In this document: piece by piece, positions 1-64,000 of the stretch
Position numbering within the stretch: the stretch's first letter is position 1
How the letters are laid out: every line of letters begins with the position of its first letter
NCBI RefSeq assembly: GCF_015711015.1
Contig: NZ_CP064653.1
Coordinates: forward strand, 2,046,001 to 2,110,000
Reading direction: 5' to 3'
Source: Methylomonas sp. LL1
GTDB lineage: Bacteria; Pseudomonadota; Gammaproteobacteria; Methylococcales; Methylomonadaceae
Length of the DNA stretch: 64,000 nt
Program-made: the position numbers and the translations under genes
The notes under the pieces: model-generated
Told to the model about the DNA's origin: nothing
Databases searched by the model: none
Seen by the model: only the letters and a program-made list of their open reading frames with translations

Positions 1-1014
1 CGAATCCCCGCGCCGCTGCTGGTCATCATCTCCGGCATGGGCTTGGGCCACCTGTTCGACTTAAGACACTTCAGCCCCGATGCTTTGTTCAATCTGCCCA
101 ATACCATCAACATCGACGGCCCGTTTTTGGTATCGATACCCGATAGCCTGATGGCCAGCTTTTACTTTCCCGATTTTGCCCAAGTCGCCAGCCTGGCGTT
201 CTGGGAAAGCGTAATTTCAATCACCTTGATCGGCAGCCTGGAAACCCTGCTGTGTAGCGCCGCCGTTGACAAACTGGACCCGGAAAAACGCTATTCCGAT
301 CTGAACAAAGACTTGCAAGCCATCGGCATCGGCAACACCCTGGCCGGCATGGTCGGCGGCCTGCCGATGATAGTCGAGATCATCCGCAGTTCGGCCAATA
401 TCGAGTATGGCGCGCGCAGCGGCTGGTCGAATTTCTTTCACGGCGGCTTCTTGCTGTTATTCGTGCTCCTGTTTCCGCGCATTATCGACAACATTCCGCT
501 GGCCTCGCTTGCCGCGCTATTGGTCTATACCGGTTACCGATTGGCTTCCCCGCAGGCCTTTGCCAAGACCCTGGACCTGGGCCGGGAACAGTTGGCGATA
601 TTTGTCATCACTATCGTCAGCATCCTGGCCAGCAATCTGCTGGCCGGCGTCATGCTGGGTATCGTCGCCAAATTGCTGATTCACCTACTGCGCGGCGTTC
701 CGTTGAAAAATATCATCTCCATCTCCTACCGCCTGCAACGCACGCAAAACGACACCGTGCTGATCAAGGTCAGCGGCTCGGCCATTTTCTCCAACTTCAT
801 TGCATTGAAAAGCCAATTGGCAACCTTGAAACATGGCAAAACGGTAATATTTGATTTGAGCGACGTTTACCTGATTGACCACACGGTGATGGAATTCATC
901 GCCGACTATCGGGACGATTACATCGAACGCGGCGGCCGCTGCGAAATTAAAGGCCTCGGCCAGCACGAAGCTTACGCCGACCACGAATTAGCGGCTCGCA
1001 TCAACAAAGCGTAG
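1..1014 (+). CDS. SulP-family anion transporter, 3' part (5' end outside window)
   Basis: The frame is open from base 1, so the start lies upstream of the window; about 337 residues are visible. The first two thirds are hydrophobic helices of a SulP permease core, with the typical stretch SLETLLCSAAVDKLDP and several long membrane segments. The last ~100 residues form a STAS domain (beta strands around VIFDLSDVYLIDHTVMEFI). SulP proteins move sulfate, bicarbonate or other anions across the inner membrane; the substrate cannot be told from this fragment. The stop TAG is at 1012-1014. The 628 bases that follow hold no convincing gene, so it seems unlinked to the chemosensory genes downstream. 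Confidence 0.9.
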   Translation, partial: RIPAPLLVIISGMGLGHLFDLRHFSPDALFNLPNTINIDGPFLVSIPDSLMASFYFPDFAQVASLAFWESVISITLIGSLETLLCSAAVDKLDPEKRYSDLNKDLQAIGIGNTLAGMVGGLPMIVEIIRSSANIEYGARSGWSNFFHGGFLLLFVLLFPRIIDNIPLASLAALLVYTGYRLASPQAFAKTLDLGREQLAIFVITIVSILASNLLAGVMLGIVAKLLIHLLRGVPLKNIISISYRLQRTQNDTVLIKVSGSAIFSNFIALKSQLATLKHGKTVIFDLSDVYLIDHTVMEFIADYRDDYIERGGRCEIKGLGQHEAYADHELAARINKA

Positions 1015-1642
1015 GGTTTAGATGAATCCTGGCATCTTCCGCTAGCAATAACCGCCAGCTACCGCGATACCCCGTGGACGGGAAGAATCCAGTCCACGGA
1101 GACGCGAGCACAAGTAGTCCCCATGGCTTCCGACTTCCGGCTTTCAGCCAAACTCAACCAACATGGTTATCCCGGCTATCCGCATGGACTCGCCGATAAA
1201 AACGACATTTTACGGCCGTCCCAAGGTCAATATTGGCTTGTCGCGCGGGATTGATGCCTGGCCAAAAATATTCCTTGACCAACACCCATCCGCGAGTTAA
1301 AACCACACACGAAGTCACATTTTTAAGCATGGGGTGAAACAGCGACTAGACTGTTCCATGGAATAGCGAGCTCGTCCTATCCAGCGCCACTTTTCGGAAA
1401 CCCGACTGGCTCATTTCCCGGTTCCCGGCGACGCACTGAAAATCCTGCTTGCCTACCTTAGCTAAATCGATATAACCGGCCCGCAATCGTTTCTCCCGTC
1501 CTCGCCCCAAGCAGGGAAACCCCGTAAAGGCCATGAATGAGATCAAACACGTCCAGGTGGTGCCGTAGGTTCCGGAATTGATCAAGCTCACCGGCGCATT
1601 CGACACTTTGGTGATACCGGCTCGCAACGAGGAATAACCGCG
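1015..1642. other. Intergenic region, no gene recognised
   Basis: This stretch separates the SulP gene from cheA. Short open frames on the minus strand (for example 1346-1666) have no recognisable motif and run into the cheA start, so they were not called. It presumably holds the cheA promoter, but no clear -35/-10 pair was identified. Confidence 0.5.
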
Positions 1643-3808
1643 ATGAGTTTCGATAAAGACATGCAAGAAGCATTGACCACCTTCACCATCGAAAGCAGCG
1701 AATTACTGGTGGATATGGAAGCCGGTCTGATGGCGCTGGAAACTCTCGAGGATCCGGCGGAGACGATCAACGCCATCTTCCGCGCCGCGCATACCATCAA
1801 GGGCTCATCCGGCGTATTCGGACTCGACCACATCGTCCGTTTTACCCATGTCCTGGAAAGTGTGCTCGATAAGCTGCGTGACGGCAAACTGGGCATCTGT
1901 TCCGAATTGATTGCAGCCCTGTTGCCCTGTTGCGATCACCTCAATCTTTTGGTTCGAGAGATTGCCGACGGCCGGCTCGAAGAAAATCCGGAATACAGCG
2001 CAATAGGCCGGCAACTGTTGCAAGCGCTATTGCCTTATCTGGAACCCGTGGCGGCGGCCGAAACCCGTGTCAGCACCGTGCCGGATACTAGTGAACGCGT
2101 GCAAAACCTGGGCGGCAACAAGATCGAATCCGGTAACTGGCATCTGTTCCTGCAATTTCACCCGAACTGCCTCCGCGACGGCATGGACCCGCTATCGTTT
2201 ATCCGTTATCTGACCACCATTGGCGAAATCGTTCATCTGACCACCTTCAGCCACACCATGCCGGAGGCCGAGCAGATGGACGCGGAAAGCAACTATCTGG
2301 GTTTTGAGATCGTGCTGAAAAGCAATGCCGATAAAGCCACCATCGACGGCGCCTTCGACTTTGTCCGCGACGGCAGCCACATTCACATCTTGCCGCTGGA
2401 AAATCGCATCCCCTACTACGTCGAACTGATCGAGTCGTTAACGGAAGACAACGCCCAACTCGGCGAACTACTGATCAAAAGCGGCGTGATCACCCAACGC
2501 GAACTGGAAGACGGCCTTAAGGCCCAAACCGATCGGATCGAAGCCCAACAGCCATCTCAACGCATCGGCGAAATCCTGGTCGAGAAGCAAGTCGTACAAC
2601 AACCTATCGTCAGTGCCGCGCTGGAAAAGCAAAAACAGCTTAAGGATAACAAAGCCCGCGAAAACCAAAGCATCCGGGTCGACGCCGAACGCCTGGACAA
2701 ATTGATAGACCTGATCGGCGAACTGGTGATTTCCACCGCCGCCGCCAGCCTGCGCGGCATGAAAACCGGCGACGTCACCCTGCAGGAAGCCAATGCCAAC
2801 GTCATCAGTCTGGTCGAGGAAGTCAGGGACAGCGCGTTGCAACTGCGGATGGTGCCGATAGGCACCACCTTCAGCCGTTTCCAGCGCGTGGTACGCGATG
2901 TCAGCAAGGAGCTGGGCAAGGACATCAAGCTGGAGATCAGCGGCGCCGAAACCGAAGTCGATAAATCGGTGGTCGAAAAAATCGGCGATCCGTTGATGCA
3001 TCTGGTGCGCAACGCGATGGATCACGGCATCGAACGCGCCGAAGTCCGCGCCGAACGCGGCAAACCCGTGCAAGGCACCTTGCGGCTCAACGCTTATCAC
3101 AGTTCCGGTAACATCGTGATCGAAGTCGGCGACGACGGCGGCGGATTGGACCGCGATAAAATCATTGCCAAGGCGGTCGAACGCGAACTGATACCAGCGG
3201 GAGCAACCCTCAGCGACCAGGAAATTTACGCGCTGATCTTCGAACCCGGCTTCTCCACCGCCGACCAGGTGTCCAGCTTGTCTGGACGTGGGGTCGGCAT
3301 GGACGTGGTCAAACGCAACATCACCGAATTGCGCGGCATTATTCATGTCGACAGCCAGCCCGGCCAAGGCACCACGCTACGCATCCATCTGCCGCTGACG
3401 CTGGCGATCATCGACGGCTTTTTGGTCGGCGTCGGCGATACCTCGTATGTGATTCCGCTGGATAGAGTCGTGGAATGCGTGGAGCTGCCGGTCGACGACA
3501 ACCGAGACTATATGGAACTGCGCGGCGAAGTGCTGCCCTTCATCCGCTTGCGGCAATTATTTCATAAGTCAGGCCCTGTCTCGCGCCGGCAAAACATCAT
3601 CGTGGTTGAACATCTAGACCTTAAAGCCGGACTGGTGGTCGACAGGCTGATGGGCGAGTTGCAGACCGTGATCAAGCCGCTGGGCAAACTGTTCGGCCAT
3701 GTGCAGGGCTTGGGCGGCTCCACCATCCTCGGCAGCGGCGAAGTCGCGCTGATTATCGATGTCCCCACCATGCTGCGGCAACAGGCGCAAGGTTCGGTTA
3801 CCGGATAA
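1643..3808 (+). CDS. cheA: Chemotaxis histidine kinase CheA with MshEN-like insert
   Basis: Hybrid-type CheA of 721 residues; it autophosphorylates on its Hpt histidine and passes phosphate to response regulators. Residues 1-110 are the Hpt domain with His50 in AAHTIKGSSG. Residues ~165-250 form an unassigned P2-like region. At 272-295 and 307-330 lie two copies of an L-G-x-x-L...G...L...L..Q pattern like the MshEN cyclic-di-GMP-binding motif. The dimerisation helices start near 348 (LDKLIDLIGELV). The ATPase domain has HLVRNAMDHG (N box), GDDGGGLD and SGRGVGMDVV (G boxes). The C-terminal ~130 residues are a CheW-like domain. The ATG at 1643 follows a GGAATAA-type weak ribosome site. The gene leads an operon with the receptor and cheW. 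No cheY, cheB or cheR is nearby, so the output partner is encoded elsewhere. Confidence 0.92.
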   Translation: MSFDKDMQEALTTFTIESSELLVDMEAGLMALETLEDPAETINAIFRAAHTIKGSSGVFGLDHIVRFTHVLESVLDKLRDGKLGICSELIAALLPCCDHLNLLVREIADGRLEENPEYSAIGRQLLQALLPYLEPVAAAETRVSTVPDTSERVQNLGGNKIESGNWHLFLQFHPNCLRDGMDPLSFIRYLTTIGEIVHLTTFSHTMPEAEQMDAESNYLGFEIVLKSNADKATIDGAFDFVRDGSHIHILPLENRIPYYVELIESLTEDNAQLGELLIKSGVITQRELEDGLKAQTDRIEAQQPSQRIGEILVEKQVVQQPIVSAALEKQKQLKDNKARENQSIRVDAERLDKLIDLIGELVISTAAASLRGMKTGDVTLQEANANVISLVEEVRDSALQLRMVPIGTTFSRFQRVVRDVSKELGKDIKLEISGAETEVDKSVVEKIGDPLMHLVRNAMDHGIERAEVRAERGKPVQGTLRLNAYHSSGNIVIEVGDDGGGLDRDKIIAKAVERELIPAGATLSDQEIYALIFEPGFSTADQVSSLSGRGVGMDVVKRNITELRGIIHVDSQPGQGTTLRIHLPLTLAIIDGFLVGVGDTSYVIPLDRVVECVELPVDDNRDYMELRGEVLPFIRLRQLFHKSGPVSRRQNIIVVEHLDLKAGLVVDRLMGELQTVIKPLGKLFGHVQGLGGSTILGSGEVALIIDVPTMLRQQAQGSVTG

Positions 3809-3914
3809 CCAACATCGGGGCGGATTTGTCCGTCATTAGAATAATACAAGGCTGAAATATATGAGGTTAACCCGGCATTTGTCGGGCTTGTCAGTTATCT
3901 ACCGGGAGAACAAC

Positions 3915-6900
3915 ATGTTTAAGAATATGAAAATAGGAATGCGGCTCGGCTTGGGTTTTAGCATAGTGCTGCTGTTGATGGTGGTTTTGATTTATGAAGG
4001 CCTGAGCGGCATGGCGGCCCAGGACGCCAAGATGAATAAAATCGTTAACAATAACGATGTTAAAACGGCGTTGCTGAATACCATGTCCGATAGCATCCAT
4101 ATTGTCACCCGCCAAATTCGCAACATCATTTTGGTGACGAACGAAGCCGACATTCCATTGGAAAAGGAAAAACTGGATAAAGCGCGCGCAACCTACGACA
4201 AGGCCCGTGAAGAGCTGGAAAAATTTCCGGGCAGTGAAAAAGGCAAGGCATTACGCAAAGCCATCGATGACGCAGCCCTAGCGGGTCGAGATGTCAATAA
4301 CAAGGTCATAGAATTGGGCATGGCCAACAAAAATACCGAAGCCACCGATTTACTGCTGACCAAGGCCGGCCCGGCCGTGGCTAAATGGCAAGCGGCCCTG
4401 GAAGAGCACGTGCAGCATCAGCAAGAAAACAATGAAGAGGATGTCAAGGCAGCAGAGGAAGCTTATGGCGAGGCGCGAAATCTGATGTTAATGTTGGGTG
4501 GAATCGCCATATTGATGGGATTGGGGATTGCCTTCTGGGTAACCCGTTCCATCACCCAACCGTTGAGCCTGGCGATGGATACCGCCCAGAAAATGGCCGA
4601 TGGCGATCTGACATCCAATATTCAGGTCAACAGCAGCGATGAAACCGGCCAGTTGCTGACCGCGATGAGAAACATGGCACTGACGCTGCAAAATCTGCAG
4701 AAGGAACTGCAACGCCTGACCGGCGCCTCCAAGCAAGGCCATTTGTCAGAACGCGGCAAGCCGGAACAGTTCAAGGGCGCCTATGCCGAGGTGGTCGGTG
4801 GTGTCAACGATATGCTGGACGCGATTCTGCTGCCGATAGGCGAAGGCAACCGGATTCTGGCGCAAATCTCCAACGGCAAGATTGATGAGTTGATCGCTCA
4901 GACTTACCAGGGCGACCATGAAAAAATGAAACTGGCGGTCAACAATGTCGCAACCACACTGCAAGGCCTGCAAAAAGAACTGCAGCGTCTGACCGTGGCC
5001 TCCAGGGAAGGACAGCTTTCCGAACGCGGTAAGCCGGAACAATTCAAGGGTGCTTATGCCGAGGTCATAGTCGGTGTCAACGACATGCTGGATGCGATTT
5101 TGCTGCCTATCGGCGAAGGCAACCGGATTCTGAGCCTGATTTGCGGCGGCAATCTACGCCAGAAAGTCGACATCGCCTGCAAGGGCGATCACGACAAGAT
5201 GAAACAGGCCGTCAACGGCGTGCATGGCTGGCTGTCCGACCTGATCGCCTACGTCACCAAGCTGGCCAACGGCGACATGACGGCGGAAATGGCGAAAGCC
5301 TCCGGCGACGACCAAATCCACGAATGGCTAATGCTGCTGAAACGCAACATCCAGGCTTTGGTGACTGATGCCAATATGCTATCGAAAGCCGCCGTGGAAG
5401 GCCGTCTGGCCACCCGCGCCGATGCCACCAAGCACCAAGGCGACTTCCGTAAAATCGTCGAAGGCGTCAACGACACGCTGGATGCTGTTATCGGGCCGTT
5501 GAACGTGGCGGCCAATTACGTCGACAACATTTCCAAGGGCGCCATTCCCGCCATAATCACCGATACTTACAACGGTGATTTCAATATCTTGAAAAACAAT
5601 CTGAACACCTGTATCGATGCGGTCAACGCACTGGTGGCCGATGCCAACCTACTGTCCAAAGCCGCGATCGAAGGCCGCTTGGCGACTCGCGCCGATGCCA
5701 CCAAACATCAAGGCGACTTCAGGAAAATCGTCGAAGGCGTCAACGACACGCTGGATGCGGTGATCGGGCCGTTGAACGTGGCGGCCAATTACGTGGATAA
5801 TATTTCCAAGGGCAATATCCCCGCCAAAATCACCGACACCTACAACGGCGATTTCAATATCCTGAAAAACAACCTCAACACCTGTATCGATGCGGTCAAC
5901 GCGCTGGTGGCCGATGCCAATGTGCTGGCGAAAGCTGCGGTGGAAGGCCGCTTGGCCACCCGCGCCGATGCCACCCAGCATCAAGGCGATTTCAGGAAAA
6001 TCGTCGAAGGGGTTAATAATACACTGGATGCGGTAATTGGGCCGTTGAACGTGGCGGCCGATTATGTCGACAAGATTTCCAAGGGCAATATCCCCGCCAA
6101 AATCACCGACACCTATAACGGCGATTTCAATATCCTGAAAAACAACCTCAACACCTGTATCGATGCGGTCAACGCGCTGGTGGCCGATGCCAATGTGCTG
6201 GCGAAAGCGGCGGTGGAAGGCCGCTTGGCGACTCGCGCCGATGCCACCCAGCATCAGGGCGATTTCAGGAAAATCGTCGAAGGGGTTAACAATACTCTGG
6301 ATGCGGTAATCGGGCCGTTGAACGTGGCGGCCGATTATGTCGACAAGATTTCCAAGGGCAATATCCCCGCCAAAATCACCGACACCTACAACGGCGATTT
6401 CAATATCCTGAAAAACAACCTCAATACCTGTATCGATGCGGTCAACGCGCTGGTGGCCGATGCCAATGTGCTGGCGAAAGCGGCGGTGGAAGGCCGCCTG
6501 GCGACTCGCGCCGATGCCACCCAGCATCAAGGCGACTTCAAGAAAATCGTCGAAGGGGTTAACGGTACGCTTGATGCGGTGATCGGACCTCTGAACGTGG
6601 CGGCCGATTATGTGGATCGTATCGCCAAGGGCGACACGCCACCCAAGATTACCAACGCTTATAATGGCGACTTCAACGCCATCAAGAACAATCTGAATCT
6701 GGCGATCGACGCCATCAATCAGCAAGCGGCGACGGCCCAAGCCATCGCCGGGGGCGACTTGTCGGTCAAGGTCAACGTCCGTTCGGAAAACGACTTGGTC
6801 GCCAAGAGCCTTGAGCTGGTGCTGATCAACCTGAAAACCGTCATAGCCGATACCGATAACCTGATCAATGCCGCCGGGGAAGGCCGTCTGGATGTCCGCG

Positions 6901-7967
6901 CCGACGCCGCCAAACATCAAGGCGATTTCCGCAAACTGGTGCAAGGCATCAATCAAATCCTGGACGGCATCGTGCTGCCGGTCAGCGAAGCGGTTCAGGT
7001 GCTGACATTGGTCGAACAAGGCGATTTGACCCGCACCGTCAAGGGTAACTATAAAGGCCAGCTCGGCGACTTCAAGGACACCGTCAACAACACCGTCGCC
7101 AAACTGTCGGAAACCATCGCCAAGGTCATCAGCGCCGCCGATGAACTGGGCAATGCTTCCGAACAGATCAGTTCTACCTCGCAATCCTTGTCGCAAGCCT
7201 CCAGCGAACAGGCGGCCAGCGTCGAGGAAACCAGCGCCAGCATCGAGCAGATGGCGGCCAGTATCAATCAGAATACCGAAAATGCCAAAGTCACCGACGG
7301 CATGGCCGGCAAGGCCGCCAAGGAAGCGGCCGAAGGTGGCGTCGCCGTCAAGCAGACGGTTAGTGCCATGAAGGACATCGCCAACAAGATCGGCATCATC
7401 GACGACATCGCCTACCAAACCAACATGTTGGCGCTCAACGCCGCGATCGAGGCTGCGCGGGCCGGCGAACACGGCAAGGGCTTCGCGGTGGTGGCGGCGG
7501 AAGTGCGCAAACTGGCGGAACGCAGCCAGGTGGCGGCGCAGGAAATCGGCCAACTGGCGGAAACCAGCGTCAACACCGCCGAAAGTGCCGGCGAATTGCT
7601 GGATGCCATCGTGCCCAGTATCGCCAAAACTTCGGATCTGGTGCAGGAAATCGCCGCCGCTTCGCAGGAACAATCGGCCGGCGTCAGTCAGGTCAACACC
7701 GCGATGAACCAAATGAATCAGATCACCCAGCAAAATGCATCGGCCAGCGAAGAGCTTGCCTCCACCGCCGAGGAGATGACCGGCCAGGCCGAACAACTGC
7801 AAAGTCTGATGAGTTTTTTCAAGATCAACCAAGGCGAATCCAAAATCGTGCGCTCCGCGCCGAAAAGCGGCAGGAAGGCCGAAAAAACCAAGCAGGCCGC
7901 GCAAGCCCATCGCGGCGAGGACGCCCTCGAAGCCGGCCTCGATCTGAGCCATTTCGAACGTTTTTAG
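3915..7967 (+). CDS. Methyl-accepting chemotaxis protein with long HAMP-like repeat array
   Basis: A 1350-residue receptor, more than twice the usual ~550. The ATG at 3915 is preferred over an in-frame ATG at 3861 because GGGAGAA precedes it at good spacing and it places the first membrane helix at residues 11-28. Order: helix 1, periplasmic four-helix-bundle-like sensor (30-190), helix 2 (190-209), HAMP (210-265), then a very long cytoplasmic array with a 91-residue period, then the signalling hairpin. The tip ([19 protein letters not shown], then [20 protein letters not shown]) is canonical, so it should bind CheA and CheW. The two early units at ~275-460 are divergent; five later units are nearly identical (see repeat entry). 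There is no C-terminal CheR-tethering pentapeptide. Its ligand is unknown. Confidence 0.92.
5358..6722 (+). repeat. Five tandem 273-bp coding repeats (91 residues each) in the receptor gene
   Basis: Copies begin at 5358, 5631, 5904, 6177 and 6450, exactly 273 bases apart. Each encodes a unit starting L-V-A/T-D-A-N and containing [35 protein letters not shown] and [15 protein letters not shown]. Copies 3 and 4 are almost identical at the DNA level; copies 1 and 5 have drifted. The period fits paired HAMP-like modules. Near identity suggests recent expansion or ongoing gene conversion. Confidence 0.93.
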
Positions 7968-7976
7968 GAGGACATC

Positions 7977-8546
7977 ATGGCAGCCATCGCAACAACCGAT
8001 CAATTGCCGGCGGTTCTGCCGGAAAGTTCGCTGGCCGGGGCCGGCCAGTACCTCACCTTCGTCCTGGGCGGCGAGGTCTATGCGCTGGGGATTTTGAACA
8101 TTAAGGAAATCATCGATTACGGCAACCTGACCGAAGTGCCGATGATGCCGGCCTTCGTGCGCGGCGTCATCAACCTGCGCGGCAGCGTGGTGCCGGTGGT
8201 GGATTTGTCGGCGCGCTTCGGCAAGGGTAGCACCCAGATTGCCAAGCGCACCGGTATCGTCATCGTCGAAACAGGTGTTCAATCCGACGACAACCAACAG
8301 GACATCGGCATCATCGTCGATGCGGTGAATGAAGTGATCGACATCGGCCAACAAGACATCGAACCGCCGCCCAGTTTCGGCACCGGCATCCGGCCCGAAT
8401 TCATCAACGGCATGGCCAAACGCAACGGCCGCTTCATCATCCTGCTCAACGTCAACCGGGTGTTGTCGGTCGAGGAAATGGCCGATCTCAGCAAAGCCGC
8501 TTCCGATACCAGTCGCGCGCCGGCATTGGAGCATAGCGGCGAGTGA
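7977..8546 (+). CDS. cheW: Chemotaxis coupling protein CheW
   Basis: A 189-residue CheW adaptor, which links receptors to CheA at the inner face of the membrane. The core begins near residue 25 (YLTFVLGGEVYALGI) and includes the hallmark PAFVRGVINLRGSVVPVVDL. The start is preceded by AGGAGG (TTTTTAGGAGGACATC), only 9 bases after the receptor stop, so the genes are co-transcribed and probably co-translated efficiently. The N-terminal ~22 residues and C-terminal ~20 residues are extensions beyond the usual ~150-residue domain. Confidence 0.95.
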   Translation: MAAIATTDQLPAVLPESSLAGAGQYLTFVLGGEVYALGILNIKEIIDYGNLTEVPMMPAFVRGVINLRGSVVPVVDLSARFGKGSTQIAKRTGIVIVETGVQSDDNQQDIGIIVDAVNEVIDIGQQDIEPPPSFGTGIRPEFINGMAKRNGRFIILLNVNRVLSVEEMADLSKAASDTSRAPALEHSGE

Positions 8547-8614
8547 TTCCACATTGCCCAAGATTGTAAAAGCGGACAACAGTCGGATACTAAACGCAGG
8601 CCGCGCTTCAAAAT

Positions 8615-8640
8615 CATTCCGCTCGAATTCGAGCGGAATG
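8615..8640. repeat. Perfect 26-bp palindrome after cheW
   Basis: The half-site is CATTCCGCTCGAA followed by its exact reverse complement. As RNA it folds into an 11-bp stem with an AATT loop. It lies 69 bases after the cheW stop and directly at the broken end of the CsbD remnant. There is no strong T run on either side, so it may be a weak terminator, a protein site or a scar of an old rearrangement. Confidence 0.75.
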
Positions 8641-8645
8641 CATAA

Positions 8646-8708
8646 CCCTTTTAGAGCGCCGGCGGTTTCCTTAACTTTACCTTTGGCTTCTTCGATTCGA
8701 TCTTCCAT
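8646..8708 (-). pseudogene. Truncated CsbD-family stress protein remnant
   Basis: Reading the minus strand from ATG at 8708 gives MEDRIEEAKGKVKETAGALK, which matches the start of CsbD-like general stress proteins (consensus near E-G-R-x-x-E-A-K-G-K-x-K-E-x-A-G). Homology stops after ~21 residues, where the 26-bp palindrome begins; the rest of a normal ~65-residue CsbD is missing. The frame stays open into unrelated sequence antisense to cheW. Called a 5' remnant of a broken gene. Confidence 0.55.
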
Positions 8709-8789
8709 TTTTGAAAAACCAAGCCGTTGCAAACAGGCGGCTTGGTCAAAACTACGTCACATCTAAGCACTCGACGGAGGCTAAACCGG

Positions 8790-11063
8790 ATGCGCCTACC
8801 CCTCACCTGGCTTCTAACCCTATCGATCCAACTTCTGTCGAGTTCGGTGCATGCCATAAGCGGCGACTTGGAACTCAGCAGCCTCGCCCAGCAAGGCAAA
8901 CACCACGAATTGATCGAGGCTTTGGAGCCTTCGATCCGGGGAGGCGAAGATGTCTCCAGTTTTCAGTTGATGATGCTCGGCGGCGCCTACTACGAGGTTG
9001 GCAAATACCGTCAGGCGCTGGCAACAGTGGAACGGCTGGAGAAACGGCTACAGGCGGGAGATAGCTCGGCATTTGGCGCGGATTTGTCCGTCTATCCGGC
9101 CATCATTCGGGCTGCAGTTGCTCTTGACCAGGGCCTGCTTGAAGAGGCGATACACCAAGCCAATACCGCCGCCGGAAACTTGAAACCAAACCAGCCCTTT
9201 TACCGCTCCCAACTGATCATGACCGGTGGCACCCTCGGCGTTGCCCAAGCTCTGGCGGGGGCCGATAGCGAAGCGCGACAGCAGCTGGAACGAATTCGGG
9301 CCGTTAATCTGGATACCAGCAATCTAGGGCCGGAAAAATACACGGCAATGGCTCGTATCCAGATCGCGTTGAAGGACTTTGCCTCGGCGCTGGCCAGTAT
9401 TTCCGATCCCGGCGCGGCCGTCAGCCCGACGTTAACGGCATTCTACGACCCAACCTTCCAGAACTTGCCGCGCTTCTTCATGCGCTGCAAGAGCCTCCTT
9501 GAAACGGGACGGGGTTCGGAGGCTAAGCTTGGTTACGATGAGTTATTGAAACATCCTCAAATCAACCAGTACGGCACCCTATACTGGGTCGTGCTCTATG
9601 ATCGCGCCCGTATCGCCATCACGGAAAACGACCTGCCCGCCGCGATTGATCTGCTGCAACGCGCAATCGAAGTCATCGAGCAACGCCGATCATCGATCAG
9701 TACCGAAGCCGGACGCATCGGATTCGTGGGCGACAAGCAGGCGGTCTATGCTCAACTGGTCAGCCTCCTGCTGCGACAAGGTCTCGACCGGCAGGGATTC
9801 GATGTCGCCGAACGTGCCAAATCCCGCGCGTTGGTTGACCTGCTGGCATCGAAAAGCGAGTTTGCAATCCGCGATGCCGATCCTGGACAAGCGCGTCGGG
9901 TTTTAGCGGAGATTGACTCCCTGGATCAGGTTACCCAGCAGAAACTGGTAAGTCCGGTCGGACCGGACACTCCGGAGATTCGCTCGCTGGCCGTTGCTCG
10001 GCAGCAATTGGCCGCGACCTCGCCCCGTCTAGCCTCGTTGGTCAGCGTGGGTATCACCCCTATCGGCCAGGTGGCAACCATGCTGTCGGCTGAAGAATCC
10101 CTGGTCGAATACTACTACTCGGGAACCGATCTCCATGCTTTCGTACTCAAGAACGGCAAACTACACGCCGTGACGCTGGATAAAGGCCGGATTGAAACGG
10201 AGATACAGGCGCTACGCAACGCCATCGGACAACCGGATAGCGACAAGTGGCAAAGCCATGCCGAACGCCTGTATCAGCATCTGTGGCAACCTATCGACAA
10301 AATACTGTCGGGGACCAGCCGCATCATTATCGTTCCTCACGGAGCTCTTCATTACTTGCCTTTTTCAGTACTGCGGGGAGCGGATGGCAAAATGCTGGTC
10401 GAGCGTTACGGCCTGAGTGTTCTTCCCAGCGCGTCCGTATTGCAATTCCTGTCACCGATGCCGGCCGATAGCGCTGCTTCGATGCTTGTGCTGGGTAACC
10501 CCGACCTTAGCAACCCTGCCCTGGACCTCAAATTCGCCGGTGAGGAAGCCACGGTCGTCAGCCATTTTTACCCGGATAGCCGCCTGCTATTGCGCCGGGA
10601 TGCATCGGAAACCAATCTCCGCAAGGCCGGGCGCGGGTTTCGGCGCCTGCACATCGCCAGCCATGGCAGTTTTCAGGCCGAAGCCCCGCTGGACTCGGGC
10701 CTTCATCTTGCGAAGGACGGCGAGAACGATGGCGTGCTCACCGTTGGCGAACTTTATGGAATGGACTTGGATGCCGAACTGGTTACGCTATCGGCCTGCG
10801 AAACGGGACTAGGCAAGATCGCGAGTGGCGACGATGTTGTGGGCCTTGGCCGAGGCTTCTTGTATGCCGGAGCCCGTGCTATCGTTTCGAGCCTATGGAG
10901 AGTTGACGACAAGGCAACCGGGGAATTGATGCAGGCCTTCTATCGCAATCTAGCCCAACATGACAAAGTCGAAGCGCTGCGCCAGGCTCAACTGTCGACC
11001 CGCGCTCAATTTCCGCACCCGTTCTTCTGGGCAGCCTTCCAGCTAACCGGGAGAGCCAACTAA
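8790..11063 (+). CDS. Secreted TPR-CHAT (caspase-like) protein
   Basis: A 757-residue protein. The ATG at 8790 is chosen because GGAGG sits 8 bases upstream and it exposes a signal peptide (MRLPLTWLLTLSIQLLSSSV, HA). Residues ~30-330 look like degenerate TPR helices. The C-terminal ~300 residues are a CHAT domain, a caspase-fold peptidase family. The two catalytic residues are visible: His625 in HIASHGSF and Cys670 in LSACETGLG, followed by the family hallmark GDDVVGLGRGFLYAGA and VSSLWRVDD. CHAT-TPR proteins are widespread in bacteria with large genomes and some act as regulated proteases in defence systems. The export signal argues for a periplasmic role here. It stands alone, ending just before the tRNA-derived repeat at the left edge of the island. 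Substrate unknown. Confidence 0.88.
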   Translation: MRLPLTWLLTLSIQLLSSSVHAISGDLELSSLAQQGKHHELIEALEPSIRGGEDVSSFQLMMLGGAYYEVGKYRQALATVERLEKRLQAGDSSAFGADLSVYPAIIRAAVALDQGLLEEAIHQANTAAGNLKPNQPFYRSQLIMTGGTLGVAQALAGADSEARQQLERIRAVNLDTSNLGPEKYTAMARIQIALKDFASALASISDPGAAVSPTLTAFYDPTFQNLPRFFMRCKSLLETGRGSEAKLGYDELLKHPQINQYGTLYWVVLYDRARIAITENDLPAAIDLLQRAIEVIEQRRSSISTEAGRIGFVGDKQAVYAQLVSLLLRQGLDRQGFDVAERAKSRALVDLLASKSEFAIRDADPGQARRVLAEIDSLDQVTQQKLVSPVGPDTPEIRSLAVARQQLAATSPRLASLVSVGITPIGQVATMLSAEESLVEYYYSGTDLHAFVLKNGKLHAVTLDKGRIETEIQALRNAIGQPDSDKWQSHAERLYQHLWQPIDKILSGTSRIIIVPHGALHYLPFSVLRGADGKMLVERYGLSVLPSASVLQFLSPMPADSAASMLVLGNPDLSNPALDLKFAGEEATVVSHFYPDSRLLLRRDASETNLRKAGRGFRRLHIASHGSFQAEAPLDSGLHLAKDGENDGVLTVGELYGMDLDAELVTLSACETGLGKIASGDDVVGLGRGFLYAGARAIVSSLWRVDDKATGELMQAFYRNLAQHDKVEALRQAQLSTRAQFPHPFFWAAFQLTGRAN

Positions 11064-11153
11064 CTCGCGCAGCACATCCGCACAGAGCAGCTCATCGAGT
11101 TCGTATCACTCTTTGGGTGATGTCACTGGTTTTGGCTGGATTTTTTGGACAAT

Positions 11154-11189
11154 AAAAAACCCGCTAAGCCTTGCGGCTAGCGGGTTTTT
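11154..11189. terminator. Terminator hairpin, copy of the one after tRNA-Leu
   Basis: The arms AAACCCGCTA and TAGCGGGTTTTT enclose an inner GCC/GGC stem. An A run on one side and a T run on the other make it work in both directions. It closely matches the hairpin at 24123-24157 and is best read as the original terminator of the tRNA-Leu gene, displaced by integration of the element. It may also end the CHAT gene transcript. Confidence 0.8.
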
Positions 11190-11220
11190 AAATTTCTTTG
11201 GACTACCTAAGAAAGGTAGG

Positions 11221-11242
11221 TGGTACGAGGGTCGGAATCGAA
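11221..11242. repeat. Distal attachment site (attL): displaced tRNA-Leu 3' end
   Basis: This repeats the last 23 bases of tRNA-Leu on the minus strand, with GAGGGTCGGAATCGAA identical and one C missing in the acceptor part. The single-base loss fits a copy no longer selected as tRNA. Confidence 0.85.
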
Positions 11243-11882
11243 AATATATATAAGTATTTGTTTTATATATAAATATATAACACCTTGTTGACCTGTATCA
11301 CTAATCGTATCACTCGACCTAATTGTAACTGTGTTCTATGCCATGCGTTAAGACGAAACTCCTTGCTAATTCTGATAGCCAAAGCGGCAACAATTTTAGG
11401 TTGATTTGCCTAAACAAACCCGATCAGAATCCAGGCCCGCAAAAAACCGTTAAACTTTGCCAATTACCGCCAATCACTTTTAATGTAAGCCATTGATGTG
11501 TAATTGGATTTGTTTTTTATCGATGTGCCTGTGTTGATTCAACAAAAAGCAGTGAATCGCCGTAACTATTTGAATCAAAAATGAATTTTTATTTCTAGTC
11601 GGCTTGTAAACTGAAATTTCACTTCTAAAACGTGCATTTTCCGCCATATTTTTACAGATGGCGTAATTTCCCAGTTATTTATCGATCATGCAATTTTCGG
11701 CAAAAACACCCATTTTTAAGCGTTTTTCATGCCGTTTCTATGGCTTTCTCATTAATCGTACATAATGTTGTTTCATTTTGAGACTTCAGCGCACAAATTT
11801 GGTGCAAAAACTGCGCGGGCGAGGAGGAGTGATTTTTGCCCGGCGGTCCGTCTTTGGCTGTACCGTGGCCGGTCGGCGTCAG
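11243..11882. other. AT-rich non-coding end of the element with integrase-arm-like sites
   Basis: No credible gene is present. The first 40 bases are almost pure A/T with alternating TATATA tracts. Two direct copies of GTATCACT follow at 11295 and 11307, the same octamer found beside the other attachment site. The rest (to 11882) has only short frames that overlap the end of the P2-type integrase. Confidence 0.6.
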
Positions 11883-12884
11883 TCAAGCCGCAACGGCCAG
11901 AGGATTCAACAGCACCGCATCCTTCAAATGGTCCGGCGCCAGGTGGGCGTAACGCATAGTCATGCTGATGTCCGCATGACCTAGGATTTTCTGCAGGCTC
12001 AGGATATTGCCGCCGTTCATAACGAAGTGACTGGCGAAGGAATGGCGCAAGATATGGGTTGATTGACCGCGCTGGAATATGATCTCGGTATGCTTCGCCG
12101 CTCGCCTGAATGACCCAATGCAGTTAGTGAATAGTCGATCGTCCGGATTCATGTAACCGGCGTACTGATCAAGGGCATGAAAGAACACGGGATCCAGCGG
12201 CACGGTTCTGGTTTTCTTGGACTTGGTGAACTCGAATGTGATTCGGCCATCGCGCAATTGCTTGCGCTTCAACTTTTCGGCCTCGCTCCATCTGGCACCG
12301 GTGCGCAAACAGATTTGAGTCACCCACCAAGTGCTTAGGTTTTGCGCATGTATCCTGATCGACTCGAGCAACTCGTCAATCTGCGACCGGCTCAAATAGT
12401 TCAACTGCCGTTCCTGTATTTTGAAGAAATCCACGTCACAGATTGGCGAATGGTAAGTAATAACCTTGAGCTTCTTCAACTTGTTGAACACCGCTGCCAA
12501 ATAGCCGTGCAAGTTATTGAATGTTTTGAAGCAAACCGTATCGCCTTCGAAGGTTTTTTCATAGCGATATTTCAGAAACTGCTCGGCGGTTAACTGGCTG
12601 GCCACTGGATTTTTTAAATCGGTGGCCATTTGCAACAATGCCCGCCGCCGGCGTTCGCTGTCTGCCAGGTTAATGCCGTGGTACATGAACCAACTCTCGA
12701 TCAATTCTTTCAGCGTGCGGCCATCCATCGCTTGTTCGTAATTGACGCGGTGCTCGGCCAGATAATTACGCTCGAACAATTCGGCTTCCTCTTTGGAAGC
12801 AAAGCCCGTGCGCCGGGTTCTCGGCATTCCCTTGCGGTCGATCTGCACGCGCCAGGTACCGTCACTGTCTTGTTTCGCGGCCAT
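11883..12884 (-). CDS. Tyrosine recombinase, P2/HP1 phage integrase type
   Basis: A 333-residue site-specific recombinase. It starts with an Arm-binding beta sheet (DGTWRVQIDRKGMPRTRRTG), continues with a core-binding helical domain (~60-150), and ends with the catalytic domain. Catalytic residues are visible: Arg in RTGARWSEAE, the H-x-x-R box in THILRHSFASH, the LGHADISMTMRY block with the His and the nucleophile Tyr. It is of a different lineage from the integrase at 22.8-24.0 kb and faces away from the tRNA. It may be a second element's recombinase, or it may control inversion or resolution. The ATG at 12884 has only a weak AGGTG-type ribosome site. Confidence 0.9.
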   Translation of the reverse strand: MAAKQDSDGTWRVQIDRKGMPRTRRTGFASKEEAELFERNYLAEHRVNYEQAMDGRTLKELIESWFMYHGINLADSERRRRALLQMATDLKNPVASQLTAEQFLKYRYEKTFEGDTVCFKTFNNLHGYLAAVFNKLKKLKVITYHSPICDVDFFKIQERQLNYLSRSQIDELLESIRIHAQNLSTWWVTQICLRTGARWSEAEKLKRKQLRDGRITFEFTKSKKTRTVPLDPVFFHALDQYAGYMNPDDRLFTNCIGSFRRAAKHTEIIFQRGQSTHILRHSFASHFVMNGGNILSLQKILGHADISMTMRYAHLAPDHLKDAVLLNPLAVAA

Positions 12885-13009
12885 AACACACCTATCAATT
12901 AAAAAAATTCAACACTGCCGGTTGTGTGCGAAGACATTGGCCGGATTGGATTGGTTTTGTCTGATTTTTTCAATTTGTCTCCAAACTAGGTCAATTCTAT
13001 TGATTGATA

Positions 13010-13036
13010 GCGGCGACCAAACACCATGGTCGCCGC
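13010..13036. terminator. Strong 10-bp hairpin between two leftward genes
   Basis: The arms GCGGCGACCA and TGGTCGCCGC pair perfectly around a 7-base loop. It lies just after the stop of the coiled-coil gene at 13067 on the minus strand. There is no T run, so it is a factor-dependent terminator or an RNA-stabilising stem rather than a classical one. Confidence 0.5.
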
Positions 13037-13066
13037 AAATAACTATATAATCCCGCCACCAATAAA

Positions 13067-13699
13067 TTAAGCGGCCTCGCCTTCGATCAGACCGGCGACA
13101 TATTCCCGCGACGCTTGCAGACCGGGTAAACCATTGCTTTCGGCAAATACAACAGGCAATAACTGTTCGCAAATAACCCGATAGGTTTTGGTTTTGAATT
13201 GTTCTTTCTGTTCGTAATTAAAACCTTCATAGTTGCCTTCAACAGCAATGATAGACATCACCAAGCGTTTGATCGATTCGCCGGCCCGAGAAACCAACTC
13301 GACGGTAGAGTCCTCCACCAGCTCAACAATCAGCAAATCATTGCAGCGCTGCAAGGCGCTACGCAAACCCGCCAGTTCGGATTGAAAAATAGACAGCTCC
13401 CGGGTTTCATCATCAAGACCTTGTTGCAGTGTCGGCAATTCCGCTTTCAATTCGGATAAATGTTGCCTTTGCTCCTTGTACTGATCGCCGGTTAATGTCG
13501 GCCTCTTGAGTTTTGAATTTGAAGCGCTTAATTGATCCTCGCGTTCAAGCGTTGCCGTGATGGTTTCAATCGTGGCTTTTGTTTCCGCGATTCGGTGTTT
13601 TAAGTTTGCCGCCTGCTGGTTTTTATCCGCAATTTTGCTTTCAGCGGCTTTTATGTCCGACTTCAGCCGGACATATTCTTTAATTTGTTCAGGGTTCAT
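13067..13699 (-). CDS. Coiled-coil hypothetical protein of the element
   Basis: A 210-residue protein that I do not recognise. The N-terminal ~110 residues are highly charged and helical with heptad character (EYVRLKSDIKAAESKIADKN, then a second helix with KEQRQHLSELKAELPTLQQG), predicting a long coiled coil. The C-terminal half is a compact domain without known motifs. The ATG at 13699 is chosen; a TTG four codons earlier is an alternative, and neither has a clear ribosome site. It is the last gene of the leftward block of the element. Confidence 0.7.
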   Translation of the reverse strand: MNPEQIKEYVRLKSDIKAAESKIADKNQQAANLKHRIAETKATIETITATLEREDQLSASNSKLKRPTLTGDQYKEQRQHLSELKAELPTLQQGLDDETRELSIFQSELAGLRSALQRCNDLLIVELVEDSTVELVSRAGESIKRLVMSIIAVEGNYEGFNYEQKEQFKTKTYRVICEQLLPVVFAESNGLPGLQASREYVAGLIEGEAA

Positions 13700-13772
13700 A
13701 AAAATACTCAATTAAATTTTTAATGATGCTGCACAGTTGCCCGTGCAGCATGGTTGTGTAGCGGTTTAAGGG

Positions 13773-14036
13773 TTACACCAAATGTTCGTAAGGATTGGCG
13801 ATAGTATTCAGCAACTGTTCCGCCAAATCCGCCCCTTCCTTGAACAACTCGATATGTTTAATATCCGGCTCGATGTCGCTTATCGCAAACAGACTACCCT
13901 TGACGTCCTCAACCTCCTTCTTGAGCTCACTGGCTTTTTCGCGAGACATGTTTAATCCGGCGGCATTAATCTTTTTGACTATTCCGGTCAGTTTTTTACT
14001 CGTCTCCGAAAGGAATTCGTTTCGATTTTTGTCCAT
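13773..14036 (-). CDS. Small charged hypothetical protein
   Basis: An 87-residue, lysine- and glutamate-rich, mostly helical protein with no recognised motif. The start follows TTAGGTAC, a modest ribosome site. It sits between the coiled-coil gene and the TubC-like genes, on the same strand. Confidence 0.6.
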   Translation of the reverse strand: MDKNRNEFLSETSKKLTGIVKKINAAGLNMSREKASELKKEVEDVKGSLFAISDIEPDIKHIELFKEGADLAEQLLNTIANPYEHLV

Positions 14037-14117
14037 GATTTGTACCTAATAATTTATTAAAGAAAACTCCGGCTTTGAACTGTCCGGACCAGCCTCCTCA
14101 AGCCCGTGCCGTCAGCG

Positions 14118-14480
14118 TTAAATCGCCAAGTTACCGTTCATCGAATCCGGAACGCTGTCTATCGTAAGATCGACCGGTTTAGCACCCAGTGCCGCGCGCG
14201 TAGGATCGTCTAGCGACCAAATAAGCCAACCCTGATTGCGCCGGACATCGCCGTTGTTTCTCGCCGAGTAGCCCAATGGATCGGAGTTCTTGGTGTAATA
14301 GCCTTCCAGGTTCAATTCGTCGACGATGGCCTCCAGATTGTCGACAACGAATTGACGAATCGTGTTGGTGATTTTTGGCCGCGGGTACATGACCAGGCGC
14401 GCGCGGTCGAATTCGGCCTCGAGGCCTTGGGCGCGCAACTGGGTCAGCGGCGTATTTTCTGGTAATACGGTTAAAGCCAT
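14118..14480 (-). CDS. TubC-docking-domain-like small protein (paralogue 1)
   Basis: A 120-residue protein. Its first ~60 residues (PLTQLRAQGLEAEFDRARLV, then R-P-K and a helix ending FVVDNLEAIVDELN) resemble the TubC N-terminal docking fold, a small domain first known from natural-product synthases but also seen as stand-alone proteins beside primases of mobile elements. The same layout appears in the next gene upstream. The second of two ATGs is chosen because GGAG lies 7 bases before it. The C-terminal half has no known motif. A protein-docking role is inference. Confidence 0.6.
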   Translation of the reverse strand: MALTVLPENTPLTQLRAQGLEAEFDRARLVMYPRPKITNTIRQFVVDNLEAIVDELNLEGYYTKNSDPLGYSARNNGDVRRNQGWLIWSLDDPTRAALGAKPVDLTIDSVPDSMNGNLAI

Positions 14481-14566
14481 TTTCATTCTCCAAATTAGTT
14501 ACAAATGCCGACCGTTGTTTCCTACGGCCGGTTAAGCCTCCTCAAGCCCAAGCGCTACAATCGAAT

Positions 14567-14914
14567 TTATTCGCGGTTTCCACCAGTTGGTTCATAAACA
14601 GGTCTGTATCCAGGTACGCCGGCAAAACATTGGCCGTTTAGGTGGTTGGGTATTACACCTTCCATCGCGTCTTCCGGATCGTCGGAGGCAATGAGCGGCG
14701 GCGCCGGCAAATCCCACAGCAACACGTTGTTAATGCGCTTCTCGTTGCTTTCAACCACCAAAGCCTGAGCAATCTCCGGCAAGTTGGCCGTCACAAACAA
14801 AGCCAGCGATTTTTTCATCTTGTGCCTTGGCCAAACCCTAATCCGGTTATGGTGTAAATCGGCGTCGTAGCCTTGCCGGCGCAATTCCGCCAATGGGTTA
14901 ATGGTGTTTGTCAT
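14567..14914 (-). CDS. TubC-docking-domain-like small protein (paralogue 2)
   Basis: A 115-residue protein with the same N-terminal pattern as its neighbour: PLAELRRQGYDADLHHNRIR, then W-P-R-H-K-M and a helix ending FVTANLPEIAQAL. The ATG at 14914 has a GAGGA ribosome site. The C-terminal halves of the two genes differ, so they diverged after duplication. Both lie downstream of the helicase gene in the leftward block. Confidence 0.6.
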   Translation of the reverse strand: MTNTINPLAELRRQGYDADLHHNRIRVWPRHKMKKSLALFVTANLPEIAQALVVESNEKRINNVLLWDLPAPPLIASDDPEDAMEGVIPNHLNGQCFAGVPGYRPVYEPTGGNRE

Positions 14915-15085
14915 TTTCAAATCCTCAATTGGTTTTTGATAAATGACCTTTAAACAGTGGTCGTCTGCCTCCTCAAGCCGGCCATGCAAATGTGTTTAGC
15001 AATTCACCTCCACCATGAAAGCGGTTTCTCCTCAAAAAGCCGCCAAAATAAAAAAAACAAAAAAAAGTCGATTTTTGCCATCCCA

Positions 15086-15304
15086 ACTGTACCACCACGC
15101 CGCAAGCCACGAATGGCGCGGCTTACAGCCGGTGCAGTTGCCTGGATAGCTGCTATACCAACTACCCCAGCTACACCACTTTTAAGCGAATTATCGGCTT
15201 TTGGTTTAGTTGGTATAGATACGGTATAGTTAATTAAATATTTGCTGTACCACTTAAGACACTGAAATAGCGCGGTTTTTTGTTGGTGGTACAGTTGGTA
15301 CAGC
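15086..15304. other. Candidate replication-origin region with repeated TGTACCA motifs
   Basis: The gap between the helicase gene and the TubC-like genes (14915-15326) has no convincing gene. It carries TGTACCA at 15088 and 15247, the reverse form TGGTACA at 15287 and 15297, and near-matches TATACCA at 15154 and TGGTATAG at 15211. Phage P4 replicates from sites that bind repeated short iterons of its own primase-helicase, so a similar role is possible. The repeats are few and their spacing irregular; this is a hypothesis. Confidence 0.35.
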
Positions 15305-15326
15305 AAAAAACGGCATTTTGAAATTT

Positions 15327-16838
15327 TCACGACTCCAAGGCCTCTTCGGGTACATCCAACATTTTGGCGAATTGCTGTACCAGTACCGCCTTGTCCGGTA
15401 ATTCGTAAAACTTGCCGTTTCCTCGATCTGAACGACCATGCACCTCTATCCCCAATTTCGCCATGGTGCGACCGGTAAGATTTGCCGCTGCGGCCTTGGT
15501 GACTTTCTCGCCTTCTTCCACGCTCCAGGCTATAAAGTCATCGATCAACTCGGTTGCATGAATACGCGCCCGACCGCCGAAAGGTTCGGCTTGGGTAATC
15601 TGGTTGTAGAAGAACTGGTTAACGCCGCACAGATTACCCAGCTTCTCGGCGATTAATGCCGCCGTTTGTGGGCAGGAATACGGGTTAAAGTCGTCTATGT
15701 TGACGATTAGCAAGTAGTTCAACAATTTTGCCGGGCCGTCGTTCTCGATCCAGGCCCAAAGCCTTTTGAAATAGGCCGCGTCCTGGGCGTATCTGTCGGA
15801 TGGCTCCAGCACCAAATAACGCCGCTCGCGTATGCCTGCATTCAACACCTTGGCGTGATTGCTGGCGAATATCAGCCTGCAATAGTTAGGCAAAGGTTCG
15901 ATCTCCAACCCCTTGCGTTCCATGTTGACCGTGGTTTCCGAGATAATGCCTTTCAAGCGGTCGGCCACGTGCTTATCGGTCAAATCCACTTCGTCGGCAA
16001 AGATCAATAGTCGATTGGCCACCGTGCTATTAAACCGTCCGGCAATCGCATAGGCGCCATTGGTCTTGTTGCCGTGGGCTCCCAAGATTCTTAGCAACGG
16101 CTCGGCCATGGTACCTTTGCCGGTGCCTTCCACCGATTTCAACACGACGGCCACGCTGGGTTTGATGTCCGGCTTTTGGAATAGGTGCGCCATCCAGCCA
16201 ATCAGGTAACGGTAAGACGGTTCATGACCGGAACACATCACATGCTTGAGGTGATCCAGGTATGGCGACACATCGCCGGCCATGGGCTTAACCTGCAAGC
16301 CTCTGAAAAAGTTCAATGCGTCCGGCGGGCATTTTTGTGGATCCGGAAAAAACCCGGTACCGCCCAGCTTGATGTTTTTGCCTGGCCACTCAAGCCAAGC
16401 CTGGCCCCGGTTCTTGCCGCTGATTTTTTTCTCGTGCAGGAATTTTTTCTTAAACTCTGCCGGCGATTCAAAGGTGAATACTTGCCCCTGCACCTGGCAG
16501 TAACGGCGGCCGACAATCACGTTTTTACCGCCAAGCATGGCATGACAGTACAGCTCGTTCATGTTGGCGAGTTCGAGCACATCGTCCGGCGTAATAGGGT
16601 CACCGTTCGCCCAGTTTGCGACCGGGGGTTGGTTCGATTGGGCGCTGACTTGATGCATACCGGCCGGCTTGGTTGCCGGCGCCGCTGTCGTCTTGGCTTG
16701 CGCCTGGGCTTGATTGCCGCGTGGATCGACCGAATCCCGGTCGAGATCGATAACCGGTTTTCGTTTTGGCGGCAATTCGCCCTCCGCCGCCAGCATGGCA
16801 AACAGGTCTTCGGTTGGTTTGTCGTGGGAACCGTCCAT
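15327..16838 (-). CDS. SF3-type replicative helicase (DUF5906-like), P4 alpha C-terminal counterpart
   Basis: A 503-residue protein. Residues 1-90 are a loose Ala/Gln/Pro-rich linker. The SF3 ATPase core lies around 235-345: Walker A in SVEGTGKGT, Walker B in RLLIFADEV, and motif C in YCRLIFASNH. The C-terminal ~90 residues look like a winged-helix domain. Such proteins unwind DNA at the origin of phage and satellite genomes. Its ATG overlaps the stop of the primase gene (TGATG), so the two are translationally coupled; together they make up what P4 carries as one alpha protein. Confidence 0.85.
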   Translation of the reverse strand: MDGSHDKPTEDLFAMLAAEGELPPKRKPVIDLDRDSVDPRGNQAQAQAKTTAAPATKPAGMHQVSAQSNQPPVANWANGDPITPDDVLELANMNELYCHAMLGGKNVIVGRRYCQVQGQVFTFESPAEFKKKFLHEKKISGKNRGQAWLEWPGKNIKLGGTGFFPDPQKCPPDALNFFRGLQVKPMAGDVSPYLDHLKHVMCSGHEPSYRYLIGWMAHLFQKPDIKPSVAVVLKSVEGTGKGTMAEPLLRILGAHGNKTNGAYAIAGRFNSTVANRLLIFADEVDLTDKHVADRLKGIISETTVNMERKGLEIEPLPNYCRLIFASNHAKVLNAGIRERRYLVLEPSDRYAQDAAYFKRLWAWIENDGPAKLLNYLLIVNIDDFNPYSCPQTAALIAEKLGNLCGVNQFFYNQITQAEPFGGRARIHATELIDDFIAWSVEEGEKVTKAAAANLTGRTMAKLGIEVHGRSDRGNGKFYELPDKAVLVQQFAKMLDVPEEALES

Positions 16839-17695
16839 CAAACCGCGCCTCCCGCTGCAATCACGTCGTTCCAGTCGGCTCCGGCTTGCTCAGGAATCAA
16901 ATACTTGCCGCCGACAGCCAGCGCGGCTTTGCGCGCGGCCGCTTGGCCGGTGCCGCTCTCGTCGTTGTCGCCAGCGATAATAATTTCCGCATCCGGAAAC
17001 AAGCGCCGTGTAACCAGTGCGACCGGTTCCAGGTTGCCGGCGTCCATGGCCACCATGACGAATACGCCCAGCTCTTCATGCAGACTGGCGCCAGTGGCCC
17101 AACCTTCGCAAATCACAACCTTGTCGGCACCGGTAGCGCTGCCGATCACCGAAAAACAGCCTTTCTTTTTGCCGCCGGCAAGAAATCGCTTATTGCCGGC
17201 GGCGTCGATAAATTGCAGGTTAACCGGTTCGCGAGACTCGTTGTAGAGCAGTATTACCAACGCTTCATTGTAATGCCGCACTTGAAAGGGCTTAACACCT
17301 TTTTTGATCAAATAGCCGTGGTGCCGGGTACTGGGTATAGGATTGGCCTTATGCCAAATGGCCCGGGCTTTTTCAGCGGCTGCTTTCTGGCGTTGGTGGC
17401 GTTCTCGCTGCCGCTTTTTGCGCTCGGTTTCGATCTGCCTACGTTCGGATGGGGTCAGGGTTCTACGTTCGCCCGCTAAAGAACCGGTTTTCTTGATCGA
17501 CCTTGGGAAATACTCAAAATACCAAGACGGATTGCCGTCAGCGTGGATGAGGTAGGAAATGTTTAGCGTGCCCACCTTGTCACCTTCGGCGTGAGCCCGG
17601 TGCAACACGCCATCGGCTATTAGTTTGTCGTCTGTCTCAACGCCATGCGCGGCCATATCGGCGCGAACGGCGTCAATTAAATCGTTTATATTCAT
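16838..17695 (-). CDS. TOPRIM-domain DNA primase of the element
   Basis: A 285-residue protein. The ATG at 17695 is chosen because AAGGAG lies 7 bases upstream; the open frame extends further but without support. Residues 1-75 resemble the N-terminal region of phage primases (PSWYFEYFPRSIKKTG). A charged helix (95-130) follows, then a TOPRIM fold: the acidic residue in VVICEGWATGASLH and the D-x-D in IIIAGDNDESGTG. It probably makes RNA primers for the coupled helicase. No zinc-binding Cys cluster is visible. Confidence 0.82.
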   Translation of the reverse strand: MNINDLIDAVRADMAAHGVETDDKLIADGVLHRAHAEGDKVGTLNISYLIHADGNPSWYFEYFPRSIKKTGSLAGERRTLTPSERRQIETERKKRQRERHQRQKAAAEKARAIWHKANPIPSTRHHGYLIKKGVKPFQVRHYNEALVILLYNESREPVNLQFIDAAGNKRFLAGGKKKGCFSVIGSATGADKVVICEGWATGASLHEELGVFVMVAMDAGNLEPVALVTRRLFPDAEIIIAGDNDESGTGQAAARKAALAVGGKYLIPEQAGADWNDVIAAGGAV

Positions 17696-17813
17696 TGCAT
17701 TAGCTCCTTGCGAACCCTGCAAAAAGCTTCTAAACTGTCTTCGGTTTTTGAATAGAAGCTTGATTGATAAATGGCCGGCGGGCTCCTCAACTCCGCCGGC
17801 TTTTTTATGCGCG

Positions 17814-18527
17814 TTACCTTGGCGTATTCCTATGGAATGACTCGACAACGGCCGCAACGTCCAAAAGTTCGTGTTGCACCGCTTGCAGCGCGTAATACAC
17901 CGAATCGTCACTCGGCCGGCCTTCGTCGCCGTCGGTCGCAAAGCTGTTGGATAACATTGTCACGACGGCCACGGCTTTGTTGATCGACATGTTCACCGTG
18001 TCCAATAATCCAAGCGTGCCGTGCTCGAGGCCGATGGGCGACAGCCGGTGACCGAAGTCGGCCGATCCAGCCATGGCGCCGATAAATGAGTTTTCCACTT
18101 CTGTGTCGTCCGGACGGCCCTCACCGACCAGCCAATCGACCGCCGCGACTAAATAGGCGGAGCGCTGACAAAGCCCCCATAGCCACGGACGAGTAAACCG
18201 GCCGCAACGGTTAGGCGATGCGCCTATCTTGGCTAGATGGTCCGTTAATGCCCTCATGCGCAGACCTACTTCGGAAAACGACGACCTATCGATTAACGGG
18301 CAGTAATCAAACTGCTCCACTTCGCGCCCGTATTGTTCGGCAAACATCTGGCCCAGCATTTCATCGAACAGGTTGGCGGCCGAATAAAACTGATCGAGCG
18401 CCGCCGCTGCCGTGGGTTCCGATAAAGTCGCCCAGATGAAGGACAACTCGACAAACTGGTTGCTGAGACTGTGGGCGGCGGTCAGTATTTGGGGGATAGC
18501 GGTTTTGGCGTGCTTTGAATTAATCAT
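17814..18527 (-). CDS. Hypothetical protein of the element
   Basis: A 237-residue, largely helical, soluble protein without a motif I recognise. The ATG at 18527 has an ideal GGAGG ribosome site and overlaps the end of the upstream gene by 8 bases, so it is translated in one block with it. A 118-base gap with an AAAGCTTC-type stem region separates it from the primase. Confidence 0.7.
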   Translation of the reverse strand: MINSKHAKTAIPQILTAAHSLSNQFVELSFIWATLSEPTAAAALDQFYSAANLFDEMLGQMFAEQYGREVEQFDYCPLIDRSSFSEVGLRMRALTDHLAKIGASPNRCGRFTRPWLWGLCQRSAYLVAAVDWLVGEGRPDDTEVENSFIGAMAGSADFGHRLSPIGLEHGTLGLLDTVNMSINKAVAVVTMLSNSFATDGDEGRPSDDSVYYALQAVQHELLDVAAVVESFHRNTPR

Positions 18528-18804
18528 TGACGGCCTCCGGTTTGGTTTGTGTGGTGATGGCAAGTCCTTTTGTCATTGAAAAGTCCATCAACTCTTCCTG
18601 GATCGCGGCCATGTTGGCGGCAATGGGTTCAACCAGCCACGCCAACTCGCTGATTTCGTGATTTGTACTGTTGGTCAACAAATAATCTAATGCCTTTAGG
18701 CGCTGGATTTCGTCCTGCAAGCGCTCCAGTCGGTAATTGATATGGCTAATGATGCGCGCCGAATCGTCGGTGATAAAGACTTGGTTTTTCGTTTTTTCAG
18801 TCAT
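18520..18804 (-). CDS. Small hypothetical protein of the element
   Basis: A 94-residue acidic, helical protein (INYRLERLQDEIQRLKALDY suggests a coiled coil). The start follows GGAGGG. It lies 3 bases after the stop of the upstream gene and overlaps the downstream one, which supports real coding. Function unknown. Confidence 0.68.
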   Translation of the reverse strand: MTEKTKNQVFITDDSARIISHINYRLERLQDEIQRLKALDYLLTNSTNHEISELAWLVEPIAANMAAIQEELMDFSMTKGLAITTQTKPEAVND

Positions 18805-18807
18805 GTC

Positions 18808-19434
18808 TCAACCCTCCAGAATGGCTTTGATTTGCTGTTCGATCGCATAAAGCGCGTTGTCGTCCCAGCCGGGAACGTGGCGAATGTGCAGGACCTGGTG
18901 AAACAAGCGGAAGGCTTCCGCGTCCAGGTTGATCAGCTCGAACAGTGAATGACGGAAAGGGACGTTTTTACGGTAGGCGCTTAATAAAGCGTCAGCCAGA
19001 AATCGGCCCGACTCGCCTGGTTGGCTAACGCGCTTGATCAGCAAATCGGCCTCGAGCGGCATTGGTTGCAGGCCCAGCTCTTCGGCTTGGCGTTTCATGT
19101 AACCGGCCAGGGTCCACGTTTTTGGACGACTCTCGACGCCACCGGCACTCGGTACCAAGTAAATCGTGGCGGGTTTGTCCTGAACAGGTTTGACTGCTGC
19201 GGCCTTGGCTTGATCACGCGCGGTTTGGCAGGCGTCGGCGATTTCCTGGCAAACAATCTGCAAGCAAACGAGTGACGATCCGCGAAGATGATCGATGTTG
19301 ATTTCGTACAGCACGGACTCGATACACATGTCGAGGCTTTCGCGTTTGCGCTTGATCGTTTCAGCCAAATCTTGGCGGCGGGCTTGTGCTTGGGTGGATT
19401 CTGGGCGGATTTCGCCTATAAATTGGGTGTTCAT
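18808..19434 (-). CDS. Hypothetical protein of the element
   Basis: A 208-residue protein with no recognised domain. It has a helical N-terminal half with paired cysteines (SLVCLQIVCQEIADACQTA) and a C-terminal region beginning KTWTLAGYMKRQAEELGL. Its ATG overlaps the stop of the small frame upstream by 4 bases (ATGA). It is an early gene of the leftward replication block, in the position where P4-like elements carry small regulators. Confidence 0.7.
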   Translation of the reverse strand: MNTQFIGEIRPESTQAQARRQDLAETIKRKRESLDMCIESVLYEINIDHLRGSSLVCLQIVCQEIADACQTARDQAKAAAVKPVQDKPATIYLVPSAGGVESRPKTWTLAGYMKRQAEELGLQPMPLEADLLIKRVSQPGESGRFLADALLSAYRKNVPFRHSLFELINLDAEAFRLFHQVLHIRHVPGWDDNALYAIEQQIKAILEG

Positions 19435-19613
19435 AACGCGGTAACTCCTTTGGTGATGGAATAACCGCCACTGATAGTTTCGACGCTATCGGGTGACGGA
19501 CTGAAAACGGGGTCGAAAACTGCCCAAAGGTGCAGCCAGCGCCGAACGCTGCCCGTAATCAGTCCGCCATAACAGAAAAGACACGGCATAACGCCATGCT
19601 GAATGACAGACAT
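19431..19613 (-). CDS. Possible 60-residue leader protein
   Basis: The frame from ATG 19613 (MSVIQHGVMPCLFCYGGL at the start) ends in an ATGA overlap with the next gene, which is the main argument that it is translated. There is no ribosome site before the ATG, and the start sits directly at the edge of a terminator hairpin. It could be a leader peptide whose translation couples to the operon, or spurious. Confidence 0.35.
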   Translation of the reverse strand: MSVIQHGVMPCLFCYGGLITGSVRRWLHLWAVFDPVFSPSPDSVETISGGYSITKGVTAL

Positions 19614-19645
19614 AAAAAAGCCGCTAAGGTCTGCGGCGATTTTTT
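19614..19645. terminator. Hairpin with T runs between alpA and the replication block
   Basis: The stem GCCGC/GCGGC (19620-19624 with 19633-19637) is flanked by six A on the left and six T on the right, so it can terminate in both directions. On the minus strand it stands between alpA and the 19.4-13.1 kb gene block. Confidence 0.65.
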
Positions 19646-19738
19646 CGCCTTTGGTTCTAACCAGGTTTCGACGCCCGGTGCTGGATGTGCCAGCGGTCAA
19701 AAGAATAGCTCTGCTGTTTTTGCGTGTCAAGAAAACAA

Positions 19739-19969
19739 TCACGCTACACCGCCAAGTTTTTCGATCAATGCGCGAATGTCTTCGACTCGCCAAGCAGTTG
19801 TTCGCTCGGATATTTTTACCGGTGCCGGATATGTTCCATCCTTAACTCGATTCAAAAACGTAGTCCGACCAACAGGAATCAGCGGGGGGATTTTTTTCTT
19901 TTTATCCCCAACTATCGACCATATCCGGAGGAAACCGGTTTCAGGTAGTTTGTGTGTTGTTGTGGCCAT
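19739..19969 (-). CDS. AlpA-family transcriptional regulator
   Basis: A 76-residue DNA-binding protein. The core VGRTTFLNRVKDGTYPAPVK followed by TTAWRVEDIRALIE is the typical AlpA/Vis/Cox helix-turn-helix with its recognition hairpin (S/T-x-x-T-x-x-x-x-x-x-G-x-F/Y-P). In P4-like elements proteins of this family control integrase and act as excision factors. It lies upstream of the replication block on the same strand, separated by the terminator hairpin. Confidence 0.88.
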   Translation of the reverse strand: MATTTHKLPETGFLRIWSIVGDKKKKIPPLIPVGRTTFLNRVKDGTYPAPVKISERTTAWRVEDIRALIEKLGGVA

Positions 19970-20065
19970 GCCTTTGCACCCCGATGATGCTTGTTATACA
20001 TGGCTGCATGATGATGGAATTAGCAAAAATAACTAGAACGACAGCTAGCTGATGTCCTGATTTAT

Positions 20066-20671
20066 TTATAGTTTCTTCAATAAATTTCTTGTGTATCCAA
20101 ATGATAAATTAACTTTTTTTGATATTTCATCAGCCGCGTTTTCTTTATTTAGTTTTAGCCTATCCTCATTGTCTCGATAATATTTAATTGCCGCTTCTTT
20201 TCTCGTTGGCGGATGTTTTATATGTCTAAATTTACCGCCTTTGCTTCTTATGGTTCTGTCTCCAGTAGCAAAGTGACAAAAACCATAATAAGACCCAATG
20301 TAATAATTGGCATCGATTAGCGCTTTCATGGCTAAATCCATTCGGCCTTGTGCGTAGTTGTATCCGGACTTCAAGGCATAAAAAAACGCTATAGACAGTA
20401 TCAAATCGTCGTCACTCGAGTCTGACTCAGTTAGCGCGTCATTTAGGCATTTATCAAGGTCTTGTCCGGTTGATTCGTGCGCAATAGCCGCACCGTGAGC
20501 AAGGTTCAAGTAAATTTCAAATATTCTATTAATTTCAGATTCAAGCGCTTGGCCGTCTAATTTATTTCCGATCTCAAATCTAACTGAGTTTTGAATATCG
20601 CAAATACTGTCAGTAAAACAGGCTCGAAAGTCTTCAACCGGTTTGTAATATCTTAAATTTGTAGATTCCAA
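20066..20671 (-). CDS. Hypothetical protein, AT-rich
   Basis: A 201-residue protein I do not recognise. It is acidic and helical in the first 130 residues, with a Lys/Arg-rich C-terminal end (AADEISKKVNLSFGYTRNLL) that looks like a short helix-turn-helix. The start is TTG at 20671, with CGGAGTG about 9 bases before it; no better ATG exists near the N-terminus. Its codon use is visibly more A/T-rich than the surrounding genes, a sign of separate acquisition (cargo of the element). Confidence 0.65.
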   Translation of the reverse strand: MESTNLRYYKPVEDFRACFTDSICDIQNSVRFEIGNKLDGQALESEINRIFEIYLNLAHGAAIAHESTGQDLDKCLNDALTESDSSDDDLILSIAFFYALKSGYNYAQGRMDLAMKALIDANYYIGSYYGFCHFATGDRTIRSKGGKFRHIKHPPTRKEAAIKYYRDNEDRLKLNKENAADEISKKVNLSFGYTRNLLKKL

Positions 20672-20803
20672 AAAAATTCACTCCGTCCAAGTGAAAGTCG
20701 TCCAAGAAGGGTTAACCGGAAACAGGTGGACGAAACCCGCTTATTGCCCGCTAAAGCTATCCGGTTGATTCGATTATAAACAAACTGCGCTGAATACCGC
20801 CAA

Positions 20804-21085
20804 TTATTGATCCGGAAACAGCCGCTTGAAGTCTGCTTCCAGATTGGCCGGCCGGTCACCAAATTGCCGCCAATATTCGCAAAGGCCTATGATGATTTTC
20901 ATGTCGGTATGGCCACACTCGAGCATGATCTTCAGCAGTTCCAGGGTTGGCATGACTTGGGCGGCAACGGGTAACGCTGGCTTACCCGAGCCGGCCGACG
21001 GGTTGAATTGACGGCGGCATAACATGCCGTTACGCGTCAAGTTTGGTAAAGTTTCTAACCTCACCCATTCGTCCGGAACGCTCAT
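20804..21085 (-). CDS. Small hypothetical protein divergent from the Ogr-like gene
   Basis: A 93-residue protein with a helical C-terminal half (PTLELLKIMLECGHTDMKII) and no known domain. The ATG at 21085 abuts the ATG of the Ogr-like gene on the other strand (sequence CATATG). There is no clear ribosome site, so the true start may be internal. Confidence 0.5.
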   Translation of the reverse strand: MSVPDEWVRLETLPNLTRNGMLCRRQFNPSAGSGKPALPVAAQVMPTLELLKIMLECGHTDMKIIIGLCEYWRQFGDRPANLEADFKRLFPDQ

Positions 21086-21340
21086 ATGACTGTTTATTGC
21101 CCGAACTGCCACCAAAAAGCCCGCATCACTTCCCGCAACAATATGAACGATGAAAAAACCGTGGCCGATTTGTATTGCAGTTGCACCAATAAGGATTGCT
21201 ACGCTACGTTTGTCACCACGCTGGGGTTCAAGCACTACCTTAACCCGCCGCTCCAATCGACCATGCAACTGGCGGTCAATTTGTTAAGCACGCTCAGCAA
21301 AGCCGAACGCCTGGCGCTACTGAAGGGTGCGATTGATTGA
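21086..21340 (+). CDS. Ogr/Delta-family zinc-binding transcriptional activator
   Basis: An 84-residue protein. The pattern C-P-N-C-H, then C-S-C-T-N-K-D-C and ATFVTTLGFKHYLNPP match Ogr of phage P2 and Delta of satellite P4, small zinc fingers that activate late promoters of the phage or helper. Here it runs rightward, opposite to the replication block. Its presence without any late structural gene fits a satellite that acts on a helper phage's promoters. The spacing before the ATG has only a weak CGGAA ribosome site. Confidence 0.85.
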   Translation: MTVYCPNCHQKARITSRNNMNDEKTVADLYCSCTNKDCYATFVTTLGFKHYLNPPLQSTMQLAVNLLSTLSKAERLALLKGAID

Positions 21341-21461
21341 ACCGGTTAAAACATCAATTAGGCGCTTTGCTCCTAATTTATGGCGGTGTATTATAGTCCG
21401 TCAAGGTTCAACGAAATACGATAAGCGGCGATAACGTCCGCCTAATACTGGAGCAAATTAT

Positions 21462-21617
21462 ATGGCAAGCAAGGTAAAGGACACGCCGGTACTTCATGGC
21501 AAAGATGCCCAACGTTTTAACCAGAAAATGCGTGAAGCCACTCAAAAAGCTATCTCGAAACAAGAATATGACCGCATGATGGCGGTTTTCAAAAGTGTTC
21601 GCATTGTCGAAAGCTAA
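21462..21617 (+). CDS. 51-residue putative antitoxin partner of the GNAT gene
   Basis: A short gene: ATG at 21462 with TGGAG 9 bases upstream, stop TAA at 21615-21617. The protein starts MASKVKDTPVLHGKDAQRFN, is basic, and has a helical middle (QKMREATQKAISKQEYDRMM). It ends 3 bases before the GNAT gene, the usual order of antitoxin before toxin. Known GNAT toxins pair with ribbon-helix-helix (DUF1778) antitoxins; this protein is shorter and lacks that fold. The region upstream contains a candidate -10 (TATTAT) and the inverted repeat ATTAGG/CCTAAT at 21358-21378. Confidence 0.7.
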   Translation: MASKVKDTPVLHGKDAQRFNQKMREATQKAISKQEYDRMMAVFKSVRIVES

Positions 21618-21620
21618 CAT

Positions 21621-22151
21621 ATGGATGGTTTGGAGTTTGTCCGACTCGGTATTGACGACGAGCGGGATCCATCCTTTGATTGCGGTGATCCTGATTTAAA
21701 CGAGTTCTTTCTCGAAGATTCAAAAGCCAATTGCCGTGAATTATTGGCTGTTACCTATGCTTGGCGGCTGCAGGATAAAACCATAGCCTATTTCAGCGTT
21801 TCTAACGACGCCATCACCAGCCAAGACGTTGATAACTTCAATCGCTTTCGTCGCATGCTACCGAATAGAAAGCGCTACAAAACCATGCCAGCAGTAAAAA
21901 TCGGCCGTTTTGCCGTCCATAAGGACTATAAAAAGCAAAAATATGGCTCGAAGATTATGGACTTCATCAAGATTTGGTTTGTCACCGGCAATAAAACCGG
22001 CTGCCGGTTTGTCATCGTCGACGCCTTAAACAAGGATGATGTTTTGCCCTTCTATGAAAATAACGGATTTTCATATCTCACCCAAAAAGACAAGTCGGAC
22101 CATACCCGGCTGATGTATTTTGACCTTATGCAAATTGCTCATGCTGTTTGA
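21621..22151 (+). CDS. GNAT-family N-acetyltransferase, toxin-like
   Basis: A 176-residue acetyltransferase. The acetyl-CoA-binding region is visible as IGRFAVHKDYKKQKYGSKIM (beta4 and the pyrophosphate loop, with Q-K-Y-G-S in place of the usual R-G-x-G-x). The C-terminal part has PFYENNGFSYL, the conserved motif B with the tyrosine used in catalysis by TacT/AtaT-type toxins that acetylate aminoacyl-tRNA. Size and operon order match type II toxin-antitoxin GNAT genes. An ordinary acetyltransferase cannot be excluded from sequence alone. Confidence 0.82.
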   Translation: MDGLEFVRLGIDDERDPSFDCGDPDLNEFFLEDSKANCRELLAVTYAWRLQDKTIAYFSVSNDAITSQDVDNFNRFRRMLPNRKRYKTMPAVKIGRFAVHKDYKKQKYGSKIMDFIKIWFVTGNKTGCRFVIVDALNKDDVLPFYENNGFSYLTQKDKSDHTRLMYFDLMQIAHAV

Positions 22152-22279
22152 ATAAGACCAAGATAGTCGGCCCGTTATTGCTCTAGCCGGATGCGCTTGT
22201 CCAAGCCAAATACGCGGCGCTGTTGCACTGTTGCAAGGCATGCCGCCGGATTGATGCCACCAACCGGCCGGACATTCCA

Positions 22280-22528
22280 TTATGCCTGACCTTGCGCGAG
22301 CCGCTGCCTTTTCTTGCGGCATGCCGGGCTACATGTGATCGCTGTTTTAATGCCCTCGAAACACTTGCCGCAAACCGCGCATCTGTGCGAATACAATGGC
22401 CGGCTATATGACATGTTGATGGTCTTGTCGTGAGTGGCCGTTCGACCGCGCGGCGCTTCCGCAATATCGGACAAGCGCTTTACCCGCGTTTCATGATATT
22501 GGTCATCGTGTACTTTCACTATTTCCAT
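22280..22528 (-). CDS. Small zinc-ribbon protein under an inverted-repeat operator
   Basis: An 82-residue protein. The C-terminal part HRCAVCGKCFEGIKTAITCS continues P-A-C-R-K-K-R-Q-R, a four-cysteine zinc knuckle with a basic tail of the kind that binds DNA or RNA. The start has an ideal AGGAGG site. A 14-bp inverted repeat sits just upstream. It converges on the GNAT gene. It may be a regulator of the element, for example of the adjacent integrase, but that is inference. Confidence 0.72.
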   Translation of the reverse strand: MEIVKVHDDQYHETRVKRLSDIAEAPRGRTATHDKTINMSYSRPLYSHRCAVCGKCFEGIKTAITCSPACRKKRQRLAQGQA

Positions 22529-22541
22529 ACGCCCTCCTAAA

Positions 22542-22575
22542 TGTCACAGTATCTTAGCACCAAGATACTGTGACA
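22542..22575. promoter_or_regulatory. Perfect 14-bp inverted repeat, candidate operator
   Basis: TGTCACAGTATCTT and its exact complement are separated by 6 bases. It lies 4-5 bases upstream of the ribosome site of the zinc-ribbon gene, so it could be an autoregulatory operator or an mRNA hairpin that hides the ribosome site. Confidence 0.65.
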
Positions 22576-22749
22576 GCAAAAATAAATCAAATCAGTTTTC
22601 GGGGTAAAAAAGAAGTAACCAAATAAAGATTTGTGGTGGATTAGTGCCGGGTCGAATGCTGGGTTTAATGGTCTGTAAGCCTTGGTAGTGCTGACTGTGC
22701 TGGGTATGCTGGGTTATTAATTCTATAAAAAACTGTTTTCCAGGCCGGG

Positions 22750-24003
22750 TTATGCCTGGCGTGGGAACTGGATTACTTGCGCACCGGTTTTCAATGCGTC
22801 CAAGTAATCGGCCCAGGCTTGCATCATCCGCCGGCGTTCGTCCAGGTATTGTGCGCGGTTATAGGCTGCGCGTACCTGATCCTTGGGCATGTGGCACAGT
22901 TGACGCTCGATCGCATCCGGCGACCAGCCTTGTTCGTTGAGTAAGGTCGATGCGGTGGTTCTGAAACCGTGGGCGCTCATCTCGTCGCTTTGGTATCCAA
23001 GGGTTTTTAGCGCGGTGCGGATCGTACCGTCTGACATGGGCCTGCCGTCGCCGCGGCTTGAAGGGAATACGTATCGTCCGGTACCGGTTAGCGGCTTGAT
23101 GGCTTCCAAAATCTCCACCGCTTGGCGCGATAACGGGACAATGTGTTGCGTTTCGGTTTTGGTGACAAAGTAGCGCCATTCCTTGGCTATCAAGTCGATG
23201 TCCTTCCATTCCATTTGGCGAATTTCGCCCGGACGCTGAAACAAATATGGCGAGAGTCTTAATGCGCATTGCACAACAAACGTGCCTTGATAGCAGGAGA
23301 TGTCCCGCAGTAATTGGCCAACTTCCTTGGGCTCAGTGACGGCCGCGTTGTGTTTTACTTTTTGTGCCGGTATTTGAGCGCCTACCGCTTGAGCCGGATC
23401 GTAGTCTGTATAGCCGTGGGCGATGGCATAGGAAAAAGCGCCGCTAATGTCTGAGCGCACACGGTGCGAGGTTTCCAGTTGGTTTTTAATGATTAGCGGC
23501 CGCACGATGGCGAAAACATCCGGCGACTTCACTTCGCCGATAAGCTTTTGACCAATTGCCGGAAATACATACAGCTCGAATCGGCGAAGTTTCTTTTGTT
23601 GGGTAATGTAGCGGACGGTGTGAGCAGTTGACGCCAACCAATCTCGTGTAACGTATTCGAAGCTGTTGATCAGCGGAAGCCCGGCATCAAGGCGTATTTG
23701 AGCCTCGACGGCCTGTTGGTTGTCGGCCTTTTCCTGTTTACGCGTTGCGCTGGGATCGATGCCGTTGGCAACTTGCTCGCGGGCTGCTTCGGCTTTGCGC
23801 CTGGCGCTTTCGAGTGATGTCTCCGGATAAGAGCCAAAACCAAGCCGATTTTGCTTGCCCCCAAACCGGTAAATAAATCGCCAAAGCTTTGATCCGTTGG
23901 TTTTGACGAGCAACGCCAGACATTCGCCGTCATTGATGGTGTAGTCTTTGTCTTTAGGCTTTGCAGCCCTGTAGACCGTGTCTTTATTGAGATTTTTAGC
24001 CAT
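22750..24003 (-). CDS. P4-type tyrosine integrase
   Basis: A 417-residue recombinase that inserts the element into tRNA-Leu. The ATG at 24003 is preferred (protein begins MAKNLNKDTVYRAAKPKDKD, a typical DUF4102 arm-binding start); the longer frame adds 24 unsupported residues. Visible catalytic residues: Arg in LFQRPGEIRQMEW, H-x-x-R in SAHGFRTTASTLLN, His in RQLCHMPKD, and Tyr in AAYNRAQYLDERRRMM. The gene lies next to the tRNA 3' end and is transcribed away from it, the normal P4-integrase geometry. Octamer sites surround its start, suggesting self-control. Confidence 0.93.
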   Translation of the reverse strand: MAKNLNKDTVYRAAKPKDKDYTINDGECLALLVKTNGSKLWRFIYRFGGKQNRLGFGSYPETSLESARRKAEAAREQVANGIDPSATRKQEKADNQQAVEAQIRLDAGLPLINSFEYVTRDWLASTAHTVRYITQQKKLRRFELYVFPAIGQKLIGEVKSPDVFAIVRPLIIKNQLETSHRVRSDISGAFSYAIAHGYTDYDPAQAVGAQIPAQKVKHNAAVTEPKEVGQLLRDISCYQGTFVVQCALRLSPYLFQRPGEIRQMEWKDIDLIAKEWRYFVTKTETQHIVPLSRQAVEILEAIKPLTGTGRYVFPSSRGDGRPMSDGTIRTALKTLGYQSDEMSAHGFRTTASTLLNEQGWSPDAIERQLCHMPKDQVRAAYNRAQYLDERRRMMQAWADYLDALKTGAQVIQFPRQA

Positions 24004-24017
24004 TGAGTGACACCAAA

Positions 24018-24095
24018 AGTGATACGCAGTGATACGGTTAATCTTAAATTTACCGCGTATCACTAAACGTGTCACTGTTTTGGGTGTATGTCACT
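24018..24095. promoter_or_regulatory. Cluster of GTATCACT-type sites beside attR (integrase arm sites)
   Basis: AGTGATAC occurs at 24018 and 24028, GTATCACT at 24057, and looser forms GTGTCACT at 24069 and ATGTCACT at 24088. Copies also flank the other attachment site at 11103, 11120, 11295 and 11307. Short repeats on both sides of an att core are the pattern of integrase arm-binding sites; here they also overlap the integrase promoter. Confidence 0.6.
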
Positions 24096-24122
24096 GCATT
24101 TTGTTGAACTTCTTTGAACAAT

Positions 24123-24157
24123 AAAAAACCCGCTAAGCCTTGAGGCTTGCGGGTTTT
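24123..24157 (-). terminator. Terminator of tRNA-Leu
   Basis: On the minus strand AACCCGC-AAGCCT pairs with AGGCTT-AGCGGGTT, followed by TTTTATT. It lies 33 bases after the tRNA 3' end and also faces the start of the integrase gene. Confidence 0.85.
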
Positions 24158-24189
24158 AATACTTCTTTGCACGTCTCCGTACACATGTT

Positions 24190-24274
24190 TGGTACCGAGG
24201 GTCGGAATCGAACCGACACTCCCGAAGGAACCGGATTTTGAATCCGGCGCGTCTACCAGTTTCACCACCCCGGC
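24190..24274 (-). tRNA. tRNA-Leu (anticodon CAA)
   Basis: An 85-nt tRNA with encoded CCA. Acceptor strands GCCGGGG and CCTCGGT pair, with discriminator A. The D arm contains GGTAGAC, the anticodon loop is TTCAAAA between CCGGA and TCCGG, the long variable arm (CCTTCGGG) marks a class II tRNA, and the T arm reads GTCGG-TTCGATT-CCGAC. It decodes UUG. The element is integrated in its 3' end but leaves the gene intact. Confidence 0.96.
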
Positions 24275-24330
24275 AAAGAAAGTGGGCATTATAAAGACCT
24301 AAATAAGTTTTGCCAAGTATTTTTTTACGA

Positions 24331-25185
24331 TCAGGCCGCCAACACTACCGCTTTGAGTTTTTTCATGGCATTTTGCTCCAGCTGTCGAATGCGCTCGGCG
24401 GACACCTGGTAACGGTCAGCCAACTCGTGCAGCGTGGCTTTCTGCTCCATTAACCAGCGGCTAGCCAGAATATCCCGGCTTCTGTCGTCCAACTCGGACA
24501 TGGCGTTCATCAGCAGGTCTTCCTTTCTATCCTGCCAATCGCTGTTTTCCAACAGCAAGGCCGGATCGGCATTTTGCTGTTCCAGATAGGCAATCGGAGC
24601 AACGCTGCCGTCTTCGCTATCATCATCCAGGCCCGGTTCCAATCCGATATCGCGGCCATCCAGGCGCCTTTCCATTTCAAAAACGGTTTTGACGTCGACA
24701 TCCAGATTCTCGGCTATCGCTTCAGCATCATCCGGCGACAAATAACTCAAATCTTTTTTCATTTTACGTAAATTAAAGAACAGTTTGCGTTGAGCCTTGG
24801 TGGTTGCAACCTTGACGATGCGCCAATTCTTAATCACGTATTCGTGTATCTCGGCCTTGATCCAATGCACCGCAAACGATACCAGCCGCACGCCCATGTC
24901 GGGATCGAAGCGTTTTACCGCTTTCATCAAGCCGATATTGCCTTCTTGCACGATGTCCGCCAGCGGCAATCCGTAACCCGAATAACCACGCGCCACATGA
25001 GCTACAAAGCGGAGATTGGACATGACCAGTTCGCGGGCGGCATTAATGTCGCCTTCGTCGCGATAACGCACGGCCAGTTCGTATTCATGCTCGGAGGACA
25101 ATTTGGGCATGCGCGCAACCAGACTCAAATAACTGTCGAAAGTCCCAACCGACAAATTGATCGGCAAAGCCAACATATTGTTCAT
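24331..25185 (-). CDS. rpoH: Heat-shock sigma factor RpoH (sigma-32)
   Basis: A 284-residue sigma factor that directs RNA polymerase to heat-shock promoters. The ATG at 25185 is chosen because AGAGGGTG precedes it; the frame extends 16 codons further without support. Region 2 contains LPLADIVQEGNIGLMKAVKR and VSFAVHWIKAEIHEYVIKNW; the RpoH box QRKLFFNLRKMK is present, the segment that sets sigma-32 apart. Region 4 ends with the helix-turn-helix LHELADRYQVSAERIRQLEQ. A CIRCE operator lies 43-68 bases upstream of its start, so HrcA control is likely in addition to the usual mRNA thermosensing and chaperone feedback. Confidence 0.95.
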   Translation of the reverse strand: MNNMLALPINLSVGTFDSYLSLVARMPKLSSEHEYELAVRYRDEGDINAARELVMSNLRFVAHVARGYSGYGLPLADIVQEGNIGLMKAVKRFDPDMGVRLVSFAVHWIKAEIHEYVIKNWRIVKVATTKAQRKLFFNLRKMKKDLSYLSPDDAEAIAENLDVDVKTVFEMERRLDGRDIGLEPGLDDDSEDGSVAPIAYLEQQNADPALLLENSDWQDRKEDLLMNAMSELDDRSRDILASRWLMEQKATLHELADRYQVSAERIRQLEQNAMKKLKAVVLAA

Positions 25186-25227
25186 AGCACCCTCTACTTC
25201 GATGTAAAAATTTGGATGACCGAATTC

Positions 25228-25253
25228 TAGCACTCGACAACAAAGAGTGCTAA
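25228..25253. promoter_or_regulatory. CIRCE element (HrcA operator) upstream of rpoH
   Basis: TAGCACTC, a 9-base spacer, then GAGTGCTAA. This matches the CIRCE consensus (TTAGCACTC-N9-GAGTGCTAA) at 17 of 18 arm positions; only the outermost base of the left arm differs. It lies in the 238-base divergent gap between rpoH and glnS, nearer rpoH. Confidence 0.88.
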
Positions 25254-25423
25254 TAAATTAGAAAAATCTTTTCGAACAGCGGCTTAGCCCCAATCACCTG
25301 GCGATTTCGTTGAATTGAACGGATTGGCTATACCTTTACGAAATCGAGCCAAACTCGTTAAAATGCTTCAACGGCGATCATCCATCGCACCCTTCACTCA
25401 TTTCAAACCATTAGCCATTAATC

Positions 25424-27085
25424 ATGTCCAGCAGCGAAAGCCCCGTACAATCCAACTTTATCCGTCACATTATTGCCGAGGACTTGGCAATCAATAAAAA
25501 TGACGGCAAAGTCGCCACTCGCTTTCCACCGGAACCCAACGGCTATCTACACATCGGCCACGCCAAATCCATCTGCCTAAACTTTACCTTGGCCGCTGAA
25601 AACAACGGCACCTGTAATCTGCGTTTCGACGACACCAATCCGGAGAAGGAAAGCGTCGAATACATGGAGTCGATCGAGCGCGACGTGGCCTGGCTGGGTT
25701 TCAAATGGGCCGGCAAATACCATGCCTCGGATTATTTCGAGCAGTTGTTCGATTACGCGGTCCAACTGATCAAACAAGGCGATGCCTATGTCGACAGTTC
25801 CAGCCCCGAGCAGATGCGCGCCGACCGCGGCACCTTGACCGAAGCCGGCAAGGCAAGCGCCGACCGTAGCCGTTCGATCGAAGACAACCTGGATTTATTC
25901 CAACGCATGCGCGCCGGCGAATTCGCCGATGGCCAATATGTACTGCGAGCCAAGATCGACATGGCCTCGCCCAACATGAACATGCGCGATCCAACCATTT
26001 ACCGTATCCGTAGGGTCCATCATCATCGCACCGGCGATGCTTGGTGCATCTATCCGATGTACGATTACACCCACTGCTTGTCCGACATGTTGGAAGGCAT
26101 CACCCATTCGATTTGCACGTTGGAATTTGAGGATCATCGTCCACTGTACGACTGGGTACTGGATACCTTGAAAACCCCTTGCCACCCGCAGCAAATCGAA
26201 TTCGCCCGCCTACAACTGGAATACACCATCGTCAGCAAGCGCAAGTTGTTGCAACTGGTCACCGAAAAACACGTCACGGGTTGGGACGACCCGCGCATGC
26301 CGACCATCTCGGGCCTGCGTCGAGCCGGATTCACCCCGGAAGCGATCCGCGATTTTTGCGAGCGCATCGGCGTCACCAAGAACGATTCCTGGATCGAAAT
26401 GGCGGTGCTGGAAAACTGCATCCGCGAAGACCTGAACGAACGCGCGACACGGGCTATGGCGGTACTGCGGCCGTTGCGAGTCGTGATCAGCAACTGGGAA
26501 GACGGCAAAACCGAAACCTACCAAATCGCCAACCATCCGCAAAAACCGGAGATGGGTAGCCGCGAAGTGCCTTTCTCGAAAGTCATACTGATAGAACAAG
26601 ACGATTTCGCGGAAAATCCGCCCAAGGGTTACAAACGTCTGGTACCCGGCGGTGAAGTACGCTTGCGCGGCTCCTATGTCATCCAATGCAATGAGGTGGT
26701 AAAAGACGACGCCGGCAACGTGATCGAATTGCACTGCAGCTACGACCCGGCCACCTTGGGTAAAAATCCGGAAGGCCGCAAAGTCAAGGGCGTGATTCAC
26801 TGGGTATCGGAACAACATTCACTGCCGGCCGAACTGCGGCTTTATGATCGCCTGTTCAGCCACGCCAACCCGGACACGCTGGATAACTTTCTGGATGCCT
26901 TGAATCCGAATTCGCTGGAAGTATTAAACGATTGCCGCATCGAAGCCAGTTTGGTTAATGCGACACCGGATATCCGCTATCAATTCGAGCGTACCGGCTA
27001 TTTCTGCCTGGACAGTGTCGACAGCATGCCCGGCAAACCGGTGTTCAACCGTACCGTCACGCTACGCGACAGCTGGGGCCAATAG
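25424..27085 (+). CDS. glnS: Glutaminyl-tRNA synthetase
   Basis: A 553-residue class I synthetase that charges tRNA-Gln in the cytoplasm. The ATP-binding [16 protein letters not shown] motif is at ~35-50 (HIGH at 43-46) and the KMSKS counterpart is TIVSKRKL near 267. The length and the C-terminal anticodon-binding beta barrels agree with bacterial GlnS. It is divergent from rpoH. Confidence 0.97.
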
Positions 27086-27092
27086 CAACGCC

Positions 27093-27977
27093 ATGCAGGT
27101 TTCAGCCAGCCTGATTCAGCATCTGCGGCAAGTCAACGGACATCCACTGAGCAACCACCGCCTTACCGGCGTCGGCGGTGGCGATATCAACGCCGCTTAC
27201 CGGCTACAAGCCGATGGCGTCGATTGGTTTATCAAATTGAACCGCGCCAGCCTGCTGGGCATGTTCGAAGCCGAAGCCGCCGGCTTACGGGAGTTGGATT
27301 CGCTGCAACAGGTGCGAGTACCGCGCGTAGTGTTATACGGCACGCGTGAAAATCAGGCTTATCTGGTACTGGAATATATCGAACTGGGAGCTTTACGCGG
27401 CGACAGCGCCGCCCGCTTTGGACAACAACTCGCCAATCTGCATCGGCAACCTCGGGATTTTTTCGGCTGGCCTATCGACAACACCATAGGCTCGACCCCG
27501 CAACATAACACGCGCCATGCCGACTGGCCGACTTTCTGGCGCCAACAGCGGCTAGGCAAGCAACTGGAATTTGCCGCGGACAACGGCTTCACCGGCGCCC
27601 TGCAAGACAAGGGCCGCAAACTGCTGGAACAAATTCCGGCGTTTTTTACCACTTATCAACCACAACCGGCATTGCTGCATGGCGACCTGTGGGGCGGCAA
27701 TGCGGCAAGCGACAAGCAAGACAATCCGGTGATGTTCGATCCGGCCTGTTATTACGGCGACCGAGAGACCGATATCGCGATGACCGAATTATTCGGCGGT
27801 TTCGGCCAAGATTTCCAGGCCGCCTATCGGCACGAATACCCGCTCGACCCCGGCTATCAAACCCGTAAAACCCTGTACAACCTGTACCACATCCTCAACC
27901 ATCTGAATTTGTTCGGCGGCGGCTACCTAGGCCAAGCCAATAGCATGATAGAACGGCTTTTGTCGGAATTGAACTAG
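27093..27977 (+). CDS. Fructosamine/ketosamine-3-kinase family protein
   Basis: A 294-residue small-molecule kinase. The N-lobe has VGGGDINAAYRLQ and the lysine in DWFIKLNRAS. The catalytic loop is ALLHGDLWGGNAA and the metal-binding loop is VMFDPACYYGDRETDIAM, both hallmarks of the family. Such enzymes phosphorylate sugars attached to amines and so repair glycated proteins. The ATG at 27093 is only 7 bases after glnS; co-transcription is likely. No strong ribosome site. Confidence 0.9.
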   Translation: MQVSASLIQHLRQVNGHPLSNHRLTGVGGGDINAAYRLQADGVDWFIKLNRASLLGMFEAEAAGLRELDSLQQVRVPRVVLYGTRENQAYLVLEYIELGALRGDSAARFGQQLANLHRQPRDFFGWPIDNTIGSTPQHNTRHADWPTFWRQQRLGKQLEFAADNGFTGALQDKGRKLLEQIPAFFTTYQPQPALLHGDLWGGNAASDKQDNPVMFDPACYYGDRETDIAMTELFGGFGQDFQAAYRHEYPLDPGYQTRKTLYNLYHILNHLNLFGGGYLGQANSMIERLLSELN

Positions 27978-28427
27978 CCATTGCCCTCAATGTAACCTGG
28001 CTTATTTTCAAATGGCGATTAGCTTGTACCCATTCCTAAAACCAAAACTATCGTTTGCTGAGTGGACTTGTTCTGAGCGAAGCCAAAATAGCCGAAGCGA
28101 ATAGTTGGCTTCGACTCCGCTCAGTCAATGACTGTTTTTTGGAGTGCGGTGAATTTATTACCATAAACCACCTTTGGAGAGTTTCGGCCACGATTGCCGA
28201 ACGATAATCGATAACCCTCTCTCAACAATCACCCAAAAACGTTATAGTAATCACAATTTAATTTCATACTATACTTTGACCCCGGACAAATGGCGTGTTA
28301 GCAACATTAGGGATTAACCTGAAGTGGTTCCAAATATCAATCAACAACATCGGAAGACGCGGGATGTATCGGGCAAGGTTTCATTAACCATAGTTCCTTG
28401 CCTTGGACCCACGATAAAGGAAATGGC
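27978..28427. other. Intergenic region with imperfect hairpin repeat
   Basis: No gene is seen. A long imperfect inverted repeat at 28073-28124 (CTGAGCG-AAGCCAA against TTGGCTTCG-actc-CGCTCAG) has the look of a dispersed REP- or MITE-like sequence of the genome. The last ~100 bases carry the presumed promoter of the OmpA-like gene. Confidence 0.5.
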
Positions 28428-29171
28428 ATGAGCAAAGACCGATCGCTTGATTATGACGGCTTGGACGGCATACTACAGCCGGCTGGCGTGGTCGAACCCA
28501 AATCCGTCTGGTACCGATCGGGCTGGAGCTTGACCTTTGTCTCGGCTGTTTTAGTCGGTCTCTATTTATTCCGGGAAAAGACACCCATGCCCGCCATTAG
28601 CCTGGAGCATACCAGCCCTACCGCTGCCGTACCCTCCAACCAAGCCCCGCCAATAACCGCCGCTCCGGTTTTAAATCATACGGCCGTGCCGGCAGCTGAA
28701 ACCCTTACCGAAGCGGCCGCCAACCCGCCGGCATCGGCATCGCCAGCACCAATCGAAACCGGCGCGGCTGAATCTGCGCCCGTGACAGAGACGGCGGCGG
28801 CAACAGCCGCCGACATCACGCCGCCCCCGGCACCATCCGGCAACTTATTTAGCGTCTATTTCAAATTCGCCTCCAAGAAGCCGAATCCATTAACGCCCAA
28901 CGAACTCGGCAATTTGGTCAGCGCCGCCAACCGTTGCCCCAACCTGATCAAACTAACCGGACATACTTGCAGTTTAGGCTCGGATGCCGGCAATCAAGAA
29001 CTGGGGCTGACAAGAGCCAAGGCTTTAAAAAAACTGTTGCTAGCCAACGGCATCCCGGCGCAACGAATAGTCATCGCATCCGAAGGCATGCGCAAACCCG
29101 CCGCCGCCAACGACAGCCAAGCCGGACAGGCTTTGAATCGCCGGGCAGAACTGTCTTGCCTGGATCAATAA
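28428..29171 (+). CDS. OmpA-like domain protein with N-terminal membrane anchor
   Basis: A 247-residue protein. The ATG at 28428 has AAAGGAAA upstream. One membrane helix lies at ~33-52 (GWSLTFVSAVLVGLYLF). Then comes a long Ala/Pro/Thr-rich linker (60-140), suited to span the periplasm, and a C-terminal OmpA-like fold (145-247) with FSVYFKFASKKPNPLTP, LTGHTCSLGSDAGNQELGLT and LNRRAELSC. OmpA-like domains bind peptidoglycan; the usual N-x-x-L-S-x-x-R-A is altered to N-Q-E-L-G-L-T-R-A. It heads a row of four genes on one strand. Confidence 0.82.
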   Translation: MSKDRSLDYDGLDGILQPAGVVEPKSVWYRSGWSLTFVSAVLVGLYLFREKTPMPAISLEHTSPTAAVPSNQAPPITAAPVLNHTAVPAAETLTEAAANPPASASPAPIETGAAESAPVTETAAATAADITPPPAPSGNLFSVYFKFASKKPNPLTPNELGNLVSAANRCPNLIKLTGHTCSLGSDAGNQELGLTRAKALKKLLLANGIPAQRIVIASEGMRKPAAANDSQAGQALNRRAELSCLDQ

Positions 29172-29194
29172 TCGAACACTAGAGGATAGAAGTC

Positions 29195-29743
29195 ATGTTA
29201 CAAAACACCAAATCAGACTACCAGATTGCTCAACAGCAAATTCTCGATGGCATTATTTCCGGAGAGTTCGAGATCGAAAACCGCAAGGATTTGGGTCCCA
29301 TGATACCGATACGGCTTTTCCAAGCCCTGCGCATGGTGGCTTTGGGCTCGAACGTGGAAGACATACTGGGACAAGGCGCGCCGTCATTGGTCTATCATTC
29401 CGGCCAGAGTCTGGGCTTGGCCATGGGCCAAATCGCGGCCGCCAATATCGACAGGGATCTGGAAACCTATGTCGGAAAAATCAAGTTATTATGCCGACAA
29501 CTCAGCATCGGCCTGGTCGTGCCGGACAAGGTCGATTTGGACGCCGGCATGCTCGAATTGCGGGTCGACGAATGCGTTTCCTGCGCCGGCATCCACAACG
29601 TATCGGCGCCGATTTGCCATTTCGAGGCCGGCATGGTCGGAGGCATCGTCAAAACCTTTTTCAAGCGCAATGTGAAGGCGACCGAAACCAAATGCAATGC
29701 ACTGGGCGATAAAACCTGTTTAATACGCGTCGATTTATTGTAA
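29195..29743 (+). CDS. V4R-domain protein
   Basis: A 182-residue soluble protein. The C-terminal ~65 residues have the V4R (4-vinyl reductase) pattern: LRVDECVSCAGIHNVSAPIC, HFEAGMVGGIVKTFF and ATETKCNALGDKTCLIRV, with five cysteines. V4R domains bind small hydrophobic ligands and occur in regulators. The N-terminal ~80 residues have no known motif. AGAGGA precedes the ATG. It sits between the OmpA-like and Roadblock genes, a layout that suggests a ligand-sensing part of one system. Confidence 0.82.
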   Translation: MLQNTKSDYQIAQQQILDGIISGEFEIENRKDLGPMIPIRLFQALRMVALGSNVEDILGQGAPSLVYHSGQSLGLAMGQIAAANIDRDLETYVGKIKLLCRQLSIGLVVPDKVDLDAGMLELRVDECVSCAGIHNVSAPICHFEAGMVGGIVKTFFKRNVKATETKCNALGDKTCLIRVDLL

Positions 29744-29778
29744 CCGGGCACACCCAAACACGTTTTCAGGAGTACCTT

Positions 29779-30189
29779 ATGAGCAACATCCTTCAGCTCG
29801 ATGTCCGCAAATCCCAATCGACCGAGATTGATTCCATCCTACGCAACCTGATGAGCTTACAAGGCGTCACGGCCGCGGCCATCGTCGATGGCGACGGTTT
29901 TGTCACCCATATACACCGGGATTCGGAGATCAATACCGATGCCATCGGCGCCTCGGTCCAAGTCGTGTTCGGCGCGGCGGCCAAAGCGGCGCAGCATGTC
30001 GGCCATCATGTGACTAATCTGGTGATTTGCGAAAATACCGAAGGCTATATTCTGTCCACGCCGATAGAAGCGGGCTTCATGCTGGCCTTGGTCACCCAAC
30101 GCGATGCCCTGCTGGGCCGGGTCCGATTTGAATTGAAAGAAACCATTCCGGTATTGAAAAAACTGTTTGCCAGTTACCTATCAAACTAA
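29779..30189 (+). CDS. Roadblock/LC7-domain protein 1
   Basis: A 136-residue protein. The fold is clear from SILRNLMSLQGVTAAAIVDG and DGFVTH, then VQVVFGAAAKAAQHVG and a beta strand ending MLALVTQRDALLG. In bacteria such proteins (MglB type) act as dimers that control small GTPases and cell polarity or motility. The start has AGGAG. No GTPase gene is adjacent. Confidence 0.86.
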   Translation: MSNILQLDVRKSQSTEIDSILRNLMSLQGVTAAAIVDGDGFVTHIHRDSEINTDAIGASVQVVFGAAAKAAQHVGHHVTNLVICENTEGYILSTPIEAGFMLALVTQRDALLGRVRFELKETIPVLKKLFASYLSN

Positions 30190-30210
30190 AACCTCAACCC
30201 ATACTTTCCT

Positions 30211-30654
30211 ATGCATTGGTTAGAATCGCAATTGGCCGAACTCAATCGACTGGCCGATGCCTACGTTTTGGCGCGGCGGCAATCGTCGGCCGACATCATC
30301 AACATCAGCGAAACGACACGCTTAAAACGCAGTCAATTTATCGATGCGGTACAAGCCTTGGTCAATAATGTCGGCAAAATCAAAGGTATTAGCGCTTGCG
30401 CCGCTTACCACGACGGTCTGATTCTGGCCCAATCGGACAAGGCGCCCAACATGGAAGCGTTCGGCGCGCTGGTCCAGGACAGTATCCGCACCGCGCAACA
30501 AGGCGCCGAAGAATTGGATTTGGGGGCAATTGAACAGATCGTGATCGTCGGAACCAGCAACAAGGTGGCGATGCTCAGCGTCGGCCCGCTGATTTTATCT
30601 ATTTCCAGCCCTAAACATATCAATTTGGCCTTGGCACTGAGTCAGGGCGCTTAA
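30211..30654 (+). CDS. Roadblock/LC7-domain protein 2
   Basis: A 147-residue protein with a ~50-residue helical N-terminal extension followed by a Roadblock fold (NNVGKIKGISACAAYHDGLI, then LVQDSIRTAQQGAEELD and VAMLSVGPLILSISSPKH). It follows paralogue 1 by 21 bases. There is no ribosome site, so translation may depend on the gene before it. Two different Roadblock proteins could form a heterodimer. Confidence 0.78.
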   Translation: MHWLESQLAELNRLADAYVLARRQSSADIINISETTRLKRSQFIDAVQALVNNVGKIKGISACAAYHDGLILAQSDKAPNMEAFGALVQDSIRTAQQGAEELDLGAIEQIVIVGTSNKVAMLSVGPLILSISSPKHINLALALSQGA

Positions 30655-30665
30655 GGCTTGCATGG

Positions 30666-30686
30666 GCCGAAATAATCCGTTTCGGC
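30666..30686. terminator. Hairpin after the Roadblock gene
   Basis: GCCGAAA and TTTCGGC pair around a 7-base loop, 12 bases after the stop codon. There is no T run, so its terminator role is uncertain. Confidence 0.4.
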
Positions 30687-30755
30687 ATGATACGGATTCC
30701 AACCTATCCTCTCCTCAAGGCATGCGGCCCAGCCGCAAGCTAAGGAAAGCCCCCT

Positions 30756-30779
30756 AACCACCTCAAGCCGGTGGTTTTA
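30756..30779 (+). terminator. Likely rho-independent terminator
   Basis: AACCACC and GGTGGTT pair around a 7-base loop and continue into TTTTAG. It would close the 28.4-30.7 kb gene row. Confidence 0.5.
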
Positions 30780-30886
30780 GCATATCCTCCACCGGCAAAT
30801 CCATGTTAGAGTTGCCTCGCTAGCCCCATAGCCTATTGGTAGACATGATTTTTTAGGCAAAAAAACATAACGACCACTTGACACTC

Positions 30887-31984
30887 ATGCCGACGCTAAC
30901 CCAAAAAACGATATTGATTGTTGACGACTCCCCGGAAAACCTAACCGTTCTCGGCGAATTGCTGAATCCGCTCTACCGGGTATTGGTAGCCACTTCCGGC
31001 CAAAAAGCCCTGCGTATCGCCGACGCCACGGTTCCTGATCTAGTGTTGCTGGATGTAATGATGCCGGACATGGACGGTTACCAGGTCTTCGAGCAATTGC
31101 ACGCCAATCCGCTGACCAACCATATCCCAGTGATATTCGTCACGGCGATGGACAGCACCGAGGCCGAGTTGCGCGGCCTGGACGTGGGAGCGGTGGATTA
31201 CATCACCAAACCGATCGTGCCGCCCATCGTGCTGGCTCGCATCCGCACCCAACTGGAACTGAAACAAGCGCGCGACCGTCTGGCCGACCAGAATGCCTGG
31301 CTGGAAGCCGAAATCGCCAAACGCATGATGGAAAACACCCTAATCCAGGAAGTCAGCATCCGGGCGCTGGCGCATCTGGCCGAAACCCGCGACCCGGAAA
31401 CCGGCAATCACATCCTGCGCACCCAAGGCTATGTCCAGCAATTGGCCTTGATACTGCAAAACCACCCACGCTTCTCAACCACGCTGACGGACCATTACAT
31501 CCAGTTGTTGACGCGCTCGGCACCGCTGCACGACATCGGCAAGGTCGGCATTCCCGATTATATTCTGCAAAAACCGGGGCCACTTAATCCGGAAGAATGG
31601 GAAATCATGAAAACCCATGCCTATATCGGCGCCGTGGCCATCGAAGAAGCCGAAAAGGATGTGGAAAGACCGGTGGAATTTTTGATTTTGGCCAAGGAAA
31701 TCGCCCATTGGCATCACGAAAAATGGGATGGGACAGGCTATCCGGATAGCCTGTCCGGCGAAGCCATTCCGGTTTCGGCCCGCATCATGGCGCTGGCGGA
31801 TGTATTCGACGCCTTGATTTCGCGCCGCGTTTACAAGGAGGCCATGCCGTCCGAGGCAGTGCGGGACATCATTGCCGCCGGCCGAAACCAACATTTCGAC
31901 CCCGACATGGTCGACGCCTTCCTGGCCCATTACCCGGTTTTTTGCGATATTGCCGATCGCCATCGCGATCCGATAGTGGAATAA
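30887..31984 (+). CDS. Response regulator with HD-GYP phosphodiesterase domain
   Basis: A 365-residue protein. Residues 1-125 are a receiver domain with the acidic pair in IVDDSPEN, the phosphorylated Asp in LVLLDVMMPDMDGY and Lys in YITKPIVPP. The HD-GYP domain follows, with the metal ligands in PLHDIGKVGIPDYIL, HAYIGA and HWHHEKWDGTGYP (the GYP motif). Such enzymes break down cyclic-di-GMP. The ATG at 30887 is used; a TTG three codons earlier is possible. Confidence 0.92.
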   Translation: MPTLTQKTILIVDDSPENLTVLGELLNPLYRVLVATSGQKALRIADATVPDLVLLDVMMPDMDGYQVFEQLHANPLTNHIPVIFVTAMDSTEAELRGLDVGAVDYITKPIVPPIVLARIRTQLELKQARDRLADQNAWLEAEIAKRMMENTLIQEVSIRALAHLAETRDPETGNHILRTQGYVQQLALILQNHPRFSTTLTDHYIQLLTRSAPLHDIGKVGIPDYILQKPGPLNPEEWEIMKTHAYIGAVAIEEAEKDVERPVEFLILAKEIAHWHHEKWDGTGYPDSLSGEAIPVSARIMALADVFDALISRRVYKEAMPSEAVRDIIAAGRNQHFDPDMVDAFLAHYPVFCDIADRHRDPIVE

Positions 31985-32139
31985 GCGCATGATTCCGGCC
32001 GCATCAAACCCACTATGCGGGATTATCGCCAATATTACCTACCCCCAAGGAGCGCTGGCATGACTATTCGCACCGACAGCGCTGGCCGTGCCCGGCGCGC
32101 GGCACCTTACCCCACACTATCCTGAACCCGCCCGCCGCC

Positions 32140-34770
32140 ATGCCAGCCAACCCGATCAACGACCAAGCGGAACCGTCGGACCGTGGCCGAATCCTGCTCG
32201 TGGTCCTGGTGTATGTGTTATTCGCGGCCGGCTGGATATTATTATCGGACAAATGCATACGCATCCTGTTCAGCGACCCGGACCAAATCATCCTGGCCAG
32301 CACACTGAAAGGCTGGCTGTTCGTCGCTATCACCGCATTGTTGCTGTATGACCTGATGCGGCGCTGGTTCGGCGGCCATTCCGAAGCCAAATTCAGCCCA
32401 ACCACCCATTCGCGCCAACTGAAACTGCTGTTCGCGTTTTTGGCAACCGGCATACTCGCACTGGCCGCCGCTGGCATTACCCATACCTTTGCGAATAACA
32501 AGTCCAGGGAAATCGCCCGATTGCAAGCCATCGCCGAGCTGAAGTCGCGCCAGATAGCCGATTGGCTGAGTGAGCGGCATGACGATGCCGAATTTATCCG
32601 GGCCAACGAGACCCTGGCCGAATATTACCTGAATTGGCAAGCATCGGGTGATACCGATAGCGGCCAACGCCTACAAGCACACTTGGAAAAATATCGGAAA
32701 ATCCAAGGATTCCATGCCGTGACCCTACTCGATCCAAACGGCGATAAATTGTGGGGCAGCGCCGAGTCGCCGCAAACGGTCGCCCCCGAGTTGCAAGCCG
32801 CCGCGCGGCTGGCCGGCACCCGACAGCAGGTTCTGCATGTCGGACTATACCGAGGAGTGTCCGGGCGCCCGCGGCTGGATTTCATCGCGCCACTGGCGTC
32901 GGTGTCCGGCTCCGCGCCACTGGTGGTTTTGCACGTTGATCCGCATGACTGGTTATTCCCTACCCTGCAAAACTGGCCTGCGCCCAGCGTCAGCGGTGAA
33001 ACCTTAATATTCCGGCGCGATGGCGACCAGATACTCTATCTCAACGAATTACGCCATCGACAAAACACAACAGCGACATTGCGGCTACCCATCTTGGACA
33101 GAAAACTACTGGCCGCCCAAGCAGTACAGCACGGCGAAATCCGGCCGGGTGACGCCCTGGAAGGCCTGGATTATCGCGGCGAACCGGTGATCGGCGTGAC
33201 GCAAGCCGTCCCCGGCAGCGACTGGTTTCTGACCGCCAAACTTGACCGGTCCGAACTCTACGCCGAAGCCATCGACGATGCCGACTGGATCGGTTTTAGC
33301 GGCTTACTGATTCTGCTGATCACCGGCGCCGGTTTCCAGCTGTTGAAGCAGAACCAAAGGCTGGCTTTGGCCCAAGCCCTGCAGCAATCACAGGCGGAAC
33401 GCATACGGGAGATGAATTTGCTGACGGCTATCGTCGACAGCTCGAACGACAGTATTTTCGCCAAGGATTTAGCCGGACGTTTCGTGCTGTTCAACCGAGC
33501 GGCCGCCGATATGGTCGGCAAGCCGGCCGAGGCGGTATTGGGCCAGAACGAATACGCTATCTTCCCGGCCGAACAGGCCGATCAGCTGCTCGCCAACGAA
33601 CGTATCGCGCTTGCGGATAACCGTATTCTTACCAATGAAGAAACCCTCGGCACACCCCACGGTGAAAAAACCTTCCTGACCAGCAAGGGGCCGTTGCACG
33701 ACGCCGACGGCAACATCATCGGCCTGTTCGGCATTTGCCGCGACATCAGCGAACGCATACGCGCGGAACAAGCTCTGCGCGAAAGCGAAAACCGCTTCCG
33801 GGCCTTGGTGGAACAATCGCTGGCCGGCATCTATATCATTCAGGATAATAACTTACGTTATGTCAATCCGACCTTCGCCGGCATTTTCGGCTATGCCGCG
33901 CCGGAGGATTTGATCGACCGGGTGCCGGTCGCCGAACTGGTCAGCCCGGAATACCGCGAACAGACGCTGGAAAACATACGCAGGCTGATCGACGGCGAAC
34001 TGTCCGAGATCATGCATTTCATCGTTGTGGCCTTGCGCCGAGATGGCCGGCGTATTGACATCGAGGCGCACGGCTCGACTATCGACTATCAAGGCCGGCC
34101 GGCGGTGATCGGCCAAGTCCTCGACATCAGCGAACGTAAACAGGCGGAATTGAGCTTGCGTCAAAACCAGGCATTCAAACACGCCATTCTCGATTCGGTC
34201 AGCGCCTCGATTGCCGTGCTGGATAAACAAGGCGTGATTATCGCTGTCAACCAACCCTGGAAACGCTTTGCCGAGGAAAACGGGCTTTACGCCGGCCAAC
34301 CGGCCGCTCAAACCGGAATAGGCATGAATTACCTGGAAATCTGCCGGCATAGCATCGGCTTCTCATCGGAGGGCGCGCAGGCGGCCAGGGATGGTATCTT
34401 AGCGGTACTGGAAGCTCGGCTGCCCCAGTTCAGTCTCGAGTATCCCTGCCATTCGCCGACCCGACAACGCTGGTTCGTGATGCACGCTACCCCATTGAAC
34501 ATCGCCGAGGGCGGTGTTGTGATCAGCCATTCCGACATCACCGCCCGCAAAACCGCCGAAGAAACATTGAAGTATCAGGCCGAGGAATTGTCGCGCCACA
34601 ATGCCGAACTGGAACGTTTCAATCGTCTGATGACGGGACGCGAGCTGGACATGATAGCCTTGAAACAACGGATCAACGCCCTATCCCGCCAACTGGGCCG
34701 GGAAGCACCTTACCCGCTGGCTTTTCTGGATGACCAGGCCCAACCCTCTAGTCGAGAAGACGGCGCATGA
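32140..34770 (+). CDS. Membrane PAS sensor protein without output domain
   Basis: An 876-residue protein. Two membrane helices at ~20-36 and ~58-75 begin it, then a third helix at ~92-115 opens a large extracytoplasmic sensor (~120-400, with HAVTLLDPNGDKLWGSAESP) closed by a helix at ~415. Three PAS domains follow: ~435-560, ~565-690 and ~695-815, each ending in a D-I-S/T-E/A-R-K type linker. The C-terminal end is a coiled coil (NAELERFNRLMTGRELDMIA). No kinase, GGDEF or receptor domain is present, so it must signal through a partner, most simply the kinase encoded next. Confidence 0.88.
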   Translation: MPANPINDQAEPSDRGRILLVVLVYVLFAAGWILLSDKCIRILFSDPDQIILASTLKGWLFVAITALLLYDLMRRWFGGHSEAKFSPTTHSRQLKLLFAFLATGILALAAAGITHTFANNKSREIARLQAIAELKSRQIADWLSERHDDAEFIRANETLAEYYLNWQASGDTDSGQRLQAHLEKYRKIQGFHAVTLLDPNGDKLWGSAESPQTVAPELQAAARLAGTRQQVLHVGLYRGVSGRPRLDFIAPLASVSGSAPLVVLHVDPHDWLFPTLQNWPAPSVSGETLIFRRDGDQILYLNELRHRQNTTATLRLPILDRKLLAAQAVQHGEIRPGDALEGLDYRGEPVIGVTQAVPGSDWFLTAKLDRSELYAEAIDDADWIGFSGLLILLITGAGFQLLKQNQRLALAQALQQSQAERIREMNLLTAIVDSSNDSIFAKDLAGRFVLFNRAAADMVGKPAEAVLGQNEYAIFPAEQADQLLANERIALADNRILTNEETLGTPHGEKTFLTSKGPLHDADGNIIGLFGICRDISERIRAEQALRESENRFRALVEQSLAGIYIIQDNNLRYVNPTFAGIFGYAAPEDLIDRVPVAELVSPEYREQTLENIRRLIDGELSEIMHFIVVALRRDGRRIDIEAHGSTIDYQGRPAVIGQVLDISERKQAELSLRQNQAFKHAILDSVSASIAVLDKQGVIIAVNQPWKRFAEENGLYAGQPAAQTGIGMNYLEICRHSIGFSSEGAQAARDGILAVLEARLPQFSLEYPCHSPTRQRWFVMHATPLNIAEGGVVISHSDITARKTAEETLKYQAEELSRHNAELERFNRLMTGRELDMIALKQRINALSRQLGREAPYPLAFLDDQAQPSSREDGA

Positions 34771-34849
34771 TTGGCTTCCTACCACAGGCCCCGTGTCCAG
34801 TGTTCCTCACTAATCAGGCCGCCGCCACGGCTATTTTTTGGAGCAGCCA

Positions 34850-36469
34850 ATGATGATCGACCAACTCAACCTGTTGTTTGCGGTGAAGGATTACATCCCT
34901 CACGGCTATTGCCTGAGCTGGTCGCCGAACCTGGTCATGATTTACGCGATCAGTGACCTGTTGATTTTTATAGCGTATTTTTCGATGCCGCTGGCATTGG
35001 CCTATTTCGCGCGGCGGCGCGCGGACTTCCCCTACCAATGGCTGCTGTGGCTGTTTGCCGCGTTTATCATGGCTTGCGGCACGACCCATCTGATGGGGGC
35101 TATTGTGCTGTGGACGCCGCTATATGGCCTGGACGCCCTGCTGAGAGCGGCCACCGCGCTGCTATCGGTCATCACCGCCGCCGTGCTGTGGCCCTTGCTG
35201 CCGCATGCATTGAAACTGCCCAGCCCCGCTCAATTGCGGCTAATCAACCAAGATCTGCAAAGCGAAATCGCCGAACGCCGCCGGATCGAGGAAGAATTGA
35301 GAATAGCCAAGGCCGCCGCCGAGGAAGGTCTGCTGCGGCAGCGGATGCTAATGGCCGCCATTGTCGAGTCTTCCCAAGATGCCATCATCGGCAAGACCCT
35401 GGACAATATCGGTACCAGCTGGAATCGGGCTGCTGAACGGATTTTCGGTTACTCGGCGGATGAGATGATAGGCCGCTCCCTGCTCTGCCTGATAGCGCCG
35501 GAACAGCACGACGACGAACAACAGCGGCTGGACAGCATAAGGCGCGGTGAATCGATCAATCAATTGGAAACCCAACTGATCCGCAAAAACGGTAACCGGA
35601 TAGACGTGTCCGTCACTCTGTCGCCGATTCTGGACCTCGCCGGCCAGGTGGTCGGTGCATCGCAAATCGTCAGGGACATCACCGAGCAAAAACGGGTGGC
35701 GGCCCAAATCCGGGAACTGAATGCCAATCTCGAACAAAAGGTCAACCTACGCACGCTCGAACTCAGCGCGGCAAATCGCGAACTGGACAGCTTCGCCTAT
35801 GCGGTGTCTCACGATTTGCGCGCGCCGCTGCGAGCCATGAGCGGATTCAGCCGAGCCCTGATCGAGGATTACGGCGACAGCTTACAGGGCGAATCCAGGG
35901 TTTATCTGCAACAAATCGACCTGGCCAGCCGCAAGATGGGCGAATTGATTGACGGCCTGTTGACGCTTTCACGCGGCACGCGCGGCGAGTTGCGGCATGA
36001 TGCATTGGACATTTCCTTAATGTCGCAACACCTGCTGGCCGAACTGGCCAAAAACGAGCCCGAACGCCAGGTATCGATCGAGGTGGAGAGCGGATTACAG
36101 GCTTATGGCGATGCTCGCATGCTGGAAGTGGTGATGGCCAATCTACTGAGCAATGCCTGGAAATACACTGCGGGGACCGATCCGGCCATGATACGGGTCC
36201 ATGCCGAGCAACGCGATGGAGTGCGCCACTTTTGCGTGGCCGACAACGGCGCCGGTTTCGATATGGCGCACGCCAACCGCCTGTTTCAGCCCTTTCAGCG
36301 TCTGCACCGGCAGGATGAATTCCCCGGCATCGGTATCGGCCTGGCCACCGTGCAACGCATCATAAACCGGCACGGCGGCGGCATATCGGCGCGGGGCGAA
36401 GCGGGCAAGGGCGCGGTATTCTGTTTTACCTTGCCCGAACAGCGCCCGGAATCGGCGCGAGACCAATAG
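34850..36469 (+). CDS. Histidine kinase with ethylene-receptor-like N-terminal domain
   Basis: A 539-residue kinase. The ATG at 34850 has TTGGAG 6 bases upstream. Residues 27-125 are three membrane helices matching the plant ETR1 ethylene-binding domain. The residues known in ETR1 to bind copper and ethylene are at the same mutual spacing here: Asp36, Tyr43, Ile73, Cys76 and His80 (ETR1 Asp25, Tyr32, Ile62, Cys65, His69), within ISDLLIFIAYFSMPL and FIMACGTTHL. A PAS domain (~165-290), a HisKA helix with SHDLRAPLR (phytochrome type), and a complete ATPase domain (NLLSNAWKYTA, DNGAGFDM, GIGIGLATV) follow. The response-regulator gene 9 bases downstream is the likely partner. Binding of ethylene or copper is inferred. 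Confidence 0.9.
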   Translation: MMIDQLNLLFAVKDYIPHGYCLSWSPNLVMIYAISDLLIFIAYFSMPLALAYFARRRADFPYQWLLWLFAAFIMACGTTHLMGAIVLWTPLYGLDALLRAATALLSVITAAVLWPLLPHALKLPSPAQLRLINQDLQSEIAERRRIEEELRIAKAAAEEGLLRQRMLMAAIVESSQDAIIGKTLDNIGTSWNRAAERIFGYSADEMIGRSLLCLIAPEQHDDEQQRLDSIRRGESINQLETQLIRKNGNRIDVSVTLSPILDLAGQVVGASQIVRDITEQKRVAAQIRELNANLEQKVNLRTLELSAANRELDSFAYAVSHDLRAPLRAMSGFSRALIEDYGDSLQGESRVYLQQIDLASRKMGELIDGLLTLSRGTRGELRHDALDISLMSQHLLAELAKNEPERQVSIEVESGLQAYGDARMLEVVMANLLSNAWKYTAGTDPAMIRVHAEQRDGVRHFCVADNGAGFDMAHANRLFQPFQRLHRQDEFPGIGIGLATVQRIINRHGGGISARGEAGKGAVFCFTLPEQRPESARDQ

Positions 36470-36478
36470 GATTTAACA

Positions 36479-36919
36479 ATGAATAGCAAAACCCTGCTGT
36501 TGGTGGAAGACAATCCCCAGGATGAAATGCTGACCTTGCGTGCCTTGCGCAAAGCCGGCCTGGCCAACAAAATCGAGGTGGCGCGAGACGGCCAACAGGC
36601 GCTGGATTATCTATTCCGGCTCGGCGAATTTACCGACCGGGACGGTCCCGATCTACCCACCCTGGTGTTACTCGACATCGGCCTGCCTCGGCTGTCCGGC
36701 CTGGAAGTGCTGGAACGCCTGCGCGCCGATAGCCGCACCGCATTACTGCCGGTGGTGATACTCACGTCTTCCGATGAGGAACGCGACCGCCTGCAATGCT
36801 ATGAAATTGGCGCCAACAGCTTCGTGCGCAAACCGGTGGACTTCGCCGAATTCGCCGAAACCGTCACGCGCCTGGGCGTGTACTGGCTGCTGACGAACGA
36901 ACCCGCGCCGGCGCGCTGA
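36479..36919 (+). CDS. Single-domain response regulator, Rcp1 type
   Basis: A 146-residue receiver with no DNA-binding output. Visible are the acidic pair in LLLVEDNPQDEMLT, the phosphorylation site in TLVLLDIGLPRLSG, Thr/Ser in ILTSSDEERD and Lys in SFVRKPVDF. The EDNPxD start and the insert before the phospho-site fit the family that pairs with phytochrome-like kinases. It lies between two kinase genes and may pass phosphate from the ethylene-receptor-like kinase to the hybrid kinase. Confidence 0.92.
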   Translation: MNSKTLLLVEDNPQDEMLTLRALRKAGLANKIEVARDGQQALDYLFRLGEFTDRDGPDLPTLVLLDIGLPRLSGLEVLERLRADSRTALLPVVILTSSDEERDRLQCYEIGANSFVRKPVDFAEFAETVTRLGVYWLLTNEPAPAR

Positions 36920-36926
36920 AACCACG

Positions 36927-39900
36927 ATGAACGCCCCACTCAAGCTGCTGATCATTGAAGATGTCCCGGCCGACTTTCTGTTGCTGGAGCGGCATTTTCG
37001 CCACTGCGGCCAGGACGCCGAATGCCGGCGGGTGGAAAACGATATGGAGCTGAAAGCCGCGCTTCAAAACGGCCCATGGGATGCGGTGCTGTCCGACTAT
37101 AACGTACCCGGCATGGATTTTCCCGCCAGCTTGCAACAAATCCGGCAGTTCAACCCCGATTTGCCGGTAATTTTGGTCTCGGGCAGCGTCGGCGAGGAAA
37201 CTGCGGTCGAACTATTGCACCTAGGGATTAGCGATTTTGTGCTGAAGGACAATCTAACCCGCCTATTACCCGCCATCGCGCGCGGCATGGACGAGGCCAA
37301 CGAACGGCGCGCGCGCAAGGAGGCCGAAGCCGCCCTGCGCAAGAGCCAAACAGCCGCCCTCGAAGAGCAACGCCAGGCCCGCATTGCGGCCCTCAACCTG
37401 ATGGAAGATGCGGTCGCGGCCAGGGCCAGCGCCGAAGCCGCGCATGTCGAACTGCAAGAGTCGGAAGCCAAATACCGATTGCTGGCCGAAAACGCCTCCG
37501 AGTGCATCTTCTGGATAGATCCCGACGGTAACCTCAAGTACCTGTCGCCGGCCTGCGCCCGGCTTTACCTGCGGAACATTGAAGATTTTCTAGCCGATCC
37601 CTGTTTAATGGCCGACGTCATCCATCCGGACGACAGAGCCACCTATCTTCACCACCTGATTTGTCTTGATCCCAATGAAGGAGAACTGGAACTCCGCATC
37701 ATGCGCGAAGACGGTCGCCACGTCTGGATCAGCCATCATTGCAAACCCATCTTCGACACTAGCGGCGAATATCTGGGACGACGCGGCGTAAACCGGGATA
37801 TTACTCAGCGCAAGCAAATCGAGCAGGAGCTACGCGATAGCGAAGAACGCTTCCGGGTAGCCACCGAAAACATCCGCGATGCCTTTATCATGGTTGATGG
37901 CATAGAGGGCAAAATCGTACTGTGGAACCCGGCAGCCACAACTATGTTTGGCTACAGCAGCCGAGAGGCATTGGGACAGCCGATACACGCACTCCTTGCC
38001 CCGCCGCGTTTCCATGCGGCGGCAGCGGCCGGTATGGCACATTTCGCTAACACGGGTGAAGGCCCGGTAATTGCCCGCACCCTGGAACTGCCGGCCCTGC
38101 ACAAAAACGGCACAGAATTTTCGATCGAACTCTCGCTGTCGGCGACCTTGCTTGGTGGCCAATGGCATGCCGCTGGCGTGATCCGCGACATCACAGAACG
38201 CAAAAAAACCGAGGATCAACTACGTAAACTGGCCCAAGTGGTCGAGCAAAGCCCGGAAAGCATCGTCATTACCGATCAAAACGGTGTGATCGAATACGTC
38301 AACGAAGTCTTTCTGCGCAATTCGGGTTACAGCCGCGAGGAAATCATCGGCCAAAATCCACGCATTCTCAAATCCGGCAAGACCTCGCCGGAAACGCATC
38401 GGGCATTTTGGGACGCCATGCTGCGCGGCGAAATCTGGAAGGGCGAATTCGTCAACAGGCGCAAGGACGGCAGCGAATACGTGGAATTCGCCATCGTGAC
38501 TCCGATCCGCCAGGCCGATGGCACCATCAGCCATTACGCGGCGGTCAAGGAAAACATCACCGAAAAAAAACGCATCGGCGAGGAACTGGACAGACACCGT
38601 CATCACCTGGAGGAACTGGTAGCGAGCCGCACCGCCGAACTGGAGGCGGCCCGGGCGCAGGCGGACGCCGCCAATCAGGCCAAAAGCTCCTTTCTGGCCA
38701 ATATGAGCCATGAAATTCGGACCCCGATGAATGCGATCATCGGCCTGACCTATCTGTTGCGGCAAAGCCCGTTGAACAAAGACCAGCGCGAACGTCTGGA
38801 AAAAATCGACATGGCCGCCGAACATTTGTTGGCCATCATCAATGACATTCTGGATTTATCGAAAATAGACGCCGGTTGCCTGGAACTGGAACAAACCGAC
38901 TTTGCCCTGGAAACCATACTGGACCATATACGCTCGCTGATTGCCGACAAGGCTCAAGCCAAGGGTCTGAGCATCGAAGTGGATAGCGGCGGTGTTCCGC
39001 TCTGGCTGCGCGGCGATCCGACCCGGCTGCGTCAGGCCATGCTGAATTATGTCAGCAACGCGCTCAAATTCACCAAGGAAGGCAGCATTTGGCTGCGCGC
39101 CAAATTACTGGCCGAAACCGACGCGGGTTTATTGATACGGTTTGAAGTTCAGGACACCGGCATCGGCATCGCCCCGGAAAGTTTGCCCATGCTGTTTACC
39201 GCCTTTGCCCAGGCCGATGTTTCCATCACTCGCCAATACGGCGGCACCGGCTTGGGACTAGCCATCACCCGCAATCTGGCAAATATGATGGGCGGCGACG
39301 CGGGCGTGGAAAGTACGCCAAGCCATGGCAGCACGTTCTGGTTTACCGCCAAGTTACAGCGCGGCCATGGCGTCATACCCAGCGCATCCTGGGGGAAATC
39401 GGCCAACGCCGAAGCCATGCTGCGCCGGCATTTTACCGGCGCTCGGTTACTGTTGGCGGAAGACAACCCCATCAACCGGGAAGTGGCGCTGGAATTGTTG
39501 CACGGCGCTGGTCTGTCGGTGGATACCGCCGAAAACGGCCGGATTGCGTTGGAAAAGGTGCTGTCAAATAGTTACGATCTGGTCCTGATGGACGTACAAA
39601 TGCCGGAAATGGACGGTTTGACCGCTACCCGGGCACTACGCTCCCGGCCGGATTTCGCGCCCTTGCCGATTTTGGCCATGACCGCCAATGCCTTCGACGA
39701 CGATAGGCATGCTTGCCTGGATGCCGGCATGAACGACTTTGTCGCCAAACCGGTCAATCCCGAACAACTCTACGAGACGGTTTTGCGTTGGCTATCCGCC
39801 GACGACCGCCAGCGCTTAGCGGTGGATAGGTTTGACTCCGCCGAGCTATTATCGCCTCCTCCGGTTCCGGCCCAAGCCTTCAACCTACCCGGCGTGGATG

Positions 39901-40478
39901 TCACGGCCGGCCTAGGGGCCGTCAAGGGCAATAGCGCTAAATATCGCCACCTGCTGCGCATATTCGCCGAATCCCACGCCGAAGACATGAAACAGGTACA
40001 GGCTTTTCTGATCGACGGCAATATCGCGGATGCACATCGCCTGGCGCACAATCTAAAAGGCGTTTCCGCTACATTGGGCGCTCGCACGGTTTCCGATCTG
40101 GCCGCGCGCTTGGATAACGCCTTTCGCCGGGAGGCCAGCGTTGCCGAGCGCTCGGAACTGGCTAGCTTATGCGATCACGAGCTGACGCAACTGGTACAAG
40201 CCATTTTGGCCTTGCCCGTCGAAGCCGAACCCATGGAGCAGACCGATATAGGCGACATCGATCCGGAACGCTTGCGGCGGACCCTGGCCGAGCTGGAAAA
40301 ACTGCTGGCCGAAAACAACGCCCTCGCCAGTAATTTAGCCAGGGACTCGGCCAATCTGCTGCGAACCAGACTGGGCAAGCGTTATAGCGAATTTTCTCGC
40401 CAAATCGATATATTCGATTATGAAACCGCGCTGGAGACCCTACGCGGCGCCAGCGACCGGACGGATTCGGAAGGATAG
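36927..40478 (+). CDS. Hybrid histidine kinase: REC-PASx3-HisKA-ATPase-REC-Hpt
   Basis: An 1183-residue phosphorelay protein with no membrane helix. Receiver 1 is at 1-125 ([16 protein letters not shown], with Asp in VLSDYNVPG). Three PAS domains span ~180-555. The kinase core has [20 protein letters not shown], then [18 protein letters not shown] and GGTGLGLAI. Receiver 2 (~830-950) has [14 protein letters not shown] and [13 protein letters not shown]. The Hpt domain (~990-1080) has the transfer histidine in [16 protein letters not shown]. The start overlaps no gene but is 7 bases after the receiver gene, so the three are one operon. Output is probably through a separate regulator or the HD-GYP protein. 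Confidence 0.93.
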
Positions 40479-40545
40479 GGAATTTATATTCCCCCTCGCC
40501 CACCTTGGAGGTTATTACGGCATTCGCCCTCGTTTTAGCGTCATG

Positions 40546-43500
40546 TCAGATCTCCCAAAACGCATTATCTTCAAAATAAAAAGCTTCGCTTGCGGGCGCT
40601 TCAATAACCAGATCGGTTAGGAAGATCGGTTTTTGAATACCGTAGCCTTGAACGTAATCGACGCCAATCTGCCGGAGAATCTCTCGAATTTCATTGTTCT
40701 CGACATATTCGGCTATGGTTTTCAAACCCAAGGAATGGGCAATTTCGTTCATGGATTTTACGATGGCAATGTCGGCTTTGTTATTGGCAATATCTTTAAC
40801 AAAAGCGCCGTCAATTTTTAGATAATCAACGCTCAGGTTTTTCAAATAAGAATAGGACGAATAACCCGAGCCGAAATCATCCAGCGAGAATTTACAGCCA
40901 AACTGCTTGATGGCCTGGATAAAACGTTTGGTAAAAGCCAAGCTTTCGGCCGCCACCGTTTCGGTGATTTCAAAGGTAATTTTGTCGAGCGGTATAGTCG
41001 AGGAGGCTAGAAAATCCCTCAAAAACTCCAAAAATTCTTCACTATTAATCGATTGTCCGGACAGGTTGATCGAGAATCCGTCCATATTAATAAAATCCTG
41101 CCTATTTTGCTCTATCCAAATGAATACATTTCTGATGATCCATTCATCGATTTCCGGCATCCGTTTGCAGCGCTCAACCGCCGGAATGAAATGATCGGGA
41201 GGAATGATATTATCGGCGTCGTCTCTTACCCCGAGCAAAATTTCATAATGTTGATGAGTCTGTCTGGTTTGATCGACCGGCGCAATCCTCTGACAACGAA
41301 TAAATAACCGATTTTGGGATAACACATTATCGATATGCCCTATCCATTCATACAATTTATTTTGCCGTTTCAAACTCTCGTCATCGGAGTTAAACATCAA
41401 CACATGATTCGGTCCGGAATGCTCGGCCGACAGGCTGGCGGTGTCGGCTTGCTGAAGTAATTGATGAATATCGTAACAATTATCTCCAAATGCGACCAAG
41501 CCCAAGCTGACACCAATCGGAAAACTCTTTTCCAGCCATTCAAAATGTGAGTCATTAATCAGCTTTATCAATTGTTTGCAGAATTGATAACCTTCATCGG
41601 CGCTACAGTGCTTGAATAACACGGCAAAAGACTGATCTCCAATCCGAGCGGCGATATTATCGGTTTTTAATTGCTCGACGATGATCCGCGATATACGTTT
41701 TATCAGTTGCGCGCCGCCGACTAGCCCGCAAATACTGGTTATCACTCGAAAATCCAATACTTCCATGTGACATAGCATGTGCTGCGAATTACTCAGTTTA
41801 GGCAGTTCGTTTCTCAGTTGCTTGACGAATTCATCCTTGGTAAAGAGATCGGTTTCGTGGTCGTGAGTCGCATTGTGAACCAACTTTTCATGCATATTCT
41901 GCAACATGATATTGGTGGCGCGATCCACCACCGGAATATCCAGATTATCCATTTTATTGGCCGCGCCACTGCGGAAACGCTCGGCCAGTTCGATATTATT
42001 AAGCTCCATCTTATTCAAGCCATCACGATTAACGAAAACGTAAACCCGTAGAAAAGTCCCCTTCCACACCAGTTTCATCGGCTCGAAGCCTTGGGGGCCG
42101 GACAGCATCATCAGCCAGTCGCCGACCTGTAATTGTTCGACCTGAGCCCAACTACCATCGGATAACTCGGTCAGCGTTCGTTCATTCGAATTGAGCGGCG
42201 GAATTTTGACCGTTCTAACCGGACTTCTGACTTTCGGCGTACCCACGCCCAACAACAAGGCCGTCAATTCCTCGATAATTGTTTTACGTTCCGTGACACT
42301 GGTACAAACCGAAACCAAATTCTCCCCGAAAAACTCGATGGTCTTTTGGATGCTGCCGGACTGGATTTTAACCACCGAATCCTGCTCGTACAGCCAAAAA
42401 AACAAGTCATCGAGTGCCTTCCAATATTTTCGATATTCGTCCGGTTTTGTGTCTTTATTCAGTTCAGCCATCACCAACAGATGTTGCCAACCGGCCTTCA
42501 ACAAAGCCGGAATGACGGTGGGAACGGCTTTGCCGGCAATACGCTTATCGACTTCATTCTGTACCGAGCAGCGCGCCATTTCCAGTTTTTGCCGGCCATC
42601 ATAAACTTCGACAATATGTTTGATATTCGAGTCTATCGATTTGCTAACCTGCTGGGTCAGCCCATCCAATTCTTGCCCGACCTCGGTAAATATATTGGGG
42701 TTTGCATTAGATTCCCGCGCTATGCGCGAAATAATTTTATCCAGGGTATTTTTGATATTGATATTCTTGATGACCCGATTGCTTTTTACCATGGGATCCA
42801 AAAAAGCCAGCTGATTCAATATCTTTCTAGCCGGATGGCTATCCGACTCTAAAAAATCGCTACCCTGAAACGGCAAGGACAGTAGCGACAAGTGAATACT
42901 GTCCAAATAGGATTTAATTTCGACCGAGAATGCCAAATCATTGAATAGGGTTTCAAAAAACTTACCATATATTTCCAGATGCCGAATATCATCACTAGAG
43001 AGTAGGTTTGCTTTATTGCCTAGACTTTCCAAATTATCCTGTAATTGCTTTTGCAGCGCGGTCGAATCCAGATGGATAGGCCCGCCGTCACCCATCGCAT
43101 GTTGTATATTTGAAATAGCCGCGACAATCTGATCGGATGAAATCGCCGGATAGGATGAAGCTGACACCAGCGCCTTATCATTCGACAAACTCTTCTTGAT
43201 CAGCTCCAGGGAACTGGTATCCATTTCATTCAATATATCGAGCAATTTTCCGGCGATTTGCGTGACAGGCGGCCTGTTATTCCGCTCCGAATAATCCGGC
43301 TCATGCGCCTGTTGCTCCGGTAAATGCCGGTTACCCTGGATTCTAATATTTTGGTTTTCGGGCGGTAAATCTTGGGGTTTATACGTGTTTTTATCCGATT
43401 CCGTAGGCAATGGTTGCCGTGTTTTTTCAGCGGATTCCTGCTTGGATAAAACCGATTCGACTTGCTCATACAAGTTAATCAAGCTGTTGAACAGTGTTTT

Positions 43501-44412
43501 ACCGAAACAACGGTAAACAACTTTATAAAGGTTGGCGTCAAACTCTTGCCGCAGTATGATTTCACGAAAACAATTACATAATACCGCCGGACTAATGGGA
43601 TTATTGACCGTGAATGTCGATAGGCCGAACACCCGGCTTAACGCCCTGATCAATTGATTGATTTGATCTTCAAAATGGTTGGATAGCGCTCTGACGATCT
43701 CCGACATATTCAACCAGTCTTCAAAATCCTCCTTATCAACCAGCGACAGAGGCATGTCAACGCTGAGAATATCTTCCTTTTTATCTTCAGACTCGGAAAT
43801 ATAATCGACCTGTGAAACCACCAAACTACAAAATTCGCTGATGACGGATTCCCGGCCCTGCTTTAGGGTTGTGATGAAATCGTCGAACGCGGAACGGTTG
43901 GCAAAATATTGAGCGTGTTCGTTGGCGTTTTCCAAGTCTTCAACGATATACACATAAAAACGCATCATCAGTGAAGGCAATTGATCGACCAATATTTTTT
44001 TCAATGCATTTTTGGAATTCTGCTGTTTTATTGTATTGGGCGACGACCTACGTTTATCCCGCAGCAGGATTTTGGTGCCGTTATCCACTGCCTTGATTAA
44101 GGCATTCAGTAAAGCATCCGGCATGTGTTCAAATTCGACCCCTAGGCCGGTAGACGTGACATGGACTATTTTGGCGTCGATTTCGAAGTTTTCCGGCGCG
44201 TAACCAGTATTAATAGAGAATTGGATTCTGGCCGCTTTAACCGGCGGAATTTGGAGGTCCGCTTGTTTAAAGCCGAGGTAAAAACCACCGTCACAAAAAT
44301 CCAGAATGAAACAGGGAAACGAGACCGAATCATTAAATCGTAATGTGGCCTCGATTTCTATTGCATAGCGAATATGGCGGCGGCGTTTGCTTTTTTTGAT
44401 GTTGCTTAACAT
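40546..44412 (-). CDS. PilZ / DUF1631 / degenerate GGDEF / EAL cyclic-di-GMP protein
   Basis: A 1288-residue cytoplasmic protein. Residues 1-110 are a PilZ domain with RRRHIRYAIEIEATL (the RxxxR ligand motif) and FCDGGFYLGF. A long DUF1631 region covers ~130-830. The GGDEF domain (~860-1015) is degenerate: the signature is IGDQSFAVLF, so no cyclase activity is expected. The EAL domain (~1040-1275) has YEILLG, ITFEITET, SLDDFGSGYSS, YLKIDGAF and TIAEYVEN, so most metal and catalytic residues remain and phosphodiesterase activity is plausible. It converges on the hybrid kinase gene. Confidence 0.88.
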   Translation of the reverse strand: MLSNIKKSKRRRHIRYAIEIEATLRFNDSVSFPCFILDFCDGGFYLGFKQADLQIPPVKAARIQFSINTGYAPENFEIDAKIVHVTSTGLGVEFEHMPDALLNALIKAVDNGTKILLRDKRRSSPNTIKQQNSKNALKKILVDQLPSLMMRFYVYIVEDLENANEHAQYFANRSAFDDFITTLKQGRESVISEFCSLVVSQVDYISESEDKKEDILSVDMPLSLVDKEDFEDWLNMSEIVRALSNHFEDQINQLIRALSRVFGLSTFTVNNPISPAVLCNCFREIILRQEFDANLYKVVYRCFGKTLFNSLINLYEQVESVLSKQESAEKTRQPLPTESDKNTYKPQDLPPENQNIRIQGNRHLPEQQAHEPDYSERNNRPPVTQIAGKLLDILNEMDTSSLELIKKSLSNDKALVSASSYPAISSDQIVAAISNIQHAMGDGGPIHLDSTALQKQLQDNLESLGNKANLLSSDDIRHLEIYGKFFETLFNDLAFSVEIKSYLDSIHLSLLSLPFQGSDFLESDSHPARKILNQLAFLDPMVKSNRVIKNINIKNTLDKIISRIARESNANPNIFTEVGQELDGLTQQVSKSIDSNIKHIVEVYDGRQKLEMARCSVQNEVDKRIAGKAVPTVIPALLKAGWQHLLVMAELNKDTKPDEYRKYWKALDDLFFWLYEQDSVVKIQSGSIQKTIEFFGENLVSVCTSVTERKTIIEELTALLLGVGTPKVRSPVRTVKIPPLNSNERTLTELSDGSWAQVEQLQVGDWLMMLSGPQGFEPMKLVWKGTFLRVYVFVNRDGLNKMELNNIELAERFRSGAANKMDNLDIPVVDRATNIMLQNMHEKLVHNATHDHETDLFTKDEFVKQLRNELPKLSNSQHMLCHMEVLDFRVITSICGLVGGAQLIKRISRIIVEQLKTDNIAARIGDQSFAVLFKHCSADEGYQFCKQLIKLINDSHFEWLEKSFPIGVSLGLVAFGDNCYDIHQLLQQADTASLSAEHSGPNHVLMFNSDDESLKRQNKLYEWIGHIDNVLSQNRLFIRCQRIAPVDQTRQTHQHYEILLGVRDDADNIIPPDHFIPAVERCKRMPEIDEWIIRNVFIWIEQNRQDFINMDGFSINLSGQSINSEEFLEFLRDFLASSTIPLDKITFEITETVAAESLAFTKRFIQAIKQFGCKFSLDDFGSGYSSYSYLKNLSVDYLKIDGAFVKDIANNKADIAIVKSMNEIAHSLGLKTIAEYVENNEIREILRQIGVDYVQGYGIQKPIFLTDLVIEAPASEAFYFEDNAFWEI

Positions 44413-44711
44413 AAACCGGTAACGATATGAATCACGGCAGGCCTTCTGTTTCCCGTACTGGATAGTGGATCAAGATCAACAATCCGCGCATTACATCCGG
44501 TTGCCGCAAACAGCGAAGTCCGGCTGGAATATACTCCGCCGACCGGCCATGGTAGCTGTCCTTTAGCAATTGCAGCGTCTAACGTCAACATCCACTCTTC
44601 GTTTCCATGTTACACCTTGTATCGGCATTCTACAATTTAAGCCGACCGATCAATCGGCTTGGCAACAATGGGGTCTGGTTTATCGCATCAAGCGCTTGAG
44701 AAGCACATTCG
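44413..44711. other. Gap between comEC and the PilZ-EAL gene, nothing recognised
   Basis: About 300 bases with only short frames and no hairpin worth naming. It presumably holds the promoter of the PilZ-EAL gene. Confidence 0.4.
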
Positions 44712-46991
44712 CTACCAGTGCGAGTCGCCAATCATCCAATATTTTTTCCGGCTTTGCCGCCACAATTCGATCTGCCATGACTCAACGTTGGTTTTTACGC
44801 TGATGGCACCATCTTCGGCGCTGTTAAAACTCCTAATTTTGCGCTTGCGATAACGCTGCATGACCTGACGATGCGGAAATCCGAAGCGGTTCAGGTAACC
44901 CGAGGAGATCAACACCAGTTGCGGGTCAACCTGCTTTAAAAACCGGCTGCTGGACGAAGTCTTGCTGCCGTGATGCGGCGCAATCAATATCGAGCTAGCC
45001 AGTTCTTGGCCATATTGCTCGACCAATCGGCTTTCTACCGTTTGCCCGATGTCGCCCGTCAGCAGCAGATTGAACCTGGCGTTGCCGACTTTAATCACGC
45101 AGGAATTGTCATTACCGTCATCCGATAAACTGTCGCCCGGCCAAAGCACCTTGAAATCGACGCCATCCCATTGCCAAGTCTGGCCGGCTTTGCAGTAGCG
45201 GCCTCCGTCCTGCTCCGCCCATTGCGCCACGCTGCTGTAAACACCCCCTACCGGTATGCCAGCCATCAGCGCGGCCGCGCCCCCGCTATGATCGTTATCG
45301 CCATGACTGATCACCAAGGTATCGATAGTATTTATGCCTTGATAACGGCAATACGGCAGAATCACCGATTCGCCCATGTCCGCTTGCTCCGAATACCTTG
45401 CGCCGGTGTCGAACACCAGCGTGTGGTGTTCGGTCCGCACCACGGCGGCCAGCCCCTGCCCCACATCCAGCAGTGTCAACCAAAACTGGCCCGGCTTCGG
45501 CCTGTCGCCGGCAACGAAAATCAGCGGCGCAAACAAAACGGGACTCAAATAGCGGGCAGGCATACCCTTGGGCGCCAGCAGCAATAAGACGCCGACAGCG
45601 GCAAACCCAAGCGCATACCAAGGCGGGTGCGGACAAGCCACGGTTGCCAGCGGCCAGGCCGCCATTTGCCATAAGAGCCATTCCAGACACTGCAACAACC
45701 TGTCGATCGGCCATAACAGCAAAGCGGCACCGTCCACGGAAAACAGCGCTACGCCGGCCGCCAATAACGCTGCCGGCGTGACCAGTAAACCGATCACGGG
45801 CACGGCTATCCAGTTAGCCAATGGTGAAATCAAGGAAGTCTGCTGGAAAAACAAGATTAACAGCGGCGCCAGCCCCACCGCCATCGCAAAATGCAGCTTC
45901 GATACTTTGCGCCAATAGCTTTCCCGACCCAGCCTGCCCGACGATATATAAATCAACACAGCCACCGCCGCGAATGACAACCAAAATCCCACCGCCAACA
46001 CGGCCAGCGGATCGAACAACACCACGGCCAGCAAGGCTAGCATCAATACCCGAACAGGCGCGGTATTGCGCTGGCGGACAATCGCGTACAAACCCACCGT
46101 CAACATCAGCATTGCACGCTGAGTCGGAATAGAAAAACCGGCCAGCGCCACATAACCAATAGACACCCACCAGGCCATCACGGCCGCGACATTCTGCGGC
46201 GATAGCGTTAGCCCTCCGACCCAAGCCCATACACGGCGGATGCCGAAATAGACCAACCCGGCAATCAAACTGATATGGGAGCCGGAAATCACCATCAAAT
46301 GCACGATGCCGGTCGCCCTATACACATCCCATTGCCGCCGGCTGATCAAATCCTGACTACCCAGGGTCAAGGCCTTGATCACCCCAAGTTGAGTACCCTC
46401 GGGCAAGGCCTGATCCAGCCTATCGGACAAACTCTGCCGGACCGAGGCCACATAGCGTAAAAACGCGAAAGGCGGATCAATTGGCCGGGCAAGCGGCAGG
46501 GGTCTAACATAACCCGTGGCGCCTATATGATTGGCAAATAACCAGGCTTCGTAGTCAAAGCCGCCCGGATTACTCAAGCCATGCGGTTGTTTCAACCTGA
46601 CCGTCAGCTCCCATGCCTGGCCGGCCTTGATCGACATCCCCGGCTCGTACCAGTTCAAACGTAACTTGGCGGGCACACTCTCGTCAGCCCGAGTCACGAT
46701 AAAATCAAAGCTAACCCTGTTGTCCTGCTGTTTCGGCAAAGTAGAGACATAGCCGCGCACCCGTACATCCCGACCTTGCAAGCCATCGGCCAACCTATCC
46801 GTCACCCGCCATTCAGCATAAACGCCCGCCCACAGCATACCCAGCAACAAAATCCAGCCCAGCCGCGCGCGCCGATACAACAGCCACGCCGCCATCAACA
46901 CTAATACCCCCCATTCCGAAAGACTGGGTAATCTGGACCATTGTTGAACCAGCCCGATACCGATCACAAAAGCCAAAACGCCTACGCTCAT
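44712..46991 (-). CDS. comEC: DNA uptake channel protein ComEC/Rec2
   Basis: A 759-residue inner-membrane protein that carries single-stranded DNA into the cell during natural transformation. N-terminal helices flank an OB-like DUF4131 domain (~40-180). The competence channel domain (~205-460) contains LVISGSHISLIAGLVYFG. The C-terminal metallo-beta-lactamase-like domain (~500-740) has LLDVGQGLAAVV, VISHGDNDHSGGA and LLTGDIG, with metal ligands present. The ATG overlaps the stop of a tiny upstream gene (TGATG). Confidence 0.95.
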   Translation of the reverse strand: MSVGVLAFVIGIGLVQQWSRLPSLSEWGVLVLMAAWLLYRRARLGWILLLGMLWAGVYAEWRVTDRLADGLQGRDVRVRGYVSTLPKQQDNRVSFDFIVTRADESVPAKLRLNWYEPGMSIKAGQAWELTVRLKQPHGLSNPGGFDYEAWLFANHIGATGYVRPLPLARPIDPPFAFLRYVASVRQSLSDRLDQALPEGTQLGVIKALTLGSQDLISRRQWDVYRATGIVHLMVISGSHISLIAGLVYFGIRRVWAWVGGLTLSPQNVAAVMAWWVSIGYVALAGFSIPTQRAMLMLTVGLYAIVRQRNTAPVRVLMLALLAVVLFDPLAVLAVGFWLSFAAVAVLIYISSGRLGRESYWRKVSKLHFAMAVGLAPLLILFFQQTSLISPLANWIAVPVIGLLVTPAALLAAGVALFSVDGAALLLWPIDRLLQCLEWLLWQMAAWPLATVACPHPPWYALGFAAVGVLLLLAPKGMPARYLSPVLFAPLIFVAGDRPKPGQFWLTLLDVGQGLAAVVRTEHHTLVFDTGARYSEQADMGESVILPYCRYQGINTIDTLVISHGDNDHSGGAAALMAGIPVGGVYSSVAQWAEQDGGRYCKAGQTWQWDGVDFKVLWPGDSLSDDGNDNSCVIKVGNARFNLLLTGDIGQTVESRLVEQYGQELASSILIAPHHGSKTSSSSRFLKQVDPQLVLISSGYLNRFGFPHRQVMQRYRKRKIRSFNSAEDGAISVKTNVESWQIELWRQSRKKYWMIGDSHW

Positions 46992-47110
46992 CAGTTTGTC
47001 CTGTCCAAGCCATTCGCCAAATCCACTAACTTGGCAAGGATTTTGCCGATCGTGTATCTCCCCTGTAAACTGGCGTTAAAATCCCGCTGATACTTGGCAT
47101 TGCTATCCAT
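46991..47110 (-). CDS. 39-residue small protein coupled to comEC
   Basis: MDSNAKYQRDFNASLQGRYT begins it and a short amphipathic helix with KILAKLVDLANG ends it. GAAGGA lies 7 bases before the ATG and the stop overlaps the comEC start, strong signs that it is translated. I know no family for it. It may be a leader that controls comEC translation or a small partner protein. Confidence 0.65.
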   Translation of the reverse strand: MDSNAKYQRDFNASLQGRYTIGKILAKLVDLANGLDRTN

Positions 47111-47122
47111 ATTTTTTCCTTC

Positions 47123-48421
47123 ATGTTTTTCGACTATCGCCGTTTGTTTACCCGGAGCGTTTGGCTCCAATGCCATCTATATTTGGCCCTGGTTTTTGGT
47201 TTGTTGTTTGGGTTAATCGGGCTCAGCGGTAGCCTGAGTATTTACCGGGAGGAAATCGACTCGTTGTTGAATCCGGAACTGGTGATAGCTCCCACGCAAG
47301 GCCCAGTATTATCGCTGGACAAGATTTTGACCCAGATTCGCAAGGCCCATCCAAACCGACATGGAGCCTGGACCTTGGAATTACCGCGTTCCGAACAAGG
47401 CACGATCACCGCTTGGTTCGAAAAACCGCGCGAAAGCGTCGACAAGTTTTACGCACCGTTGATGGTGGCGGTAAATCCCTACACCGGCGAAGTCGTCGGC
47501 AGCCGATTCTGGGGACAAACCCTAGGCACTTGGCTGTTGGATATGCATACCCATTTACAACTGGAAAACAGCGGCCGTAACTTGGTTGCGATTCTGGCCG
47601 TGTTATTGTCGATTTCGGTCGCCAGCGGTTTGTATTTATGGTGGCCGGGGCGGGCTAGGCTGACTCAAGCGTTTAAAATACGCCAGGATGCCGGCCTGAT
47701 GCGTTTTCTGATGGATTTGCACCGCCTGCTGGGCTTGTTGAGCGCCCTATTTTTACTGTTGCTGGCCTTTACCGGTTTTCATCTAGCCTATCCCAAACTG
47801 CTGGAAAGTCTGACGGCTTCGGCCGGCATGGGCCACGGCGACGAAGGTCCGAATATCCGCAGCACCGCAATACCCAATGATAGGCCCGTCGGCATTGCCG
47901 AAGCGGTGTTGATAGCGCGAGGCCTGTTTCCCAGCTCGGAAGTGCGGAGGATTACCACCCCGACCGGTGATTTGGGTACTTATCGCATCAATCTACGCCA
48001 GCGCCAAGAACTGAATCAACACCACCCGTTTACCACGGTCTGGGTGGATCGTTGGAGCGGTCAGATTCGTGGCGTGAATAATCCCAGCCAGTTTTCCGCC
48101 GGACAGACCTTTACCACCTGGCAATGGCCATTACATACCGGTGAAGCCTTCGGCGCCAACAGCCGTCCGATCTGGTTTATCATGGGCCTGATGCCGCTAA
48201 CACTCTGGCTGAGCGGAGTCTGCCACTGGTTATCCCGCAAGGGATTGATCCGCGATAGACCGCTGGATTTGATCACGCCGTTACGCTCCACAAGCCGCCT
48301 TTTGTGGCAACGCGGATTTTACTACGCTAACCAAGCCGGGCGAGTCCTTTATCCGCTGTTGTTAGCCGCCCTCGGCTCACTCGCCGCATGGTGGGCGGAC
48401 GTTAAAAATAGACCGCGCTAA
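47123..48421 (+). CDS. PepSY-associated transmembrane protein
   Basis: A 432-residue inner-membrane protein. The first helix (~17-40) is followed by a PepSY-like periplasmic segment (LDKILTQIRKAHPNRHGAWT), then helices near 150-175, 195-225, 340-360 and 395-415. The histidines in LLDMHTHLQLENSGR and FLMDLHRLLGLLS match the PiuB/sulfite-reductase-flavoprotein-like group that may carry haem and often serves iron uptake. Its ATG is only 12 bases from that of the divergent small gene, so their leaders overlap. Confidence 0.87.
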   Translation: MFFDYRRLFTRSVWLQCHLYLALVFGLLFGLIGLSGSLSIYREEIDSLLNPELVIAPTQGPVLSLDKILTQIRKAHPNRHGAWTLELPRSEQGTITAWFEKPRESVDKFYAPLMVAVNPYTGEVVGSRFWGQTLGTWLLDMHTHLQLENSGRNLVAILAVLLSISVASGLYLWWPGRARLTQAFKIRQDAGLMRFLMDLHRLLGLLSALFLLLLAFTGFHLAYPKLLESLTASAGMGHGDEGPNIRSTAIPNDRPVGIAEAVLIARGLFPSSEVRRITTPTGDLGTYRINLRQRQELNQHHPFTTVWVDRWSGQIRGVNNPSQFSAGQTFTTWQWPLHTGEAFGANSRPIWFIMGLMPLTLWLSGVCHWLSRKGLIRDRPLDLITPLRSTSRLLWQRGFYYANQAGRVLYPLLLAALGSLAAWWADVKNRPR

Positions 48422-48487
48422 CACTTGCTTACCTTGCTTGCAGCTGGCATAAATAACCCATAATTTTGAACCATCAGGAGATTGTCC

Positions 48488-48835
48488 ATGAAAAATGCCC
48501 TATTGATCATCACTGCCGGCATTATCGGCGCAACGACCCCCGCTAATGCCGGTTCACTCAGTAACGGCAAATGGTCGCCCACCGGTTGCGGCAACGTACC
48601 GCAAGCGCCGATGATGGATAATAGCAATATCGAAGCCTTCAACAAAAGTATCCTAGCCTTCAACGACTGGCAACAACAATCCAGAACCTACTTCGAGTGC
48701 CTGATCAAGGAAGCCAACACCGACAATCAATTGATTGCCGAGAGCGCCAACAAGGAACAAGAAAAATACCGCGCGCAACTGGAGAAATTCAGCGCGGAAG
48801 CCAAGGCGATGGGTGATGCGCTGGAGCAAAAATAA
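48488..48835 (+). CDS. Small exported protein of unknown function
   Basis: A 115-residue protein with a signal peptide (MKNALLIITAGIIGATTPAN, A, then mature from G). The mature part is short with two cysteines (in PTGCGNVPQ and YFECLIKEA) and a charged C-terminal helix. The ATG at 48488 follows CAGGAG. No family recognised. Confidence 0.75.
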   Translation: MKNALLIITAGIIGATTPANAGSLSNGKWSPTGCGNVPQAPMMDNSNIEAFNKSILAFNDWQQQSRTYFECLIKEANTDNQLIAESANKEQEKYRAQLEKFSAEAKAMGDALEQK

Positions 48836-48916
48836 CGCGGCAGCCCGAATAACGGCCCAATAAAACCTGTTAGAATCCGAGGCCAAGATGATGTTGACCT
48901 TTAGCTGGGTAACGAA

Positions 48917-49432
48917 ATGCCAAAAAAAATAATAAAAAAGTACTTCCCCGATCCGGAAAAAATCAAATCCATCAAAAGCCTGCGTTTTTTGGGTGATCGC
49001 TTGCACGACCCTAATTTATGGCATTTGAACCGGCGCTCGGTGTCGCTGGCTTTTGCGGTTGGATTGTTTTTTGCTTGGGTGCCAACCCCGACCCAAATGG
49101 CCATGGCTGCTGCTGCGGCGCTGTATGTACGCGCCAATCTACCGGTTTCGGTGGCGCTGGTCTGGATTACCAACCCCATCACCATGCCGCCTTTATTTTA
49201 TTTTGCCTATAGGCTAGGCATCTGGCTATTGGACACGCCTCATTTCGACGGCGATTTTTCACTGGATACGGTATTCTCCAGCATGGCCGATATTGGCGGT
49301 CCGTTTTTGTTCGGCTGCCTAGTATTGGGCATCATCTGTTCCGGTCTAGGCTATTTTGGCATGAAGCTGTTCTGGCGCTTTCACGTGATCTACCACTGGG
49401 AAATCCGAAAAAAAGCTAGAGTTAAAGCCTGA
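48917..49432 (+). CDS. DUF2062 membrane protein
   Basis: A 171-residue protein with two or three membrane helices. The family core is LNRRSVSLAFAVGLFFAWVP, TPTQMAMAAAAALYVRANLP and ITNPITMPPLFYFAYRLG. Members are often found near comEC in gammaproteobacteria; the role is unknown. Confidence 0.88.
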   Translation: MPKKIIKKYFPDPEKIKSIKSLRFLGDRLHDPNLWHLNRRSVSLAFAVGLFFAWVPTPTQMAMAAAAALYVRANLPVSVALVWITNPITMPPLFYFAYRLGIWLLDTPHFDGDFSLDTVFSSMADIGGPFLFGCLVLGIICSGLGYFGMKLFWRFHVIYHWEIRKKARVKA

Positions 49433-49591
49433 AAAGGCGGATGTATGATTAAGTCTGTTGCATCGGCGGAGCCGATACAGAAAATGGCACTGCGTCGGTG
49501 ATCGAAAACGAGTACCGAGATTTTCATAACGCCGCGATTGGGATTGCCTTCCCCAAACCGCGGCATAATAAGCCAACTTAATCGACTGCCT

Positions 49592-52104
<2,513 letters not shown>

Positions 52105-52124
52105 TTTCTCTGTCCCAATCGCAG

Positions 52125-52151
52125 AAAACGCCCCACGGAGCGGAGCGTTTT
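52125..52151. terminator. Hairpin terminator between hflC and hisZ
   Basis: AAAACGCCCC and GGAGCGTTTT form a 10-bp stem with one wobble and a 7-base loop. T runs occur on both strands. It should at least partly separate hflKC from hisZ-purA. Confidence 0.7.
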
Positions 52152-52176
52152 TAAACTGCGTGTCGAATGATATGAC

Positions 52177-53031
52177 TTATTTCTGCTGCTTGAAGAATTT
52201 GAAGAAATCCGAATCGGGTTCCAGCACCATGATATTGCCGGATTTACCCAGGCTTTGTTTATACGCAATCATGCTGCGGTAGAACGCATAAAAATCGGTG
52301 TCTTCGCTATAGGTTTTGGCAAAAATTTCGGCCGCCTTGGCATCGCCGCCACCGCGTAATACTTCGGAATCGCGGTAGGCATTCGCCAGAATGATCTCGC
52401 GCTGCTTGTCGGCATCGGCCCTGATCCGCTCGGCGGCTTCGGAACCTTGCGAGCGAAACTCGCGGGCTACTCGCGCCCGCTCGGCTTCCATCCGCTGATA
52501 CACCGAAGTACTGACTTCGTTCGGCAAGTCGATGCGTTTAACCTGAACATCGACGATATTGATGCCCAGCTTCAGCGCATGCGGTGAAACATTGGTGATC
52601 AATGCCTCGCGGATAGCGCTACGGTCGGTGGAAACCAGCTGCTTGATCTCGCGCTTGCTGAATTCGCTACGGAAGGCATCCTTGATGATCTGATCCAAGC
52701 GGATATTGGCTTGATTGGCATCGCCAGCCACCGAGGTATAAAAGGTTTTGACATCGGCGATCCGCCATTTGACGAACGAATCCACGATGACGTTTTTCTT
52801 CTCCGCGGTCAGGAAGCGTTCGGGGGTTGAATCCATGGTCAGGATGCGCGCATCGAACTTCTTGACGTTGTTGATAAACGGTAATTTGAAATGTATGCCC
52901 GGCTTGAAATCCACGCCGACGATTTCACCCAGCTGAAACTTGATGGCCCGCTCGGTCTCGGCAACGGTAAACACCGACATGGCTAACACGATTATCACTG
53001 CGCCAACGGCGACTACTATTTTATTTCCCAT
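52177..53031 (-). CDS. hflC: HflC, modulator of FtsH protease
   Basis: A 284-residue SPFH/band-7 protein with one N-terminal helix (VAVGAVIIVLAMSVFTVAET). The band-7 domain reads PGIHFKLPFINNVKKFDARI and later YQRMEAERARVAREFRSQG. It forms a periplasmic cage with HflK around FtsH. It is 1 base downstream of hflK. Confidence 0.96.
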   Translation of the reverse strand: MGNKIVVAVGAVIIVLAMSVFTVAETERAIKFQLGEIVGVDFKPGIHFKLPFINNVKKFDARILTMDSTPERFLTAEKKNVIVDSFVKWRIADVKTFYTSVAGDANQANIRLDQIIKDAFRSEFSKREIKQLVSTDRSAIREALITNVSPHALKLGINIVDVQVKRIDLPNEVSTSVYQRMEAERARVAREFRSQGSEAAERIRADADKQREIILANAYRDSEVLRGGGDAKAAEIFAKTYSEDTDFYAFYRSMIAYKQSLGKSGNIMVLEPDSDFFKFFKQQK

Positions 53032-53032
53032 C

Positions 53033-54223
53033 TCAGCGTCCTCTCACATCGCGTTCACGGCTTGAAGCACGGCTATCGGTCTTCAATTCTTTGGCGGGCG
53101 GCGCGACAACCGACGCGGGTTCGTGATTGACCGGAGCAACCGGCGCCTCATCTGCCGCTCGATTGGTCAGCTTGTCCAACGGTAAATACATGATGTTATT
53201 CCCCCCCTTGACGTCAACCAACACATTGTTGGAGCGCTCCAATACCGATTCCATCGCTTCGATATACATGCGTTGCTTGGTCACCGCCGGGGCTTTTTTG
53301 TATTCGGTCATTAATTGAGCAAACCGGCTGACATCACCATTGGCTTGAGCAATGACTTTTTCCTTGTAACCTTCGGATTCCTGCACAATACGCGAGGCCG
53401 CGCCACGGGCTTTCGGCACCACGTCGTTGGAATAGGCCTCTGCTTCGTTGATCAGACGCTGCTTGTCTTCGCGGGCTCTGATGGCATCCTCGAACGCGCC
53501 TTGTACTTGCTCGGGCGGCTGCGCATCCTGCAAGTTGACACTGGTCACCAAAATCCCGGTTTTATAGGCATCCATCACGGATTGAATCTCCGATTTGATC
53601 GCCAACACGATGTCGCTGCGGCCCTCGGTCAACACGAAGTCCATGTTGCTTGCGCCTATCACGCCGCGCTCGACGCTCTCGGTAACTTGTTTCAAGGTGG
53701 AATTGGGATCCAGCACATTGAACGCATAATCCTTTGCATCCTTGACCTGATATTGCACGGCCAGACGCACGTCGACGATATTCTCATCCTTGGTCAACAT
53801 CATGGCTTCCTTGGGCACCGAACCCATGGCCTGCCCACTACCGGAACGATAACCGACTTCGATAAAGCGTTGCTGTTCGACATTGATCACTTGCACTTGC
53901 TCGATCGGCGCCGGGATATGCCAGTTCAGGCCGGGCGTGGTGGTATCGACATAGGCACCGAACCGGGTAACCACGCCGCGCGTGCCCTCGTCCACGGTAT
54001 AGAATCCGCTTAAACTCCACAGAACCACGGCGCCGACCGCCAGATAACCCACGGCTCTCATCGCAGAACCGTCGGACGAACCGCCTCCGGAACCGCCGCC
54101 AAAAATACCGCCCAATTTATCCTGTAATGAACGAATCACTTCGTCCAGATCGGGCGGACTGTTTTTATCATTTCGACCACTCCAGGGGTCTTTTTTATCA
54201 CCACCGGGCTCATTCCAGGACAT
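53033..54223 (-). CDS. hflK: HflK, modulator of FtsH protease
   Basis: A 396-residue partner of HflC. The ATG at 54223 (GGAGTG upstream; protein starts MSWNEPGGDKKDPWSGRNDK) is the family start; the open frame extends 39 codons further without support. A Gly-rich segment (~45-60) precedes the helix and the SPFH domain. Confidence 0.96.
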   Translation of the reverse strand: MSWNEPGGDKKDPWSGRNDKNSPPDLDEVIRSLQDKLGGIFGGGSGGGSSDGSAMRAVGYLAVGAVVLWSLSGFYTVDEGTRGVVTRFGAYVDTTTPGLNWHIPAPIEQVQVINVEQQRFIEVGYRSGSGQAMGSVPKEAMMLTKDENIVDVRLAVQYQVKDAKDYAFNVLDPNSTLKQVTESVERGVIGASNMDFVLTEGRSDIVLAIKSEIQSVMDAYKTGILVTSVNLQDAQPPEQVQGAFEDAIRAREDKQRLINEAEAYSNDVVPKARGAASRIVQESEGYKEKVIAQANGDVSRFAQLMTEYKKAPAVTKQRMYIEAMESVLERSNNVLVDVKGGNNIMYLPLDKLTNRAADEAPVAPVNHEPASVVAPPAKELKTDSRASSRERDVRGR

Positions 54224-54374
54224 ACCAAACACTCCAATTGGATTGTAAACTCTAACTCGTTTGCCAAGGCGCAAACACCGCCCTGCCTTACAGCGCGACA
54301 AAGTCGGCCATTCTATCGTAAATTCTCGATTTCCGGGCAATTAACTAGGTTGCCTGCCCTGATTCAAAGCGCAA

Positions 54375-55640
54375 TTAGGCCACTTCTTCGGCCTTGATGT
54401 CCTTCAGCAATCCTAGATGTTTTTTATCGATTTCTATCGTCAACTCGCAATCACCATGGTCATTGACGCTTTCATCGATAAATCGCACCAAACCAAACCA
54501 TTTGGCTTTCAGGCCGGCTTGATCGGCGGACAAATAGCACTTTCTGATGACCTTGCTGCCGAGGAAAAATTCAGTCAAGGCTTGCTGTAACAATTCGCAA
54601 CCGTCTCCTGTTTGCGCGCAAATCCAGACACTGACCGGCTTACCGCCGGCATCGTAATCGATATGCGGAGAGACGCCTTCCAGTAAATCGATTTTATTGA
54701 ACACCCTCAGTTGCGGTATTTTGCCGGCATCAATATCCTCCAACACTTGATTGACCTGAAAGATGGTATCGTCCCTATCTTCGGCGTGCGCATCGATCAC
54801 ATGCAGCAATAGGTCGGCTTCACTGGCTTCCTGCAAGGTCGAGCGAAACGCCGCCACCAATTCGTGCGGCAAATGCCTGATGAACCCAACCGTGTCCGCC
54901 AGAATGACCTCGCCGCTATTGCCTAAAGGCAGATGCCGTAAAGTAGGATCCAAGGTGGCGAATAATTGATCGGCCACATAAATGTCGGCGCCGGTCAGCG
55001 TATTGAACAAGGTCGACTTACCCGCATTGGTGTAGCCCACCAAGGATACTGCCGGAATTTCGGCCTTTTTGCGCTTGCCGCGGCCTTGATGGCGCTGCTT
55101 TTGAACTTTTTCCAGCCGTTGCTGGATCTGTTTGATCCGCACGGCCAGTAAGCGGCGGTCGGTTTCCAACTGGGTCTCGCCCGGGCCGCGCAAGCCGATG
55201 CCACCTTTCTGCCTTTCCAAATGAGTCCAGCCGCGAATCAAACGGGTCGACAAATGCTTGAGCTGAGCCAGCTCGACTTGCAACTTGCCTTCGAAGGTTT
55301 GCGCGCGCTGGGCAAAAATATCCAGAATCAGGCCGTTTCTGTCCACTACCCGCACTTCCAGGGCTTTTTCCAGATTGCGCTCCTGGCTGGGTGATAAAGG
55401 ATGGTTGACGATGACGATATCCGCTTCATGCTCGGCAATGGCCGATTTCAACTCATCTAGCTTGCCTATACCGACGAAGTATTTGGGATCGGGCCGATGG
55501 CGACTGCCGGTGACAACATGGATAGGCTGTGCGCCAGCCGACTTGGTAAGTTCTTTCAGCTCGTCGAGGTCTTCTTGCCCGACTTGCAAATTCAGGTGAA
55601 CGAGAATGGCTCGCTCACCCGCATCAGGACGTTCAAACAA
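54375..55640 (-). CDS. hflX: GTPase HflX
   Basis: A 421-residue ribosome-associated GTPase that splits stalled 70S ribosomes after heat stress. N-terminal HflX domain with GSRHRPDPKYFVGIGKLDEL; G motifs VGYTNAGKSTLFNTLT, DTVGFIRHLPHELV and FNKIDLLEG. It lies 11 bases after hfq. Confidence 0.96.
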   Translation of the reverse strand: MFERPDAGERAILVHLNLQVGQEDLDELKELTKSAGAQPIHVVTGSRHRPDPKYFVGIGKLDELKSAIAEHEADIVIVNHPLSPSQERNLEKALEVRVVDRNGLILDIFAQRAQTFEGKLQVELAQLKHLSTRLIRGWTHLERQKGGIGLRGPGETQLETDRRLLAVRIKQIQQRLEKVQKQRHQGRGKRKKAEIPAVSLVGYTNAGKSTLFNTLTGADIYVADQLFATLDPTLRHLPLGNSGEVILADTVGFIRHLPHELVAAFRSTLQEASEADLLLHVIDAHAEDRDDTIFQVNQVLEDIDAGKIPQLRVFNKIDLLEGVSPHIDYDAGGKPVSVWICAQTGDGCELLQQALTEFFLGSKVIRKCYLSADQAGLKAKWFGLVRFIDESVNDHGDCELTIEIDKKHLGLLKDIKAEEVA

Positions 55641-55651
55641 ACAATAACCTC

Positions 55652-55894
55652 TTAATTATCGTCACTGGTATCGGTATCGCGATGCATGGTGACATTTTTG
55701 CTGGGCACGATGGTGGATATCGCATGCTTATAAACCATTTGATTGACGGTATTTTTCAACATCACCACGTATTGATCGAAGGAATCCACCCGGCCTTGCA
55801 ATTTGATGCCGTTGACCAGAAAAATCGACACAGGGGTATGCTCTTTTCTAAGGGCATTCAAAAAACTGTCCTGCAAGTTTTGCGCTTTTGACAT
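55652..55894 (-). CDS. hfq: RNA chaperone Hfq
   Basis: An 80-residue Sm-like protein that pairs small RNAs with mRNA. Complete motifs: [38 protein letters not shown] and [12 protein letters not shown]. The C-terminal tail is short (about 12 residues). AAGGAG precedes the ATG. Confidence 0.98.
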
Positions 55895-56252
55895 CCTCTT
55901 TCTCCTTATTATTGTTCAGGCTGCGGCTATACATTACCTGCTATACCTGCTGATTTCAACACACTGCAACCGGGGATTAGCCACCGAGTCTAAATTAAGA
56001 TTGTGGCTGGTTAATCAATTTTCAAGTAAAAACCCGATTTACTCCAAATTCGGTATGAATTTGCCATGCCAACCGAATCGATATTGATTGAACCAAGCCG
56101 AAAAAATTCCCCGAAAAAGTCCGGAAAAACTAAAACATTTAAATCATTGCGGATAGCGCAATATCGGCTTGGTCAAGATAGCGAAAAAGCAAACCCACGT
56201 TTCAAAAAAAATTGATCCGTGGGCGTGACTATTCGCGGCTTTGGCAACCGCG
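55895..56252. other. Gap upstream of hfq
   Basis: About 360 bases between hfq and the end of ettA on the same strand. It is relatively A/T-rich and holds no credible gene. It should contain the hfq promoter; miaA, the usual upstream neighbour of hfq, is not here. Confidence 0.5.
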
Positions 56253-57917
<1,665 letters not shown>

Positions 57918-58121
57918 TGTCTTTCTGCTGAAGAAGATAAAGCAGCATTATACCGTGGCCCGCTGAAATACAAGGTTGTAATTTCTTCCGCGTAACATTT
58001 ACCAATGAACGGCTCGAAGAACCAAGCCTTTCGCAACGTTCTCCCGACGATAGGACAATTCCTGGGAGCTTTAGGCGGCATGATTCTCGAATGCCTCGGC
58101 TTGATATGATTATCCGGCGCT

Positions 58122-60614
58122 TTATCGAGACTTGGGTTTGACTGAATCGGCGCGGATACGGAAAAATGCGCGATCCTCTTTTAGAATATGCTCGGCAATC
58201 AGTTCGTGAACTAAAAACTGAAACAGTTCGCCGATTGCCAGACTACCCTCGCGAAAGCGGTTCAGCAGAACATTGGCCCGCTCGGCAAGCTGCCGATGGC
58301 TGGCCGCGTGTTTCCTGGAGCCTGGTAAGTCAATCTCGGAGAAGATAGCTTCCTCGGTTTTAAAATGTTGGCTTATATCAGCCATCAACCCCTCTATCAT
58401 CGCTATCACCCGATCCGCCGGCGATTCCGATAGTATTGCCGCAAGCAGGTCATTGGCGCGATGAAACAGCGCGCGGTGTTGCTCGTCGATCCGCGCATGG
58501 CCGCATTCATAGTCCTCATGCCAAGCCAATTTCATATAATTGGTAGAGATATTGGCCCGAGCATGCCATACCGTTTCGGATGCCATCCGGACCTGATTGC
58601 GGCCGCTATTCTTGGCCAGATAAAGTGCATCGTCGGCCTGTTTCAATAGCGTTTCGATGTCGGTCGGTTCGCCGGTCAACGGGGCGACGCCGATCGAGAC
58701 GGTGACCCGCAGCAGCGCGCCGGCCTCGGATTGCATAATAGTGTCGGCGGCCGCCAACCTCAAACGCTCGGCGGCTTCCCTTGCCTCGCCAACATCGGTC
58801 TCCGGCAGAATCACGGCGAACTCCTCCCCGCCCAGGCGGCCGATAATATCGACCTCGCGCAAGGTACGCCGCAGTATGGCCGCGAATCGTTGCAGCACTC
58901 TGTCGCCGGTTTTGTGGCCGTGATTGTCGTTGACCGCCTTGAAGTGGTCGATATCGAACATCAACAACGAGAACGGTTTACGGTAGCGCAGGGCGCGAGC
59001 CAATTCCGCTTCCGCCAACTCGATGAAATAGCGCCGATTGGCCAGTTCGGTGAGAAAATCGGTGTGTGCCTGTCGCTCGAGTTCGTCTTGGGCCTGATGG
59101 TGCTCGATGGCGATGCTGGCGAGATTGGCGGCATAACCGATACGCTGGAGATCGCCGTCATCGGGCTCTTGCGGTTGGCGATGATAAATGGCGAAGGTGC
59201 CTAACAGCCGGCCTTTCGAAGACAGGACTGGCTCGGACCAGCAAGACTCGAGTTCCGCTTGGGCCGCAAGCGCCGTATATGGCGCCCAATAAGGATGAGT
59301 CTTAATGTCGGCGACAACGACCCGTTGTTTGGTAAATGCGGCAGTCCCGCAGGAACCGACACCATCGCCGATTTCCAAGCCGTCGACGGCTTGGTTATAG
59401 AAATCCGGCAAGCTGGGCGCCGCGCCGGTTCGCAGGTGCCGGCCGTCGCGATCCAGCAACAGGATGGAGCAGATCATGCCGTGGTCTTCCGCTTCCACGC
59501 CGCAAACAATGTCATTCAATATTTGTTGCAACGGAGCGCCGGTGGCAATCAATTCCAGTGTCGAATTGCGTTCATGGTCGCGCTGCTCGGCGAGCCAGCG
59601 ATCGGTGATGTCGCTAAAGTTGACCAAGCGCCGGCCTCCGACCCAAGACACTGTAATGATGACATAGCGAATAGAGCCGTCCTTACAGACAATGGGCGCT
59701 TCGAGCGTCGGCGACTTGGTGCCGGCATCCCTGGCGGCCGCGACTCTGCCAGCCCAGTTAGCGACAACTTCGTTGCGGAACTTTTCATCCGGATAGGCGA
59801 GCCGGTACCAATCCTCAACGGTCGGAATGTCCTCCATTTCGTAGCCGAACAGTTCGGTAAATTTTTGATTGATGTATTCCACTTTACCGTCGGCGCGCGA
59901 CCAACCAACGCCGACCGGCGAGGAATCGAGAATGGCTTGCAGTTGAGTCTGACTGGCGCGCAAGGCGTCTTCGGTCCACTGCCGTTCCGCGACTTCGGCC
60001 GAAAGCTGGCTGTTTTTCGCCGCCAACTCGGCGGTACGCTGATCGACGCGTTGCGCGAGTTCCCGATTCAAGTCGGCCAAACGCTGTTCGGCTTCGTGTT
60101 GGCGCAGGCGGGTAAGTCCGTTCTCGGCTAGCATCCGCGCCAGCTGCACGTAAAATGCCATGATAGGCTCGATACGCTCCCTGGGGACGACTGGCACCTT
60201 GCGTATCGCCGTCAGATAGCTCTCCTCGTCGAAGCCGCATTCTTGAGCTTGGCGGCGGAAGAATTCCATGTCTGGCGGTTCGTGCAGCAGTTGGCCGAAG
60301 TATAGCGTTGCCAGCTGCCGGCCTTCGATGACGATGGGGGTGGCGTAGTCTATCAAACCATTCCCGCAAGCGGAGCCGACAAAGGAACCCTCGCCGAGAT
60401 GCTCGCTCAGGTAGTTATTACTCTCCAGGCAACGGGCGTTGCTGCAAGGATTGGTGCGATGAAAATCCGTGCAGGCTTCCTGCCAGCCAATCGCGCTGAT
60501 GATATTGTTGTCGGCATCGACCAGCCCGTGCAGAATGCCGGTCGCTTGGTAAAACGACTTCAACATGCCGCGGAAGGCTTCGATGTCGACTAGATCGGTG
60601 AAACGATAATCCAT
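58122..60614 (-). CDS. PocR-PAS-GAF-GGDEF-hemerythrin diguanylate cyclase
   Basis: An 830-residue cytoplasmic protein. A PocR sensor (~1-170) contains CTDFHRTNPCSNARCLESNN and SACGNGLIDYATPIVIEGRQ. Then come a coiled coil, a PAS domain (~225-345), a GAF domain (~355-505), and a GGDEF domain (~515-680) with IGRLGGEEFAVILPETD and the product-inhibition site R-E-V-D five residues earlier, so it should make cyclic-di-GMP. The C-terminal ~130 residues are a hemerythrin domain (DEQHRALFHRANDL, HFKTEE, SHRQLAER, HELIAEHI) that could bind a di-iron centre and oxygen. The combination suggests redox or oxygen control of cyclic-di-GMP. Confidence 0.92.
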   Translation of the reverse strand: MDYRFTDLVDIEAFRGMLKSFYQATGILHGLVDADNNIISAIGWQEACTDFHRTNPCSNARCLESNNYLSEHLGEGSFVGSACGNGLIDYATPIVIEGRQLATLYFGQLLHEPPDMEFFRRQAQECGFDEESYLTAIRKVPVVPRERIEPIMAFYVQLARMLAENGLTRLRQHEAEQRLADLNRELAQRVDQRTAELAAKNSQLSAEVAERQWTEDALRASQTQLQAILDSSPVGVGWSRADGKVEYINQKFTELFGYEMEDIPTVEDWYRLAYPDEKFRNEVVANWAGRVAAARDAGTKSPTLEAPIVCKDGSIRYVIITVSWVGGRRLVNFSDITDRWLAEQRDHERNSTLELIATGAPLQQILNDIVCGVEAEDHGMICSILLLDRDGRHLRTGAAPSLPDFYNQAVDGLEIGDGVGSCGTAAFTKQRVVVADIKTHPYWAPYTALAAQAELESCWSEPVLSSKGRLLGTFAIYHRQPQEPDDGDLQRIGYAANLASIAIEHHQAQDELERQAHTDFLTELANRRYFIELAEAELARALRYRKPFSLLMFDIDHFKAVNDNHGHKTGDRVLQRFAAILRRTLREVDIIGRLGGEEFAVILPETDVGEAREAAERLRLAAADTIMQSEAGALLRVTVSIGVAPLTGEPTDIETLLKQADDALYLAKNSGRNQVRMASETVWHARANISTNYMKLAWHEDYECGHARIDEQHRALFHRANDLLAAILSESPADRVIAMIEGLMADISQHFKTEEAIFSEIDLPGSRKHAASHRQLAERANVLLNRFREGSLAIGELFQFLVHELIAEHILKEDRAFFRIRADSVKPKSR

Positions 60615-60727
60615 GACGGTTCAGGCGCGGCTAAAGCTCGGAGGGAATGGTAGATTATCCGAGCTAAAGGCAAACACATCCAGAAAAACATTATTTATCG
60701 GTTTAACGCCCGATAGGCAACAACCTT

Positions 60728-61360
60728 CTAATCGCGATTCAAAGCCGCCGCCGCGTCCTGTTCGTGGCCGGCTAGATGCGCGTCGCGCGGCGGCAACACG
60801 TCGGCGACCACCTCCAAACGCTTCCAGGCCGGCGCCGGCGTTTCGCAATGCGATTTCGGCACGAATACCGATTCTTCCTCCAAGATCATTTTATGAATAT
60901 AACGCGGACAATTGGGAAACATTTCCCGTATTTGTACCCGCACGATCAACTGCGCTTCCGGCCATTCCGCCAACAACGGATCGTCATCCTGAATAAACGC
61001 GCCGCCGTTGACCCGCAACCGGGCCTGGCGTTGAAAATCGACGAACAACAAGCTGACGTGGCGACTGACCAACACATTACCCGCCGACAAATACATGCCG
61101 CTGCCGTCGTAGAGCGGAAACGCCAGGGTTTGTTCGTCCAACACTTTGACCAGACCGACGCTGCCGCCTTTATAAGAACAGTCGGGGCGCCCCTCGCTAT
61201 CGACGGTGGCCAGAAAGAACATGTTTTGCGCTTCGATAAAGGCTTTGTCTTCCGGGCTGATTTGCGGACTGACGATGGCCTCCGCCAAACGATCGGCCAG
61301 TGGCCGGGTTTCAAAACGGTCTTGTAACCGTCGGCTGCCTTCGTGGTAAAAATCGGTCAT
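60728..61360 (-). CDS. Pyridoxamine-5'-phosphate-oxidase-fold flavin protein
   Basis: A 210-residue protein with the PNPOx-like split barrel: FFLATVDSEGRPDCSYKGGS, LAFPLYDGSGMYLSAGNVLV, VSLLFVDFQRQARLRVNG and FPNCPRYIHKM. Such proteins bind FMN or F420 and often reduce or detoxify small molecules. The ATG at 61360 has TTGGAG upstream. It is probably co-transcribed with the TetR gene 19 bases before it. Confidence 0.88.
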   Translation of the reverse strand: MTDFYHEGSRRLQDRFETRPLADRLAEAIVSPQISPEDKAFIEAQNMFFLATVDSEGRPDCSYKGGSVGLVKVLDEQTLAFPLYDGSGMYLSAGNVLVSRHVSLLFVDFQRQARLRVNGGAFIQDDDPLLAEWPEAQLIVRVQIREMFPNCPRYIHKMILEEESVFVPKSHCETPAPAWKRLEVVADVLPPRDAHLAGHEQDAAAALNRD

Positions 61361-61379
61361 CGTATACTCCAACTATTGA

Positions 61380-61952
61380 TTAATGTGTGCCGCTCAAGCC
61401 GCTTGCTATCAAAACGCTAGCGGCCCGTTTGGCGTGTTCGGCCGCCCCGGAATGACGCTGCATTTGCTCGGAAACGATCGCGCCCTCGACCAGCAGACTC
61501 AATTGCAACGCCAGACTATCCGGCGCCGCAATACCGCACTGTGCGGCCAGATCGCTGATATAGCCTCTAAATCGATCGTAAAACTCCGCCGACACCCGAT
61601 GCACCGGATTGCCTTCCAGCGGAAATTCCGCCGCCGCATTGATGAAGGCACAACCGCGATACTCCGGAATTTCCAGCCATTCGCCGATCACATCAAAAAT
61701 CGCCAACAGTTTGTCCTCGGCTTGATTCGCCTTGCTTTCGACCCGATCAACGAACCAAGCAGTGAAATCCGCGTCCCGCTTGCGCAGAAAGGCAAGAACC
61801 AAATCGTCCTTGGAGGGAAAGTGCTTATACAGCGTCATTTTATTGGAACCCGCCAGCGTGGCAATGGCATCGACGCCCGTGGCCTTGATGCCTTGACTAT
61901 AAAAAAGCTCGGAAGCGGCTTGCAGGATACGGTCTCGCGGCTTGTTTTCCAT
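61380..61952 (-). CDS. TetR-family transcriptional repressor
   Basis: A 190-residue regulator. The N-terminal helix-turn-helix runs RILQAASELFYSQGIKATGV, DAIATLAGSNKMTLYKHFPS; the rest is the ligand-binding helical domain. It is divergent from the membrane protein gene at 62078 with an inverted repeat between them, and upstream of the PNPOx gene, so it likely controls both. An effector cannot be named. Confidence 0.93.
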   Translation of the reverse strand: MENKPRDRILQAASELFYSQGIKATGVDAIATLAGSNKMTLYKHFPSKDDLVLAFLRKRDADFTAWFVDRVESKANQAEDKLLAIFDVIGEWLEIPEYRGCAFINAAAEFPLEGNPVHRVSAEFYDRFRGYISDLAAQCGIAAPDSLALQLSLLVEGAIVSEQMQRHSGAAEHAKRAASVLIASGLSGTH

Positions 61953-62008
61953 TCTGAACGGTAAGATAAAAGCAGATTGACAGTATACTGAGCGGTAAGT
62001 AACATTAC

Positions 62009-62028
62009 AACTTACTGACTAGTAAGTT
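62009..62028. promoter_or_regulatory. Candidate TetR operator
   Basis: AACTTACT-GACT-AGTAAGTT is a perfect 8-bp inverted repeat in the 125-base divergent gap. A further half-site, GGTAAGT, lies at 61994-62000. The arrangement fits self-repression plus control of the divergent gene. Confidence 0.72.
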
Positions 62029-62077
62029 TATTTTTGGTCAGTACATTATTTTTAGCCAACAATAATAAAGAGGCGTT

Positions 62078-62467
62078 ATGGAAGTTTTATTAATAGGCGC
62101 AGTCGCTTGCATGGCTGCACTGATACTATCAGCCTGGCTGATGACATTTGCCCGTTGGTTTCCGATCGAAGGTATCGATGGCAAGTTTTTGGTCGACTAC
62201 AAAACCATGATCAGGGCTCATGTCGATTATGCACTGATGGCCTTGTTCAATTTAGGCTTTTACGGTGTCGGCATCGAATTGCCGGTTATTGCTTGTTGGT
62301 GCGTGGCAATAGGCGGCTTTGCCAATCCGACGGTTTTCGTGATTGCGGCTTTTGATCCCGATTTCTGGAATAAAACCCAATGGAAAATTTATTCGGCCTT
62401 GAGCTTTGTGGTCACGACCATTGGTTTTGTTGGGGTGGGGGTAGCGCTACTGAAACATGCTTTGTAA
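62078..62467 (+). CDS. Small four-helix membrane protein
   Basis: A 129-residue protein of unknown family with four predicted helices (about 4-24, 47-68, 70-92 and 103-126) and an RAHVDYALMALFNLGFYGVG segment carrying conserved-looking polar residues inside a helix. ATG with AAGAGG upstream. Divergent from tetR, so probably induced by the same signal. Confidence 0.72.
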   Translation: MEVLLIGAVACMAALILSAWLMTFARWFPIEGIDGKFLVDYKTMIRAHVDYALMALFNLGFYGVGIELPVIACWCVAIGGFANPTVFVIAAFDPDFWNKTQWKIYSALSFVVTTIGFVGVGVALLKHAL

Positions 62468-62590
62468 CTAATGAATGTGATAAGGGGGCCGCGCCGGAAG
62501 CATCCATCTTCGTGGACGGAAAATCGCTTTCCGGCAGCATCCGGGCTCCGCGGGAACAAGCTGGACAGCCGATAGGCGTGAATGATTGCA

Positions 62591-62622
62591 TAGCGCCACC
62601 TTGGGCACAGTAGGTGGCGCTA
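62591..62622. terminator. Strong 11-bp hairpin after the membrane protein gene
   Basis: TAGCGCCACCT and AGGTGGCGCTA pair perfectly around a 10-base loop. There is no T run. It may be a weak terminator or a dispersed repeat. Confidence 0.5.
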
Positions 62623-62727
62623 CCGGGGCGTATCATTTTAACGACGGGCCGTACCGGTATTAGATCAATAGTCGCGTTGGCGACTCATCTGTGTATGATT
62701 ATGCTCTTTGAGAATTGGGACAAAGCC

Positions 62728-63917
62728 CAGGGCAATCGCGCTATGTAGCTTCTGTCCCAAAAAGTAACTTGAAGCGATAGTTGTCGTTTAGACAGGCCCG
62801 CAGTTTACGGCGCTTCAAGCTATCTTTAGTTGGACCGTTGTTCCTGAGCAGATTCAAGGCCATCCGTCGCATCAATGCCAGATTTTCGGCGGAATGATCA
62901 GTTCTGGCTCGATTGGCGTCTTCGCCAAATTGCACATCCAACACCCAGTGCTGTGAGTTTTCAATCGCCCAATGTTGTCGGACACCTTTGGCAAAGCGCG
63001 ACAAATCGGTAAATGAGCACAAATAGTAACGATGCTCGACCGAGGTTTTATCGCCGATGATGCGCGTTGATTCAACCCTTCCAACGGCTTGTAGTCCGGC
63101 CCAGTCTGGCTTTTGCGTCAGCCAATCAATCTGGGTACTCAAGCTATAGCGGCGTATTTCGATGCGCCCGTGACTTTTGTCGATCGTTTCATGGATGGGT
63201 AATCGACTTTGGGCATTTTCCGTATCCAGCCAGAGTCGAACGTCTTCGCAAAGCAAGGCGTGATTATCCTTGAGAGCCAACACATAATCGGCTTGCGCCG
63301 CGACGATGGTTTGGGTAATGGCTTTTTGGCAGCCCATGGCATCAATCGAGATCAAGGCGCCTTGAATATCCAACATCGACAACAAATCCGGAATGGCCGT
63401 GATTTCGTTAGTTTTTTCGCCGACCGCTTGCTGCGCTAATACCCAGCGCGCTTCAGCGGCAAAAGCACTCATCAAATGCACGGCTTTATCCCCTTCACGA
63501 CTGCCGCGCAGGGTTTTACCATCCAAACAAACTTGCTGACCCGAAAGGCTGGGCAAGGCCGCCCGCACCCAACACTGAAAGGCATCCGCAAAGGCTTTGG
63601 GATTCAATCGCCCAAATACATCGCTCAAGGTATCGTGCGAGGGAATGCCGTTCGGTAGTGCCAGAAATGTCCTAAGCCAATCTTCTTTTTCTTCGGCAAA
63701 CTCTTCCATGCCTACCCAGTCTTCAATGCCACTCAACACCGCGCACAATACAATCATGACAATATCGCCGAGGTTGTGCAGCTTGTTTTTGGTTTCGCGC
63801 CGCGGGTCTTCAAGATTAGCCAAATAGGGCATTGGATCAGGTAACATCTGCGTTTTGGGGCAAATCACTATATTAAACGATAGGATCGGGCAAGTGCTAC
63901 ATAGCGCGATTGCCCTG
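62728..63917. mobile_element. Complete ISAs1-family insertion sequence
   Basis: About 1190 bases with 22-bp perfect terminal inverted repeats (62728-62749 and 63896-63917; outer end CAGGGCAATCGCG). GGACAAAGCC is duplicated directly outside both ends (62718-62727 and 63918-63927), a 10-bp target duplication. Size, ends and duplication length fit ISAs1. Confidence 0.93.
62741..63847 (-). CDS. ISAs1-family transposase
   Basis: A 368-residue DDE transposase. N-terminal DDE_Tnp_1-associated domain (PMPYLANLEDPRRETKNKLH, GIPSHDTLSDVFGRLNPKAF), then catalytic parts: VCLDGKTLRGSREG, ALISIDAMGCQKAI and HWAIENSQHWVLDVQFGED. The ATG at 63847 is preferred; GTG at 63868 is possible. The stop codon lies inside the terminal inverted repeat. 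The gene looks intact. Confidence 0.93.
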   Translation of the reverse strand: MLPDPMPYLANLEDPRRETKNKLHNLGDIVMIVLCAVLSGIEDWVGMEEFAEEKEDWLRTFLALPNGIPSHDTLSDVFGRLNPKAFADAFQCWVRAALPSLSGQQVCLDGKTLRGSREGDKAVHLMSAFAAEARWVLAQQAVGEKTNEITAIPDLLSMLDIQGALISIDAMGCQKAITQTIVAAQADYVLALKDNHALLCEDVRLWLDTENAQSRLPIHETIDKSHGRIEIRRYSLSTQIDWLTQKPDWAGLQAVGRVESTRIIGDKTSVEHRYYLCSFTDLSRFAKGVRQHWAIENSQHWVLDVQFGEDANRARTDHSAENLALMRRMALNLLRNNGPTKDSLKRRKLRACLNDNYRFKLLFGTEAT

Positions 63918-63927
63918 GGACAAAGCC

Positions 63928-64000
63928 ATGATCATTGGTAAAATGAAACTCAATCCGTTCCGAAGCCAATTACGCCGGCCGCACCCATTGCAGTTGCTTC
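63928..64000 (+). other. Possible gene start cut by the window end
   Basis: An ATG right after the target duplication opens a frame (MIIGKMKLNPFRSQLRR at the start) to the window edge. Too short to assign; it may equally be chance. Confidence 0.2.

Follow-up and report, generated by a model that had tools for sequence, protein, structure and literature searches.

The genome of Methylomonas sp. LL1 encodes a histidine kinase carrying an N-terminal ethylene-binding domain (EBD) of the family found in the plant ethylene receptor ETR1. From its sequence, a structural model and its likeness to characterized receptors, we lean, with modest confidence, towards viewing this kinase as an ethylene receptor of the ETR1/AzoEtr1 kind that would act on c-di-GMP and on attachment or motility. 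Bacterial ethylene receptors are already known, and the kinase adds another protein with a known layout; what is new is the EBD richness of the order, the c-di-GMP outputs found there and the apparent swap of sensors at one operon. The window designates here the whole stretch of DNA analysed (64,000 nucleotides).

Architecture of the Kinase

The kinase gene and the features discussed below are:

34850..36469, + strand: EBD-PAS-histidine kinase gene, 539 aa
34850..35221, + strand: EBD including its N-terminal stretch, residues 1-124 (PF25487, E=1.6e-35)
34898..34921, + strand: PHGYCLSW (PHGxCxxW), residues 17-24, N-terminal to helix 1, conserved in 136 unique EBDs
34955..34957, + strand: Asp36 codon (ETR1 Asp25), D in 129/136
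34985..34987, + strand: Met46 codon (ETR1 Ile35 position), I 191, M 12, L 6 of 209
35075..35077, + strand: Cys76 codon (ETR1 Cys65, copper ligand), C in 133/136
35087..35089, + strand: His80 codon (ETR1 His69, copper ligand), H in 135/136
35144..35146, + strand: Arg99 codon (ETR1 Lys91 position), K 201, R 2 of 209
35351..35680, + strand: PAS domain, residues 168-277 (PF00989, E=6.9e-18)
35786..36442, + strand: HisKA and HATPase_c, residues 313-531 (PF00512, PF02518), with SHDLR, NLLSNAWK, DNGAGF and GIGIGL motifs

The putative start codon is the ATG at 34850, with GGAG six bases 5′ of it; a TTG at 34838 is also in frame. The match to PF25487 (ETR1_N) spans residues 28-123 and profile positions 2-97 of 97, and its score of 121.7 bits, far above the cut-off (27), excludes a chance match. 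An earlier note, made from the letters and translations, had described this open reading frame and its EBD-PAS-kinase order and had proposed a profile search for the ETR domain as a check; the coordinates, the EBD and the PAS, HisKA and HATPase_c domains were all confirmed. Structural modelling from 44 sequences (the window's and 43 of the best 80 loci of a scan of named-genome contigs, chosen partly on their PHGxC and CGxTH stretches) predicts three long helices, at residues 26-56, 63-85 and 92-122, with a mean pLDDT of 87.8 and a membrane location with which hydropathy agrees. Confidence is low in the stretch N-terminal to helix 1, and a single-sequence model (pLDDT 66.6) was left out of the analysis. 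The profile score, the three N-terminal helices and the placement of C76, H80 and D36 at the ETR1 copper ligands Cys65 and His69 and at Asp25 together assign the domain to the EBD family. Among solved structures, relatives of the EBD were found neither by sequence at E≤1 nor by fold at E≤0.001, and no EBD match occurred among 50,697 phage records.

All four kinase motifs are intact, and the best matches of the kinase part to solved structures include bacteriophytochromes, in keeping with the phytochrome type proposed earlier. The PAS domain has a His near the heme-ligand column of FixL and DosP; a role as a second, heme-based gas sensor was rejected, as relatives lack this His and per-domain matches to DosP are weak. 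Promoter- and terminator-like sites near the locus are no more frequent than in shuffled sequence.

Residues of the Putative Ethylene Site

Residues D36, Y43, P47, I73, C76 and H80 of the window EBD correspond, with the spacing of ETR1, to its residues D25, Y32, P36, I62, C65 and H69. The domain departs from ETR1 at M46 (ETR1 I35) and R99 (ETR1 K91). In ETR1, I35, P36, I62, C65 and H69 are among the residues essential for ethylene binding (PMC6586836), and D25, C65, H69 and K91 are discussed in PMC11819568. Six of the seven residues counted as essential are thus identical in the window and the seventh, Ile35, is conservatively replaced by Met46, so that we claim membership of the fold family rather than a proven ethylene receptor. 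The earlier description of an intact sensor with all residues needed therefore stands for D36, Y43, I73, C76 and H80, but not for the positions of Ile35 and Lys91.

These departures bear on the strongest alternative, in which ethylene is not the relevant ligand: a drifted EBD, altered at Met46, Arg99 and Ile31-Tyr32, would sense another small alkene, a gas or nothing, and the PAS domain would be the real input. The changes at Ile35 and Lys91, together with the Ile31-Tyr32 that stands where Leu-His is usual N-terminal to helix 1, speak for such drift. However, the window retains D, Y, P, I, C and H, as does the full-length relative in genome G158, which has Met at 46 and Lys at 99, and the possible heme ligand of the PAS domain is not conserved. 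In a FastTree phylogeny of 209 unique EBDs (222 aligned, minus duplicates and fragments of <85 residues), the 12 EBDs with Met46 are exactly the members of the 12-member group holding the window (outermost node support 0.44), which argues that Met is a stable trait of this clade. Met also occupies position 46 in 3 of 25 further EBDs (L261, L266, L271). On balance, we regard drift away from ethylene as rather unlikely.

In some divergent EBDs from other lineages (L107, L108, L279-L283), one or more residues of the essential set are missing; most have lost a copper ligand or PHGxC, and their sequences would perhaps fit other ligands.

A second conserved element, PHGxCxxW, is located outside the PF25487 match. 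A set of 136 unique EBDs, assembled independently of this motif, has P in 136, H18 in 133, G in 133, C21 in 134 and W24 in 134. Across 161 unique EBDs, the pairs H18/C21 and C76/H80 are both kept in 152, the first alone in 2, the second alone in 3 and neither in 4 (Fisher p=2e-5 for joint loss; the EBDs with losses diverge along their whole length and include close kin, and one count is gap-based). That PHGxCxxW might form a metal or copper site is speculation drawn from this conservation. Cyanobacterial receptors have a single N-terminal cysteine, for which a dimer disulfide has been suggested, whereas plant receptors have two N-terminal cysteines where the window has PHGxCxxW (PMC6682694).

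Neighboring Genes and Apparent Exchange of the Sensor

The kinase gene lies within a run of five genes, separated from the HD-GYP gene through the hybrid kinase gene by 155, 79, 9 and 7 bases. The other four are:

30878..31984, + strand: HD-GYP response regulator of c-di-GMP phosphodiesterase type (PF13487, PF00072), with HDIGK and HHEKWDGTGYP intact
32140..34770, + strand: PAS-repeat protein with a sub-threshold dCache match, member of the conserved gene set
36479..36919, + strand: single-domain Rcp1-type response regulator, 146 aa (PF00072), 9 bases 3′ of the kinase gene
36927..40478, + strand: hybrid histidine kinase, 1183 aa, with two receivers, PAS repeats, HisKA, HATPase_c and Hpt, 7 bases 3′ of the regulator gene

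The 146-aa regulator consists of a single receiver and, among solved structures, most resembles phytochrome regulators (RcpB E=5e-23, RcpA 2e-20, Rcp1 2.5e-18; two better matches are named only response regulators), in agreement with the Rcp1-type neighbor that the earlier note had recognized. Domain searches found no output domain in the PAS-repeat protein.

Elsewhere in the window, a gene convergent with that of the hybrid kinase (40546-44412, - strand) encodes a 1288-aa protein with PilZ, DUF1631, GGDEF and EAL matches, its GGDEF match being weak among those in the genome. Upstream of the HD-GYP gene, the segment 28398-30654 (+ strand) holds OmpA, V4R and two Roadblock/LC7-type genes, and at 22750-24274 (- strand) a phage-type integrase gene adjoins a tRNA-Leu gene, an arrangement resembling the edge of an integrated element.

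Gene order was compared at ten loci, five of which have a window-type EBD kinase (G158, G150, G214, G110, G008). In G158, G150 and G008, this kinase is flanked by the HD-GYP gene, the PAS protein and the hybrid kinase, which are absent around it in G214 and G110; the regulator adjoins it in G150, G214 and G110 and is absent next to it in G158 and G008; only G150 has the full set. Three other Methylomonas (G155, G084 and G133, genus g1) retain this set of genes, the HD-GYP one among them, but have a DUF4118 sensor where the window has the EBD. Their proteins are 77% (HD-GYP), 51-53% (PAS protein), 81-84% (regulator) and 64% (last two thirds of the hybrid kinase) identical to those of the window, and their kinases (L319, L320, L321), 51-59% identical C-terminally, have DUF4118 plus an extra kinase-receiver unit at their N-terminus. 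In G040 and G116, the related kinases carry different sensors. Since the same Methylomonas gene set can carry a DUF4118 sensor, the EBD seems to be an interchangeable sensor that feeds a conserved signaling unit. The operon is thereby independent of the EBD, a point that also favors the drifted-domain alternative. Among the matches listed by a whole-protein search of the 36 other genomes of the genus, a full-length relative (60% identity) appears for a single genome, G158.

Relatives of the Domain

The best 80 loci of the named-genome scan include EBDs, with their identity to that of the window, from Candidatus Accumulibacter (76%), Rhodoferax (73%), Methylobacter KS41 (72%), a Burkholderiaceae (72%), a Rhodocyclaceae (69%) and a Magnetococcales genome (65%); EBDs are common there in cyanobacteria and other non-methanotrophs. 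The FastTree phylogeny joins the window EBD to four EBDs of family f1 (support 0.78) and next to a betaproteobacterial foursome (0.91), whereas the two further EBDs of the same genome branch elsewhere. This placement suggests lateral spread of the EBD type, although the alignment is short at ~120 columns. Outputs within this group of nine are mixed, comprising kinase, hybrid kinase and GGDEF-EAL. On plasmids, EBDs were found in 19 of 72,556 records, 7 of them from Azospirillum; the hosts also include Novosphingobium, Rhodovastum and Acaryochloris, and 3 of the 19 records are typed as conjugative.

Comparison with Known Ethylene Receptors

The closest parallel in layout is AzoEtr1, which binds ethylene and whose host shows lower c-di-GMP and biofilm under ethylene (PMC11819568). 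We assign it to L286:4001-5578 on a plasmid of A. brasilense Sp7, whose 525 aa equal the published length; downstream lies an overlapping receiver frame of 135 aa from an inner start. Like the window protein (539 aa), AzoEtr1 is an EBD-PAS-histidine kinase with a single-domain regulator directly downstream, and it keeps PHGxCxxW and the Asp, Tyr, Pro, Ile, Cys and His residues. In contrast to the window, it keeps Ile and Lys at the positions of Met and Arg, its kinase is of another type, identity reaches 30% over the full length and 44% in the EBD, and the two regulators are 26% identical over 106 positions. The layout is thus shared, and the kinases and regulators do not qualify as orthologs.

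SynEtr1 (slr1212) of Synechocystis, compared by description, likewise joins an EBD to a two-component kinase, with signaling via a regulator (PMC11819568, PMC6682694); it differs in being a UV-A photoreceptor as well (PMC6682694). Arabidopsis ETR1 shares the three-helix EBD, with Asp, Pro, Ile, Cys and His positions matched by published residue numbers, but has a GAF domain where the window has PAS (PMC6586836), and the window regulator is separate and bacterial. A literature search, mostly by title, found no published ethylene receptor in methanotrophs or Methylomonas and no EBD-GGDEF or EBD-diguanylate protein in methanotrophs, where an earlier mention may exist; the searched text of the Methylobacter genome study PMC12810054 does not contain the word ethylene.

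Distribution in the Order and Class

The host genome comprises 4.92 Mb in 2 contigs; two AMO/PmoA loci that score over cut-off mark it as that of a methanotroph, as the earlier note had supposed. Both this genome and the set of 251 used below are assigned by inference to the order Methylococcales. PF25487 exceeds its cut-off in 126 of the 251 (130 at E≤0.001), in 12 of 369 genomes drawn from the class, 3 of these 12 being in the order, and in 28 of 398 drawn from the phylum. As 4 of the 369 belong to the order, the frequency in the rest of the class is 9/365 (order vs rest of class, Fisher p=3e-48, which is not a true probability because genomes are related).

Within the order, at E≤0.001, EBDs occur in 114 of 207 AMO-bearing genomes vs 16 of 44 others (p=0.03), a weak association confounded with family and genome size. 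All 130 EBD genomes belong to families f1 and f4. Among AMO-bearing genomes of these two families, the share with an EBD rises from 4/20 below 2.5 Mb to 57/66 at ≥4.5 Mb; for AMO-bearing genomes it is 0/24 in the other families of the order and 0/7 outside the order. The enrichment is therefore one of lineage and genome size and not of AMO itself, and the idea of the EBD as a general companion of AMO/pMMO was rejected outside the order on the latter count. The proposed connection between ethylene and methane monooxygenase is plausible, given the toxicity of ethylene, which inhibits methane oxidation and is called a threat to all methanotrophs (PMC11507031), but the EBD distribution tracks lineage and genome size. 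The searched text of the same article contains no word beginning with “receptor”.

Output Domains of EBD Proteins

EBD genes of the order were read at 132 places (three of this genome and 129 among the high-scoring matches listed), 127 of them uncut. These divide into 62 ending in GGDEF and/or EAL, 62 with a kinase and 3 with neither, related species being counted separately and the domain queries missing some PAS and kinase domains, for example the PAS of AzoEtr1. Of 29 EBD genes outside the order, none has GGDEF or EAL and 23 have a kinase; they comprise all 9 class-draw genes over cut-off and 20 of the 31 phylum-draw places beyond this genome (two more were already among the 9, and 9 were left out of the count). 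Among the genera read in the order, 16 of 27 have the GGDEF/EAL type, as do 57 of the 91 genomes. The type is not unique to the order, as 4 of 75 uncut genes of the named set (best 80 loci), from cyanobacteria, Methylovorus and a “Deltaproteobacteria” MAG, are of this type. The genome itself has 64 GGDEF matches, and the GGDEF richness of such genomes might alone explain the share of EBD-GGDEF/EAL proteins. A wide range of output domains has been reviewed for bacterial EBD proteins (PMC7700396).

Two further EBD genes were observed in the genome. L005:4258-7074 (- strand) encodes an EBD-PAS-GGDEF-EAL protein of 938 aa with GGDEF, EALLR and DDFGTG motifs, whose EBD falls in a tree group of 24 such EBDs (support 0.94); its domains make it a possible direct ethylene-to-c-di-GMP enzyme. 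L004:6897-9215 (+ strand) encodes a second EBD kinase, of 772 aa with several PAS matches; downstream of it lie genes for a receiver and for a PAS-GGDEF-EAL protein.

Proposed Function

If the window kinase is an ethylene receptor, Cu(I) coordinated by C76 and H80 of helix 2, close to D36 of helix 1, would bind ethylene in the membrane. Binding would change how active the PAS-linked, phytochrome-type kinase is, and this kinase would phosphorylate the adjoining Rcp1-type regulator and probably also feed the hybrid kinase and HD-GYP regulator of the conserved set; the resulting shift in c-di-GMP would change attachment or motility. In favor of this reading count the PF25487 score, the six conserved residues, the three-helix model, the intact kinase, regulator and HD-GYP motifs, the AzoEtr1 layout and the synteny. 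Against it count the rarity of Met46 (12/209) and Arg99 (2/209), the incomplete gene set in 4 of the 5 loci, the scarcity of full-length relatives in the genus among the matches listed (1/36) and the distance of the AzoEtr1 kinase and regulator.

Particulate methane monooxygenase uses copper as its cofactor, and no evidence was found for the suggestion that copper is itself a signal here. A Cu(I) sensor, reporting copper loading for copper regulation in the methanotroph with ethylene as an incidental ligand, would suit the very tight hold of ETR1 on Cu(I) (KD about 1e-15 M; PMC6586836), the two AMO/PmoA loci and the near-invariant H18 and C21 before helix 1, but is improbable given that the EBD does not track AMO (0/7 outside the order, 0/24 in its other families), that EBDs are common in cyanobacteria and other non-methanotrophs and that no copper gene was identified among the scanned neighbors.

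A bolder extension of the ethylene-receptor reading, which we hold as a tentative possibility, would see a lineage-wide ethylene-to-c-di-GMP network, in which exchangeable EBDs on GGDEF-EAL enzymes and on the HD-GYP kinase operon warn of a gas from which the cell's own methane monooxygenase makes a poison, together with PHGxCxxW as a bacterial copper-loading or capping site lost by plants.

Should EBD proteins bind ethylene, methanotrophs would sense this gas directly, and ethylene from soil and plants could tune methane consumption through behavior as well as through poisoning. Methylomonas with and without an EBD at the same operon offer a natural comparison, and the host, the EBD richness, the c-di-GMP outputs and the sensor swap together make ethylene sensing by methanotrophs directly testable.
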